From: Syntrophomonadaceae bacterium
Lineage (GTDB): Bacteria > Bacillota > Syntrophomonadia > Syntrophomonadales > Syntrophomonadaceae
Direction of reading: 5' to 3'
DNA: 48,022 nucleotides
Assembly: GCA_012511795.1 (NCBI GenBank)
Contig: JAAZFJ010000027.1
Span: 1-48,022 of the forward strand
Positions 1 through 48,022 of this stretch are shown piece by piece (positions within the stretch are counted from its first letter, which is position 1; each line of letters begins with the position of its first letter). The notes under the pieces are model-generated. The model was given only the letters and a program-made list of their open reading frames with translations. It was not told the DNA's origin and searched no databases. A program made the position numbers and the translations under genes.

Positions 1-449
1 GATTTGTTTTACAGATTTCGGAAAGACTGGCCAGCAGAAATATTTTCGCTAAGGAAATAAGAGAAACAACTTACTGGGATGTGATATTCATTGGGTTGCT
101 GCAGGCACTGGCGATCATTCCCGGAATCTCCCGTTCTGGTTCTACCATTGCTGCCGGTTTGCTGGCAGGGTTGGACAGGGAATTTGCCGCTCGCTACTCC
201 TTCTTGCTTTCAATACCGGTCATTCTGGGGGCAGGAGTAATAGAACTCAAAGATCTGTTCGAAGTTGGTGTGGATATGGCTCATGTTGTCCCTTATATGA
301 TCGGGGTTATTTCAGCCGCTGTTTTTGGTTTGCTGGCGATCAAGGTGGTTATGAATCTGGTCAAAAAGGGACGCCTGGCGTATTTCTCTTATTATGTATG
401 GCTGCTTGCTTTTTTGGTACTGGGGTATCATTTCTACTTTATGGCATAA
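1..449 (+). CDS. uppP: Undecaprenyl-diphosphatase UppP/BacA, C-terminal part (5' end outside window)
   Basis: Open frame continues upstream of the listed ORF to the window edge (...[59 protein letters not shown]); [10 protein letters not shown] motif and hydrophobic C-terminus. Confidence 0.93.
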
Positions 450-476
450 TTACGGTTAAACACAAGGAGGAATTTT

Positions 477-527
477 ATGGCAAATATAGAAAGTGTGAGT
501 AGCTTGAGATTATTAGGAGTGTTATAG
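477..527 (+). CDS. Putative 16-aa leader peptide (MANIESVSSLRLLGVL) directly abutting ftsK
   Basis: Strong SD (AAGGAGG) followed by ATG; the stop TAG is immediately followed by the ftsK ATG. Confidence 0.4.
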   Translation: MANIESVSSLRLLGVL

Positions 528-2771
528 ATGAGTAATAAAAAGCAACCTGTAAAAAAGGCTGCTAAGCTGAAGACTAAGCCTGAGCTTAAAGAAAAAAGCG
601 ATAACAAAGAGAAAACATCATGGATAAAATACGAAATATCATCCCTGGTTTTATTCATGATTTCTGTATTCATCTATTTATGTGTCAGGAAATTCTATGG
701 TTTGCCCGAAGACAGTTTATTCATCGGTTTACTGGGAATGTATATCTCCAAGGGACTGACCGCATTACTGGGGGACGGTGCAATTATAAGTTCTTTTTTC
801 CTTCTCTTCTGGTCGATACATATCGGACTTAATAAAAAAATATGGTCAGGACAAATGTGGGGATTATCTATTTTAGCTCTGGTTTTTTTAATTACGAAAA
901 GTATTATTTCCATACCGGAAGGTTTGACAGAATTAGAAGCAGGAATGAAAGGAATGGGCGGAGGACTGATCGGCAGCGGATTAACCTATTCCTTGATGAA
1001 ATTATTGGGCAAAGTCGGTCTTATGATACTGATGGTTTTAAGTACTTTGATTGCTTGTATTATGATCATAAATAAGTCTTTTGCCCAGACTACCGGTATA
1101 ATAGCTGCAATTGCTGCCAGAGCCTTACACTATTTGAATAAATTATTGTTTTATGAGGAAAAGGAAGAAAGAGAGCCCATTGACAGAAGCACTCCACTGA
1201 TTATCGATAATATTGAAAAGGCACCAATAAATGAGACAGAGGATAATGAAGCAGATGAGCCATTGACAATTATTGCCGTTGAAGAAGATATTGAAAAGAT
1301 CAATAAAAAGAAGAGTGAAATGAAATTCGTTCTGCCAGCCGTCAATAAGACCAGTGCTTATCAAATTCCACCCCTGGAATTATTAAGTAGTGCCAGTGAT
1401 GAAAGAAATATAGATAAAAAGAATATTAAAGAGAGTATAGGTGTTTTAGAAGATACCTTTTCCAGTTTTGGGATCAGCGTAAAAGTGAAACAGGTAAGCT
1501 GCGGACCTGCAGTAACCAGGTATGAACTTTCACCTGCGCCAGGGGTGAAAATCAGTAAGATCATCAGTTTAACAGATGACTTGCAGCTTAATCTGGCAGC
1601 ACCGGGGATCAGGATCGAGGCACCAATACCGGGAAAATCAGCCATCGGTATTGAAGTGCCCAACAGCAAAATACTAAGTGTAGGTTTGCGTAATCTTTTA
1701 TCTGCTGCTGCCTTTAAAAAAATCAGCAGTCCTTTGTCATTTGCTTTAGGTGAAGACATTTCCGGAAACCCGGTAGTAGCAAAACTTAATGACATGCCCC
1801 ATTTATTGATCGCCGGATCCACCGGTTCAGGAAAGAGTGTATGTTTAAACAGCATTATTATAAGTATTTTATATAATACCAGTCCTGATGAATTAAAATT
1901 GGTATTTATCGACCCTAAGATGGTTGAATTGACCGTATATAATGGTATTCCCCATCTTTTGACACCGGTGGTGACTGATCCCAAAAAAGCCTCCATCATA
2001 CTTAAATGGATGGTCAATGAGATGGAAAAGCGTTATAAAATGTTTGCAGAAAAAGGCGTAAGGGATATTAACCGCTATAATCAGATAACCGATGAAATAA
2101 TGCCCTACATTGTGATCATCATTGATGAACTGGCTGATTTGATGATGGTATCCCCGGTGGAAGTGGAAGATTCTATCTGCCGCCTGGCTCAAATGTCCAG
2201 AGCTGCAGGTATGCATTTAATCGTTGCTACCCAGAGGCCATCGGTAGATGTAGTGACCGGAATTATAAAAGCTAATATACCCTCAAGAATTGCTTTTGCA
2301 GTTTCTTCCCAGGCCGACTCAAGAACCATCCTGGATATCGGCGGAGCTGAAAAACTCCTGGGGAAAGGAGACATGCTCTTTTTCCCGGTTGGCGCAGTCA
2401 AACCATATAGAGTACAGGGTGCATATGTTTCCGATAATGATATAGAAAAAACCGTTGAATTTATAAAAAGCCAGGTTGACCAGGAAAAAGCTGTGCAGCA
2501 AGATGAAGAAATGGATATTTTCTTCGAACAGGCCGAGATTGAATATGATGATGATCTTTTCTGGGAAGCAGTTACAGTATTTGTAGAAAACCAAAAAGCG
2601 TCAGTTTCATTGCTGCAGAGGAGACTCAGAATTGGCTACGCCAGGGCTGCAAGACTGGTTGACCTCATGGAAGACCGGGGTATTGTCTCTGAGTTGGAAG
2701 GCAACAAAAGAGAAATTTTAATAGACCATAACCAATTAGCTAAATTAACCGCTAATATAAATCGGTTTTAA
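528..2771 (+). CDS. ftsK/spoIIIE: DNA translocase FtsK/SpoIIIE
   Basis: N-terminal TM segments, Walker A AGSTGSGKSV, VIIIDELADLMM, C-terminal winged-helix gamma domain (SVSLLQRRLRIGYARAARLVDLMEDRGIV). Confidence 0.96.
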   Translation: MSNKKQPVKKAAKLKTKPELKEKSDNKEKTSWIKYEISSLVLFMISVFIYLCVRKFYGLPEDSLFIGLLGMYISKGLTALLGDGAIISSFFLLFWSIHIGLNKKIWSGQMWGLSILALVFLITKSIISIPEGLTELEAGMKGMGGGLIGSGLTYSLMKLLGKVGLMILMVLSTLIACIMIINKSFAQTTGIIAAIAARALHYLNKLLFYEEKEEREPIDRSTPLIIDNIEKAPINETEDNEADEPLTIIAVEEDIEKINKKKSEMKFVLPAVNKTSAYQIPPLELLSSASDERNIDKKNIKESIGVLEDTFSSFGISVKVKQVSCGPAVTRYELSPAPGVKISKIISLTDDLQLNLAAPGIRIEAPIPGKSAIGIEVPNSKILSVGLRNLLSAAAFKKISSPLSFALGEDISGNPVVAKLNDMPHLLIAGSTGSGKSVCLNSIIISILYNTSPDELKLVFIDPKMVELTVYNGIPHLLTPVVTDPKKASIILKWMVNEMEKRYKMFAEKGVRDINRYNQITDEIMPYIVIIIDELADLMMVSPVEVEDSICRLAQMSRAAGMHLIVATQRPSVDVVTGIIKANIPSRIAFAVSSQADSRTILDIGGAEKLLGKGDMLFFPVGAVKPYRVQGAYVSDNDIEKTVEFIKSQVDQEKAVQQDEEMDIFFEQAEIEYDDDLFWEAVTVFVENQKASVSLLQRRLRIGYARAARLVDLMEDRGIVSELEGNKREILIDHNQLAKLTANINRF

Positions 2772-3056
2772 TTATTATTACTCAAGGATGGAAAATTCAG
2801 AAAATTAGAAAATTATACAAAAAATGGTTGCAGTCTGTTAAGATAGATATAACAATTTTATGACATGATCACACCAGTGAGTATGCAGGGATAGTAATAT
2901 GGGCATCGACTTTTGCTTCTTTCTGGCTAGCGGTTTTTCTTTTAAAACTTTGCAGCCACCAGTTAATAGCATGGTTTAGCCTGCCACTTTCCCATAAGAC
3001 AATTAATCAGAATAGTTGTTGAAATTATTTATAATCATTTAAGGGGTGAAAATCGT

Positions 3057-3806
3057 ATGTCATGGGGTGAAGACTTAAGAATCCGTCGTGAAGAACTTGG
3101 GTATTCGCTGCAGGAAGTTGAAGATGAAACTAAAATCCGCAAATTATATTTGGAAGCCCTTGAAAATGAGACTTTTTCTGTTTTACCGCCAAAAGTCTAT
3201 TCGGTTGGGTTTGTGAAAAATTATGCAAGATTTTTAGAACTTGATGTAAACCAGGTAACTCAACAGTTTAAACTACTGGCTTATGGAAATGAAGAGCATG
3301 AAGAAGAGCATTTTGTTAGTACAAATAATTTAAATAAACCATTGTTGCCAAGTTGGCTTACTGCCACTAATGTTTTTGCTGCCGCGGCTTTCCTGTTACT
3401 GGCTATTTGGATAGGTAACTATCTGGTTTCTTATTTTGCCGGGCAGAACATAGCTGATGAACCGAAGCCTCCGGTTAGTGAGCCTGATAAACCTGTAGGT
3501 GATCAGATCCCTGGTGATACGGAAAAACCGGATGATGTAGAGGAACCTGATGAAACGATTCTTCCTCCTGAAAAAGTTATTGTGGCGGTTACTGCCACAC
3601 AGAACTGCTGGCTTAGAGTTACCATTGACGGCGTACATAATTTTGAAGGAACGATTACTGCCGGGGACGAAAGATCTTTCAGCGGGGAAGAGTCAGTTAT
3701 TATCAAGGCAGGAAATGCCGGTGGTATAGATATTGAATTTAATGGGAATGAAATAGGTGTTTTTGGAAATTTTGGTGAAGTAAAAGAACAGGAGTTCACG
3801 CTTTAA
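3057..3806 (+). CDS. RodZ-like protein: HTH + TM + DUF4115-like C-terminal domain
   Basis: N-terminal HTH (LRIRREELGYSLQEVEDETKIRKLYLEALE), one TM, C-terminal domain with CWLRVTIDG. Confidence 0.85.
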   Translation: MSWGEDLRIRREELGYSLQEVEDETKIRKLYLEALENETFSVLPPKVYSVGFVKNYARFLELDVNQVTQQFKLLAYGNEEHEEEHFVSTNNLNKPLLPSWLTATNVFAAAAFLLLAIWIGNYLVSYFAGQNIADEPKPPVSEPDKPVGDQIPGDTEKPDDVEEPDETILPPEKVIVAVTATQNCWLRVTIDGVHNFEGTITAGDERSFSGEESVIIKAGNAGGIDIEFNGNEIGVFGNFGEVKEQEFTL

Positions 3807-3816
3807 ATTAGGTAAG

Positions 3817-5157
3817 ATGGGAGCAAATCATCAGGTGAATATTGGCTTTATAAGCCTGGGCTGTGCAAAGAACCAGGTAGATACTGAAATAATGATGGGA
3901 TTGGTTAAAAACAGTGAACATAAAGTGGTCAATAATATTGATAAGGCTGATTTGGTCGTGGTAAATACCTGTGGTTTTATTAATGAGGCTAAAGAAGAAG
4001 CCATCGATACCATAATCGATATGGGCCGCTTAAAGGAAAACGGCAGTCTGCGTTACATTATTGCTGCCGGTTGTCTGGCTCAGAGATATGGTGATGAATT
4101 AATGAGTGAGTTGCCCGAATTAGATGGCATAACAGGCATAGGTACATACCATGGCATTCTGGAATTGATTGATAAGATCGTAAAAGGGGAAAGGCCATCT
4201 CAATTGTCTATCCCCCCTGAAACTTTTATTGAAAAAGGGGAAAGAGTTCTCTCCACTCCCCCCGGGTCTGCCTATCTCAAGATCACGGAAGGATGTAATA
4301 ATCATTGTGCTTATTGTGCCATTCCCTTGATCCGCGGACAGCTTCGCTCTGCTGATCAAATAGATTTAGTCAAGGAAGCAAAAAGCTTAGCCAAAAGAGG
4401 TATAAAGGAACTGGTGATCTTGGGCCAGGATACAGCAATGTATGGTAAAGACCTGGAGGTTAAATGTGATTTGCCTAATGTTTTAAAAGACTTGTCAAGG
4501 GTAGAAGGAATAGAGTGGATCCGCCTGATGTATCTTCACCCTGCTCATATCAATGAACAGATTATTGACATCATCGCCCAGGAAAATAAAATCATTCCCT
4601 ATTTGGATATACCTGTTCAACATGCTTCAGCAAAAGTCCTGAAAAGAATGAACCGGGGACATGATTTAGACTATTTAAATAGTTTAATGCATAAATTAAG
4701 GACCAGTATTCAGGGCCTGGTCTTAAGAACCACAGTTATGACCGGTTTTCCTGGTGAAAGTAAAGATGATTTTCAAATATTGCTTGACTTTGTTAAAGAC
4801 AGCAAATTTGACTGGCTGGGCTGTTTCGCATATAGCCCGGAAGAGGATACCCCCGCTGCTCTTTTTGAAAATCAGATACCTGATGAGATCAAAGAGATGA
4901 GAATGAACCAGATATTAAGAATCCAAAAGAAAATTACCCGGCAAAAAAACATCAGTCGTTTAGAGCAAATTCAAAAAATATTAATCACCGGGCAGAAAAG
5001 CAGGAACCTTTATACCGGCCGGGGTTATTTTCAGGCACCGGATGTTGACGGAATTACCATTGTCAAAACCCAGAAAAAACTTGTAAAAGGTGAATTTGCG
5101 GAAGTAAAGCTGAAAGGAATCAGGCTTTATGACATGATCGGTGAAATAGTTGAATAA
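3817..5157 (+). CDS. rimO: Ribosomal protein uS12 methylthiotransferase RimO
   Basis: SLGCAKNQVDTE, radical SAM CNNHCAYCAIP, C-terminal TRAM domain. Confidence 0.96.
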   Translation: MGANHQVNIGFISLGCAKNQVDTEIMMGLVKNSEHKVVNNIDKADLVVVNTCGFINEAKEEAIDTIIDMGRLKENGSLRYIIAAGCLAQRYGDELMSELPELDGITGIGTYHGILELIDKIVKGERPSQLSIPPETFIEKGERVLSTPPGSAYLKITEGCNNHCAYCAIPLIRGQLRSADQIDLVKEAKSLAKRGIKELVILGQDTAMYGKDLEVKCDLPNVLKDLSRVEGIEWIRLMYLHPAHINEQIIDIIAQENKIIPYLDIPVQHASAKVLKRMNRGHDLDYLNSLMHKLRTSIQGLVLRTTVMTGFPGESKDDFQILLDFVKDSKFDWLGCFAYSPEEDTPAALFENQIPDEIKEMRMNQILRIQKKITRQKNISRLEQIQKILITGQKSRNLYTGRGYFQAPDVDGITIVKTQKKLVKGEFAEVKLKGIRLYDMIGEIVE

Positions 5158-5174
5158 TAAACAACATAAACAGT

Positions 5175-5206
5175 TTAAAAGGACTGAACTGGACGGTCCT
5201 TTTAAT
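5175..5206. terminator. Bidirectional intrinsic terminator between convergent genes
   Basis: AAAAGGAC...GTCCTTTT stem flanked by A/T tracts between rimO (+) and the thioesterase gene (-). Confidence 0.7.
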
Positions 5207-5208
5207 TT

Positions 5209-5643
5209 TCAGGAACGCAAAACCATATAGTTGGTTGCTGCCGAAGCAATCAGCTTTCCTTCTTTATTAACTGCTTCCCCAACCAGATGTAAGGTGGTTT
5301 TCCCTTTAGCCTGTACCCGGGCTGTAATTTTCAGGGTATCATTTTTAAGTATTGGTCGGTGAAAAGTTGTATTTATATCAATGGTAGCTATAGGCACCTT
5401 CTCGGTAATCAAATAACATAACTGGCCAAAAGTATTATCAAAAGCCGCCACAATAAAACCTCCCTGCATGGAACCGGCCAAATTAAGAAACTTCTCGGCT
5501 ACTGGATAGTCATCCACCAGACTTTTACCGGGTATATATTCCCGGGTTTTTTGATCCAACAGAACTGAACACTCAGGCCGCCGCTCAACTTTATCATAAA
5601 TCAATTTCAATAATTCAGAACGATCAGTAACAGATTCACTCAT
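5209..5643 (-). CDS. PaaI-family hotdog-fold thioesterase
   Basis: GGFIVAAFDNTFGQLCYLI...TIDINTTFHRPI hotdog thioesterase pattern; ATG at 5643 with upstream G-rich SD (the listed ORF starts at 5661). Confidence 0.8.
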   Translation of the reverse strand: MSESVTDRSELLKLIYDKVERRPECSVLLDQKTREYIPGKSLVDDYPVAEKFLNLAGSMQGGFIVAAFDNTFGQLCYLITEKVPIATIDINTTFHRPILKNDTLKITARVQAKGKTTLHLVGEAVNKEGKLIASAATNYMVLRS

Positions 5644-5819
5644 AACCAACACCCCCGCCAATAATTTTCCATTTATATTGTAAGCTTTTTACTAGATTAT
5701 TACAAAAACAGCTGACAATTCTGGCAAGCAGGTAAGCAATGCCCAATTTACCATATATTAAGAGCAGAGTTAACAGCCTGTCTATGTTATAATTTTTCAA
5801 GGGAAAGGGGAAAAGGCCA

Positions 5820-6359
5820 ATGAGGAAAATGGAAAGAAAAGTAATCACAGCAGTAATATCAGCAGTTGTAACACTGGCGGTTTTACTGTCGGGCTATACC
5901 TTCTATAACAAATATATAGTTCAGGCACCTTTGCTTGAGGCTATTGATGAAATGGCATCAGTAAACCAAGTGCAGATCAGCAAGGAAAAAAGCAAGTATC
6001 AGATAACGGTTGAGCTTAACAGGGTGGAGAATCTGCAGCATGAATATGCCCAACTGGAAAAAATCGCTGCCGCTAATTTAGGCAGCAAGGAATATGACCT
6101 GAAAATATCAGCTGCCGGAGATCAGCAGCTACAGGATTTTTATTATCAGATCCAGCCCTTTATTTATGAAGCTTTAGCCAAAGATAATTTTATGTGGCTC
6201 AATGAACAAATAAAACAACAAATCACAAGGGAAAACGGAAAGATGGATTACCGCTTTTTTGTTGACAATGAAATGATCTATTTACAGTTTGAAAACGGCA
6301 GGGAAAATCTTTATGAAATAATACCCAGGGATGCAGACGGGCAAAAAATTCAAGCATAG
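5820..6359 (+). CDS. Membrane-anchored protein of unknown function, adjacent to FtsH-like protease
   Basis: Single N-terminal TM segment followed by about 150 aa predicted extracytoplasmic region; 12 nt before the next gene. Confidence 0.75.
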   Translation: MRKMERKVITAVISAVVTLAVLLSGYTFYNKYIVQAPLLEAIDEMASVNQVQISKEKSKYQITVELNRVENLQHEYAQLEKIAAANLGSKEYDLKISAAGDQQLQDFYYQIQPFIYEALAKDNFMWLNEQIKQQITRENGKMDYRFFVDNEMIYLQFENGRENLYEIIPRDADGQKIQA

Positions 6360-6371
6360 GGAGGGATTAAA

Positions 6372-7838
6372 ATGAAAGAAATAGCAATTGGCGCGGGAAT
6401 TGCGGCAGTATTATTTCTGGCAATTATTGGTGTGAATATTACACCCCTCCTATTTGTTGCTCTGCTGGTCGGGACCTTTTATTATTTTACCCAGTCCCAG
6501 GCAAAAGTCAATTTCCAGGAAGTAGGCAGTAAAAAAACCAGCAGCAACCCGCTGAGTTTTGATAATATCGGCGGCCAGGACACTGCAATCAAAGAACTGC
6601 AGGAAGCATTGAATTTTATTATTCGTGCAGAGGAAATCGGACGGATGGGGATAAGGCCCTTAAAAGGAGTATTATTGGTAGGACCGCCGGGTACGGGAAA
6701 AACTCTTTTAGCCAGAGCTGCTGCCAGTTATACCAGTTCAGCTTTCATTGCAGCATCCGGCAGTGAATTTATTGAAATGTATGCCGGTGTTGGAGCAAAA
6801 AGGATACGCCGCCTGTTCCAGGAAGCGAAGAAAAAGGCGGTCAATGAAAAGAAATCAACGGCCATCATTTTCATCGATGAATTGGAAGTATTGGGCGGCA
6901 AACGGGGGAGTCACACCGGTCATCTGGAATATGACCAGACTCTTAATCAGTTACTGGTTGAAATGGATGGCATAAGCCAGGACCATGAGCATCGCATACT
7001 GGTAATTGGTGCAACCAATCGTGCAGATCTTTTGGATTCTGCTCTGGTGAGGCCGGGAAGATTTGACCGGCAGGTGCAGGTGGGGCTTCCGGATAAAAAA
7101 GGACGGGCCAAAATACTGGAAATCCATCTAAAAAACAAACAGGTAAAAGACCACTCCATAATCGAAGAAATAGCTCGCACCACTTTCGGTTTTTCCGGTG
7201 CCCATTTGGAAAGTGTAACCAACGAAGCAGCTATTTTAGCCATGCGGGAAAATCAAAAAAAAATAGACATGAAACACTTTAATGAGGCCATTGACAAAGT
7301 GATAATGGGCGAGAAACTGGACCGGCAGATTTCCAAAGAGGAAATTAGTCGGGTAAGCATCCACGAAAGCGGCCATGCCATTATCAGCGAAACATTGGAA
7401 CCAGGTTCGTTGTCATCACTGACCATTATACCCCGTGGGAAAGCACTGGGATACTTGCGTAAATCGCCAAAAGATGATCAGTATTTATATACTGTTGAAC
7501 AACTGGAAAAGCAGATCATGATATCATTGGCCGGGGCAGTTGCTGAGGAAATAAAATACGGCAGCAAGAGTACCGGAGCTAAAAACGACTTTGAACAAGC
7601 CTGGAAAGCAGCACGGGAAATCGTTGAATGCGGGTTGTCACCTTTAGGCGTGATCAATACAGAAGATACTCCCCAAGAACTGATCTATAAACAATGTAAG
7701 GAAATAGTTGCCAGACTGGAAGAGAAAACCAGGCAGTTATTAACAGATGAGCAAGAGGCTCTTTTAAAACTGGCCGATTATTTAATTGCTGAAGAAACTA
7801 TTGATCGTGAAACATTTGTGCAAATGATGGCCAGCTAA
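6372..7838 (+). CDS. Short FtsH-like AAA+ zinc metalloprotease (M41) lacking the extracytoplasmic loop
   Basis: Walker A GPPGTGKT, Walker B AIIFIDELE, SRH ATNRADLLDSALVRPGRFDR, zinc site HESGH; only a tight TM hairpin at the N-terminus. Confidence 0.9.
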   Translation: MKEIAIGAGIAAVLFLAIIGVNITPLLFVALLVGTFYYFTQSQAKVNFQEVGSKKTSSNPLSFDNIGGQDTAIKELQEALNFIIRAEEIGRMGIRPLKGVLLVGPPGTGKTLLARAAASYTSSAFIAASGSEFIEMYAGVGAKRIRRLFQEAKKKAVNEKKSTAIIFIDELEVLGGKRGSHTGHLEYDQTLNQLLVEMDGISQDHEHRILVIGATNRADLLDSALVRPGRFDRQVQVGLPDKKGRAKILEIHLKNKQVKDHSIIEEIARTTFGFSGAHLESVTNEAAILAMRENQKKIDMKHFNEAIDKVIMGEKLDRQISKEEISRVSIHESGHAIISETLEPGSLSSLTIIPRGKALGYLRKSPKDDQYLYTVEQLEKQIMISLAGAVAEEIKYGSKSTGAKNDFEQAWKAAREIVECGLSPLGVINTEDTPQELIYKQCKEIVARLEEKTRQLLTDEQEALLKLADYLIAEETIDRETFVQMMAS

Positions 7839-7850
7839 AAATATGTTGTA

Positions 7851-7880
7851 AAAAACCGGGTCCGACCCGGTTTTTTAATT
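7851..7880 (+). terminator. Intrinsic terminator after FtsH-like gene
   Basis: AAAACCGGGTCcGACCCGGTTTTTT hairpin with T tract. Confidence 0.9.
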
Positions 7881-7952
7881 TTTTGTATTGTTTATCACTT
7901 CGATATTGTTGCTAAGAAATGTATATAATAAAGGGTAGATGATTAATGGGAG

Positions 7953-9209
7953 ATGAACTATTTGAAAAATGCTTTTATTATAGCAACCGGCACCGAACTG
8001 TTAATTGGGAATGCCACTGACACCAATTCAGCATTCATTGCGGAACGTTTGGCTGAATTGGGGATAAAAACTATCGGCAAAATCATCGTAGGTGATAAAA
8101 AGGAGGAAATATTAGGTGCTTTCAGGCTGGGCGCAGATTTGGCAGACATCATTATTTCCACCGGTGGACTGGGACCAACCAAGGATGACCTGACCAAAGA
8201 GACAGCCTGTGAGTTTATGCAGGTAAAAATGGAAGTAGTGGACCAGGAAGCTGCTAAATTAAAAGACTTCTTTGCCCGCCGGAAAAAAGCGATGCCGGAC
8301 AGCAACATCAAACAGGCCATGTTTCCCCAAGAATCCGTCATTCTACCAAATGAACTGGGGACTGCTCCCGGAATGTACTTGTTTAAGAACGGAAAAATCA
8401 TAATCCTGCTCCCCGGTCCGCCTAAAGAAATGAAGAAGATATTTACTGATAAAGTTGAACCCCTTTTAAGAGAAAAATTAGATTCACAGGTGAAAAAGGC
8501 AGTCACTAAAACCATTAAAGTATTTGGTCCCGGAGAATCGCAGGTAGAAGAGATGATCAGTGAGATAATCGATGACCCTCAGGGGTGTTCCATTGCTTTG
8601 CTGGCAGTGGAAGGCGAAATACATATCCGAATAACTGCTGAAGGTGAAAACTCTGAGGATAGTCGAAAAATTATGGAAGATGTGACAGACAGAATCAAGA
8701 CAAAATTGACTGATCACATCTATGGTCATGATAATGATACACTCCCTTCCATATTAGCTGAACTAATGAAAGAAAATGGAATGACTTTAGCAGTTGCAGA
8801 ATCCTGCACCGGTGGATATCTTGCCAAAACCATCACTGACCTGCCAGGCAGTTCAGCTTACTTTTGGGGTGGGGCAATAACCTACAGCAATGAAGCCAAA
8901 AATGAATTGCTGGGAGTCAGAAAAGAGATCATCGCCAGCTATGGGGCTGTGAGCCAGGAAACTGCCCTGGTGATGGCACAGGGAATAAAAAGAATTGCGG
9001 ATAGCAGTATTGGTTTATCTATAACGGGCATTGCAGGGCCGGAAGGGGGAACAGAAACCAAACCGGTAGGATTGGTTTATATTGCCATTGTGGGAGATAA
9101 GCTGGAAAAAGTTAAACCCTTAAATTTTACCGGTGATCGGGAAAGTATCAGAATTTTGTCAGTGAAATCAGCTCTGGATCTGATTCGCAGAAGTATTGCC
9201 GGTCAATAA
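7953..9209 (+). CDS. cinA: CinA-family protein (MoaB-like domain + nicotinamide-nucleotide amidase domain)
   Basis: ATGTELLIGNATDTNSAFIAERL; STGGLGPTKDDLT; AVAESCTGGYLAKTITDLPGSSAYFWGG. Confidence 0.96.
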   Translation: MNYLKNAFIIATGTELLIGNATDTNSAFIAERLAELGIKTIGKIIVGDKKEEILGAFRLGADLADIIISTGGLGPTKDDLTKETACEFMQVKMEVVDQEAAKLKDFFARRKKAMPDSNIKQAMFPQESVILPNELGTAPGMYLFKNGKIIILLPGPPKEMKKIFTDKVEPLLREKLDSQVKKAVTKTIKVFGPGESQVEEMISEIIDDPQGCSIALLAVEGEIHIRITAEGENSEDSRKIMEDVTDRIKTKLTDHIYGHDNDTLPSILAELMKENGMTLAVAESCTGGYLAKTITDLPGSSAYFWGGAITYSNEAKNELLGVRKEIIASYGAVSQETALVMAQGIKRIADSSIGLSITGIAGPEGGTETKPVGLVYIAIVGDKLEKVKPLNFTGDRESIRILSVKSALDLIRRSIAGQ

Positions 9210-9265
9210 TTCTTCACTATTACTTTATTAAATTTTAATAATTTTGCTAAAATATAGGAATATGT

Positions 9266-9295
9266 TTGACATTATTAAACTTCTTGTATTATAAT
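9266..9295 (+). promoter_or_regulatory. Sigma-A type promoter of recA
   Basis: TTGACA (9266-9271), 18 bp spacer, TATAAT (9290-9295). Confidence 0.75.
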
Positions 9296-9304
9296 TTTTA
9301 AAAG

Positions 9305-9318
9305 CGAACATATGTTTG
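9305..9318 (+). promoter_or_regulatory. LexA/SOS box (CGAACATATGTTTG) upstream of recA
   Basis: Near-perfect match to the Gram-positive SOS box CGAACRNRYGTTYG, immediately upstream of recA. Confidence 0.88.
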
Positions 9319-9333
9319 AGGAGGATTTTATAA

Positions 9334-10365
9334 ATGGAAAATATTATTAATCAGGGGAAGATCGATGCCTTAAACAATACAATAAAAAATATAGAAAAAC
9401 AATTTGGTAAAGGTTCCATTATGAAACTTGGGGAAGCAGCAGTGATGAATGTAGAAGTGATTTCCACCGGATGTATTTCTGTGGATCTGGCTTTAGGAGT
9501 TGGAGGGTTCCCCCGGGGCAGAGTAATTGAAATATTTGGCCCTGAATCTTCCGGAAAAACCACTGTTGCTTTGCATGCTATAGCACAGGCACAAAAAGAA
9601 GGAGGAATGGCAGCGTTTATTGATGCGGAACATGCTCTGGATCCTCTTTATGCCAAACAGCTGGGTGTGGATATTAACAACTTGCTGGTATCCCAGCCTG
9701 ATTGCGGGGAACAGGCCCTGGAAATTGCTGAGGCTCTGGTCCGCAGCGGCGCTATCGATATCGTGGTGATCGACTCCGTGGCAGCTTTGGTTCCGAAAGC
9801 TGAATTGGATGGAGAAATGGGAGATATTCATGTAGGTTTGCAGGCACGACTAATGTCCCAAGCTCTGCGCAAATTGACTGCTCATATAAGCAAATCAAAG
9901 GCTTGCTGTGTTTTTATAAACCAGATCCGTGAAAAAGTGGGAGTAATTTATGGCAGCAATGAAACCACTACCGGGGGCCGTGCACTGAAATTCTATTCTT
10001 CAGTTCGCCTGGAGGTAAGAAAAGGTGAATCTATTAAACAAGGTACAGAATTAATAGGCAACCGTACCAAAGTGAAAGTAGTTAAAAATAAAGTTGCACC
10101 ACCATTTAAATCCACTGAATTCGATCTCATGTACGGAACAGGAATATCCAAAGAGGGCGATTTACTGGATATAGCTGCAAACCTGGAAATAATCTCTAAA
10201 AGCGGTGCCTGGTATTCCTATGAAGGTGAACGATTAGGTCAGGGACGTGAAAATGCCAAAGAGTATCTTAAAAACAATCCGGAGTTTTATGAAATGCTGC
10301 AGCAAAAAGTTAAAGAAGCCATGTCTATAAACGATATAGAACCAAACAAATCAGAGGATGCTTGA
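9334..10365 (+). CDS. recA: Recombinase RecA
   Basis: [37 protein letters not shown], and full-length RecA motifs. Confidence 0.98.
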
Positions 10366-10393
10366 CACTAAAGTGTAAACTAACTAAAATCTT

Positions 10394-10423
10394 AGGTAAG
10401 ACTACTTTTTAGAAGTCTTACCT
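10394..10423 (+). terminator. Hairpin downstream of recA (possible terminator)
   Basis: AGGTAAGACT-(10 nt)-AGTCTTACCT perfect 10-bp stem; weak T tract. Confidence 0.5.
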
Positions 10424-10637
10424 TGTATACTTTGACCATTAGACTACTGGCTAATTAATATATATTTTTCCATTAATGTGGTATTGGATAGATGAAACTT
10501 AGACATATTAATCCTTTAAAAATATAGATTTATTGTAGTTGTCTGCTTAGGTTAAGGTGAGATCATCTATAATCTTACCAATGGCATTTTAATCCATTGG
10601 AAGTTAAAGCTGATAATTAAAGAGGTAAGTTTTTCTA

Positions 10638-10663
10638 AAAGCCGAGTTTTACTCGGTTTTTTA
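10638..10663 (+). terminator. Intrinsic terminator upstream of rny
   Basis: GCCGAG-TTTTA-CTCGG followed by TTTTTT. Confidence 0.8.
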
Positions 10664-10712
10664 TTCTTAATTTTTAGTAAAGAAGAGATATTATTTTTAA
10701 ATTATAAGGGAG

Positions 10713-12263
10713 GTGGATAATATTACTACATTGGAAAGCCTGATCGTTATAACTACTGCTCTGGCTGTTGGTCTATTGGCAGGGTACTATGGGAGACGTT
10801 TCGTAGCTGAAAGCAAATTTGGTTCAGCGGAACAGGAAATTACCAAAATGCTTGATGAAGCTGGCAAAGAAGCTGAAGCTATCAAAAAAGAAATGCTGCT
10901 GGAGGGCAAAGAAGAAGCTCACCGCTATCGCCAGGAAGCGGAAAAAGATATTCGAGACCGACGCCGGGAACTTGACCGTATAGAAAGACGAATTACACAA
11001 AAAGAAGAAGTACTTGATAAAAAATCCGACAACATGGAAAAAAAGGAACAGATACTGCAGGAAAAAGAAAAAGAAATGGACAAAACCAATAGCGACTTGC
11101 AACTGGTTTTGACCCAGCAGTTAAAAGAACTGGAAAGACTCTCTGGATTGACATCGGAGGAAGCAAAAGAACTGCTTTTAGATAATGTCAGCAAGCAAAT
11201 CCGCCAGGAAACAGCGGTTATGATCAAAAACATTGAAAGTGAAGCCAAGGAAGAGGCTGACAGAAAAGCCAAGAATATTATTACCATAGCTATTCAGAAG
11301 TGTGCGGCTGATGTGGTTTCTGAAACTACCGTATCAGTTGTGGCACTTCCCAATGATGAAATGAAGGGCAGGATCATAGGACGGGAAGGAAGAAATATCA
11401 GGACCTTTGAAACTTTGACCGGAGTAGACCTGATCATCGATGACACTCCAGAAGCTGTGATACTGTCATCATTTGACCCCATTCGCAGAGAAGTAGCTCG
11501 TATTGCCCTGGAGAATTTAGTATCTGATGGACGGATTCATCCTGCCAGAATTGAAGAAATGGTGGATAAAGCCCAAAAGGAAATTGACCAGGAGATACGG
11601 GACCTGGGTGAACAAGCAGCCTTTGAAGTTGGTGTACACGGGATTCATCAGGAATTGATAAGACTTCTGGGACGTTTGAAATATCGTACCAGCTATGGGC
11701 AAAATGTGCTTAAGCATTCCATTGAAGTAGCTCATCTGGCTGGAGTTATGGCAGCTGAGCTGGATGTGGATATAACCCTGGCCAAAAGGGCAGGTCTTCT
11801 CCATGATATCGGCAAAGCAGTGGACCATGAAGTATCCGGGCCCCATATCGAAATTGGCGTAGACCTGGCTAAGAAATATCGGGAAAATAAAGATGTTATA
11901 CATGCAATTGCTGCACATCACGGAGATGTTGAATACGAAACCATCGAAGCTGTTTTGGTACAGGCAGCAGATGCCATATCTGCATCACGTCCTGGTGCCC
12001 GCCGGGAAACACTGGAAACTTATATTAAGCGTCTGGAAAAATTGGAAGGTGTGGCAGAATCATTTGAAGGTGTTGACAGAACATTTGCTATTCAGGCCGG
12101 ACGTGAAATAAGGATTATAGTAAAACCTGACGAAATAGACGATCTGAATGCCATAAATCTTTCAAGAGATATCGCTAAAAAGGTTGAAGCTGACCTGGAA
12201 TACCCTGGTCAGATCAAAGTAGTGGTCATCAGAGAAACCAGGTCAGTGGAATACGCAAAATAA
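10713..12263 (+). CDS. rny: Ribonuclease Y
   Basis: N-terminal TM + long coiled coil, KH domain ([29 protein letters not shown]), HD domain ([13 protein letters not shown]). GTG start with GGGAGG SD. Confidence 0.97.
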
Positions 12264-12289
12264 GAATTAAGAGATAAAGATAATTACTA

Positions 12290-12323
12290 AAGCAAGCAGA
12301 GCATTTAGCTCTGCTTGCTTTTG
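12290..12323 (+). terminator. Intrinsic terminator after rny
   Basis: AAGCAAGCAGAGC-ATTTA-GCTCTGCTTGCTTTT. Confidence 0.9.
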
Positions 12324-12412
12324 CCCTTATTGCTATAAAATACCGATGTCCCACCAGCAGGACTTTCATTTTTGCTGCAGAAGAAGTTTAGTATATATTT
12401 ATTAAGGGGAAG

Positions 12413-12904
12413 ATGTCATTGAATGATTCAAGTTTAGAAATTCTAATTAATGTACCTTTAAAGCACCCAGAAGTAAATGCTGTTAAGTTTACGGCCGATA
12501 AAAAGACCATAGCCCTGCAGTTTGCCCTGAAAGGATTACCAGGAGAAGCAGACCTGAACGAGTTTAATGAAAACATACGAAAAGCTGGTAAAATATATCA
12601 TGGAATAATGGGTAACTCTGTTATAATAATGGAACTAGCCGTAAATGAAATAGAAGGTGTTACTTTTATCAGTTTATTCAGAGATGAAGAATCTATTTCT
12701 GAGGAAGAGATCGATATATACATAGCATTGCTGAAAGAAAAATACGACCATTATTTAATAAAAGACAGGATCAATATAGAAAAACAAGATTCTTATAAGA
12801 GAAGACTTAAAAACAGTTTAAAACACAAATTGCATGAGGCACATAACTGCAGCTATTTCTGGGCTTTCCGTCAGGGAGGCAAAGTCTTTGTGCTGAATAG
12901 ATAA
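12413..12904 (+). CDS. Hypothetical protein (163 aa)
   Basis: Open frame with SD (AGGGGAAG) before ATG; followed closely by ymdB. Confidence 0.7.
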   Translation: MSLNDSSLEILINVPLKHPEVNAVKFTADKKTIALQFALKGLPGEADLNEFNENIRKAGKIYHGIMGNSVIIMELAVNEIEGVTFISLFRDEESISEEEIDIYIALLKEKYDHYLIKDRINIEKQDSYKRRLKNSLKHKLHEAHNCSYFWAFRQGGKVFVLNR

Positions 12905-12917
12905 TGGAGGCCGGTTC

Positions 12918-13700
12918 GTGAATATATTATTAATTGGTGATATTGTTGGCAAGCCAGGCAGGAGAGCACTGAAAAACATTTTACCTGGATTGCAGAAAAA
13001 ATATAAAATTGAGTTTACAGTAGCCAATGCAGAAAATGCTGCCGGTGGAAAAGGTATCAGCAAGGAAGTTTTTGCTGAAATTATTGGTGCTGGTGTAGAT
13101 GTTATGACCATGGGAAACCATGTTTGGGATAATCGGGAGATATTTAATTTCATTGATGATGAAGCAAGAATAATTAGACCGGCCAATTATCCCGGTGAAT
13201 GTCCCGGACAAGGTTACCATATTTATACCGCAGGATTTAACAAAAAAATAGCCGTTATCAATATATCAGGCAGAGTATTTCTCGATCCTTTGGACTGTCC
13301 TTTCCAGGTTACTCAGGAAATAATCGGCCAGATTAAGAATAAAGCTGATATTATCATTATAGATCTCCATGCTGAAGCAACTTCGGAAAAACTAGCCTTT
13401 GCCTACTATTTTGATGGTTCAGTAAATGCCGTTTTAGGGACCCATACCCATATCCAGACTGCCGATGAAAGAATATTATCAGGGGGCACTGCCTATATTA
13501 CTGATCTGGGAATGACCGGACCGGTTGATTCAATATTGGGCATGGATAAAGATCTGGTGATCAAAAGGTTTGTTACCCAGAGGCCGGTAAGATTTGAAGT
13601 GGCCAAAGGACCTGCTCAGCTCCAAGGGGTTGTTTTATCATTTGATGACAATACCAACCGGGTTACTGAAATTGAAAGAATTTGCCTCTATACAGAATAA
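12918..13700 (+). CDS. ymdB: YmdB-family metallophosphoesterase
   Basis: LLIGDIVGKPGRRAL, NAENAAGGKGI, MTMGNHVWDNREI, DLHAEATSEK, GTHTHIQTAD. Confidence 0.95.
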   Translation: MNILLIGDIVGKPGRRALKNILPGLQKKYKIEFTVANAENAAGGKGISKEVFAEIIGAGVDVMTMGNHVWDNREIFNFIDDEARIIRPANYPGECPGQGYHIYTAGFNKKIAVINISGRVFLDPLDCPFQVTQEIIGQIKNKADIIIIDLHAEATSEKLAFAYYFDGSVNAVLGTHTHIQTADERILSGGTAYITDLGMTGPVDSILGMDKDLVIKRFVTQRPVRFEVAKGPAQLQGVVLSFDDNTNRVTEIERICLYTE

Positions 13701-13734
13701 AACCAAATAATATCCAAAGACATGTAACTAAAAA

Positions 13735-13763
13735 GAAGGAATTACCAGATTTAGTTAGAATAT
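13735..13763 (+). promoter_or_regulatory. Candidate sigma-H-like promoter of spoVS
   Basis: GAAGGAATT - 11 bp - TTAGAATAT, close to the sigma-H consensus RNAGGAWWW-N11/12-RNNGAATWW. Confidence 0.5.
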
Positions 13764-13817
13764 AATTCTAAAGAGGAGCAAGCTTTCTATTTCAAACTTT
13801 GAGGGGGTAATAAAATA

Positions 13818-14078
13818 ATGGAAGTACTGAAGGTTTCAGCTAAATCCAGTCCAAATTCTGTGGCCGGAGCGCTTGCAGGGGTATTAAGAGAAAGAGGAGC
13901 GGCGGAAATCCAGGCAATCGGCGCAGGAGCAATAAATCAAGCAATAAAAGCAATAGCAATAGCCCGTGGATTTGTTGCTCCCAGTGGAATGGATCTTATT
14001 TGCATACCTGCATTCACCGATATCATGATTGAAGGTGAAGAAAGAACAGCCATCAAACTAATAATCGAACCACGGTAA
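13818..14078 (+). CDS. spoVS: Stage V sporulation protein S
   Basis: MEVLKVSAKSSPNSVAGALAGVLRERGAAEIQAIGAGAINQAIKAIAIARGFVAPSGMDLICIPAF. Confidence 0.98.
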   Translation: MEVLKVSAKSSPNSVAGALAGVLRERGAAEIQAIGAGAINQAIKAIAIARGFVAPSGMDLICIPAFTDIMIEGEERTAIKLIIEPR

Positions 14079-14122
14079 TGGGGACTTCATGCTTAATTAC
14101 TAAATACTGTTATACAAATAAT

Positions 14123-14152
14123 AACCTGCATATTTGCAGGTTTTTGTTTTTT
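14123..14152 (+). terminator. Intrinsic terminator after spoVS
   Basis: ACCTGCA-TATT-TGCAGG followed by TTTTTGTTTTTT. Confidence 0.88.
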
Positions 14153-14180
14153 ACTTATTGTTTCTGAAAGGAAGGGAAGA

Positions 14181-15107
14181 ATGAAAAAAGCAGACTTGCA
14201 TTGTGATACAATATCACTTTTACTAACGAGACAGGAAAATCTAAAGAATAATTCCTGCCATTTTGATATTTCCCGGGCCAGACAAGCAGAAATTGCTATA
14301 CAAGTATTTGCCCTTTTTTCAAAACCTGATGACAGCAACCAGGTTTTGCGTCAGATTTTGAAACAAATGGAAAAGTATTTTCGTGAAATAGAAGATAATC
14401 GTGACAGTTTATATACGATCCTTAATTTTGATGATATTAATTCTCCAGTAAATTATAGCAAAATCGGATGCCTGCTGCATTTGGAAGGGGCGGAAGCACT
14501 GGGCAGTGATATAGAATTGCTGCAGATATTTTATCAATTAGGATTGCGAAGCATTGGACTCACATGGAACTATAGGAACAGGATGGCTGACGGTGTAGGT
14601 GAAGGTGCATATGCAGGAGGGCTGACCAGGTTGGGGAGGCAGTTGATCAAGGAAATCAATTCCCTGGGGATGATTCTGGATTTGGCACATGCGGGCGAAA
14701 AAAGTTTCTATGAAGCCCTGGAATTATATGGTAAACCTCTGATGGTAAGCCATGCTAATGCCAGAACCCTGTGCAGCCATTTCAGAAATCTAAGTGATGA
14801 CCAGTTAAAAACCGTCCAGGCTTATGATGGGCTGGTAGGAGTTACAGGAGTCAGTGATTTTGTCAGGGATGATGGAATAGCTGCTATGGAAGACCTGACT
14901 GACCATATCGTTTATATCGCTGACCTGATTGGCACTCGCCACATTGCCCTGGGATCTGATTTTGACGGTGCAGATCATATGGTCATGTCCGGGATAGAAG
15001 ATTACCGGCACTTAGAAGATCTTTTGCACCAGAGAGGTTTCTCTGCTATAGAAATAGAAAACATACTTTATTATAATTTTCAGCGTTTACTAAAGGTAAC
15101 CTTGTAA
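14181..15107 (+). CDS. Membrane dipeptidase (peptidase M19, renal dipeptidase-like)
   Basis: ADLHCDTI, HLEGAEALG, LTWNYRN, LDLAHAG, VSHANAR, ALGSDFDGA. Confidence 0.93.
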   Translation: MKKADLHCDTISLLLTRQENLKNNSCHFDISRARQAEIAIQVFALFSKPDDSNQVLRQILKQMEKYFREIEDNRDSLYTILNFDDINSPVNYSKIGCLLHLEGAEALGSDIELLQIFYQLGLRSIGLTWNYRNRMADGVGEGAYAGGLTRLGRQLIKEINSLGMILDLAHAGEKSFYEALELYGKPLMVSHANARTLCSHFRNLSDDQLKTVQAYDGLVGVTGVSDFVRDDGIAAMEDLTDHIVYIADLIGTRHIALGSDFDGADHMVMSGIEDYRHLEDLLHQRGFSAIEIENILYYNFQRLLKVTL

Positions 15108-15124
15108 AAAGGAGCAACTGTTGT

Positions 15125-15958
15125 ATGTTATATGATTTGCACACCCATACCAAAGCTTCAGATGGCAAATTGTCACCCAAAGATCTGATAGATGAGGCAG
15201 TAAAACTGAAACTGCCGGGAATAGCAATAACTGATCATGACACAGTTTCCGGTCTTCATGAAGCTATGGATTATCAAATCCATGTAAAAAACCAAATCGA
15301 GGTGATACCCGGAATAGAAATGAATACTGAGATGGATGGTTCTGAAGTGCATATTTTGGGTTATTATATCGACCATTTTAACAGCCATTTGTGCGAAAGG
15401 CTTCAGGAATTGAAAGAATCCAGGCTGAAACGAGCCAAAATGATGGTAAAAAAATTAAAAGCCATGGGGTATCGAATCACATTTGAGCAAGTGCAGCAGT
15501 TGGCGGAGAATGATTTGATTGCCAGACCGCATATTGCTCAGGTCCTGGTTCATAATAACAGTATATTCTCTGTTAAAGAAGCATTTGAGAAACTCATCGG
15601 TCGGGGCAGACCTGCTTATGTACCACGCTATAAATTCTTTCCACAGGAAGCTGTAGATCTGATTAAATCAGCAAAAGGCATCCCCGTACTGGCTCATCCC
15701 GGGTTGATCAACAAGCAGGAAATTATCGAGGAAATTGTGGCCATGGGAATAGAAGGCATAGAAGTGTATTATCCCGAACATTCATCGAAACAAATAGAAA
15801 AGTATAAGAATCTGGCTGTAAATAATAATCTGCTGATCACGGGAGGCTCTGATTATCACGGTCCGGGAATGAAAGTCATCACCTGCAACCTGGGGTCGGT
15901 AGGAATTACACCGGATTTAATGAAAGAAATAAAAATATTTTACAACAAAAACAGGTAA
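15125..15958 (+). CDS. PHP-domain phosphoesterase (TrpH/YciV-like)
   Basis: YDLHTHTKASDGKLSPKDLI, GIAITDHDTVSGL, IPGIEMNTE, HILGYYID, GGSDYHGP. Confidence 0.92.
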   Translation: MLYDLHTHTKASDGKLSPKDLIDEAVKLKLPGIAITDHDTVSGLHEAMDYQIHVKNQIEVIPGIEMNTEMDGSEVHILGYYIDHFNSHLCERLQELKESRLKRAKMMVKKLKAMGYRITFEQVQQLAENDLIARPHIAQVLVHNNSIFSVKEAFEKLIGRGRPAYVPRYKFFPQEAVDLIKSAKGIPVLAHPGLINKQEIIEEIVAMGIEGIEVYYPEHSSKQIEKYKNLAVNNNLLITGGSDYHGPGMKVITCNLGSVGITPDLMKEIKIFYNKNR

Positions 15959-16046
15959 AAGAAGCATATTTATATAATATAAGGCAGGAATGCTACCTGA
16001 TAGTGTAGAAGTAATGTTAAACTTCTACTGAAAGGGCAGGTCTAAC

Positions 16047-16889
16047 ATGCTGAAAAAAATAGTTCTGGTTATATCCATCATCTTTATCTTCCAATTAGCT
16101 TTTACCGGGTCAGCAGTTGCAGCAGAAACCTATCATATTGTCAAGTCAGGAGATACACTCTGGGGCATAGCCCGGCAGTACGATACAAATGTTGAACAAA
16201 TCAAACAGCTTAACCAGATAAATTCGGATAACATTAAAATCGGCTTAAAACTATGTGTCAAAATTACACCTGATCAGGCACCTGTTGTACAAATTGCCGA
16301 ATCGGCAGCAGAAGACACTGCTTTAATTGATTCAGCAGAGCAAGTTTATATCGTACAACCAGGAGACAGCTTGAACAGTATAGCTCAAAAATATGGCACC
16401 AGTGTTGAAATGCTAAAGAGAATCAATAATTTGACCAGTGAAGTGCTTAACCCGGGATACATATTAAAACTGAATATGCCTGGTGCTGATGTATCAAGAG
16501 GGGGAAATGTGGACCGGGTAGCAGCGGCAGTTTTAGCAACTGCCAAGCAGCATTTAGGAACCCCATACCGTTATGGTGGTTCGAGTCCGGGAGGATTTGA
16601 CTGCTCAGGCTTCGTAAAATATGTTTTTTCCCAGCATGGTTATAACTTAAACAGAACTGCAGCTGCCCAGTGCGGACAGGGAGCTGCAGTAAGTAAAAGT
16701 GATTTGCAGTTGGGTGATCTGGTATTTTTTAAGTGCAGCAGTTCATCTATAGATCATGTGGGTATTTACAGTGGTAATAATGAATTCATTCATTCATCAT
16801 CACCACGCAGCGGCGGTGTTATCATAACTAATCTGGATGAAAGCTATTACGCTAGATCATATGCCGGAGCGGCAAGAATCATTCAGTAA
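16047..16889 (+). CDS. Secreted cell-wall endopeptidase: two LysM domains + NlpC/P60
   Basis: Signal peptide; two YxVxxGDxLxxIAxxY LysM repeats; NlpC/P60 GTPYRYGGSSPGGFDCSGFVKYVF...LGDLVFF...DHVGIY. Confidence 0.95.
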   Translation: MLKKIVLVISIIFIFQLAFTGSAVAAETYHIVKSGDTLWGIARQYDTNVEQIKQLNQINSDNIKIGLKLCVKITPDQAPVVQIAESAAEDTALIDSAEQVYIVQPGDSLNSIAQKYGTSVEMLKRINNLTSEVLNPGYILKLNMPGADVSRGGNVDRVAAAVLATAKQHLGTPYRYGGSSPGGFDCSGFVKYVFSQHGYNLNRTAAAQCGQGAAVSKSDLQLGDLVFFKCSSSSIDHVGIYSGNNEFIHSSSPRSGGVIITNLDESYYARSYAGAARIIQ

Positions 16890-16902
16890 TTCGGAGGCAT
16901 AG

Positions 16903-17295
16903 ATGGAGGAAAACATTTTTAATATTCCCAGCAGTATAATGGACAGCGGAAAATGGAAAGAGCTGGAGTTAAAAGAAAACCAAATCGGCAGTGATAATCT
17001 GCTGGAGGAAATTATCAATAAAAAGCTATGGAGTAATGCTGAAATAATTTGGGTAATCCGCAGGTTGGTATATTTTTACGGCAAAAAAGACAACTTGCTT
17101 AAAAAAGCACCACCTGAAAGGTTACTGGCCAATATGAACGATGTATTAAGAGCATTTTTCCTGCTTTATGATACAATTGATCCTGAGTTGGATGATAATG
17201 TAAGGAGTTACATTTGTACTAAACTTACTGATGCCACATGGGGAGCCAGTAATCGTACCAGAATTTATCTGGAAAAAATGGAAACAGATTTTTAA
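16903..17295 (+). CDS. Hypothetical protein (130 aa)
   Basis: Open frame with GGAGG-type SD, followed by a terminator. Confidence 0.65.
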   Translation: MEENIFNIPSSIMDSGKWKELELKENQIGSDNLLEEIINKKLWSNAEIIWVIRRLVYFYGKKDNLLKKAPPERLLANMNDVLRAFFLLYDTIDPELDDNVRSYICTKLTDATWGASNRTRIYLEKMETDF

Positions 17296-17314
17296 TTAAT
17301 TTTTAAATGTTCTG

Positions 17315-17351
17315 AAAAGCGGGACGAAATTTAGTTCCGCTTATTTTTTTG
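17315..17351 (+). terminator. Intrinsic terminator
   Basis: AAGCGGGAC...GTTCCGCTT followed by ATTTTTTT. Confidence 0.8.
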
Positions 17352-17428
17352 GCAGATAAATAATTTAAAGGAAAATAATTGTACTATGTCGAAATTATTT
17401 ACCATAAATATACGGCGGAGGAATTTCA

Positions 17429-18067
17429 ATGGAGAAATTAGCTCGGGAGCAAAATATCAGTCGTATAATCGCTATGGAGGAAAGAATCAGCAAATGCACT
17501 CGGTGTGTACTGCAGCGAGGATGTGTATACAGACCAGCTACCGGAAAAGGCGATTTAAAACCGGAAATACTTTTAGTATTCCATTCTGAAGGGAATGGGA
17601 ATGACAGAAAAAAAATAATGGATATAAGGCAGCTAATAAAAAAACATTTCATTCTGGATAAGGTTTATCATACATTTGCAGTCAGATGTCAGCCCAAATC
17701 CTGTACCCATCTGGATAATCTCAATTGTTTTTCATCAAAATGCCTGGTTGACCAGGAACAAACCTGCAGAGTAACTAGAGCTGTTTGCGAAGGGATACCT
17801 ATTATGCCCGGGGATATAGAAATAATCTCCTGTTTACATTATTTAATAGAAGAAATAGATATATTGTCACCCCAGATCGTTGTTTTGTTCGGTGACAGAA
17901 CAAGCTATTTTACCCTTAAAGCTTACGGCTTACTTGACAGTATTATAACCCCGAGTTTGTATATGATTAATGGCAGGCATGTTCTGGCTACCGTTGAAGC
18001 CGACCAATTCACCAGTCAAGATGCAAAAGAACTGGTCAGTTATCTTCACTCAGAACATGCAGTCTAG
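17429..18067 (+). CDS. Divergent family-4 uracil-DNA glycosylase-like Fe-S protein
   Basis: CTRCVL near the N-terminus, AVRCQPKSC, IISCLHYLIEEIDILSPQIVVLFG: spacing and context of UDG4 Fe-S cysteines, but GEAPG and HPS catalytic motifs not conserved. Confidence 0.6.
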   Translation: MEKLAREQNISRIIAMEERISKCTRCVLQRGCVYRPATGKGDLKPEILLVFHSEGNGNDRKKIMDIRQLIKKHFILDKVYHTFAVRCQPKSCTHLDNLNCFSSKCLVDQEQTCRVTRAVCEGIPIMPGDIEIISCLHYLIEEIDILSPQIVVLFGDRTSYFTLKAYGLLDSIITPSLYMINGRHVLATVEADQFTSQDAKELVSYLHSEHAV

Positions 18068-18097
18068 CAAAAATACTAAATAACAAATATTCAAATT

Positions 18098-18140
18098 ACT
18101 GAGGAACCATAAACCTGTCCTCAGTAATTTTATATTTTAC
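18098..18140 (+). terminator. Intrinsic terminator after the UDG-like gene
   Basis: ACTGAGGA...TCCTCAGT followed by AATTTTATATTTT. Confidence 0.7.
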
Positions 18141-18184
18141 TCCGGAATAATATTTCTAAAAGGTTCTTCGGAGGAAAAGCCTGT

Positions 18185-20896
18185 ATGAAAAAAGAATTCT
18201 GGACTCAAATAACCATTGAAGAAGCTTTAAGAATTCAAAACAGTAATTTGGAGTATGGACTAACCTTTGCTGAAATAGCAAAAAGGCAGCAGCAATATAA
18301 AAACAAGCTGGAAGAGACTAAAGCTTTTAACCCGCTGTTGGTTTTTCTCAACCAGTTTACAGATACCATGGTTTTGGTCTTACTGGGAGCAACTGTCCTG
18401 TCAGGACTGATTGGTGCCATGGAAGATGCTATTACCATAATGGCTATTGTAACCTTAAATGCAGTATTAGGTTTTTTACAGGAATACCGCGCTGAGAAGT
18501 CCTTGGAGGAAATAAAAAAACTATCTACTCCGTATGCCCTGGTGCTAAGGGATGGGAATAAAGCAAAAATCCCCACCGAAGATTTAGTACCGGGAGATAT
18601 CGTTTATCTGGAAACCGGTGATAAAATACCTGCAGATATAAGGTTGATCCAATCCCACAGTATGGAAATTGATGAAGCGATTTTGACTGGAGAATCACTG
18701 CCAGTTGCTAAACAAGCCAACCTGGTACTGAAAAAAGAAGTCCCCCTGGCGGAAAAAATCAATATGGCTTTTATGGGGACTTCGGTCACCAAGGGAAGAG
18801 GCTTAGGGATCGTAGTTGAAACCGGAATGTCAACGATTATGGGGGAAATAGCTCACATCATAAAGACTACTGAGGCAGGCATGACCCCTCTGCAAATCAA
18901 GCTGGACCAACTAGGGAAAATTCTTATTGTTATTTGTCTGGCAGTTTGTTTTATGGTTGCCATTATGGGGATATACCGGGGAGAAAGCATGATGACTATG
19001 TTAATGGCGGGCATAAGCCTTGCAGTGGCAGCTATCCCCGAAGGTTTACCGGCAATCGTTACGGTGGTTTTAGCTTTAGGGATCCAGCGCATGGCCAAGC
19101 GTAATGCGATCATAAGAAAATTGCCCGCTGTAGAAACTCTGGGCTGTACTACGGTAATCTGTTCTGACAAAACCGGTACCTTAACCCAGAACAAAATGAC
19201 GGCAAAAAGATTAGCCACATTAGACAAAATTGTCTCGATCACTGGTGATGGTTATCATACCAAAGGCCGTTTCATTGTTGATGACAAAACTCTGGATCCT
19301 TTAAAAGATACTGCCTTGAATACTTTACTGGATGCCGCATTTTACTGTAATAATTCTTCTTTTCATCAAAGCGGGAAAAAGGTAATCACCTTTGGCGATC
19401 CTACAGAGATCGCACTGCTGGTGATGGCAAAAAAAGCAGGTTATGATAAGAATTTAGCGCGGATCCATGAGATACCATTTGATGCAGAAAGAAAAAAAAT
19501 GACGGTAGTAGTCAGAGACAATGACCAGGCATTGGTTTTGGTCAAAGGAGCCCTGGAAGAAATCATTAAAAGCTGTGACCGGGTCATAAAGAAAGAGCAG
19601 ATCAGAAAGCTGAGGCAGGCAGATATAAATGCCATTACAGATATGCAGGAAGAATGGGCTAATGAGGCTTTACGGGTATTAGGATTTGCCTATAAAAGAA
19701 TATCATCGGATGAACTGGCCCAATATCATGATCATGAACTGGAAAAGAATTTGATTTTGGTTGGTGCCGCAGGTTTGATTGATCCACCCAGGCCTGGTGT
19801 GGAAAAAGCAATTAGTGAATGCTTGGGCGCTGGCATAATTCCGCTAATGATAACCGGAGATCATCCGGTTACAGCTATTGCTATTGCCCGGGAAATAGGC
19901 CTTACAAACAGCCGGAAAGTAATTACTGGTACCCAGATAGACCATCTGTCCGATGAAGATTTATATAAACAAGGCCTTGAAGATAGGGTTTTTGCACGAG
20001 TTTCTCCCCAGCATAAAAACCGCATTGTCAAAGTTTTGCAAAGTAAAAATCATGTGGTGGCCATGACCGGGGACGGTGTCAATGATGCACCGGCAGTAAA
20101 AGCTGCTGATATTGGCATAGCCATGGGAATAACCGGAACGGAAGTGACCAAAGAAGCTTCCTCAATGGTGCTGGCGGATGATGATTTTTCCACTATAATA
20201 AGAGCTGTTTATGAAGGACGGGCTATTTATGACAATATCAGAAAATTCCTGCGCTACCTATTAGGCTGTAATATAGGTGAAATCCTGGTCATGTTTCTGT
20301 CCTCACTGATGGGTATGCCGCTGCCTTTGCTGCCAATACAAATCCTGTGGGTCAACTTGGTAACTGACGGCCTGCCGGCTATGGCTTTAGGCCTGGAACC
20401 GGCTGAACCATATATTATGAACCGCAAGCCCAGGCCGAAGAATGAAAGTATTTTTGCCCGTGGAATGGGCTGGATCGTATTCGGCCGTGGTGTTTACATA
20501 GGGATCATTACATTATTCACCTTTGCTGTAGGCGCCTTATATTGTCGTTATCACGGGATCGATGAATTGAATATGGCCAGGACCATGGCCCTTACTACTC
20601 TGGTATTTGCCCAGTTGTTCTATGTTTTTGAATGCCGCTCTGAAAAGTTTACACCCTTTGAACTGGGTTTTTTCACAAATAAATATTTATTAATAGCAGT
20701 ATTAATTTCAATTATCATGCAAATGTCAGCTTTATATCTGCCTGCTTTGCAGAGTGTTTTTAAAACCACTCCCCTTGCCGGATGGCAATGGCTGCTAATA
20801 ATTGCCTTATCAGGTTCAAAATTCTTTTTAAGATATGCTTTATATACAGCAAAGAGCATGAAAAATGTTTTGCTTAAATACCAACTGGGAAGGTAA
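18185..20896 (+). CDS. Calcium-translocating P-type ATPase (P2A, SERCA-like)
   Basis: DKTGTLTQNKMT, AAIPEGLPAIVTVVLALG, TGDGVNDAPAVKAADIGIAMG, C-terminal cation ATPase domain. Confidence 0.95.
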   Translation: MKKEFWTQITIEEALRIQNSNLEYGLTFAEIAKRQQQYKNKLEETKAFNPLLVFLNQFTDTMVLVLLGATVLSGLIGAMEDAITIMAIVTLNAVLGFLQEYRAEKSLEEIKKLSTPYALVLRDGNKAKIPTEDLVPGDIVYLETGDKIPADIRLIQSHSMEIDEAILTGESLPVAKQANLVLKKEVPLAEKINMAFMGTSVTKGRGLGIVVETGMSTIMGEIAHIIKTTEAGMTPLQIKLDQLGKILIVICLAVCFMVAIMGIYRGESMMTMLMAGISLAVAAIPEGLPAIVTVVLALGIQRMAKRNAIIRKLPAVETLGCTTVICSDKTGTLTQNKMTAKRLATLDKIVSITGDGYHTKGRFIVDDKTLDPLKDTALNTLLDAAFYCNNSSFHQSGKKVITFGDPTEIALLVMAKKAGYDKNLARIHEIPFDAERKKMTVVVRDNDQALVLVKGALEEIIKSCDRVIKKEQIRKLRQADINAITDMQEEWANEALRVLGFAYKRISSDELAQYHDHELEKNLILVGAAGLIDPPRPGVEKAISECLGAGIIPLMITGDHPVTAIAIAREIGLTNSRKVITGTQIDHLSDEDLYKQGLEDRVFARVSPQHKNRIVKVLQSKNHVVAMTGDGVNDAPAVKAADIGIAMGITGTEVTKEASSMVLADDDFSTIIRAVYEGRAIYDNIRKFLRYLLGCNIGEILVMFLSSLMGMPLPLLPIQILWVNLVTDGLPAMALGLEPAEPYIMNRKPRPKNESIFARGMGWIVFGRGVYIGIITLFTFAVGALYCRYHGIDELNMARTMALTTLVFAQLFYVFECRSEKFTPFELGFFTNKYLLIAVLISIIMQMSALYLPALQSVFKTTPLAGWQWLLIIALSGSKFFLRYALYTAKSMKNVLLKYQLGR

Positions 20897-21081
20897 ACCA
20901 GAAAGAAAAAACTATCCGGAGTGTTTTGCTCAAACGCCGATTTTATGATTAACTGATTAATGAAGCCAAAAGCAGAGCAAAGCACTTGGTGCTGATATTG
21001 ATACCACCAGCGAAATCGTATATAATTCCACTAAATAGCAAACAGAAAATTAATATAACAGCTGGAAAGGTCGAGTTAAAT

Positions 21082-21960
21082 ATGATAAAAAGTATGACAG
21101 GCTTTGGGAAAAGCCAGGTTGATTCAAATGGCTATTCTGTTACCTGTGAAGTGCGCGGAGTGAACCATCGTTATTTTGACCCTCATATACGTATCTCCAG
21201 ACGCTACATGTCCTTGGAAGACCGCATTAAAGATGAAATAAAAAAAACCGTTACCCGCGGCAGGATTGAAATGACGCTCAATATCGAGAAAACAGGAGAA
21301 TCCGCCAGAGATATTAAAGTTGACAAAGAATTAGCGATGGCTTACTATAGATATTTGAAGGAATTAGCAGATAATCTAAATATTTCACCTGAAATTAGAA
21401 TTATTGATGTATTTCGCCTGCCAGAAGTTTTTAATGTCAGCGATGAAAACGATGATTTGGAATTGATCTGGTCCATTCTGGGCGAAGCTATCAGACAAGC
21501 TATGGCAAGCCTTTTGGACATGCGGAACAAAGAAGGCATGAATCTTGCTAAAGATATTTTGGAGAGAAATCAAACAATTATGCACATGGTTCTCACATTG
21601 GAAAAATATGCACCACAAGTGGCAATTGACTACCAGGAGAAATTACGCAAGAGAATAGCTGATTTAGTTGGCCACGAACAAGTGGATGAACAGCGGATCA
21701 TCCAGGAAGCAGCTATATTTGCTGACAAATCTAGTATCACCGAAGAAGTAGTTAGATTAAAAAGTCATATTAAACATCTGGAAGAGTTTATCGATGAAGG
21801 CGAAGGAGTTGGCCGCAAATGCGATTTCCTCATTCAGGAAATGTTCAGAGAAATTAATACGGTGGCATCTAAAAGCAATCATATTGAAATGAGCCGTATT
21901 GTTGTGGATGTGAAAGCCGAGCTGGAAAAAATAAGAGAACAAATACAGAACATTGAATAA
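21082..21960 (+). CDS. yicC: YicC-family protein (putative endoribonuclease)
   Basis: [40 protein letters not shown]...; C-terminal [23 protein letters not shown]. Start moved to 21082 from the listed 20986. Confidence 0.95.
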
Positions 21961-21994
21961 AACAGGAGGTGAGTCCGGGATAACCGGGGAAAGT

Positions 21995-22249
21995 ATGGAT
22001 ATTAAACTGGTTAACATTGGATTTGGCAATATAGTGGCTGCGAACCGCATCATTGCTATTGTTAGTCCTGAATCTGCACCCATCAAGCGCATTATACAAG
22101 AAGCCCGTGAAAAAGGCAGCTTGATTGACGCTACATATGGCAGAAGGACCAGGGCAGTCATTATTGTGGACAGCTCACATGTTATATTGTCGGCAGTCCA
22201 GCCTGAGACTGTAGCCAACCGTTTAGGAGCAAAAGACGTAGAAGCTTAA
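21995..22249 (+). CDS. remA: RemA-family (DUF370) regulatory protein
   Basis: [77 protein letters not shown]. Confidence 0.95.
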
Positions 22250-22272
22250 GCAACCGGAAAGTGTGGTAATGA

Positions 22273-22845
22273 ATGACCAGAAGAGGCATTTTATTTGTGA
22301 TATCCGGCCCTTCAGGGGTTGGAAAAGGGACCATAAGAAATGCACTGTTGCCCCGTGTGGATAATCTGCAGGTTTCCATTTCAGCGACTACCAGAAAACC
22401 AAGAAGTAACGAAGTGAATGCCCGGGAATACTTTTTTGTTTCCGAAGATGAGTTTAGAGAATTAATTGCCGAAGATAAATTAATTGAGTGGGCTTGCGTT
22501 TATTCCAATCTATATGGAACTCCCCGGGATTTTGTTATGAAAAGCCTGGAAAAGGGACTGGATGTTTTATTGGAAATCGATATTCAGGGTGCCATGCAAG
22601 TTAAAGAAAAAATGCCGGAGGGGGTATTTATTTTTATTGCCCCTCCATCAATTGATGAATTGATTGAAAGGCTTTGCAACCGGGGGCAGGATTCTCAGGA
22701 AAGTATTGAAGCCAGGTTTGCTGCCAGCCAAAAAGAAATGTCTTATATGAAAGAATACGATTATGTAGTGGTCAATGACAATTTAGCAGATGCAGTTAAA
22801 AAGACTGAATCGATAATTATAGCCGAAAGGTGCAAAATAAATTAA
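22273..22845 (+). CDS. gmk: Guanylate kinase
   Basis: GPSGVGKGTIRNALL, SATTRKPRSNEVNAREYFFVS. Confidence 0.97.
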   Translation: MTRRGILFVISGPSGVGKGTIRNALLPRVDNLQVSISATTRKPRSNEVNAREYFFVSEDEFRELIAEDKLIEWACVYSNLYGTPRDFVMKSLEKGLDVLLEIDIQGAMQVKEKMPEGVFIFIAPPSIDELIERLCNRGQDSQESIEARFAASQKEMSYMKEYDYVVVNDNLADAVKKTESIIIAERCKIN

Positions 22846-22865
22846 TACAGTAATGAGGTGATAAT

Positions 22866-23051
22866 TTGAACCCGCCATCAACCAAAGACCTGATTAAAAT
22901 TGGCAACAGCAAATATGCTGTTGTAGTTGCTGTTGCTAAAAGAGCCCGTGAATTATCTGAAGACAAGAAAAACGATGAGAATTACCGTTTGTCATCTATG
23001 GTTACTGATGCACTTGATGAAGTGATAAACGGCAAGATCATAATTGACTAA
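22866..23051 (+). CDS. rpoZ: RNA polymerase omega subunit
   Basis: Short omega-like protein (YAVVVAVAKRARELSE) directly after gmk; TTG start with GAGGTG SD. Confidence 0.9.
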   Translation: MNPPSTKDLIKIGNSKYAVVVAVAKRARELSEDKKNDENYRLSSMVTDALDEVINGKIIID

Positions 23052-23076
23052 TATTATTAGTGAGGGGGACTAATAA

Positions 23077-24273
23077 TTGCCCAAGACAGTTGGAATAGGA
23101 ATTACCGGCGGGATTGCTGCCTATAAAATAACTGATCTGGTCAGTAAATTAAAAAAATCCGGATATGATGTTATTGTTATGATGACTGAAAGTGCAGCTA
23201 GATTTATTACGCCCTTAACTTTTAAGACTCTTTCCGGCCGAGAAGTGGTCACCGATTTATGGCAGGACAGTCAGGAATGGAATGTACAACACATTGGGAT
23301 TGCTGAAGAAATTGATTTACTGGTGATTGCCCCGGCTACTGCCAATATCGTTGGCAAAATGGCTCATGGGATAGCAGATGACCTGATTTCCACCGTATTT
23401 CTGGCCAATACCGCACCGGTAATCATTGTCCCCGCTATGAACACCAATATGTTCCTGCATCCCATTGTACAGGAAAACCTAAAAAAGCTGTCAGAATACG
23501 GTTATGAAGTTATGCCACCGGGTGAAGGAAAATTAGCTTGTGGAACTTCAGGCCCTGGCAGATTGCCTGAGATAGATGATATTTTTGACAGAATTATTCA
23601 TAAACTAAACCCACAAACAGACCTGGCCGGCAAAATATTGATGGTAAATGCCGGCAGTACCTGTGAAGATATTGATCCAGTCCGTTTTATCACCAACCGG
23701 GGGACCGGTAAAATGGGGTTTTGCATTGCCGAAGCTGCTGCCAGAAGAGGAGCGGAGGTTATTTTAGTCTCCGGCAATTCTCAGCTTACAGTACCGCCTA
23801 ATGTGGAATTCCACTCTGTTTGGAGTGCTCAGGAAATGTGTTCGGTCATGCTGGATAAGCAATCAGAGTGCGATATTATTATTGGCGCTGCTGCTGTAGG
23901 AGATTTTCAGGCAGCCAAAGCTGCTGAACAAAAAATAAAGAAGACCGGGAACGGTAAAGACAAACTGGTCCTGGAATTAAAGGGCACGCCGGATATTCTA
24001 AAAGAATTAGGCAAATTGAAAAAAAATGGTCAAATCATGGTTGGCTTCGCAGCTGAGACGGAAAATGTGCTGGAAAACGCCAGGAGAAAATTAGAAACAA
24101 AAAACCTTGACTTTATTGTAGCTAATGATGTGACAATTGAAGGAGCAGGATTTGCTGTGGATACCAATATCGTCACACTTATTGGCTGTAATGGAGATAT
24201 AAAGTCACTGCCCAAAATGAGCAAGCATGATGTAGCTGAGGCTATTCTGGACAGGGTAGTTGAACTCTTGTAA
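23077..24273 (+). CDS. coaBC: Bifunctional phosphopantothenoylcysteine decarboxylase / phosphopantothenate-cysteine ligase
   Basis: [51 protein letters not shown]. Confidence 0.97.
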
Positions 24274-24289
24274 AAATAATGGTGAGGGG

Positions 24290-25489
24290 ATGAAGAAAAT
24301 GTCAAAAAGCTTATTTACTTCAGAAGCTGTAACAGAAGGACATCCGGATAAAATTGCGGACCAGATTTCTGACGCTATTTTGGATGCCATTATCGGACAG
24401 GACCCCAATGCTAGAGTAGCAGCGGAAACAATGGTTACCACCGGTTTGGTTTTTGTTTCCGGAGAAGTAACCACTAATTGCTATATTGATATAAGCAAAC
24501 TGGTCAGAAACACCGTGGAGGAAATTGGATATACACGGGCGAAATATGGATTCGACAGTGAAACCTGTGCAGTTATCACCTCACTTGATGAACAATCCAG
24601 TGATATTGCAATGGGTGTTGATCAGGCTTTCGAAGCAAAAAAAGGCGAAATGAATGATCAGGATATGGAAGCAACCGGTGCCGGCGACCAAGGAATGATG
24701 TTTGGTTATGCCAGTAATGAAACAGAAGAACTGATGCCGATGCCGATCCTTTTGGCTAATAAAATGGCAAAAAGATTAGCTGATGTACGCAAAAACGGTA
24801 CGCTTGATTATCTGCGGCCTGATGGCAAAACTCAGGTAACAGTAGAATATCAGGATAACAAACCGGTCAGAATCGACACAGTGGTAGTTTCTACCCAGCA
24901 TCATCCGGAAGTAGCTAAAGAGACCATCGAAAATGATATTATAGAACAGGTAATAAAACCAGTTGTACCGTCAGGTATGCTGGATGACCGAACCAGATAT
25001 TTTATCAATCCTACCGGCAGATTTGTAACCGGTGGTCCACAGGGTGACTGCGGATTGACCGGCCGAAAAATCATTGTTGATACCTACGGCGGCATGGCTA
25101 GACATGGCGGCGGAGCCTTTTCCGGCAAAGATCCCACCAAAGTTGACCGTTCTGCAGCTTATGCAGCACGTTATGTGGCGAAAAACCTGGTCAAGGCGGG
25201 CGTGGCCGACCGTCTGGAAATTCAGATCGCCTATGCTATCGGAGTAGCCAATCCCGTTTCTATACGTGTAGATACCTTCGGCACTAACAAAATAGCAGAA
25301 GAAAAAATCATTGAATTGGTTAAGAATAATTTTGATTTAAGACCGGCCGCTATAATTAAATATCTGGATTTGCGCAGGCCTATTTATAAAAAGACTGCTG
25401 CATATGGACATTTTGGCCGCAATGAAGAAGGATTTACCTGGGAGAAAACTGATAAAGCTACCGCTATCAAAGAACAGGCCGGTTTATAA
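24290..25489 (+). CDS. metK: S-adenosylmethionine synthetase
   Basis: [59 protein letters not shown]. Start trimmed to ATG 24290. Confidence 0.97.
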
Positions 25490-25514
25490 AAAAAGCGATA
25501 GAAGAAAATAAAAT

Positions 25515-25541
25515 GAGGCGGGGAATTCCCGCCTTTATTTT
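25515..25541 (+). terminator. Intrinsic terminator after metK
   Basis: AGGCGGG-GAATT-CCCGCCT followed by TTATTTTT. Confidence 0.85.
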
Positions 25542-25572
25542 TCATAAAGGGTTGGAAAGGCGAAATTGGAAA

Positions 25573-25723
25573 GGCGTGGAAAAGCGGTTGGCTCATGCGC
25601 TGTGGGGCAGGCATTGCCTATCCGATACTTAAACATTTTGAAAGTTGGTTAGTGGTTAGGAGTAGGGGTGAGGCGTGGAAAAGCCTTGGCTCCATGCGTT
25701 GTAGGGGAAGCTATCAGCTTCCC
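25573..25723. repeat. Two imperfect ~50-bp repeats with 99-bp period
   Basis: GGCGTGGAAAAGCggTTGGCTCATGCGCTGTGGGGCAGGCATTGCCTATCC (25573) versus GGCGTGGAAAAGCcTTGGCTCCATGCGTTGTAGGGGAAGCTATCAGCTTCCC (25672). Confidence 0.7.
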
Positions 25724-25767
25724 GTTTCATATGGAAAGTGAAAAGTTTTCTGGGGAGGAGAATATTC

Positions 25768-28152
25768 GTGACTGTCATTGATGTCTTGATCAATCTTCCT
25801 GCACCACAATTTAATAAAACATTTCAGTACTCAGTTCCTGAGCATCTGGCGTCAGAAATCAAATTCGGACAGCGAGTCCAGGTGGAACTTGGCCGGCGTA
25901 TCCTGGAAGCTTATGTGGTTGGAGTTGATTCAACTAAGACCTGTAATCAGTTAAAATCGGTAATCGAAATATTAGACCGGGAACCGGTTTTTGATCCAAA
26001 GCAATTGGAACTTGCCCGCTGGATGGCTGATTATTACCTTTGTACAGTTCCCCTTGCCCTAAAAACCATTATACCCGCCAGCCTGAATAAAAAAGGTCCC
26101 GCAGAAATCATTGCTTTGTTCGAGCCTGAAGACCTTAACGAAATCATCAAATGTAATCCCGGCCAGGGAAAAATTATAAAAAAGCTGGCTGCATTAAGAA
26201 AGATTGAAATGAAAACAGCCCTTAAGTTAGCAACTGCTGAAGAAATCAGTTCATTGGCAGATCAGAACATAATCAGTGTGGTGCAGAAATATACCCTTTA
26301 TAAAAGAAATAACGCAGATCTTATTTATAAACCAGTATCATTGGACCATCAGGAAATGGTACAAATGAAAAAGCGGGCACCCCGGCAGGCGGAAATCATA
26401 GAATATTTAATTTGCATGGGTTCTGCAGATAAGGCTGTTATGGACAAACTTTTCCCAGCTTCTAGCATCAGATCCCTTTTACAAAAAGGTTTTATTACAC
26501 TGGAGAAAAAAAAGTCCGTGATTACGGAATCCGCAAAAATTATGACCCCCGATCAAAAACAGGCCATAGAGAAAATATGTGCCGCTGCTCAAAAAGGGGT
26601 CTTTAGCGAAATATTGTTATATGGAGTAACCGGCAGCGGAAAAACCGAAATCTATTTAGGTACAGCAGAGGAAATCATAAAATCGGGGAAGAAAGTATTA
26701 ATGCTGGTGCCGGAAATTGCCCTGACCAGTCATCTGGTAGAAACCATCGCAGCCCGGATAGATAAAATGGCGGTTATTCACAGTCAAATACTATCTTCAG
26801 AACGTTATGAACAGTATAAAAGAATAAAAAACGGGGAAATAGATTTTGTTTTGGGAACTCGTTCTGCCGTTTTTGCTCCTCTTGACCACATTGGTATGAT
26901 CATTGTAGATGAGGAACAGGAAAGCAGTTATAAACAAGAAGAAACCCCAAAATATCATGCCCGTCAGGTGGCACGAAAAATTGCGGGAAGGGAATCTGCC
27001 GTCCTGGTATTAGGGACAGCCACCCCGGCCATTGAAACTTTCTTTCATGCTGTAACAGGCAAGACCGGACTGATACATCTGGATAAAAGGATCGGTGAAG
27101 CCAGGCTGCCTGAAGTATTCGTAGAAGACCAGCGAAAAGATTACAAGAACACATTTAATTGCGGTATTTCGGTCTTTTTACAGGACAAACTAAGAAAAAA
27201 TATTGCCAGTGGAGAACAAAGTATATTACTCATCAACCGCCGTGGTCATTCACCTGTGACAATTTGCCGGCAGTGTGGTAATATTTCTACATGTCCGTCC
27301 TGTTCGGTGGCCATGACTTACCATCAAGACTTGAATAAAGAAACATGTCACTACTGCGGTTTTGAAAAAGAAATCACCCGCAACTGCGTCAAATGCGGCA
27401 GCAGGTATATACAACAATTTGGTTTTGGCACTCAAAAGGTAGAACAGGAAATCAAGAAATTATTTCCCCAGGCATCTGTTGCCCGGCTTGATTTGGATGT
27501 AAGTTTAAAGCGGGGCAGGCAAAAAGAAATCCTGAACAAAATGAAGAATAAACAAATTGACATTTTGGTGGGGACCCAGATGGTAGCCAAGGGATTTAAT
27601 TTCCCTGATGTTTCACTGGTTGGTATAATAGACATAGATAATATGCTCTGCCTGCCAGATTATCGTGCGGCAGAACGATGTTTTCAACTGATCGTTCAGG
27701 CTGCCGGACGTGCAGGTCGTGGCAGTCTGCCTGGCGAAGTAGTGATACAAACATATAATGCTGATAGTGAAGTGATCAAATACGCAGCCCGGCAGGATTA
27801 TTTCAATTTCTATACCTATGAAATTAAAGGCAGGAAACTTCTGGAATATCCGCCTTTCAAAGAATTGTTAAGAATTGTGGTAAGCTCAGCAGAAGAAGAT
27901 ATGGCCTCAGCTGATGCAGGATTGATTAAAACGCTGATCGAAGAAATAATCGATGCCAGCGAAGAAAAAGTCGATATATTAGGTCCTGCACCAAGTCCAC
28001 GTTATAAAATCAAAGACAAATATCGTTACCAGTTACTTGTAAAAGCTGATGAATTCTGGCTTTTAAACAGTATCGGCAAACAAATTTTAGCTGACAGGCA
28101 TTTATTTAAAGCTAAACTGGAGCTAGAACTTAACCCACTTAGTATGATATGA
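25768..28152 (+). CDS. priA: Primosomal protein N' (replication restart helicase PriA)
   Basis: VIDVLINLPAPQFNKTFQYSVP, GVTGSGKTEIYL, VDEEQESSYKQEETPKYHARQVA, zinc-binding CRQCGNISTCPSCS...CHYCG. GTG start at 25768 with GGGGAGGAG SD. Confidence 0.96.
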   Translation: MTVIDVLINLPAPQFNKTFQYSVPEHLASEIKFGQRVQVELGRRILEAYVVGVDSTKTCNQLKSVIEILDREPVFDPKQLELARWMADYYLCTVPLALKTIIPASLNKKGPAEIIALFEPEDLNEIIKCNPGQGKIIKKLAALRKIEMKTALKLATAEEISSLADQNIISVVQKYTLYKRNNADLIYKPVSLDHQEMVQMKKRAPRQAEIIEYLICMGSADKAVMDKLFPASSIRSLLQKGFITLEKKKSVITESAKIMTPDQKQAIEKICAAAQKGVFSEILLYGVTGSGKTEIYLGTAEEIIKSGKKVLMLVPEIALTSHLVETIAARIDKMAVIHSQILSSERYEQYKRIKNGEIDFVLGTRSAVFAPLDHIGMIIVDEEQESSYKQEETPKYHARQVARKIAGRESAVLVLGTATPAIETFFHAVTGKTGLIHLDKRIGEARLPEVFVEDQRKDYKNTFNCGISVFLQDKLRKNIASGEQSILLINRRGHSPVTICRQCGNISTCPSCSVAMTYHQDLNKETCHYCGFEKEITRNCVKCGSRYIQQFGFGTQKVEQEIKKLFPQASVARLDLDVSLKRGRQKEILNKMKNKQIDILVGTQMVAKGFNFPDVSLVGIIDIDNMLCLPDYRAAERCFQLIVQAAGRAGRGSLPGEVVIQTYNADSEVIKYAARQDYFNFYTYEIKGRKLLEYPPFKELLRIVVSSAEEDMASADAGLIKTLIEEIIDASEEKVDILGPAPSPRYKIKDKYRYQLLVKADEFWLLNSIGKQILADRHLFKAKLELELNPLSMI

Positions 28153-28161
28153 GGTGAAAAA

Positions 28162-28620
28162 ATGGCGGTTTATAAAATTGTGACCATACCTGATGCAGTA
28201 TTGCGCAGCAAATCAATACCGGTAAAAAAAATTAACGCGGGAGTCCTGCGTGTTTTGGATAATATGCGTGAAACCATGTATACCTTCGATGGCGTTGGAT
28301 TGGCAGCAATTCAGATCGGAGTACCCAAGCGTATGATCGTGGTAGATCCTGGAGATAATTTTATGGAGCTTATCAATCCGGTAATAACGTCAAGGGATGG
28401 AGAAAAATCGGCCAGTGAAGGATGTTTAAGCGTACCCGGCAAAGTCGGGCTGGTCAAACGGGCCCAGAAAGTTACGGTAGAAGCCTTGGACCGGGAAGGC
28501 AAGGAGATTACCATCGAGGCCGAGGATTTGTTTGCCAGGGTCTTGCAGCATGAGATAGATCATTTGGATGGCATCTTGTTTACTGATATCGCTTCTCATA
28601 TCAGAGAAGATGAGGATTAA
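28162..28620 (+). CDS. def: Peptide deformylase
   Basis: GVGLAAIQIGV, EGCLSVPG, QHEIDHLDG. Confidence 0.97.
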   Translation: MAVYKIVTIPDAVLRSKSIPVKKINAGVLRVLDNMRETMYTFDGVGLAAIQIGVPKRMIVVDPGDNFMELINPVITSRDGEKSASEGCLSVPGKVGLVKRAQKVTVEALDREGKEITIEAEDLFARVLQHEIDHLDGILFTDIASHIREDED

Positions 28621-28631
28621 GGTGGAGTTAA

Positions 28632-29570
28632 TTGAGAATTGTTTTTATGGGTACTGCACAATTTGCAGTACCGGCAATGCAAAGATTAATAGATACTTAT
28701 GGTGAAATAGTGGGAATTGTCACTCAGCCTGACCGCCCTAAGGGGCGCGGCAAAAAAGTTATGCCGCCGCCGGTCAAGGAGCTGGCACAGTCAATGGATA
28801 TTCCTGTCTTTCAGCCACTTAAAATAAAAGATCCTGAGGCAATAGAGTATATAGCCAGTTGGCAGCCAGACTTGATCATAACCGCTGCTTATGGGCAGAT
28901 CATTCCGCCGCCATTATTGAAGCTCCCCCATGCCGGCTGCATCAATATTCATGCTTCTCTCCTGCCTAAATACAGGGGAGCTGCACCGATACAGAGATGT
29001 TTAATGAACGGAGAGAATAAAACCGGGATCACCACCATGTATATGGATGAAGGACTTGATACCGGAGATATACTGCTGCAGCAGGAAGTAACTATTCATG
29101 AGGATACTACATATGGAGAACTCCATGATCTCCTGGCTGCAGCCGGGGCTGACCTGATCATTGACACTATAGAACAGCTGAAAGAAGGCACCCTTAAACG
29201 CATCAAACAAAATGACCAAGAAGCTACCTATGCGGAGATGATAAAAAAGTCTGATGAAATTATTAACTGGCAGGATCAGGCAGCAAGCATCATTAATCAA
29301 ATCAGAGCATTGGACCCCCAACCGGGAGCCAGTACTATTTTAGGGGAGCAAAACCTTAAGATCTTTAAAGGAAAAATTACACAGGAATCAGTAACCGGAC
29401 AACCTGGTGAAATCATTGGTTTTTCACCAGTTGGTTTTATTGTTAAAACTGGAAATCTGGGGATAGAAATTTTGGAACTGCAGAAGCCGGGTAAAAAAAG
29501 AATAAATACGGTAGAGTTTTTGAAAGGCCACCATCTGAAAACAGGTACAATTCTAGGCAAACAGGTATAA
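28632..29570 (+). CDS. fmt: Methionyl-tRNA formyltransferase
   Basis: MRIVFMGTAQFAVPAMQRL, TQPDRPKGRGKK, INIHASLLPKYRGAAPIQ. TTG start. Confidence 0.97.
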   Translation: MRIVFMGTAQFAVPAMQRLIDTYGEIVGIVTQPDRPKGRGKKVMPPPVKELAQSMDIPVFQPLKIKDPEAIEYIASWQPDLIITAAYGQIIPPPLLKLPHAGCINIHASLLPKYRGAAPIQRCLMNGENKTGITTMYMDEGLDTGDILLQQEVTIHEDTTYGELHDLLAAAGADLIIDTIEQLKEGTLKRIKQNDQEATYAEMIKKSDEIINWQDQAASIINQIRALDPQPGASTILGEQNLKIFKGKITQESVTGQPGEIIGFSPVGFIVKTGNLGIEILELQKPGKKRINTVEFLKGHHLKTGTILGKQV

Positions 29571-29572
29571 AT

Positions 29573-30364
29573 ATGATGGAAACTAAGAAAAGGATTTATA
29601 TCGGCCTTCTGGGAGCCAGTCTGCTGTTTGTGGTACTGATCATCACCCTGGGCTGGTATTTGCTGAGAAACCGTGATATATTTGTGAACCAGGTGCTGCT
29701 CATAATCATTGCTTCCTTCGTAGCAGTAGTACTTATTACCCTGGCCATTGGCATAACTTCAATTGTGCTTATGATCACCAGGTCCAGGCCTTCACCGCTG
29801 CTGGAAATGTTAAGCAGATTTTCAAATGATGTATTATTCCCTTTGGCAGTGTTGATCGGCAAGATATTTCGCATCGAGCGTGAAAAAATCCTGGCTTCAT
29901 TTATTGCCGTGAATAATTTTCTGGTAGAATCCAAGCATATATTTATCAGACCTGAGCAGATATTAATACTCTTGCCCCATTGTATTCAAAATTCTGACTG
30001 TCCCCATAAGATCACTGTAAACATTAATAACTGCAAGAATTGCGGTAAATGCCGCATAGGTGAGCTGAAGGAACTTGCCGATCGATATGGAGCAGTGATT
30101 AAAGTGGCAACAGGAGGAACGCTGGCTCGTAAGTATATAAAAGACGCCAGGCCTAAGGCAATTGTTGCGGTAGCCTGTGAAAGAGACCTTTCTTCCGGTA
30201 TACAGGACGCCGGAGCCCTGCCGGTGGTCGGAGTTCTAAACTGCAGACCCAATGGACCTTGTATTAACACTGATGTAAATTTAATTGATGTAGAAAAAGC
30301 CGTTAAAATGATTTGCAGCCAAAGGGGTGGATCGATTGAAAACAGACCGAAGCAGTATAGCTAA
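29573..30364 (+). CDS. DUF116 family membrane-anchored Cys-rich protein
   Basis: Two N-terminal TM segments; LLPHCIQNSDCPHKITVNINNCKNCGKCRIGELKELADRYG...VACERDLSSGIQ. Confidence 0.88.
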   Translation: MMETKKRIYIGLLGASLLFVVLIITLGWYLLRNRDIFVNQVLLIIIASFVAVVLITLAIGITSIVLMITRSRPSPLLEMLSRFSNDVLFPLAVLIGKIFRIEREKILASFIAVNNFLVESKHIFIRPEQILILLPHCIQNSDCPHKITVNINNCKNCGKCRIGELKELADRYGAVIKVATGGTLARKYIKDARPKAIVAVACERDLSSGIQDAGALPVVGVLNCRPNGPCINTDVNLIDVEKAVKMICSQRGGSIENRPKQYS

Positions 30365-31709
30365 TAACCCAAGAATGCTTGCTGCAGATTTGTTGTATCA
30401 TATATTTGAAAAAGGTGCCTATGCCAATCTGGCCCTGGAAAAAGAACTGGGTGAAAACCTGCTGAAAAACGAAGACAAGAACCTGGTGACAGAAATTGTA
30501 AATGGCACTACCCGCATGTTGAAGCACCTTGATTGGGTGCTTGCTCTTTTTTTGGCCAAAGATATAAAAAAAATAAACCCTTGGTTAAGAACTATTTTAA
30601 GAATGTCAGCTTACCAGATTTTGTTTATGGATAGAATTCCTGCCTATGCCTGTATCAATGATGCGGTAACAATAACCAAGGCCAAAACCAATCAAGCCTT
30701 GAGCAGGGTTGCCAATGGAGTGTTAAGAAATCTGGAGCGTAATAAAGAAACGCTAACCTATCCGGAGGATAAAATCCAGTATCTGGCGGTTTATTATTCC
30801 CATCCTGAATGGATCGTTAAACTTTTAATGGATAAATACGGTCCTGAAACAACCGAGACCATTTTAAAGTTCAATAATCTTCCTCCGGCCCTGACAGTCA
30901 GAAGCAATCAGCTACGGGGAACCAGGCAGGATTTGATGGAGCTTTTTGAGCAGCAAAACATTATCTTCAGGGTCAGCGAAAGAGTGCCATGGGCTGTTCA
31001 CATTGATCATCTGCCCTTATCCCTTGAAAACACCACCTCTTACAAAGAAGGTTATTTCTATGTTCAAAACGAAGCTTCCATGCTGGCTGCATCTATTCTT
31101 CAGGTTTCTCCTGGTCATAATGTATATGATTTATGCAGCGGGGTGGGGGGCAAGACTACCCATCTGGCAGAATTAATGGAAAACAAGGGCAGCATAAGAG
31201 CATATGAACTATATGAACAGAAGCTGAAACTGCTGCAAAAAAATTGTGACCGACTGGGGATAAAAATTGTTACAATTTATCGTAAGGACATTCTGGAAAT
31301 CGAAGCAGACAGTCCCCTTGCTGCAAGAGTGCTGCTGGACGTGCCATGTTCGGGACTGGGCGTACTAAACCGGCGCGCTGATTTAAGATGGCGGCAAAGT
31401 CAGAAGGCCATGGATGAATTGCCCCAGCTGCAGTTTAAGCTGCTTTTAAAGGCCAGTCATTTGGTTGAAAAAAATGGCTTGCTGCTTTATTCTACATGCA
31501 CTGTTAACAATGCAGAGAATGAGATGTTAGTGAGGCGGTTTTTGAAGGAGAAATCGGAATTTAAATTGGAAAATTTCTTCCGGCATATTTCGTATTTTGG
31601 ATTAGAAGAAGATGACCAGAAATCTGCTGAAATGGGAATGCTGACTGTTGTTCCAGGCAAATACGGCACTGATGGTATGTTTTATGCGTTAATGAGGAGG
31701 CAGACTTAA
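30327..31709 (+). CDS. rsmB: 16S rRNA (cytosine-C5) methyltransferase RsmB
   Basis: NusB-like N-terminal domain, VYDLCSGVGGKTTHLAELM, LLDVPCSGLGVLNRRADLRW, YSTCTVNNAENE. Confidence 0.95.
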   Translation: MDRLKTDRSSIANNPRMLAADLLYHIFEKGAYANLALEKELGENLLKNEDKNLVTEIVNGTTRMLKHLDWVLALFLAKDIKKINPWLRTILRMSAYQILFMDRIPAYACINDAVTITKAKTNQALSRVANGVLRNLERNKETLTYPEDKIQYLAVYYSHPEWIVKLLMDKYGPETTETILKFNNLPPALTVRSNQLRGTRQDLMELFEQQNIIFRVSERVPWAVHIDHLPLSLENTTSYKEGYFYVQNEASMLAASILQVSPGHNVYDLCSGVGGKTTHLAELMENKGSIRAYELYEQKLKLLQKNCDRLGIKIVTIYRKDILEIEADSPLAARVLLDVPCSGLGVLNRRADLRWRQSQKAMDELPQLQFKLLLKASHLVEKNGLLLYSTCTVNNAENEMLVRRFLKEKSEFKLENFFRHISYFGLEEDDQKSAEMGMLTVVPGKYGTDGMFYALMRRQT

Positions 31710-31715
31710 ATACCT

Positions 31716-32795
31716 ATGGAGAAAGAAAAAACTGAACTGCTGGGCTTGAGCCTTGAAGAGATGGAAGATTTTGTAGTTCAAAACGGCCAGCCCAAATATC
31801 GTGCCCGGCAGATTTTCAAATGGATCTATAACAAAGAGACAGCTTCTTTCTATGCAATGACTGATCTTCCAAAAGAAGTTAGAAGTGAATTTGATAAAAT
31901 CGCTGAAATATCCATTCCCCGGGTTTTAAAACAAAGGGTATCAAAAGACGGGACCCGGAAGTTTTCCATGGAACTGGAAGACAAAAAGAAAATTGAGACC
32001 GTTGTTATCCCCCACAGCCCTGATAAAAACAGCAAATACACCTTATGTATTTCAACCCAGGTAGGCTGCCCCATTGGCTGCGCTTTTTGTGCAACAGGAC
32101 AGTCAGGTTTCCAGAGAAACCTGGAATTCTATGAAATTGTAGGGCAGGTATTAGGTTCCAAAAAAGAACTGCAAAAGCGTCTGAAGAGTGATGACGAGAG
32201 CCTGATCTCCAATATTGTATACATGGGCATGGGAGAGCCTTTATTAAATTTCAGTGAAACCTTAAAATCCATCAAGATCATCAATGATTCTAAAGGGATC
32301 AATATAGGCCAGAGGCATATAACCATATCCACCAGTGGTGAGGTGAAAGGCATCAATCGTTTGGCTGAAACAGGATTGCAAATTACCCTGGCTATATCAC
32401 TCCATGCAGCTAACAACCAGTTAAGAGATAAATTGATACCAATAAACCGTAAATACCCCCTTAAAGTTCTTATGAAAGCAGTGGAAGATTATATTAACAA
32501 GACCAATCGCCGGGTAACTTTTGAGTATATTATGCTTGATAAAGTGAACATCAGTGAACAGGATGCCCGAAATTTAATTAAACTTATTAAACCTTTGATG
32601 GCAAATATTAACCTGATTCCCTATAATAAAGTTACGGGACTGGATTTTAGCAAGCCAGCCCCGGAGAAGGTCATGCAGTTTTATAACTGTCTGCTGCAGG
32701 GCGGGTTGAATGTTACACTGCGTGAAGAAAAAGGTGCAGACATAGAAGCAGCCTGCGGACAACTGGTAATGAAAAGAAACAGCAGGAGCCAGTAG
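31716..32795 (+). CDS. rlmN: 23S rRNA/tRNA adenine-C2 methyltransferase RlmN
   Basis: STQVGCPIGCAFCATGQSGFQRNL, YMGMGEPLLN, HITISTSGEVKGI. Confidence 0.97.
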   Translation: MEKEKTELLGLSLEEMEDFVVQNGQPKYRARQIFKWIYNKETASFYAMTDLPKEVRSEFDKIAEISIPRVLKQRVSKDGTRKFSMELEDKKKIETVVIPHSPDKNSKYTLCISTQVGCPIGCAFCATGQSGFQRNLEFYEIVGQVLGSKKELQKRLKSDDESLISNIVYMGMGEPLLNFSETLKSIKIINDSKGINIGQRHITISTSGEVKGINRLAETGLQITLAISLHAANNQLRDKLIPINRKYPLKVLMKAVEDYINKTNRRVTFEYIMLDKVNISEQDARNLIKLIKPLMANINLIPYNKVTGLDFSKPAPEKVMQFYNCLLQGGLNVTLREEKGADIEAACGQLVMKRNSRSQ

Positions 32796-33533
32796 GTGTG
32801 GATTGAGGTGGATTTAATGGATGCAGCTGGATTGTCACATATTGGGTTGGTCCGTAAAAAAAATGAAGACAACTTTATTTTAGACAGAGAGCATAATCTG
32901 TTTGTGATATGTGATGGAATGGGCGGTCATAAAGGCGGTGACACAGCTTCGAGAATTGCCACAGAGATCATCGGCAGTGCTTTCTTCAGAGGTGATGAGC
33001 AGGATAAGATCGCTGCTTTAAACAATGCTATCATTAAAGCCAATGATTCAATATGGCAGGCAGGTTTGGAAGAAATCGAATTCCATGAGATGGGCACAAC
33101 AGTAACTGCTGCATTTATTGAAAATGATTCCCTGACCATTGCCAACGTAGGTGACAGCTCATTATATCTGCTGCGGGAAAACCAGATAAAAAAAATCACC
33201 AGAGACCATACTTTAGCCCAGCAAATGGTAATCGATGGTTTATTAAAAGAATCAGAAGTCAGAACCTGTTCTTATAACCATGTATTAACCCGTGCACTGG
33301 GAGTACAGGAAGAAGTACATATTGATAATTTTACAATAGAAATAAAGCCCCGGGATTATATTGTGCTTTGCAGTGACGGTCTAAGCGATATGCTGGAGGA
33401 TATAGAAATTTTATCGATCATAAATCATTACAGATCAGATGCTAATGCAGAGCAGCTGGCAGAAAAACTGGTGAATGCTGCACTGGATAAAGGCGGTTAC
33501 GATAATATTACAGTAATCGTCCTTTGTATTTGA
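32796..33533 (+). CDS. PP2C-family Ser/Thr phosphatase (Stp/PrpC)
   Basis: GLVRKKNEDNF, VICDGMGGHKGGD, GDSSLYLL, CSDGLSDML, GGYDNITVI. Confidence 0.95.
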   Translation: MWIEVDLMDAAGLSHIGLVRKKNEDNFILDREHNLFVICDGMGGHKGGDTASRIATEIIGSAFFRGDEQDKIAALNNAIIKANDSIWQAGLEEIEFHEMGTTVTAAFIENDSLTIANVGDSSLYLLRENQIKKITRDHTLAQQMVIDGLLKESEVRTCSYNHVLTRALGVQEEVHIDNFTIEIKPRDYIVLCSDGLSDMLEDIEILSIINHYRSDANAEQLAEKLVNAALDKGGYDNITVIVLCI

Positions 33534-33534
33534 T

Positions 33535-35391
33535 ATGGGAGGTAAAGCTTTGATAGGGACTCTTTTAGCCCAAAGGTATGAAATAATTGAAATAATCGGC
33601 GAAGGCGGTATGGCTTTTGTTTACAAAACCCATGACCGGATTCTGGATCGTGTTGTAGCAGTAAAAGTACTGAAAGATGAATACTCAAATGATCCTTCCT
33701 TTGTAGAAAAGTTCAGGATTGAAGCACTGGCAGCAGCAAAACTATCACATCCTAACATTGTAAATATATTTGATGTAGGACAGCAAAACAACAAGCATTA
33801 TATTGTTATGGAATATGTGGAAGGCAAGACTCTGCAGGATTTTATTACCCTCCATGCTCCTCTTTCCGTCAATAAAGCAGTGGATTTTGCTTCTATGATA
33901 TGTGACGGTCTGCAGGCTGCCCATGAAAACGGTATTATTCATCGGGATATCAAGCCTCACAATATCCTGATCACCAAATCCGGTATTGTTAAAGTTGCCG
34001 ATTTTGGTATTGCCCAGGCCGTCAGTAAAAAAACCCTTACCTTTAATGGGCATATCGAAGGTACGGTTCATTATATAGCCCCTGAGCAGGCAAAAGGTGA
34101 ACCGGTAACACCGGCAACAGATCTATATTCCCTGGGATGTGTTTTATATGAAATGCTCACCGGCAATGTACCTTTTGATGCGGAAAGCCCCATAACTGTA
34201 GTTTTAAAGCATATACATGATGAACCTGTGCTGCCCAGAGAAATAAATCAAGATATACCTATAGGTCTGCAAAATGTTATTCTGAAATCTATGGAAAAAA
34301 ATCCGGCCCGCCGTTTTAAAACTGCCGAAGAATTGCATAATGCCCTTCGTGATTTTAACAGTGATGCCTATCCTGTTTACCAACGAAACAAGGACAACGG
34401 CAAAACCATATTGATACCATCAATTGATGATAACGAAGGGGGAGCGGATATGGCCAGGAAAAAACTTCGCCCCAGAGGCTGGGTGATTATTTCTATCGCT
34501 GTATTAGGCCTTTTGTTCGGCGTTTTGTTTCAACTGGGGGGAAATATCTTCGGCAATGAAGTGATCGTACCACAAATTGAAGGAATGATGATAAAGGAAG
34601 CCAATGATGAACTGACAAAAGTCAATCTGGGAATGAAAGTAATAGACAGGCAGAGCAGCGAGCAATTCGAAGCAGACCAGATCTTATCACAAAATCCTGC
34701 CGCCGGGCAGAAAGTTAAAGAAGGACGGGAAATAGAAGTGATCATAAGCACCGGTGCGGAACTCCTGTCTGTACCCAGTTTGATCGGCCTTACAGTAAGC
34801 GAGGCAGAAATAGAACTGCGTAATAAAGGCTTCACCAGGGGAGTTGTTGAAGGCACCTATGATGACAGATTTCCTGAAAATTTTGTTATATCCCATAGCC
34901 CCATAGCTGGCAGCAAAGCGGCTGAGGGAACTAAAATCAATATCATGTACAGTAAAGGAAAGACTCCTGAACGGGTCAATATGCCTTCTTTACTCGGGCT
35001 CAGTCTGCAGGAAGCCAAAAATGTACTCAGGGAAAATAAACTGGAAATCGGTACTGTTGATGAAAAGGAAAGTAACGAGTACGTTGCCGGCCGGATAACC
35101 TTCCAGGATACTGAACCTGGAGTGATGATTGATGAGGGAAGTAAGATCAACGTAACTGTCAGCAAAGGCCCTGGTCCTGTTGCCACCAGCAAAGCCATTG
35201 AGTTTCAATTACCTGAAGAGCAGGATTATTATAAGGTCGTGATCAAACTTACAGATGCCCAGGGTAAAAGAGAGATATATAATCAACTGCACCATGCAGA
35301 GGATGATGTTCATGTTGGTGTAAGCTATTTTGGAGATGCCAAAGTAGATATTGAATTAAACGGTAAACATTTTCGCACAATAGAACTATAA
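33535..35391 (+). CDS. prkC: Ser/Thr protein kinase with PASTA domains (PrkC/Stk1)
   Basis: GEGGMAFVYKTHD, IIHRDIKPHNILI, VADFGIAQ, one TM, three PASTA repeats. Confidence 0.97.
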   Translation: MGGKALIGTLLAQRYEIIEIIGEGGMAFVYKTHDRILDRVVAVKVLKDEYSNDPSFVEKFRIEALAAAKLSHPNIVNIFDVGQQNNKHYIVMEYVEGKTLQDFITLHAPLSVNKAVDFASMICDGLQAAHENGIIHRDIKPHNILITKSGIVKVADFGIAQAVSKKTLTFNGHIEGTVHYIAPEQAKGEPVTPATDLYSLGCVLYEMLTGNVPFDAESPITVVLKHIHDEPVLPREINQDIPIGLQNVILKSMEKNPARRFKTAEELHNALRDFNSDAYPVYQRNKDNGKTILIPSIDDNEGGADMARKKLRPRGWVIISIAVLGLLFGVLFQLGGNIFGNEVIVPQIEGMMIKEANDELTKVNLGMKVIDRQSSEQFEADQILSQNPAAGQKVKEGREIEVIISTGAELLSVPSLIGLTVSEAEIELRNKGFTRGVVEGTYDDRFPENFVISHSPIAGSKAAEGTKINIMYSKGKTPERVNMPSLLGLSLQEAKNVLRENKLEIGTVDEKESNEYVAGRITFQDTEPGVMIDEGSKINVTVSKGPGPVATSKAIEFQLPEEQDYYKVVIKLTDAQGKREIYNQLHHAEDDVHVGVSYFGDAKVDIELNGKHFRTIEL

Positions 35392-35409
35392 AACAGCGGG
35401 AGGAGATTT

Positions 35410-36288
35410 ATGCCCGAATTCAGGCGAGGACTGGTCATTAAAAACTACAGCGGTTTTTACTATGTACAGGATGAAAGCGGTAAAATTATCGAATGCAAAA
35501 CCCGGGGAAAAATTAAAAAACAGATTTTAAGCGGTGACAATGTTGAATATACACCTCTTGATAGTAACCGGGCAATACTGGAGAATATTTTGCCGCGGAA
35601 AAACGAGCTAACCCGGCCTAAAGTGGCCAATGTAGGTATTGTACTTATCGTAATGGCTAATGATAAACCGGTTCCAAACCTGCCGTTGTTGGATAGACTG
35701 TTGATACTGGCCTATTATAACCATATAACCCCATATATTCTGCTTAATAAATCCGATCTGGCAAAAAGCATGAAAGCAGAATGGATGGATTATTATGAAA
35801 AAGCAGGCTTTCATTTTATCCGCACCTCCATAAAAACAGGTCAGGGAATCCATCGGGTAAGATCAGCAATCAAAGACCGGATAGCAGTATTGGCCGGACC
35901 TTCCGGTGCCGGGAAATCCAGTTTGCTCTCAGAATTAACCGAAGGGCAAAATATTAAAACCCAGGAAGTCAGTAAAAAGATTGGCCGGGGAAAACATACT
36001 ACCAGGCATGTAGAATTATATCCCCTTGCTGAGGGAGGATTGATTGCTGATACTCCAGGATTCAGCATACTTGATTTACCCTCCATCAATAGTCAGGATC
36101 TGACACACTATTACCCTGATTTTAATGACAAAATGACCAAATGCCGCTTCGGAAACTGTAAACATAACAAAGAAGCGGATTGCGGTATAAAGGAAGCAGT
36201 GAACAATGGAGAAATAGCAGAATTCAGATATGAAAACTATCTGATATTTTTAGAAGAGTTAATTGCAAACGAGAGGTGTTATAAGTGA
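35410..36288 (+). CDS. rsgA: Ribosome small subunit-dependent GTPase RsgA
   Basis: [15 protein letters not shown], circularly permuted GTPase, [10 protein letters not shown], Zn motif [14 protein letters not shown]. Confidence 0.96.
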
Positions 36289-36932
36289 CAATTATTGCCC
36301 CTTCCATACTATCGGCCAATTTTGCCAGGCTGGGCAGTGATATAAAGAAAGTGCAAATGGCCGGTGCAGATTGGCTGCATATTGATGTAATGGATGGACA
36401 TTTCGTGCCCAATATTACCATTGGCCCACAGGTATTGGCGGATATAAGAAAAACTACCGACCTGTTTTTCGATGTCCATTTAATGATCCAGCATCCCGAA
36501 AACTACATAACCGATTTTGCCCGGGCCGGAGCAGACCTGATCACTGTTCATGCTGAAGCCACCAACCATTTGAACCGTTTGATCGCTATGATTAAACAGG
36601 CCGGCTGCAAGGCAGGTGTGTCACTTAACCCTGCTACACCCGCAGTGATGCTGGAAAATATAATAGCCGAGGTTGACCTGGTGCTTTTAATGACAGTAAA
36701 TCCGGGATTTGGCGGACAGAGTTTTATTCCTGCTGTATTGCCCAAAATAAGTACTGTAAAAACCATGCTTGACCAACATAATAAGGCGGCCTATCTGGAA
36801 GTTGATGGAGGAATCAATGATCAGACTGCCCCGGAAGTGATCAAAGCCGGTGCCAATGTTCTGGTGGCTGGCTCTTATGTGTTTCATCATGAGAACCCGG
36901 AACTGGCAATAAAAACCCTTAAAAACTTTTAA
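36285..36932 (+). CDS. rpe: Ribulose-phosphate 3-epimerase
   Basis: [46 protein letters not shown] start overlapping the rsgA stop. Confidence 0.97.
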
Positions 36933-36989
36933 TATATTGACCGGAGCCTGTCTGCGTGATAATATGTAAAAAATTGAATAGCTTTTGAA

Positions 36990-37107
36990 CTTTTCTTCGG
37001 GGATGGGTGAAATTCCCTATCGGCGGTAAAGCCCGCGAGCCTTTAAAGGCAAGATTCGGTTGGATTCCGAAGCCGACAGTAACAGTCTGGATGGGAGAAG
37101 AGAGGTC
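36990..37107 (+). ncRNA. FMN riboswitch (RFN element)
   Basis: CTTCGGGGATGGGTGAAATTCCCTATCGGCGGTAAAGCCCGCGAGCC...GGATTCCGAAGCCGACAGTAACAGTCTGGATGGGAGAAGAG; upstream of ribD. Confidence 0.97.
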
Positions 37108-37150
37108 ATAATTCACTGTGATTTGATTTATATTACTGATTATGCCTTTT

Positions 37151-37178
37151 AACCCGATGAAAAATCGGGTTTTTTAAT
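37151..37178 (+). terminator. Riboswitch-controlled terminator
   Basis: AACCCGAT-GAAAA-ATCGGGTT followed by a T tract between the RFN element and ribD. Confidence 0.85.
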
Positions 37179-37200
37179 TTTAAGAAGGGGCAGACAAAAA

Positions 37201-38307
37201 ATGAAAATTGATAAAGATAGCACATACATGCAAATGGCTTTGGAACTAGCCCGCAAAGGCCTGGGCAGGACCAGTCCCAATCCGGCAGTGGGAGCGGTGA
37301 TCGTTAAAAATGGTAAAGTTGTGGGCCAGGGATACCATAAGAAAGCAGGTACTGCCCATGCAGAAGTTCTGGCCCTGGAAGAAGCGGGTCCCGATGCCCG
37401 GGGGGCAACGATCTATGTTACCCTGGAACCCTGCAGTCATTATGGCAAGACACCACCTTGTGCTCTGGCTCTGGTGAAAGCGGGGATAAAACGTGCCGTA
37501 ATTGCCTGTAAGGACACCAACCCCAAAGTAGACGGCGGGGGCATCGAAATCCTGCAGGATAACGGAGTGGAAATCGTTACCGGGATCCTGGAAAAAGAAG
37601 CGCTGCGCTTAAATGAGTTTTTCTTTAAATATATCGAACATAAGATACCTTTTATCACCCTGAAAACAGCCATGACACTGGACGGCAAAATCGCAGCCTA
37701 CAGCGGGGATTCAAGATGGATCAGCGGAGACAAATCCCGATACTTTGTACATACGCTGCGTAACCAGTATGATGCGGTAATGGCCGGGATCGGTACGGTA
37801 CTCACCGATAACCCCCGCTTGAATACCCGCCTTTTAGAAGAAGATAAAAGAGATGCGGTGCGAATAATCGTTGATGGTAATTTGGACATTCCCTTAAACA
37901 ATCAGATCGTACAGACCGCAAAAGAACAAACTACGATTATACTGACTTCTACCGTGAAAAACCAATGTAAAGCAGAAAGATTGGAGAACATGGGGATTAG
38001 AATCATCGAACTGGGAGGTACGCCGGAAGCAGTACCGATAGAAAAGGCACTGCCCATTTTAGGGGAAATGGGAATTTTAAGCATTCTGGTTGAAGGCGGG
38101 GCCAATATCAACGCTTATATGCTGGAAAATAAGCTGGTAGATAAAGTTTACTGGTTTATTGCCCCCAAATTAATAGGAGGAAAGAGTGCTCCCACACCAG
38201 TGGCCGGAAACGGAATAACACTTATGAAAGATGCTGTATTATTAGATGAGATTGAATATAAACAAATTGAAAAAGATATCCTGATAACCGGATATACAAG
38301 GTGGTGA
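37201..38307 (+). CDS. ribD: Bifunctional riboflavin deaminase/reductase RibD
   Basis: GRTSPNPAVGAVIV, GTAHAEVLALEEAG, YVTLEPCSHYGKTPPC, RibD reductase C-terminal domain. Confidence 0.97.
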   Translation: MKIDKDSTYMQMALELARKGLGRTSPNPAVGAVIVKNGKVVGQGYHKKAGTAHAEVLALEEAGPDARGATIYVTLEPCSHYGKTPPCALALVKAGIKRAVIACKDTNPKVDGGGIEILQDNGVEIVTGILEKEALRLNEFFFKYIEHKIPFITLKTAMTLDGKIAAYSGDSRWISGDKSRYFVHTLRNQYDAVMAGIGTVLTDNPRLNTRLLEEDKRDAVRIIVDGNLDIPLNNQIVQTAKEQTTIILTSTVKNQCKAERLENMGIRIIELGGTPEAVPIEKALPILGEMGILSILVEGGANINAYMLENKLVDKVYWFIAPKLIGGKSAPTPVAGNGITLMKDAVLLDEIEYKQIEKDILITGYTRW

Positions 38308-38311
38308 TATT

Positions 38312-38962
38312 ATTTTTACCGGAATCATTGAGGAAATAGGTACCATACAAAGTATTAACCGGGGCAGCAGCTCCATTCAGCTCAGGATAGCCGCCGGGAA
38401 GGTCTTGGAGGAAACCAGGATTGGTGACAGCATAGCTGTTGACGGGGTCTGTTTAACAGCAACCAGGTTTGAAACAGGCTGTTTTATCGCAGATGTAATG
38501 CCGGAAACCATGAATAAAACTACTTTAAAAAACCTTGATAATGGCAGCAAAGTGAATCTTGAACGTGCTTTGCGTTTAAGTGACCGTTTAGGCGGCCATC
38601 TGGTACAGGGGCACGTTGATGGCATTGGCACCATCACCCAAAAAGAAAAATATGATATAGCCATTGTTTATAAGATCAATGCTCCAACATCGGTGCTTAA
38701 ATATGTGGTCCCCAAAGGTTCTATTGCCATCGACGGCATTAGTCTTACGGTGATCGACGTTACCGGTGATTATTTTACAGTTTCCTTGATTCCCCATACA
38801 GCACACTTAACCACTCTGGGAGGGAAAAGTGAGGGAAAAGAGGTAAATCTGGAAAGTGACCTGATAGGCAGATATGTAGAAAAACTAATGAAGACAGGTG
38901 ATGAAGCTAAATCACGAAAGGAACTCAATATGGGTTTTTTATCAGAAAACGGTTTTATATAA
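38312..38962 (+). CDS. ribE: Riboflavin synthase alpha subunit, apparent ATT start codon
   Basis: Conserved N-terminus (M)[11 protein letters not shown] begins at 38312 with codon ATT; no ATG/GTG/TTG/CTG between the upstream in-frame stop (38285) and this point; SD AGGTGGTGA. The listed ORF (38405) would truncate the domain. Confidence 0.85.
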
Positions 38963-38975
38963 AGGAGGCAGCACA

Positions 38976-40172
38976 ATGCTTAACACAATTGAAGAAGCAA
39001 TAAATGACATCAGACAGGGAAAAATGGTAATAGTAGTAGATGATGAAGATCGTGAAAACGAAGGCGACCTGGTAGTAGCTGCTGAAAAAGCGACCCCGGA
39101 GATTATCAATTTTATGGTAACCTATGCCAAAGGTTTAGTATGTGTTCCGGTAACCGGAGAGAGACTGGATGAACTGGAAATCCCGCCAATGGTTACTGAA
39201 AATACGGATAATCATGAAACCGCATTTTCCGTTTCCGTGGATTACAAGGATACCACAACCGGCATTTCTGCCTTTGAACGTGCCGAAACCATCAAAGCTT
39301 TGATCGACAGCAATTGTACAGCTGGTGATTTCCGCAGACCCGGCCATATATTCCCCCTGCGTTATAAAGAAGGAGGGGTTCTGCGCCGGGCGGGCCATAC
39401 CGAAGGTTCCATCGATCTGGCCAAGGCAGCGGGTCTTTACCCGGCGGCGGCAATCTGTGAAGTCATCAATGATGACGGTACCATGGCCAGACTCCCGGAA
39501 TTAATGGAATTTGCAAAAAAGCATGATATGAAAATCGTTTCCATTGCTGATTTGATAGAATACCGCAGACGCAACGAAAAACTGGTGGAACGGGTATCAA
39601 CAGCCTGTCTGCCCACTAAATGGGGAGAATTTACCGCTTATGCCTATGAATCATTACTGGACAAAAAAGGGCATCTGGCACTGGTAAAAGGTGAATGGGA
39701 GGAAAATGAACCGATTTTGGTAAGAGTTCATTCTGAATGTTTGACCGGTGATGTATTGGGCTCCTTGCGCTGTGACTGCGGTGAACAGTTGGAAACTGCC
39801 CTGGAGATGATCGAAGAAGCCGGCAAAGGAGTTTTATTATATATGCGCCAGGAAGGGCGCGGAATAGGACTGGTAAATAAAATCAGGGCCTATCATCTGC
39901 AGGACAACGGCCGGGATACGGTTCAGGCCAACCTGGAACTGGGTTTCCCGGAAGACCTGAGAGATTATGGAATCGGAGCCCAGATCCTGGTTGATATCGG
40001 CGTTAAAAAAATGCACTTGATGACCAACAATCCTAAGAAAATCAAAGGTTTGGAAGGATATGACCTGGAAGTAGTAAAAAGAATACCAATTGAAATTCCC
40101 AGCAAAAAAGAAAACCAAAAATATTTAAAAACGAAAAAAGACAAAATGGGCCATCTTTTAAGCAATATTTAA
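38976..40172 (+). CDS. ribBA: Bifunctional DHBP synthase / GTP cyclohydrolase II
   Basis: [63 protein letters not shown]. Start set at ATG 38976 after AAAGGAGG. Confidence 0.97.
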
Positions 40173-40184
40173 GGAGGTAACGAA

Positions 40185-40649
40185 GTGACAAAAGTATTTG
40201 AAGGCCAACTGGTCGGAGAAGGACAAAAATTTGGTATTATTGTATCCCGTTTCAATGAATTTTTTACCAACAAACTCTTGTCAGGCTGTCTGGATGCTCT
40301 GAAAAGACACGGAGTGGCGGAAGCAGACATTGAGATCGCATGGGTTCCGGGAGCATTTGAAATACCCCTTGCAGCGCAGAAAATGGCAGCTAGAGAGTAT
40401 GATGCTGTGATCTGTCTGGGGGCAGTGATCCGCGGAGCGACACCCCATTTCGAATATGTTTCCGCAGAAGTGACTAAAGGGGTTGCCCAGGTAGGATTAA
40501 GCTCAGGCAAACCGGTGATTTACGGTGTAATCACCACTGACTCCATTGAGCAGGCCGTTGAACGCTCTGGCACCAAAGCGGGTAATAAAGGTGTAGATGC
40601 AGCAATATCAGCCATTGAGATGGTCAACCTGTTGAGACAAATAGGATAA
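40185..40649 (+). CDS. ribH: 6,7-dimethyl-8-ribityllumazine synthase
   Basis: [47 protein letters not shown]. Confidence 0.97.
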
Positions 40650-40676
40650 AGAAAAGGCAAAACAGTTGAGGATGAA

Positions 40677-40714
40677 AAGAACCGCTGAAAATAATTTCAG
40701 CGGTTTTTGCTTTT
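40677..40714 (+). terminator. Intrinsic terminator after ribH
   Basis: AACCGCTGAAA-ATAA-TTTCAGCGGTTTTTGCTTTTT. Confidence 0.85.
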
Positions 40715-40751
40715 TATGATAAATGAAAAAGCATAAAGATGCCTATGGACA

Positions 40752-41822
40752 CTATACAGCATCTTTCAGATTATATCTGTAAACCAGTAAATCACTGATG
40801 ACACAGAAGGTATGATTTCTGCCGCGGTTATTATCATAGAGAACCGGCTGTCCTATCTCATCGGCCACTTTGATCAGATCATCAAAGGATTGCATCACGA
40901 TAGTTTTTTCATGATCCACGGCCGGGATGGCACCTCTTCCGGCGGCAATAAAATCACCATACTTTTTCATGATTTTCTTCAGTTCATTTTCCAGCGGATC
41001 TCTGACCCTTTCTGTTGTTTTAATTGACATCAACAGCAGCAAAAACAGGAAAACTGCAGCTGCAATGGTATAATTTCTAAATAAGGTTCTTGCTTCAGGA
41101 ACGGGAACCAGCTGAGCTTTGGTAACGGTCCCTTCTTTTTGATCCATAAGCTGCCCCTGTACCATAAAGGTATTGCCTTCCACCGGGATGATCATGACCG
41201 GGGCCAATTCTTCCTTTACTTCTCCATCCGCTGTTTTGATAAGGGAGCTTACATGATAGGTGATACTCAGCTGAACAAGATTTGATGTTATACGCAGTTC
41301 CTGATTGACGGCATTGATGAAATCCACATAACTGCGAAAATTCACCGGAGCCTGATTGTTTATGGTCAGGACCTGATCTTTGGTTTGAAAAGGGGTAGCA
41401 GGGATGAGCAGTTCTTCTTTTTCAAAGAGCTTCACCAATTCCGTTTCATCTTTGCTGCCTGCCTTTTCCCGGGTAAGATAACCGGTCAAAGCAGCGGTCA
41501 CTTTATACTCCCCGTTTACTTCCGCCTGACTGTCACCTTTAAACCGGTAAGTATAACTGGTATTGATGTAGTTGGTCAATGGCGTCATGTAAGCAAGGCC
41601 AGGGTCAGCACCCTCATTGGTGAAGAAATTGTTTGCAAGGTAATAGACCCGGTAGTTGATCTCAGCTTCCTGCAGGCAGTTGTAAACAGCTGCCTCCTCT
41701 GTTTTTTCAGTTGGCTGCAAATACCACCAGATGGCCATTCCACCTGAGCCCAACAGCAGCAAAACCAAGACTGTCAGGATACTTTTACGTAAAGTTGGGT
41801 TTATCCTTATCTTTCTGCTCAT
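40752..41822 (-). CDS. DUF5305-like membrane protein associated with the signal peptidase locus
   Basis: N-terminal TM, large extracytoplasmic domain, second TM (LFRNYTIAAAVFLFLLLLMSI), short cytoplasmic tail; ATGA overlap with the upstream small gene. Confidence 0.65.
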   Translation of the reverse strand: MSRKIRINPTLRKSILTVLVLLLLGSGGMAIWWYLQPTEKTEEAAVYNCLQEAEINYRVYYLANNFFTNEGADPGLAYMTPLTNYINTSYTYRFKGDSQAEVNGEYKVTAALTGYLTREKAGSKDETELVKLFEKEELLIPATPFQTKDQVLTINNQAPVNFRSYVDFINAVNQELRITSNLVQLSITYHVSSLIKTADGEVKEELAPVMIIPVEGNTFMVQGQLMDQKEGTVTKAQLVPVPEARTLFRNYTIAAAVFLFLLLLMSIKTTERVRDPLENELKKIMKKYGDFIAAGRGAIPAVDHEKTIVMQSFDDLIKVADEIGQPVLYDNNRGRNHTFCVISDLLVYRYNLKDAV

Positions 41823-41995
41823 ATATCTGCTCCTTTTTTCATAATTGCTTCCACGGCTTCTTGTGCCATAACAAGATACTGCCGGACCGGTATGGTCTGA
41901 AAGTAAACAGAACCTTTCAGGGCTTGCAGTTCTTCATACAGATCATCCAATACTGCCTTGACCTCCAGGATGGTCATGAATTCACCCGGTGTCAC
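41819..41995 (-). CDS. Small (58 aa) uncharacterised protein in the signal peptidase operon
   Basis: GTG start at 41995 with AAAGGAGGGAGG SD; 4-nt overlap with the next gene. Confidence 0.65.
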   Translation of the reverse strand: MTPGEFMTILEVKAVLDDLYEELQALKGSVYFQTIPVRQYLVMAQEAVEAIMKKGADI

Positions 41996-42009
41996 GATCC
42001 TCCCTCCTT

Positions 42010-43197
42010 TTAGGTAGTAAAAACGGAACTGTAAGCGCCGCGCATTAAAAGGCTGACACATCCTATTTTAGGTATGACCATTACCACCTCGCCCTGTACG
42101 TTTTTTTCCGGCAATAGATCGCTATCCGGGTCACTATTGGCATCTCCCTTGGTGGTAAAAAATCTTTCCCCTTCTTTTTCCTCCACAGCAACGATCCGAT
42201 GGGTCACTTTCATACTGCCCAGAGGAAACATGACGATATCACCGATTTCCGCTGCCGTGCCGGATACCTTGTGAACGATCACCACGTCACCAATTTTGAT
42301 GGAGGGCATCATGCTGCCGCTTAAAACCACCCGTGGGCTATAGCTGAATACACCCAGACAGAACCACATGATCAAAACCGAGGCCAGACAGGTCCCGATC
42401 CAGGAAAGGTATTCCTCTCTCTGGCGTGTGATTTTGATTTCTTTGGCTGCTTCTTTGTAGATCTGCTGTACCACCACCAAGGCCAGCAGAGGTGCAATAG
42501 TATCGAAAAGAGCGGCCATGATCCAATCTCCTCCAGGCAGGATGGGAGACAAATTTTCAAAAGCCAGGATCCCTCCCCGGTAAATCATGGCCGGTACCGG
42601 TCCTCCCAAATAGGCCAGATAGGTTGTAAGAATGTTTTGTGCCAGGCCCGGAAAAAAGCTGATACCAATAAATTCTGTGGCAGCCTTGATATCAGACAGG
42701 CTGGCTAATTTGTGCCAGGGCATAAGCAGCAAAGTAAAAAACAGGGCAGTGCAGGTTATGCCAAACCAGGGACGCCTGTAAAAAAAGCGGTTTAACAGCC
42801 ATGAGCGGCAAAGTTCGATGGCTGCCAGGGCAGAGCCCAGTGTTAAAAGATTGATGGTGATCCCCAGCAGGCTGTGGTCATAGGGGCTTTTGCCGAAGCC
42901 GCCCAGAAATCCCTGCAAAATCGAACCCAGGATGGCGATCAGGACGCAGATCAGAGCTCCCCAGCGAAGCAGCCGGCGCAGGCGCAGTTTGCCGCTGTAT
43001 TTTACCTGAGGGATCCGCAGCAGGAGGATGATCAATAAGGACCACATTACAACAGGCAGCAGATAATTGCCGGCTATGCCAGCAATTTTTGGCCCCAAAA
43101 CCAGGTTGTCCAGTAAAAATGCGGCTACTAAACTGCCAAAGACCATCAGCGGATAGTATATAGCTTTTCTTTGATGCAAATATTTTACTCCCATCAT
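42010..43197 (-). CDS. Signal peptidase I (SipW/ER-type, Ser-His dyad) fused to N-terminal polytopic membrane domain
   Basis: VVLSGSMMPSIKIGDVVIVHKV, GDIVMFPLG...KVTHRIVAVEE, FFTTKGDANSDPD; about 270 aa of hydrophobic segments precede the catalytic domain. Confidence 0.9.
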   Translation of the reverse strand: MMGVKYLHQRKAIYYPLMVFGSLVAAFLLDNLVLGPKIAGIAGNYLLPVVMWSLLIILLLRIPQVKYSGKLRLRRLLRWGALICVLIAILGSILQGFLGGFGKSPYDHSLLGITINLLTLGSALAAIELCRSWLLNRFFYRRPWFGITCTALFFTLLLMPWHKLASLSDIKAATEFIGISFFPGLAQNILTTYLAYLGGPVPAMIYRGGILAFENLSPILPGGDWIMAALFDTIAPLLALVVVQQIYKEAAKEIKITRQREEYLSWIGTCLASVLIMWFCLGVFSYSPRVVLSGSMMPSIKIGDVVIVHKVSGTAAEIGDIVMFPLGSMKVTHRIVAVEEKEGERFFTTKGDANSDPDSDLLPEKNVQGEVVMVIPKIGCVSLLMRGAYSSVFTT

Positions 43198-43267
43198 AGT
43201 CCACCTCTGGGCAATTATTCGAAATCGAAAAGAAAACCAGTTACGAGTAGAAAAACAGGCAGTTTTA

Positions 43268-43311
43268 CAGGGAAAAACGGGGAAGAGAGGTTGATCTCTC
43301 CTCCCCGTTAA
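43268..43311 (-). terminator. Intrinsic terminator between TasA-like gene and signal peptidase gene
   Basis: On the - strand: AACGGGGAGGAGAG-atcaa-CCTCTCTTCCCCGTTTTTCC. Confidence 0.8.
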
Positions 43312-43317
43312 TAGCTA

Positions 43318-44163
43318 TTAATCTAGCAAATTATTGATACTATTAAACTTGGGTTCTTGAGGATTATCCTGTTTGTCGATTACACGGTCGACTCTATTTT
43401 GTGTATTCCCTTTGATGTCATTCGGTAATTCGAAATTATATTCATTCCACTGAATTGCTTTGAGTTCTATGGAGAAATCATAAGTTGTCTTCTGTTCTGC
43501 TGCCTGTCTGACCCGGGTATATATCGCTACCGGGATCTCTTCACCGGGATCGATCTGGTAACCTTCTAATTTAACTGCACTGTAGGGGTTATCACAACCG
43601 GGATCATTGGTCCATACCATATAATCTGCCCCATTGTCTTTTTGTAAAGTAGGAACAGCATCAAACCAGATCTCCACCAGCAGGTCATCTTTAATAGAAA
43701 GTGCATTGATGGTATCAATATCGAATTTGGCTGGTACGGTACCCACATTTTTAATGGTGGTGAAGATGCGTTCCTGGTATCCGGGGTAACCATTTTTCAG
43801 GGTAATAGTCATTAGGTCATTAACATTACTGAAGGCTCCTTCATCATCTTGCTGTTTTTTAATCTTATATTCGATTTGTCCTATATTCTTGTTGGCATTA
43901 TCATTGCCCTGATCCAATTCATCCAGTCCTTCGCCATCTGCAGTTGTTCCATATACACCGTAGGGATCAGAAATATTAATGTAACCCTCGTAATTGGGGC
44001 CGGGATCAGGATTGAATGATTTGTCAGGAAGAAAAGTAACATCCAGGTTTCCGGTTTTAACGGTTTCATCAATCACCAGGGAATCTGACCACATTGCATA
44101 TGCTCCGCCCAGAGCTGCAAAAGCGAACACCATTAATAATGCCAAAATTCTGATCTTTTTCAT
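43318..44163 (-). CDS. SipW-dependent-type secreted protein (TasA/camelysin-like)
   Basis: MKKIRILALLMVFAFAALGGAYAMWSDSLVIDETVKTGNLDVTF; ATG at 44163 with AGGAGG SD (ORF track start at 44277 is too early). Confidence 0.8.
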   Translation of the reverse strand: MKKIRILALLMVFAFAALGGAYAMWSDSLVIDETVKTGNLDVTFLPDKSFNPDPGPNYEGYINISDPYGVYGTTADGEGLDELDQGNDNANKNIGQIEYKIKKQQDDEGAFSNVNDLMTITLKNGYPGYQERIFTTIKNVGTVPAKFDIDTINALSIKDDLLVEIWFDAVPTLQKDNGADYMVWTNDPGCDNPYSAVKLEGYQIDPGEEIPVAIYTRVRQAAEQKTTYDFSIELKAIQWNEYNFELPNDIKGNTQNRVDRVIDKQDNPQEPKFNSINNLLD

Positions 44164-44234
44164 TTTTATCCTCCTCATTTTTAAAGAACTTCTTTTTACC
44201 GGCGGCAGGATTCTTATGTACCCCTGATACAAGA

Positions 44235-44888
44235 TCAGCCATTTAGGGTTGCTCTTATATACAAGGTATCCTTCCACCAGGGCAGGCTGTCAATAAAACT
44301 GCCGTTCCACTGGATCACATGAATGGGGATAGTTAAGTAACAGGGATCAGGAAAAATATTTACATTGCCGGACAGCACTATACTGCCGTATACTACCTCC
44401 TCCGGTTCTATTTCCCATTTATCCATGGTGAAACTTTTCAGGTTTACAGCTTCTGAGCCGCCAGTTACTTGTCTTATTTCCAGCTCCTCATCGATTTTCA
44501 CCGGAATCGTGCCGCTGTTTTTAATACTGAATGAAATACCGATTTCATCCATTCGGTCCATCTGCATGACCGCAAAGCCAATCGCTTTATCCCTCTCATA
44601 GAGCATGGGTTCCCCTGTGTTGCATAAGTCATAGGATATACAATCATTTGGTACCCCCCAGGCCAATTGATCAAAATCTTCCCGGTAAAATTTCTCATCA
44701 AGGTAACCTTGCGTGTCCAGATATACTACTTCAACCTTTCCTGTGTGAACAACTTCATCAATATGCAGACTTTTCCCCCACATCGCCATTGCCGTTCCCA
44801 TAAGACCCAGTCCTGTTACAGAAGCAATACATAATATAAACAAAACCCATCCATATTTATGATTTTTACGGCGCTTTACTTTACTGAT
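44235..44888 (-). CDS. Second SipW-dependent-type secreted protein (TasA/camelysin-like); start probably non-canonical (ATC at 44888)
   Basis: ISKVKRRKNHKYGWVLFILCIASVTGLGLMGTAMAMWGKSLHIDEVVHTGKVEVVY; AAAGGAGG SD just upstream of ATC; first canonical codon (TTG 44843) lies inside the signal peptide. Confidence 0.75.
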   Translation of the reverse strand: MSKVKRRKNHKYGWVLFILCIASVTGLGLMGTAMAMWGKSLHIDEVVHTGKVEVVYLDTQGYLDEKFYREDFDQLAWGVPNDCISYDLCNTGEPMLYERDKAIGFAVMQMDRMDEIGISFSIKNSGTIPVKIDEELEIRQVTGGSEAVNLKSFTMDKWEIEPEEVVYGSIVLSGNVNIFPDPCYLTIPIHVIQWNGSFIDSLPWWKDTLYIRATLNG

Positions 44889-45052
44889 CTGTCTTCAAAC
44901 CTCCTTTCCTTTAATAAGTGGGGCTTAGTGGGAATCTCTGTGAGTTTTTCTTCCAGTAAAATTACTGCGTTGATGCTGTAATTTGAGTTTACTAATACCC
45001 CAACTTAAGTCCTACACTCCAAGGTCTAAAATACCCGGGACGAGAGGAGAAT

Positions 45053-45721
45053 TTACTCGGTATACTTTGGTACCATATGAGGCAGACTTCCCCGATCAGG
45101 TTCAGTCATTCCCATACCCCGCGAAAATGCATAAAGAGCTGCCTGGGTGCGATCTGAAAGGTTCAGCTTATATAAGATCTGGCTCACATGTTTTTTCACG
45201 GTGTATTCGGTAACATATAGTTTATCGGCGATATCCCGGTTGGATCTGCCGCCGGCTACTTCGGACAGCACCTCCAGTTCCCGGGCAGTCAGTTCTTCTA
45301 TGGGATCCCTGTTGTTTTTCATCAGGGTCTGCATAATGGACGGATCGATATAAGTTCTGCCTTTGGCTACCAGTTTTATGGCATTGATGATCTCTTCAGG
45401 CAGGGCTTCTTTTAAAATGTATCCTTCCACTTTTTCATTCATGGCTCTTTTGATATCTGCATAATTGCCCGAGGAACTCAAAATAATAAAACGGCATCGG
45501 GGAACAGCGTTCCTCCCTTCCTTGACTATATCAAGGCCGTATTCTCCGGGAAAGTGGAGATCCACCAAAGCCATATCAGGCTTAAGCTCAGTCAATAACC
45601 TCAGTCCTTCCCGGCAGCAGGAGGCAGAAGCCACGATTTCAAATCCATCATGACACTGAATGATTGAACTGATCCCTTGCATGACCAGGGGATGATCATC
45701 AATGAGCAGTATTTCCAACAT
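45053..45721 (-). CDS. NarL/FixJ-family response regulator
   Basis: LLIDDHPLVMQGI, ALVDLHFPGEYG, LuxR-type HTH LTARELEVLSEVAGGRSNRDIADKLYVTEYTVKKHVSQILYKL. Confidence 0.95.
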   Translation of the reverse strand: MLEILLIDDHPLVMQGISSIIQCHDGFEIVASASCCREGLRLLTELKPDMALVDLHFPGEYGLDIVKEGRNAVPRCRFIILSSSGNYADIKRAMNEKVEGYILKEALPEEIINAIKLVAKGRTYIDPSIMQTLMKNNRDPIEELTARELEVLSEVAGGRSNRDIADKLYVTEYTVKKHVSQILYKLNLSDRTQAALYAFSRGMGMTEPDRGSLPHMVPKYTE

Positions 45722-47558
45722 ATCTGACCTCCTTTTCCATGTCAGGGAGCAGGTGGGGAATCATACACCTGATGGTGGTTCCCTTCCCTTTAACACTGTC
45801 TATTTCCAGTTTTCCGCCATACCTTTCAGCGGTTTGGATCATATTGCCCAGTCCCAGTCCGTTCTTTTTCAATTCCTTTATTTTCTTCCAATGGAGACCA
45901 CATCCATCATCCTGTATTTCGATAAGGATCTGTTTCATATCCATCTTCAGGGAAACGGTCAGGGATTCGCATTTGCCGTGCCGGATTGCATTGCTGCAAG
46001 CTTCTCTGATCAGACGGTACAATGCCTTACGCAAAGAGGGACTAAGGACGCTTTCGTTTCCTTCAGCCTGCAGATCCACCCTGATCCCATGCATTCTGCC
46101 TAAATCGTCCAGATAGGAATTGATCATTTCTACAAAAATGTTTTCTCCCCGTTTATGAGGACTTAAGCCGTAAATTGATGCTTTCAGTTCCCGAGCGGCT
46201 TTGCTGGCCAAATTCTCCAGCAGTTTCAACTGCTGCTGTACTTTGGGATCTTTTACACTGGTATTCTGCTGACCTATAAGATGCAGGGAACATGCCATAC
46301 TGAAAAGATACTGGGCCACCCCATCATGTATGTCATTGGCGATCCGATTTTGTTCTTCACTAACCAGCAGACGCCCGAACAGCTTGTCTGCTTGCAGTCT
46401 TTCCAATGTAATCGCACCTAAGCCGGCCAGGAAGGAAAGGGATTTCATATTGTTTTCGAAACTGTTATCCGGATCGCGGGGTGCCAGGCAGGATAAAATA
46501 CCAAAGCTTTCACCATGGTAATAAAGAGGCTGGCAAATCAGGCTGCAATTATGATCCCAACTGCATGGCAAAACGGCATTCTGTTCATGGGTCAGTTGAT
46601 TACAGAGCTGATCCAGCTGCTGTTCCCAGGGACGGTAATAAAGCTCGCTGAATTCCCCGGCAATCTTCAGGTGTCTGCTGTTTAAACCTGAATCTAGCCA
46701 GACCGAGCCTGCTTCTTTTATAAAACAGGCTGCCGGTCTCCGGCACAGCCGGGCAGCATATTCTGCCAGTATATCAGCGATCTGCAGATGATCTTCTCCA
46801 TAAGAACAGGCTTCCAAAGCCTGGTACAGTGATGTAGTATGAGCCAGGGCATTTTTACTTTCTACATGAGCTGCTTCCAGTTTTGAATGAGCCCTGGCCA
46901 GTTCCTTGAACAAAACCGCAAACATCTGGCATAAGGCAGTGGTGATACAAAAAATCATGATCAAACTCATATGATTCACCAAGACTGACATTTCAAAAAG
47001 AGCAAATCCCATTAGTGTCGAGTGTAAGAGCAGGGTCGCTGTGAGAAACAAACCCATGGTCAGCCAGGAATTGTTGGTTCGAAGATAAAAAGCTGATACC
47101 ATGATGGGACTTAATGCATACCAGACAAAGGGACTGCTGAGGCCGCCGGTAGGCAGGGTGACCAGGACAGTGCCGGTGATCTCTATACCCAGCAGGAAAA
47201 GCAGCAGTGATTTTTTACTTTTGCAGGACCGGATGGTTTTATACGGATCATATATGTGGAATAAAAGGTCCACGATCTCTTTGTTGTTGTAAAGGCTCTG
47301 AGCCAGGATCACAGCAGCCAGCATGGCCAATACAACAGAAATTTTAATATGCAAAGCTGATTGGGGCGGCCCGGCCAAATAAAAAAGTGAAGTCAGGAAC
47401 ACCAGTAAAAACCGGGCAGTCAATAAAGCTTTGCGAATATAAACAGTGGGATTGATGTGATTCAGGTCATTAGTTTTGCCTGTTAAAGCATGTTTGTTGA
47501 GAAAATTAAAAAGGTTCGGGAATATGTCTTTGATTCTTTTTTCGAAATGGCTTGCCAC
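45699..47558 (-). CDS. NarX/DegS-type sensor histidine kinase (multi-TM, GAF-like, HisKA_3, HATPase)
   Basis: NRIANDIHDGVAQYLFSMACSLHLI, LIREACSNAIRHGK, IQDDGCGLHWKKIKELKKNGLGLGNMIQTAERYGG; overlaps the response regulator gene by 23 nt. Confidence 0.93.
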   Translation of the reverse strand: MASHFEKRIKDIFPNLFNFLNKHALTGKTNDLNHINPTVYIRKALLTARFLLVFLTSLFYLAGPPQSALHIKISVVLAMLAAVILAQSLYNNKEIVDLLFHIYDPYKTIRSCKSKKSLLLFLLGIEITGTVLVTLPTGGLSSPFVWYALSPIMVSAFYLRTNNSWLTMGLFLTATLLLHSTLMGFALFEMSVLVNHMSLIMIFCITTALCQMFAVLFKELARAHSKLEAAHVESKNALAHTTSLYQALEACSYGEDHLQIADILAEYAARLCRRPAACFIKEAGSVWLDSGLNSRHLKIAGEFSELYYRPWEQQLDQLCNQLTHEQNAVLPCSWDHNCSLICQPLYYHGESFGILSCLAPRDPDNSFENNMKSLSFLAGLGAITLERLQADKLFGRLLVSEEQNRIANDIHDGVAQYLFSMACSLHLIGQQNTSVKDPKVQQQLKLLENLASKAARELKASIYGLSPHKRGENIFVEMINSYLDDLGRMHGIRVDLQAEGNESVLSPSLRKALYRLIREACSNAIRHGKCESLTVSLKMDMKQILIEIQDDGCGLHWKKIKELKKNGLGLGNMIQTAERYGGKLEIDSVKGKGTTIRCMIPHLLPDMEKEVRYVGNTAH

Positions 47559-47866
47559 ACCAAACCTCCTCGAACAATTAAATCCATTTGTAAAATATTA
47601 CCATATTAGTTTTTGGTTTACTATAACTTTTAATAAATATTTATCTTATATGAAAGTATCAGAGCATTTTTTACTAACTATATTGAAGGAAAAAGAACGG
47701 CGATGCGAAAACGATTCGCTTCATATAATAAATGATTCAATATTGATTCATTATTAGTTTATTGAACATTAGAAATTAATGTTTAAAGAATATTAATCAA
47801 AAAACTATTGAAAGTTTATATATTTAAAAGGCCTCTATACTAGCGTTTGTAGTTCTCAAAAAATAG

Positions 47867-47888
47867 ATTAACCATAAAAATGGTTAAT
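47867..47888. promoter_or_regulatory. Perfect palindrome ATTAACCAT-AAAA-ATGGTTAAT (candidate activator site)
   Basis: 9-bp arms with a 4-bp spacer, just upstream of a sigma-54-like element. Confidence 0.6.
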
Positions 47889-47900
47889 TTCAACCAAAAG

Positions 47901-47916
47901 TGGCATGTTTTTTGCA
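47901..47916 (+). promoter_or_regulatory. Sigma-54 (-24/-12) promoter element TGGCATGTTTTTTGCA
   Basis: GG (47902-47903) and GC (47914-47915) separated by exactly 10 bp; matches TGGCACG-N4-TTGCW with one mismatch. Confidence 0.8.
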
Positions 47917-47979
47917 TTAATATAAAAGCAAATTCATGTTACAGTATATAAGGGTAAAATTTTAGAAGGAGTGAGATAA

Positions 47980-48022
47980 ATGGCTTTAAAGAAACCACAA
48001 GAGTATTTGGACGATCTAAGAA
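47980..48022 (+). CDS. Start of a 4-hydroxybutyryl-CoA dehydratase / 4-hydroxyphenylacetate hydroxylase-family protein (truncated by window edge)
   Basis: AGAAGGAGTGAG SD then ATG; MALKKPQEYLDDLR resembles the family N-terminus. Only 14 residues visible. Confidence 0.4.
   Translation, partial: MALKKPQEYLDDLR

Follow-up and report, generated by a model that had tools for sequence, protein, structure and literature searches.

In an anaerobic Syntrophomonadaceae bacterium (GCA_012511795.1), two secreted proteins are encoded beside a signal peptidase related to SipW. What does this locus export, and how might its products be assembled at the cell surface? We analyzed positions 1-48,022 of contig JAAZFJ010000027.1, referred to here as the window (48,022 nucleotides in all). 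An original prediction had placed a SipW/TasA-like secretion and fibre locus at positions 40752-44888. The genes that it named are all present on the minus strand in the order claimed, and the SipW-type character of the locus and the TasA/AbpX-superfamily membership of its cargo are borne out by family-profile matches. Two further genes, upstream of that interval (45053-47558), encode a two-component pair and are conserved together with the locus. From 5' to 3', the order is histidine kinase, response regulator, cargo A, cargo B, Ser-His signal peptidase, a 58-aa ORF and a DUF5305 protein (Table 1). We consider it likely that these genes form a two-component-controlled system for the export and assembly of TasA/AbpX-superfamily surface fibres. 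A promoter scan returned 15 sites, compared to 14.5 in shuffled sequence, and with no excess we claim no promoter.

Table 1. Features of the locus, with coordinates in the window
Feature	Position	Strand	Support
First gene of the locus: sensor histidine kinase (HisKA_3 + HATPase_c), 619 aa	45699..47558	-	PF07730 3e-12, PF02518 1e-14
NarL/LuxR-type response regulator, 222 aa	45053..45721	-	PF00072 5e-20, PF00196 2e-16
Strong Shine-Dalgarno (SD) of gene A, AAAGGAGG	44900..44907	-	anti-SD duplex energy -15.0 kcal/mol
Cargo A (217 aa), secreted, SipW-type, TasA/AbpX superfamily; ATC start probable at 44888-44886	44235..44888	-	AbpX profile match 8.8e-10; homology to B
Cargo B (281 aa), secreted, SipW-type, TasA/AbpX superfamily; ATG start with AGGAGG	43318..44163	-	AbpX profile 7e-13, TasA 0.006
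N-terminal segment of mature B with its donor strand (both probable), MWSDSLVIDETVKTGNLDVT	44035..44094	-	aligns with AbpX N-terminal strand W-S-E-T-L...TG
Terminator-like hairpin between B and peptidase gene, 14-bp stem then U-run	43272..43309	-	-28.6 kcal/mol over 71-nt region, z = -5.4
Polytopic SipW-type signal peptidase, 395 aa	42010..43197	-	TIGR02228 83.6 bits, PF10502 31.7 bits
58-aa ORF, SD present, ATGA overlap with DUF5305 gene	41819..41995	-	judged outside the system
DUF5305 membrane protein, 356 aa	40752..41822	-	PF17231 1.1e-32

The secreted proteins and their shared motif

Proteins A and B carry a common motif, AMAMWGKSLHIDEVVHTGKVEV in A and AYAMWSDSLVIDETVKTGNLDV in B. It had been noted in the original prediction, and profile-profile alignment of the two families puts their homology far beyond chance (161 columns, prob 99.2, E=1.6e-19). 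When family profiles were compared with solved structures, both A and B matched AbpX, an archaeal bundling pilin (PDB 9sj2, 9rhp) and the closest solved structure by sequence profile, and B also matched TasA weakly (0.006-0.008). AbpX and the cargo have in common a mature N-terminus of the form W-S-x-T-L...TG and a core motif, N-x-G-[ST]-[VI]-P. In alignments, the W-x-x-x-L...TG motif of A and B falls on the N-terminal strand of AbpX, and we therefore favour a reading in which the cargo forms fibres by donor-strand exchange. The predicted cleavage site of B falls between AYA and MW, with an aromatic residue at P2'.

In a family-level scan, relatives of B matched camelysin (PF12389, 2.6e-6), cognate_SipW (TIGR04088, 6.4e-6, the best of 6/19 cargo-family members that match at E<=0.1) and BsaA (TIGR04090, 2.7e-4). 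Taken singly, A and B of the window do not reach the camelysin and SipW-signal thresholds of Pfam/NCBIfam; B scores 13.6-17.3 bits with TIGR04088, under the curated cut-off of 19. The AlphaFold model of B is of moderate quality (pLDDT 69.9), with the start of the N-terminal strand unpaired and of low confidence, and its top solved-structure match, the TasA fibre 8aur, is weak (E 0.007, prob 0.85, TM 0.27-0.29). Genome-wide, A and B are the only two TasA-like proteins. B is the probable major fibre subunit, and A is probably a minor one.

A polytopic peptidase and a DUF5305 protein

The peptidase has an ER-type S26 catalytic domain, preceded by ∼260 residues with many predicted membrane helices and no match to a Pfam family. 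Its score with the archaeal/ER-type model TIGR02228 exceeds the cut-off of 51.85, while that with the NCBI equivalog for Bacillus SipW, NF046067, is below the cut-off (61.6 versus 190 bits). Residues S295, H333 and D352 are invariant across 12 homologues, a pattern that, with the TIGR02228 match, upholds the assignment as a Ser-His signal peptidase. SEC11 subunits are the nearest solved structures (1.7e-18). No other ER-type (SipW-type) peptidase is encoded in this genome.

The last gene product, predicted to be a DUF5305-like protein with two TM segments, is a DUF5305 member (113.6 bits, gathering cut-off 29). Its AlphaFold model (pLDDT 86.5) and hydropathy indicate TM segments at 9-35 and 242-268, a long-stranded beta ectodomain between them (36-241) and a conserved cytoplasmic domain (269-352). 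Fold comparison gave weak beta-sandwich matches alone (Spo0M, Af_0446 and TMEM106B; E 3e-4 to 6e-4, low TM), and we therefore rejected any reading of function from them. A literature search found no paper on DUF5305. Linkage, topology and shape make an assembly base or anchor probable, and a sensor role fits them equally well.

The 58-aa protein is a different matter. The ORF is present as predicted, and a place for it in the system did not stand: 53 further Syntrophomonadaceae genomes contain no match to it, and its one paralogue (43%) lies within a prophage-like cluster of the same genome. We regard it as a prophage-like stray.

Initiation of gene A and a hairpin after gene B

No in-frame ATG, GTG or TTG precedes the h-region of gene A, so that none would retain the signal peptide. 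The gene most likely starts at the ATC in Table 1. In five relatives, ATA, ATC or ATT is found 10-12 nt past a 9-nt SD match of the A gene; ATG occupies this place in locus L026. In the window and these five relatives alike, translation of A thus appears to begin at a codon other than AUG. We also considered a frameshift start at a slippery sequence, since several relatives have a GTG one frame off directly after the SD. This was set aside: the GTG belongs to the extended SD (AAGGAGGTGA), the relatives share no slippery run, and the alternative frame, in the window, reaches a stop after five codons.

A hairpin comparable to that following gene B was seen in 10/13 loci tested. Together, the hairpin and the non-AUG start of A would set the subunit ratios. 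If conserved between species, initiation at a non-AUG codon would be an uncommon means to this end.

Conservation of the locus in relatives

The original prediction had proposed a survey of peptidase-cargo linkage, and this linkage turned out to be conserved: TasA-like genes adjoin the polytopic peptidase in nearly all loci where the contig permits. We found the peptidase linked to DUF5305 in 34 distinct loci. These are spread over Bacillota, from Syntrophomonadaceae to Halobacillus, and many of them also hold a two-component pair. Three loci with weak DUF5305 members (L028, L092 and L093) are without the polytopic peptidase. Orthologues of the kinase lie beside cargo genes in six loci (L019, L025 and L026 among them) and in nine distant loci, and those of the response regulator (60-68% identity) likewise adjoin cargo genes in relatives.

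Relatives add an LPXTG-anchored TasA-like subunit and, in some cases, a sortase. Neither a sortase nor an LPXTG pilin is encoded in the operon of the window. Of three sortases elsewhere in this genome, none adjoins TasA-like genes. The W-x-x-x-L...TG motif is present in 69/95 cargo-like ORFs. LPXTG occurs in 0/69 ORFs with the full motif, compared to 11/26 of the others. This mutual exclusion predicts which subunit forms the base.

Alternative explanations

A and B might instead be monomeric surface proteins or proteases of the camelysin kind (coat, adhesin or hydrolase), merely released by the SipW-type peptidase. Camelysin is annotated as a metallo-endopeptidase, and the PF12389 family to which relatives of B match is named for it; moreover, the model of B is too weak to prove a donor-strand fibre. 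However, the closest solved relatives, AbpX and TasA, are filament subunits, the mature N-terminal motif of the cargo matches a strand of AbpX, and members bearing LPXTG lack the complete motif, as expected of a fibre base. We consider the monomer explanation unlikely. A more improbable one still is that the operon is a degenerate remnant, stripped of the sortase and wall-anchored subunit that some relatives have. In its favour, no LPXTG TasA-like gene was found in this genome, an ORF of prophage type has strayed in, and a congener has lost the operon. Yet the reading frame is intact in each of the six core genes, catalytic residues are conserved, ribosome-binding sites are in place, and L019 and L025 similarly have no LPXTG subunit in the locus and keep the remaining genes.

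The strongest competitor, although we still doubt it, concerns DUF5305, which could act mainly as a sensor or regulator, with the ectodomain reading the status of subunits or fibre and the cytoplasmic domain signaling to the two-component pair. Conservation is highest in the cytoplasmic domain (mean 0.56 versus 0.49 for the ectodomain), and kinase and regulator are often in the locus, including L092 and L093, where DUF5305 is weak and the polytopic peptidase missing. In one genome (G051) a kinase is even fused in frame to the DUF5305 cytoplasmic domain, but this fusion resembles an operon deletion in a draft genome. Arguing against a sensor are loci (five, for example) that pair DUF5305 with the polytopic peptidase but in whose vicinity no kinase was found.

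A proposed model for fibre assembly

Returning to the reading of DUF5305 as an assembly base, we propose the following scheme. The kinase and regulator would turn the operon on, as suggested by their linkage and by BsaRS of C. perfringens. A and B would be exported by Sec with SipW-type signal peptides, cleaved between A-x-A and x-W. An aromatic residue at P2' is disfavoured by ordinary signal peptidase, as established for TasA and LepB. The polytopic peptidase, as the sole enzyme of its type in the genome, presumably cuts both proteins, and the freed N-terminus, W-x-x-x-L...TG, would insert as donor strand into the next subunit, judging from the AbpX alignment and from TasA. B would be the major subunit and A a minor or initiating one, kept scarce by its non-AUG start. 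The peptidase and DUF5305 would be made in smaller amounts because the terminator precedes their genes. Held by two membrane helices, DUF5305 would present its large beta ectodomain as base or anchor, and with the peptidase it may do the job of TapA in B. subtilis and CapP in B. cereus. In relatives, the LPXTG-anchored subunit with its incomplete donor strand would attach the base of the fibre to the cell wall, sometimes aided by a sortase; the present species lacks such a subunit.

More tentatively, there may be an undescribed class of SipW/TasA filaments, widespread in Bacillota, in which the signal peptidase itself sits within a membrane-embedded assembly base. Here, the polytopic SipW and two-TM DUF5305 could couple precursor cleavage to donor-strand insertion, a non-AUG minor subunit could initiate and, in many species, a donor-strand-less TasA-like wall protein could serve as base.

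Comparison with known systems

A non-Bacillus SipW fibre with two-component control has been published previously, namely BsaA of C. perfringens (PMC7395162). There, SipW, BsaA, BsaR and BsaS are each required for the pellicle, and BsaA forms filaments, the polymers being resistant to SDS and formic acid (PMC7395162). Like sipW-bsaABCRSD, the locus described here combines a SipW-type peptidase, several secreted subunits and an in-operon two-component pair in an anaerobic member of Bacillota, and has a terminator 3' of the main subunit gene (PMC7395162). The BsaA-family model, TIGR04090, also picks up some of the relatives of B. The reported parts of the C. perfringens operon are SipW, BsaA-D and the regulators, with DUF5305 and a polytopic peptidase not described there.

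With tapA-sipW-tasA of B. subtilis (PMC9674648, PMC10151520), the locus shares a dedicated ER-type signal peptidase, TasA-superfamily cargo with an aromatic residue at P2' and, probably, a two-subunit organization; the gene order differs. The TasA fibre forms by donor-strand exchange (PMC9674648, PMC10151520). TasA fibres and ABP-type pili are reported to be donor-strand filaments of folded subunits (PMC9674648), and we have for this reason dropped the amyloid wording of the original prediction. ABP-like fibres are also known from Pyrodictium abyssi (PMC11952670). No window protein matches TapA in Pfam/NCBIfam, and DUF5305 is absent from the B. subtilis control genome. The B. subtilis system is under SinR control, in contrast to the linked two-component pair here. 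Given that no TapA match was found and that DUF5305 and the polytopic peptidase are present instead, it is plausible from these sequences that parts of the locus replace TapA.

Like sipW-tasA-capP-calY of B. cereus, the locus has two TasA-like subunits, one accessory protein and, presumably, SipW processing (PMC13082335). CapP, however, is secreted and comprises DUF4047 and a disordered wall-associated C-domain (PMC13082335), whereas DUF5305 is a two-TM membrane protein. Sortase-assembled pili differ in requiring parts that the window operon does not encode, a sortase and LPXTG pilins.

To our knowledge, neither the start of TasA-type fibres nor their site of attachment has been settled, and the known accessory proteins (TapA, CapP and BsaB/C) are not common to different species. 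What is new relative to TapA-SipW-TasA is a SipW domain fused to a polytopic domain without known family (395 aa, versus 189 positions in the NCBI model of Bacillus SipW) and paired with DUF5305, a pair that is missing from descriptions of the systems studied to date. Kept from Syntrophomonadaceae to Halobacillus, it is a candidate common assembly base, which gives DUF5305 a testable function. In syntrophic bacteria, we suggest, fibres of this type could keep cells in contact with their partner organisms.

Gene organization of the locus

The locus lies in a draft genome of 2.89 Mb in 419 contigs, with the window representing one entire contig. Its named relatives are in Syntrophomonas, Thermacetogenium and further Syntrophomonadaceae metagenome bins, which makes Syntrophomonadaceae the most likely family of the host. 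The original prediction of a SipW/TasA-like secretion and surface-fibre locus had described a cargo pair, a Ser-His peptidase, a 58-aa ORF and a DUF5305-like protein on the minus strand, and this observation was correct in every detail. Riboflavin genes on the opposite strand adjoin the DUF5305 end. Homology, peptidase class, topology, linkage, the distribution of motif and anchor, the hairpin and the missing canonical start codons were all established computationally.

Genes of the locus and their positions in the window
Feature	Coordinates	Strand	Remark
Histidine kinase	47558-45699	minus	
Response regulator	45721-45053	minus	
Cargo A	44888-44235	minus	
Cargo B	44163-43318	minus	
Peptidase	43197-42010	minus	
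58-aa ORF	41995-41819	minus	
DUF5305	41822-40752	minus	last gene of locus

A search of 53 further family genomes gave no match for the 58-aa ORF. Its sole relative is in the same genome (L100:1486-1674), between excisionase-like and antirepressor-like genes of a prophage-like cluster, and each of the two paralogues overlaps the next gene by ATGA. The ORF is probably a prophage-type gene that landed in the locus.

A polytopic peptidase is linked to DUF5305

The catalytic domain of the peptidase (residues about 266-388) is of the ER type (TIGR02228, 83.6 bits), with SEC11A/C as the nearest solved structures, and Ser295, His333 and Asp352 are invariant across 12 homologues. The ~260 residues N-terminal to this domain are conserved among homologues and matched no Pfam family; hydropathy indicates six to eight hydrophobic segments in the entire protein. 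It is the sole TIGR02228 protein of this genome. The DUF5305 model (AlphaFold, pLDDT 86.5) consists of a TM segment (9-35), then a beta domain whose strands are unusually long (36-241), a second TM segment (242-268) and a small cytoplasmic domain. Two TM segments were seen by hydropathy in 12/12 members examined, and fold comparison gave weak, uninformative matches. We infer that DUF5305 forms the assembly base.

DUF5305 is present in 14/63 genomes of the class and 37/399 genomes of the phylum sample, and in 0/14 control genomes, including B. subtilis. The neighbourhood survey proposed with the original prediction found the polytopic peptidase and DUF5305 linked in 34 distinct loci where both genes were readable: the window and 11 from the class (L017-L027), 15 from the phylum sample (L074-L080, L082-L085, L088-L091), and L031, L033 and L041-L045 (Bacillota bins, Clostridiaceae, Halobacillus litoralis, Rossellomorea aquimaris). 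Conversely, DUF5305 occurs in 14/14 peptidase loci whose contig extends downstream. The exceptions are L086, where the contig stops; L029, where the operon is lost; and L028, L092 and L093, where the DUF5305 members are weak and the polytopic peptidase is missing. These last three form a diverged subgroup beside a kinase-regulator pair, possibly a sister system, and a separate S26-like protein of ~370 aa lies close by in L092 and L093. About half of the loci, spread over Syntrophomonadaceae, Clostridiaceae and Bacilli, include a kinase and/or regulator, suggesting two-component control. In L029 (7377-9062; genome G051, of the window's genus), the kinase, up to where HisKA_3 ends, is joined in frame to the DUF5305 cytoplasmic domain, with every gene between them missing; this fusion may reflect either a deletion that occurred in nature or an error of assembly.

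Cargo proteins resemble TasA and the archaeal pilin AbpX

Cargo proteins A and B, originally proposed to be paralogues, are indeed homologous by profile-profile comparison (probability 99.2, E 1.6e-19), and no other TasA-like protein was found in this genome. For the B family profile, the matches are to AbpX (an archaeal bundling pilin; 7.1e-13) and TasA (0.006 to 0.008); the A family profile matches AbpX at 8.8e-10. Members of the 19-sequence B alignment also match camelysin PF12389 (8, best 2.6e-6), the BsaA family TIGR04090 (7, best 2.7e-4) and the SipW signal model TIGR04088 (6, best 6.4e-6). AlphaFold gave a moderate model of mature B (pLDDT 69.9, pTM 0.67), in which the beta core is predicted well and the N-terminus is unpaired and of low confidence. 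Among solved structures the TasA fibre ranks first (E 0.007, probability 0.85, TM <0.3).

Cleavage is predicted between A-x-A and x-W, placing an aromatic residue at P2'. An aromatic at this position is why ordinary signal peptidase handles TasA poorly (PMC10269814). The motif noted originally, W-x-x-x-L...TG, corresponds in the alignment to the strand at the AbpX N-terminus; in AbpX chain 9rhp the motif strand is found at the C-terminus, which suggests a donor-strand construct. The locus would thus be expected to form fibres, with donor-strand exchange between subunits.

Some relatives carry a probable wall-sorted subunit

In seven class loci (L017, L018, L022, L023, L024, L026, L027), DUF5305 is followed by a third TasA-like protein, whose C-terminus carries an LPXTG-type sorting signal, and a sortase follows this protein in four of them; more distant loci (L074, L075, L078, L079) also have the LPXTG protein. 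Among 95 cargo-like ORFs from 35 loci, the full motif is present in 69, none with LPXTG, and LPXTG occurs in 11 of the 26 without it. A hypergeometric calculation by hand puts the chance of such exclusion at ~1e-7, which is no strict probability as the loci are related. Of these 11, the L074 and L075 proteins retain the W and lack the TG. A wall-sorted subunit able to accept but unable to donate a strand would fit the expected fibre base. We found no LPXTG TasA-like protein in the window genome, whose three sortases are all away from the locus, two with unrelated LPXTG proteins.

L075:14491-16419 and L017:10155-11786 encode large proteins of 536-642 aa that give weak TasA-like matches and may be tip adhesins. 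In R. aquimaris (L044:11396-13690), three tandem TasA-like paralogues adjoin the core genes on the opposite strand.

Expression signals differ between A and B

On the 3' side of B is a hairpin of 14 pairs with a U-run (region -28.6 kcal/mol, z -5.4). At the corresponding position, 10/13 loci, window counted, have a hairpin (-14 to -27 kcal/mol) followed by a T-rich tail. C. perfringens has a terminator behind bsaA, which gives rise to two transcripts, sipW-bsaA and a longer one made by read-through (PMC7395162).

The apparent start codon of gene A is ATC, ATA or ATT. In the window (ATC, 44886-44888) and five relatives (L019, L021, L025, L027, L040; L027 and L040 are close kin), such a codon sits 10 to 12 nt past a strong, 9-nt SD match. 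No ATG, GTG or TTG lies upstream of the hydrophobic core of A in these six, and starting at a later canonical codon would truncate or remove the signal peptide. Sequencing error is unlikely, because the genomes stem from different studies. L026 has ATG at the equivalent position, and L022 and L023 have a usable TTG as well. B starts with ATG (GTG in L039), in every case after AGGAGG. A non-AUG start conserved across species is rare. Translation of A may be held low by its start, and A would therefore be a minor or initiating subunit.

Comparison with known systems

Known systems of this kind are B. subtilis TasA (PMC9674648, PMC10151520), B. cereus TasA/CalY/CapP (PMC13082335) and C. perfringens BsaA (PMC7395162). 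A literature search, with most subscription journals and bioRxiv outside its scope, found no mention of the DUF5305 family and no description of the polytopic SipW variant with DUF5305. The kind of system is thus already known, and what appears to be new is the combination of polytopic SipW with DUF5305, to which the variant often adds a two-component pair and, in some loci, an LPXTG base.
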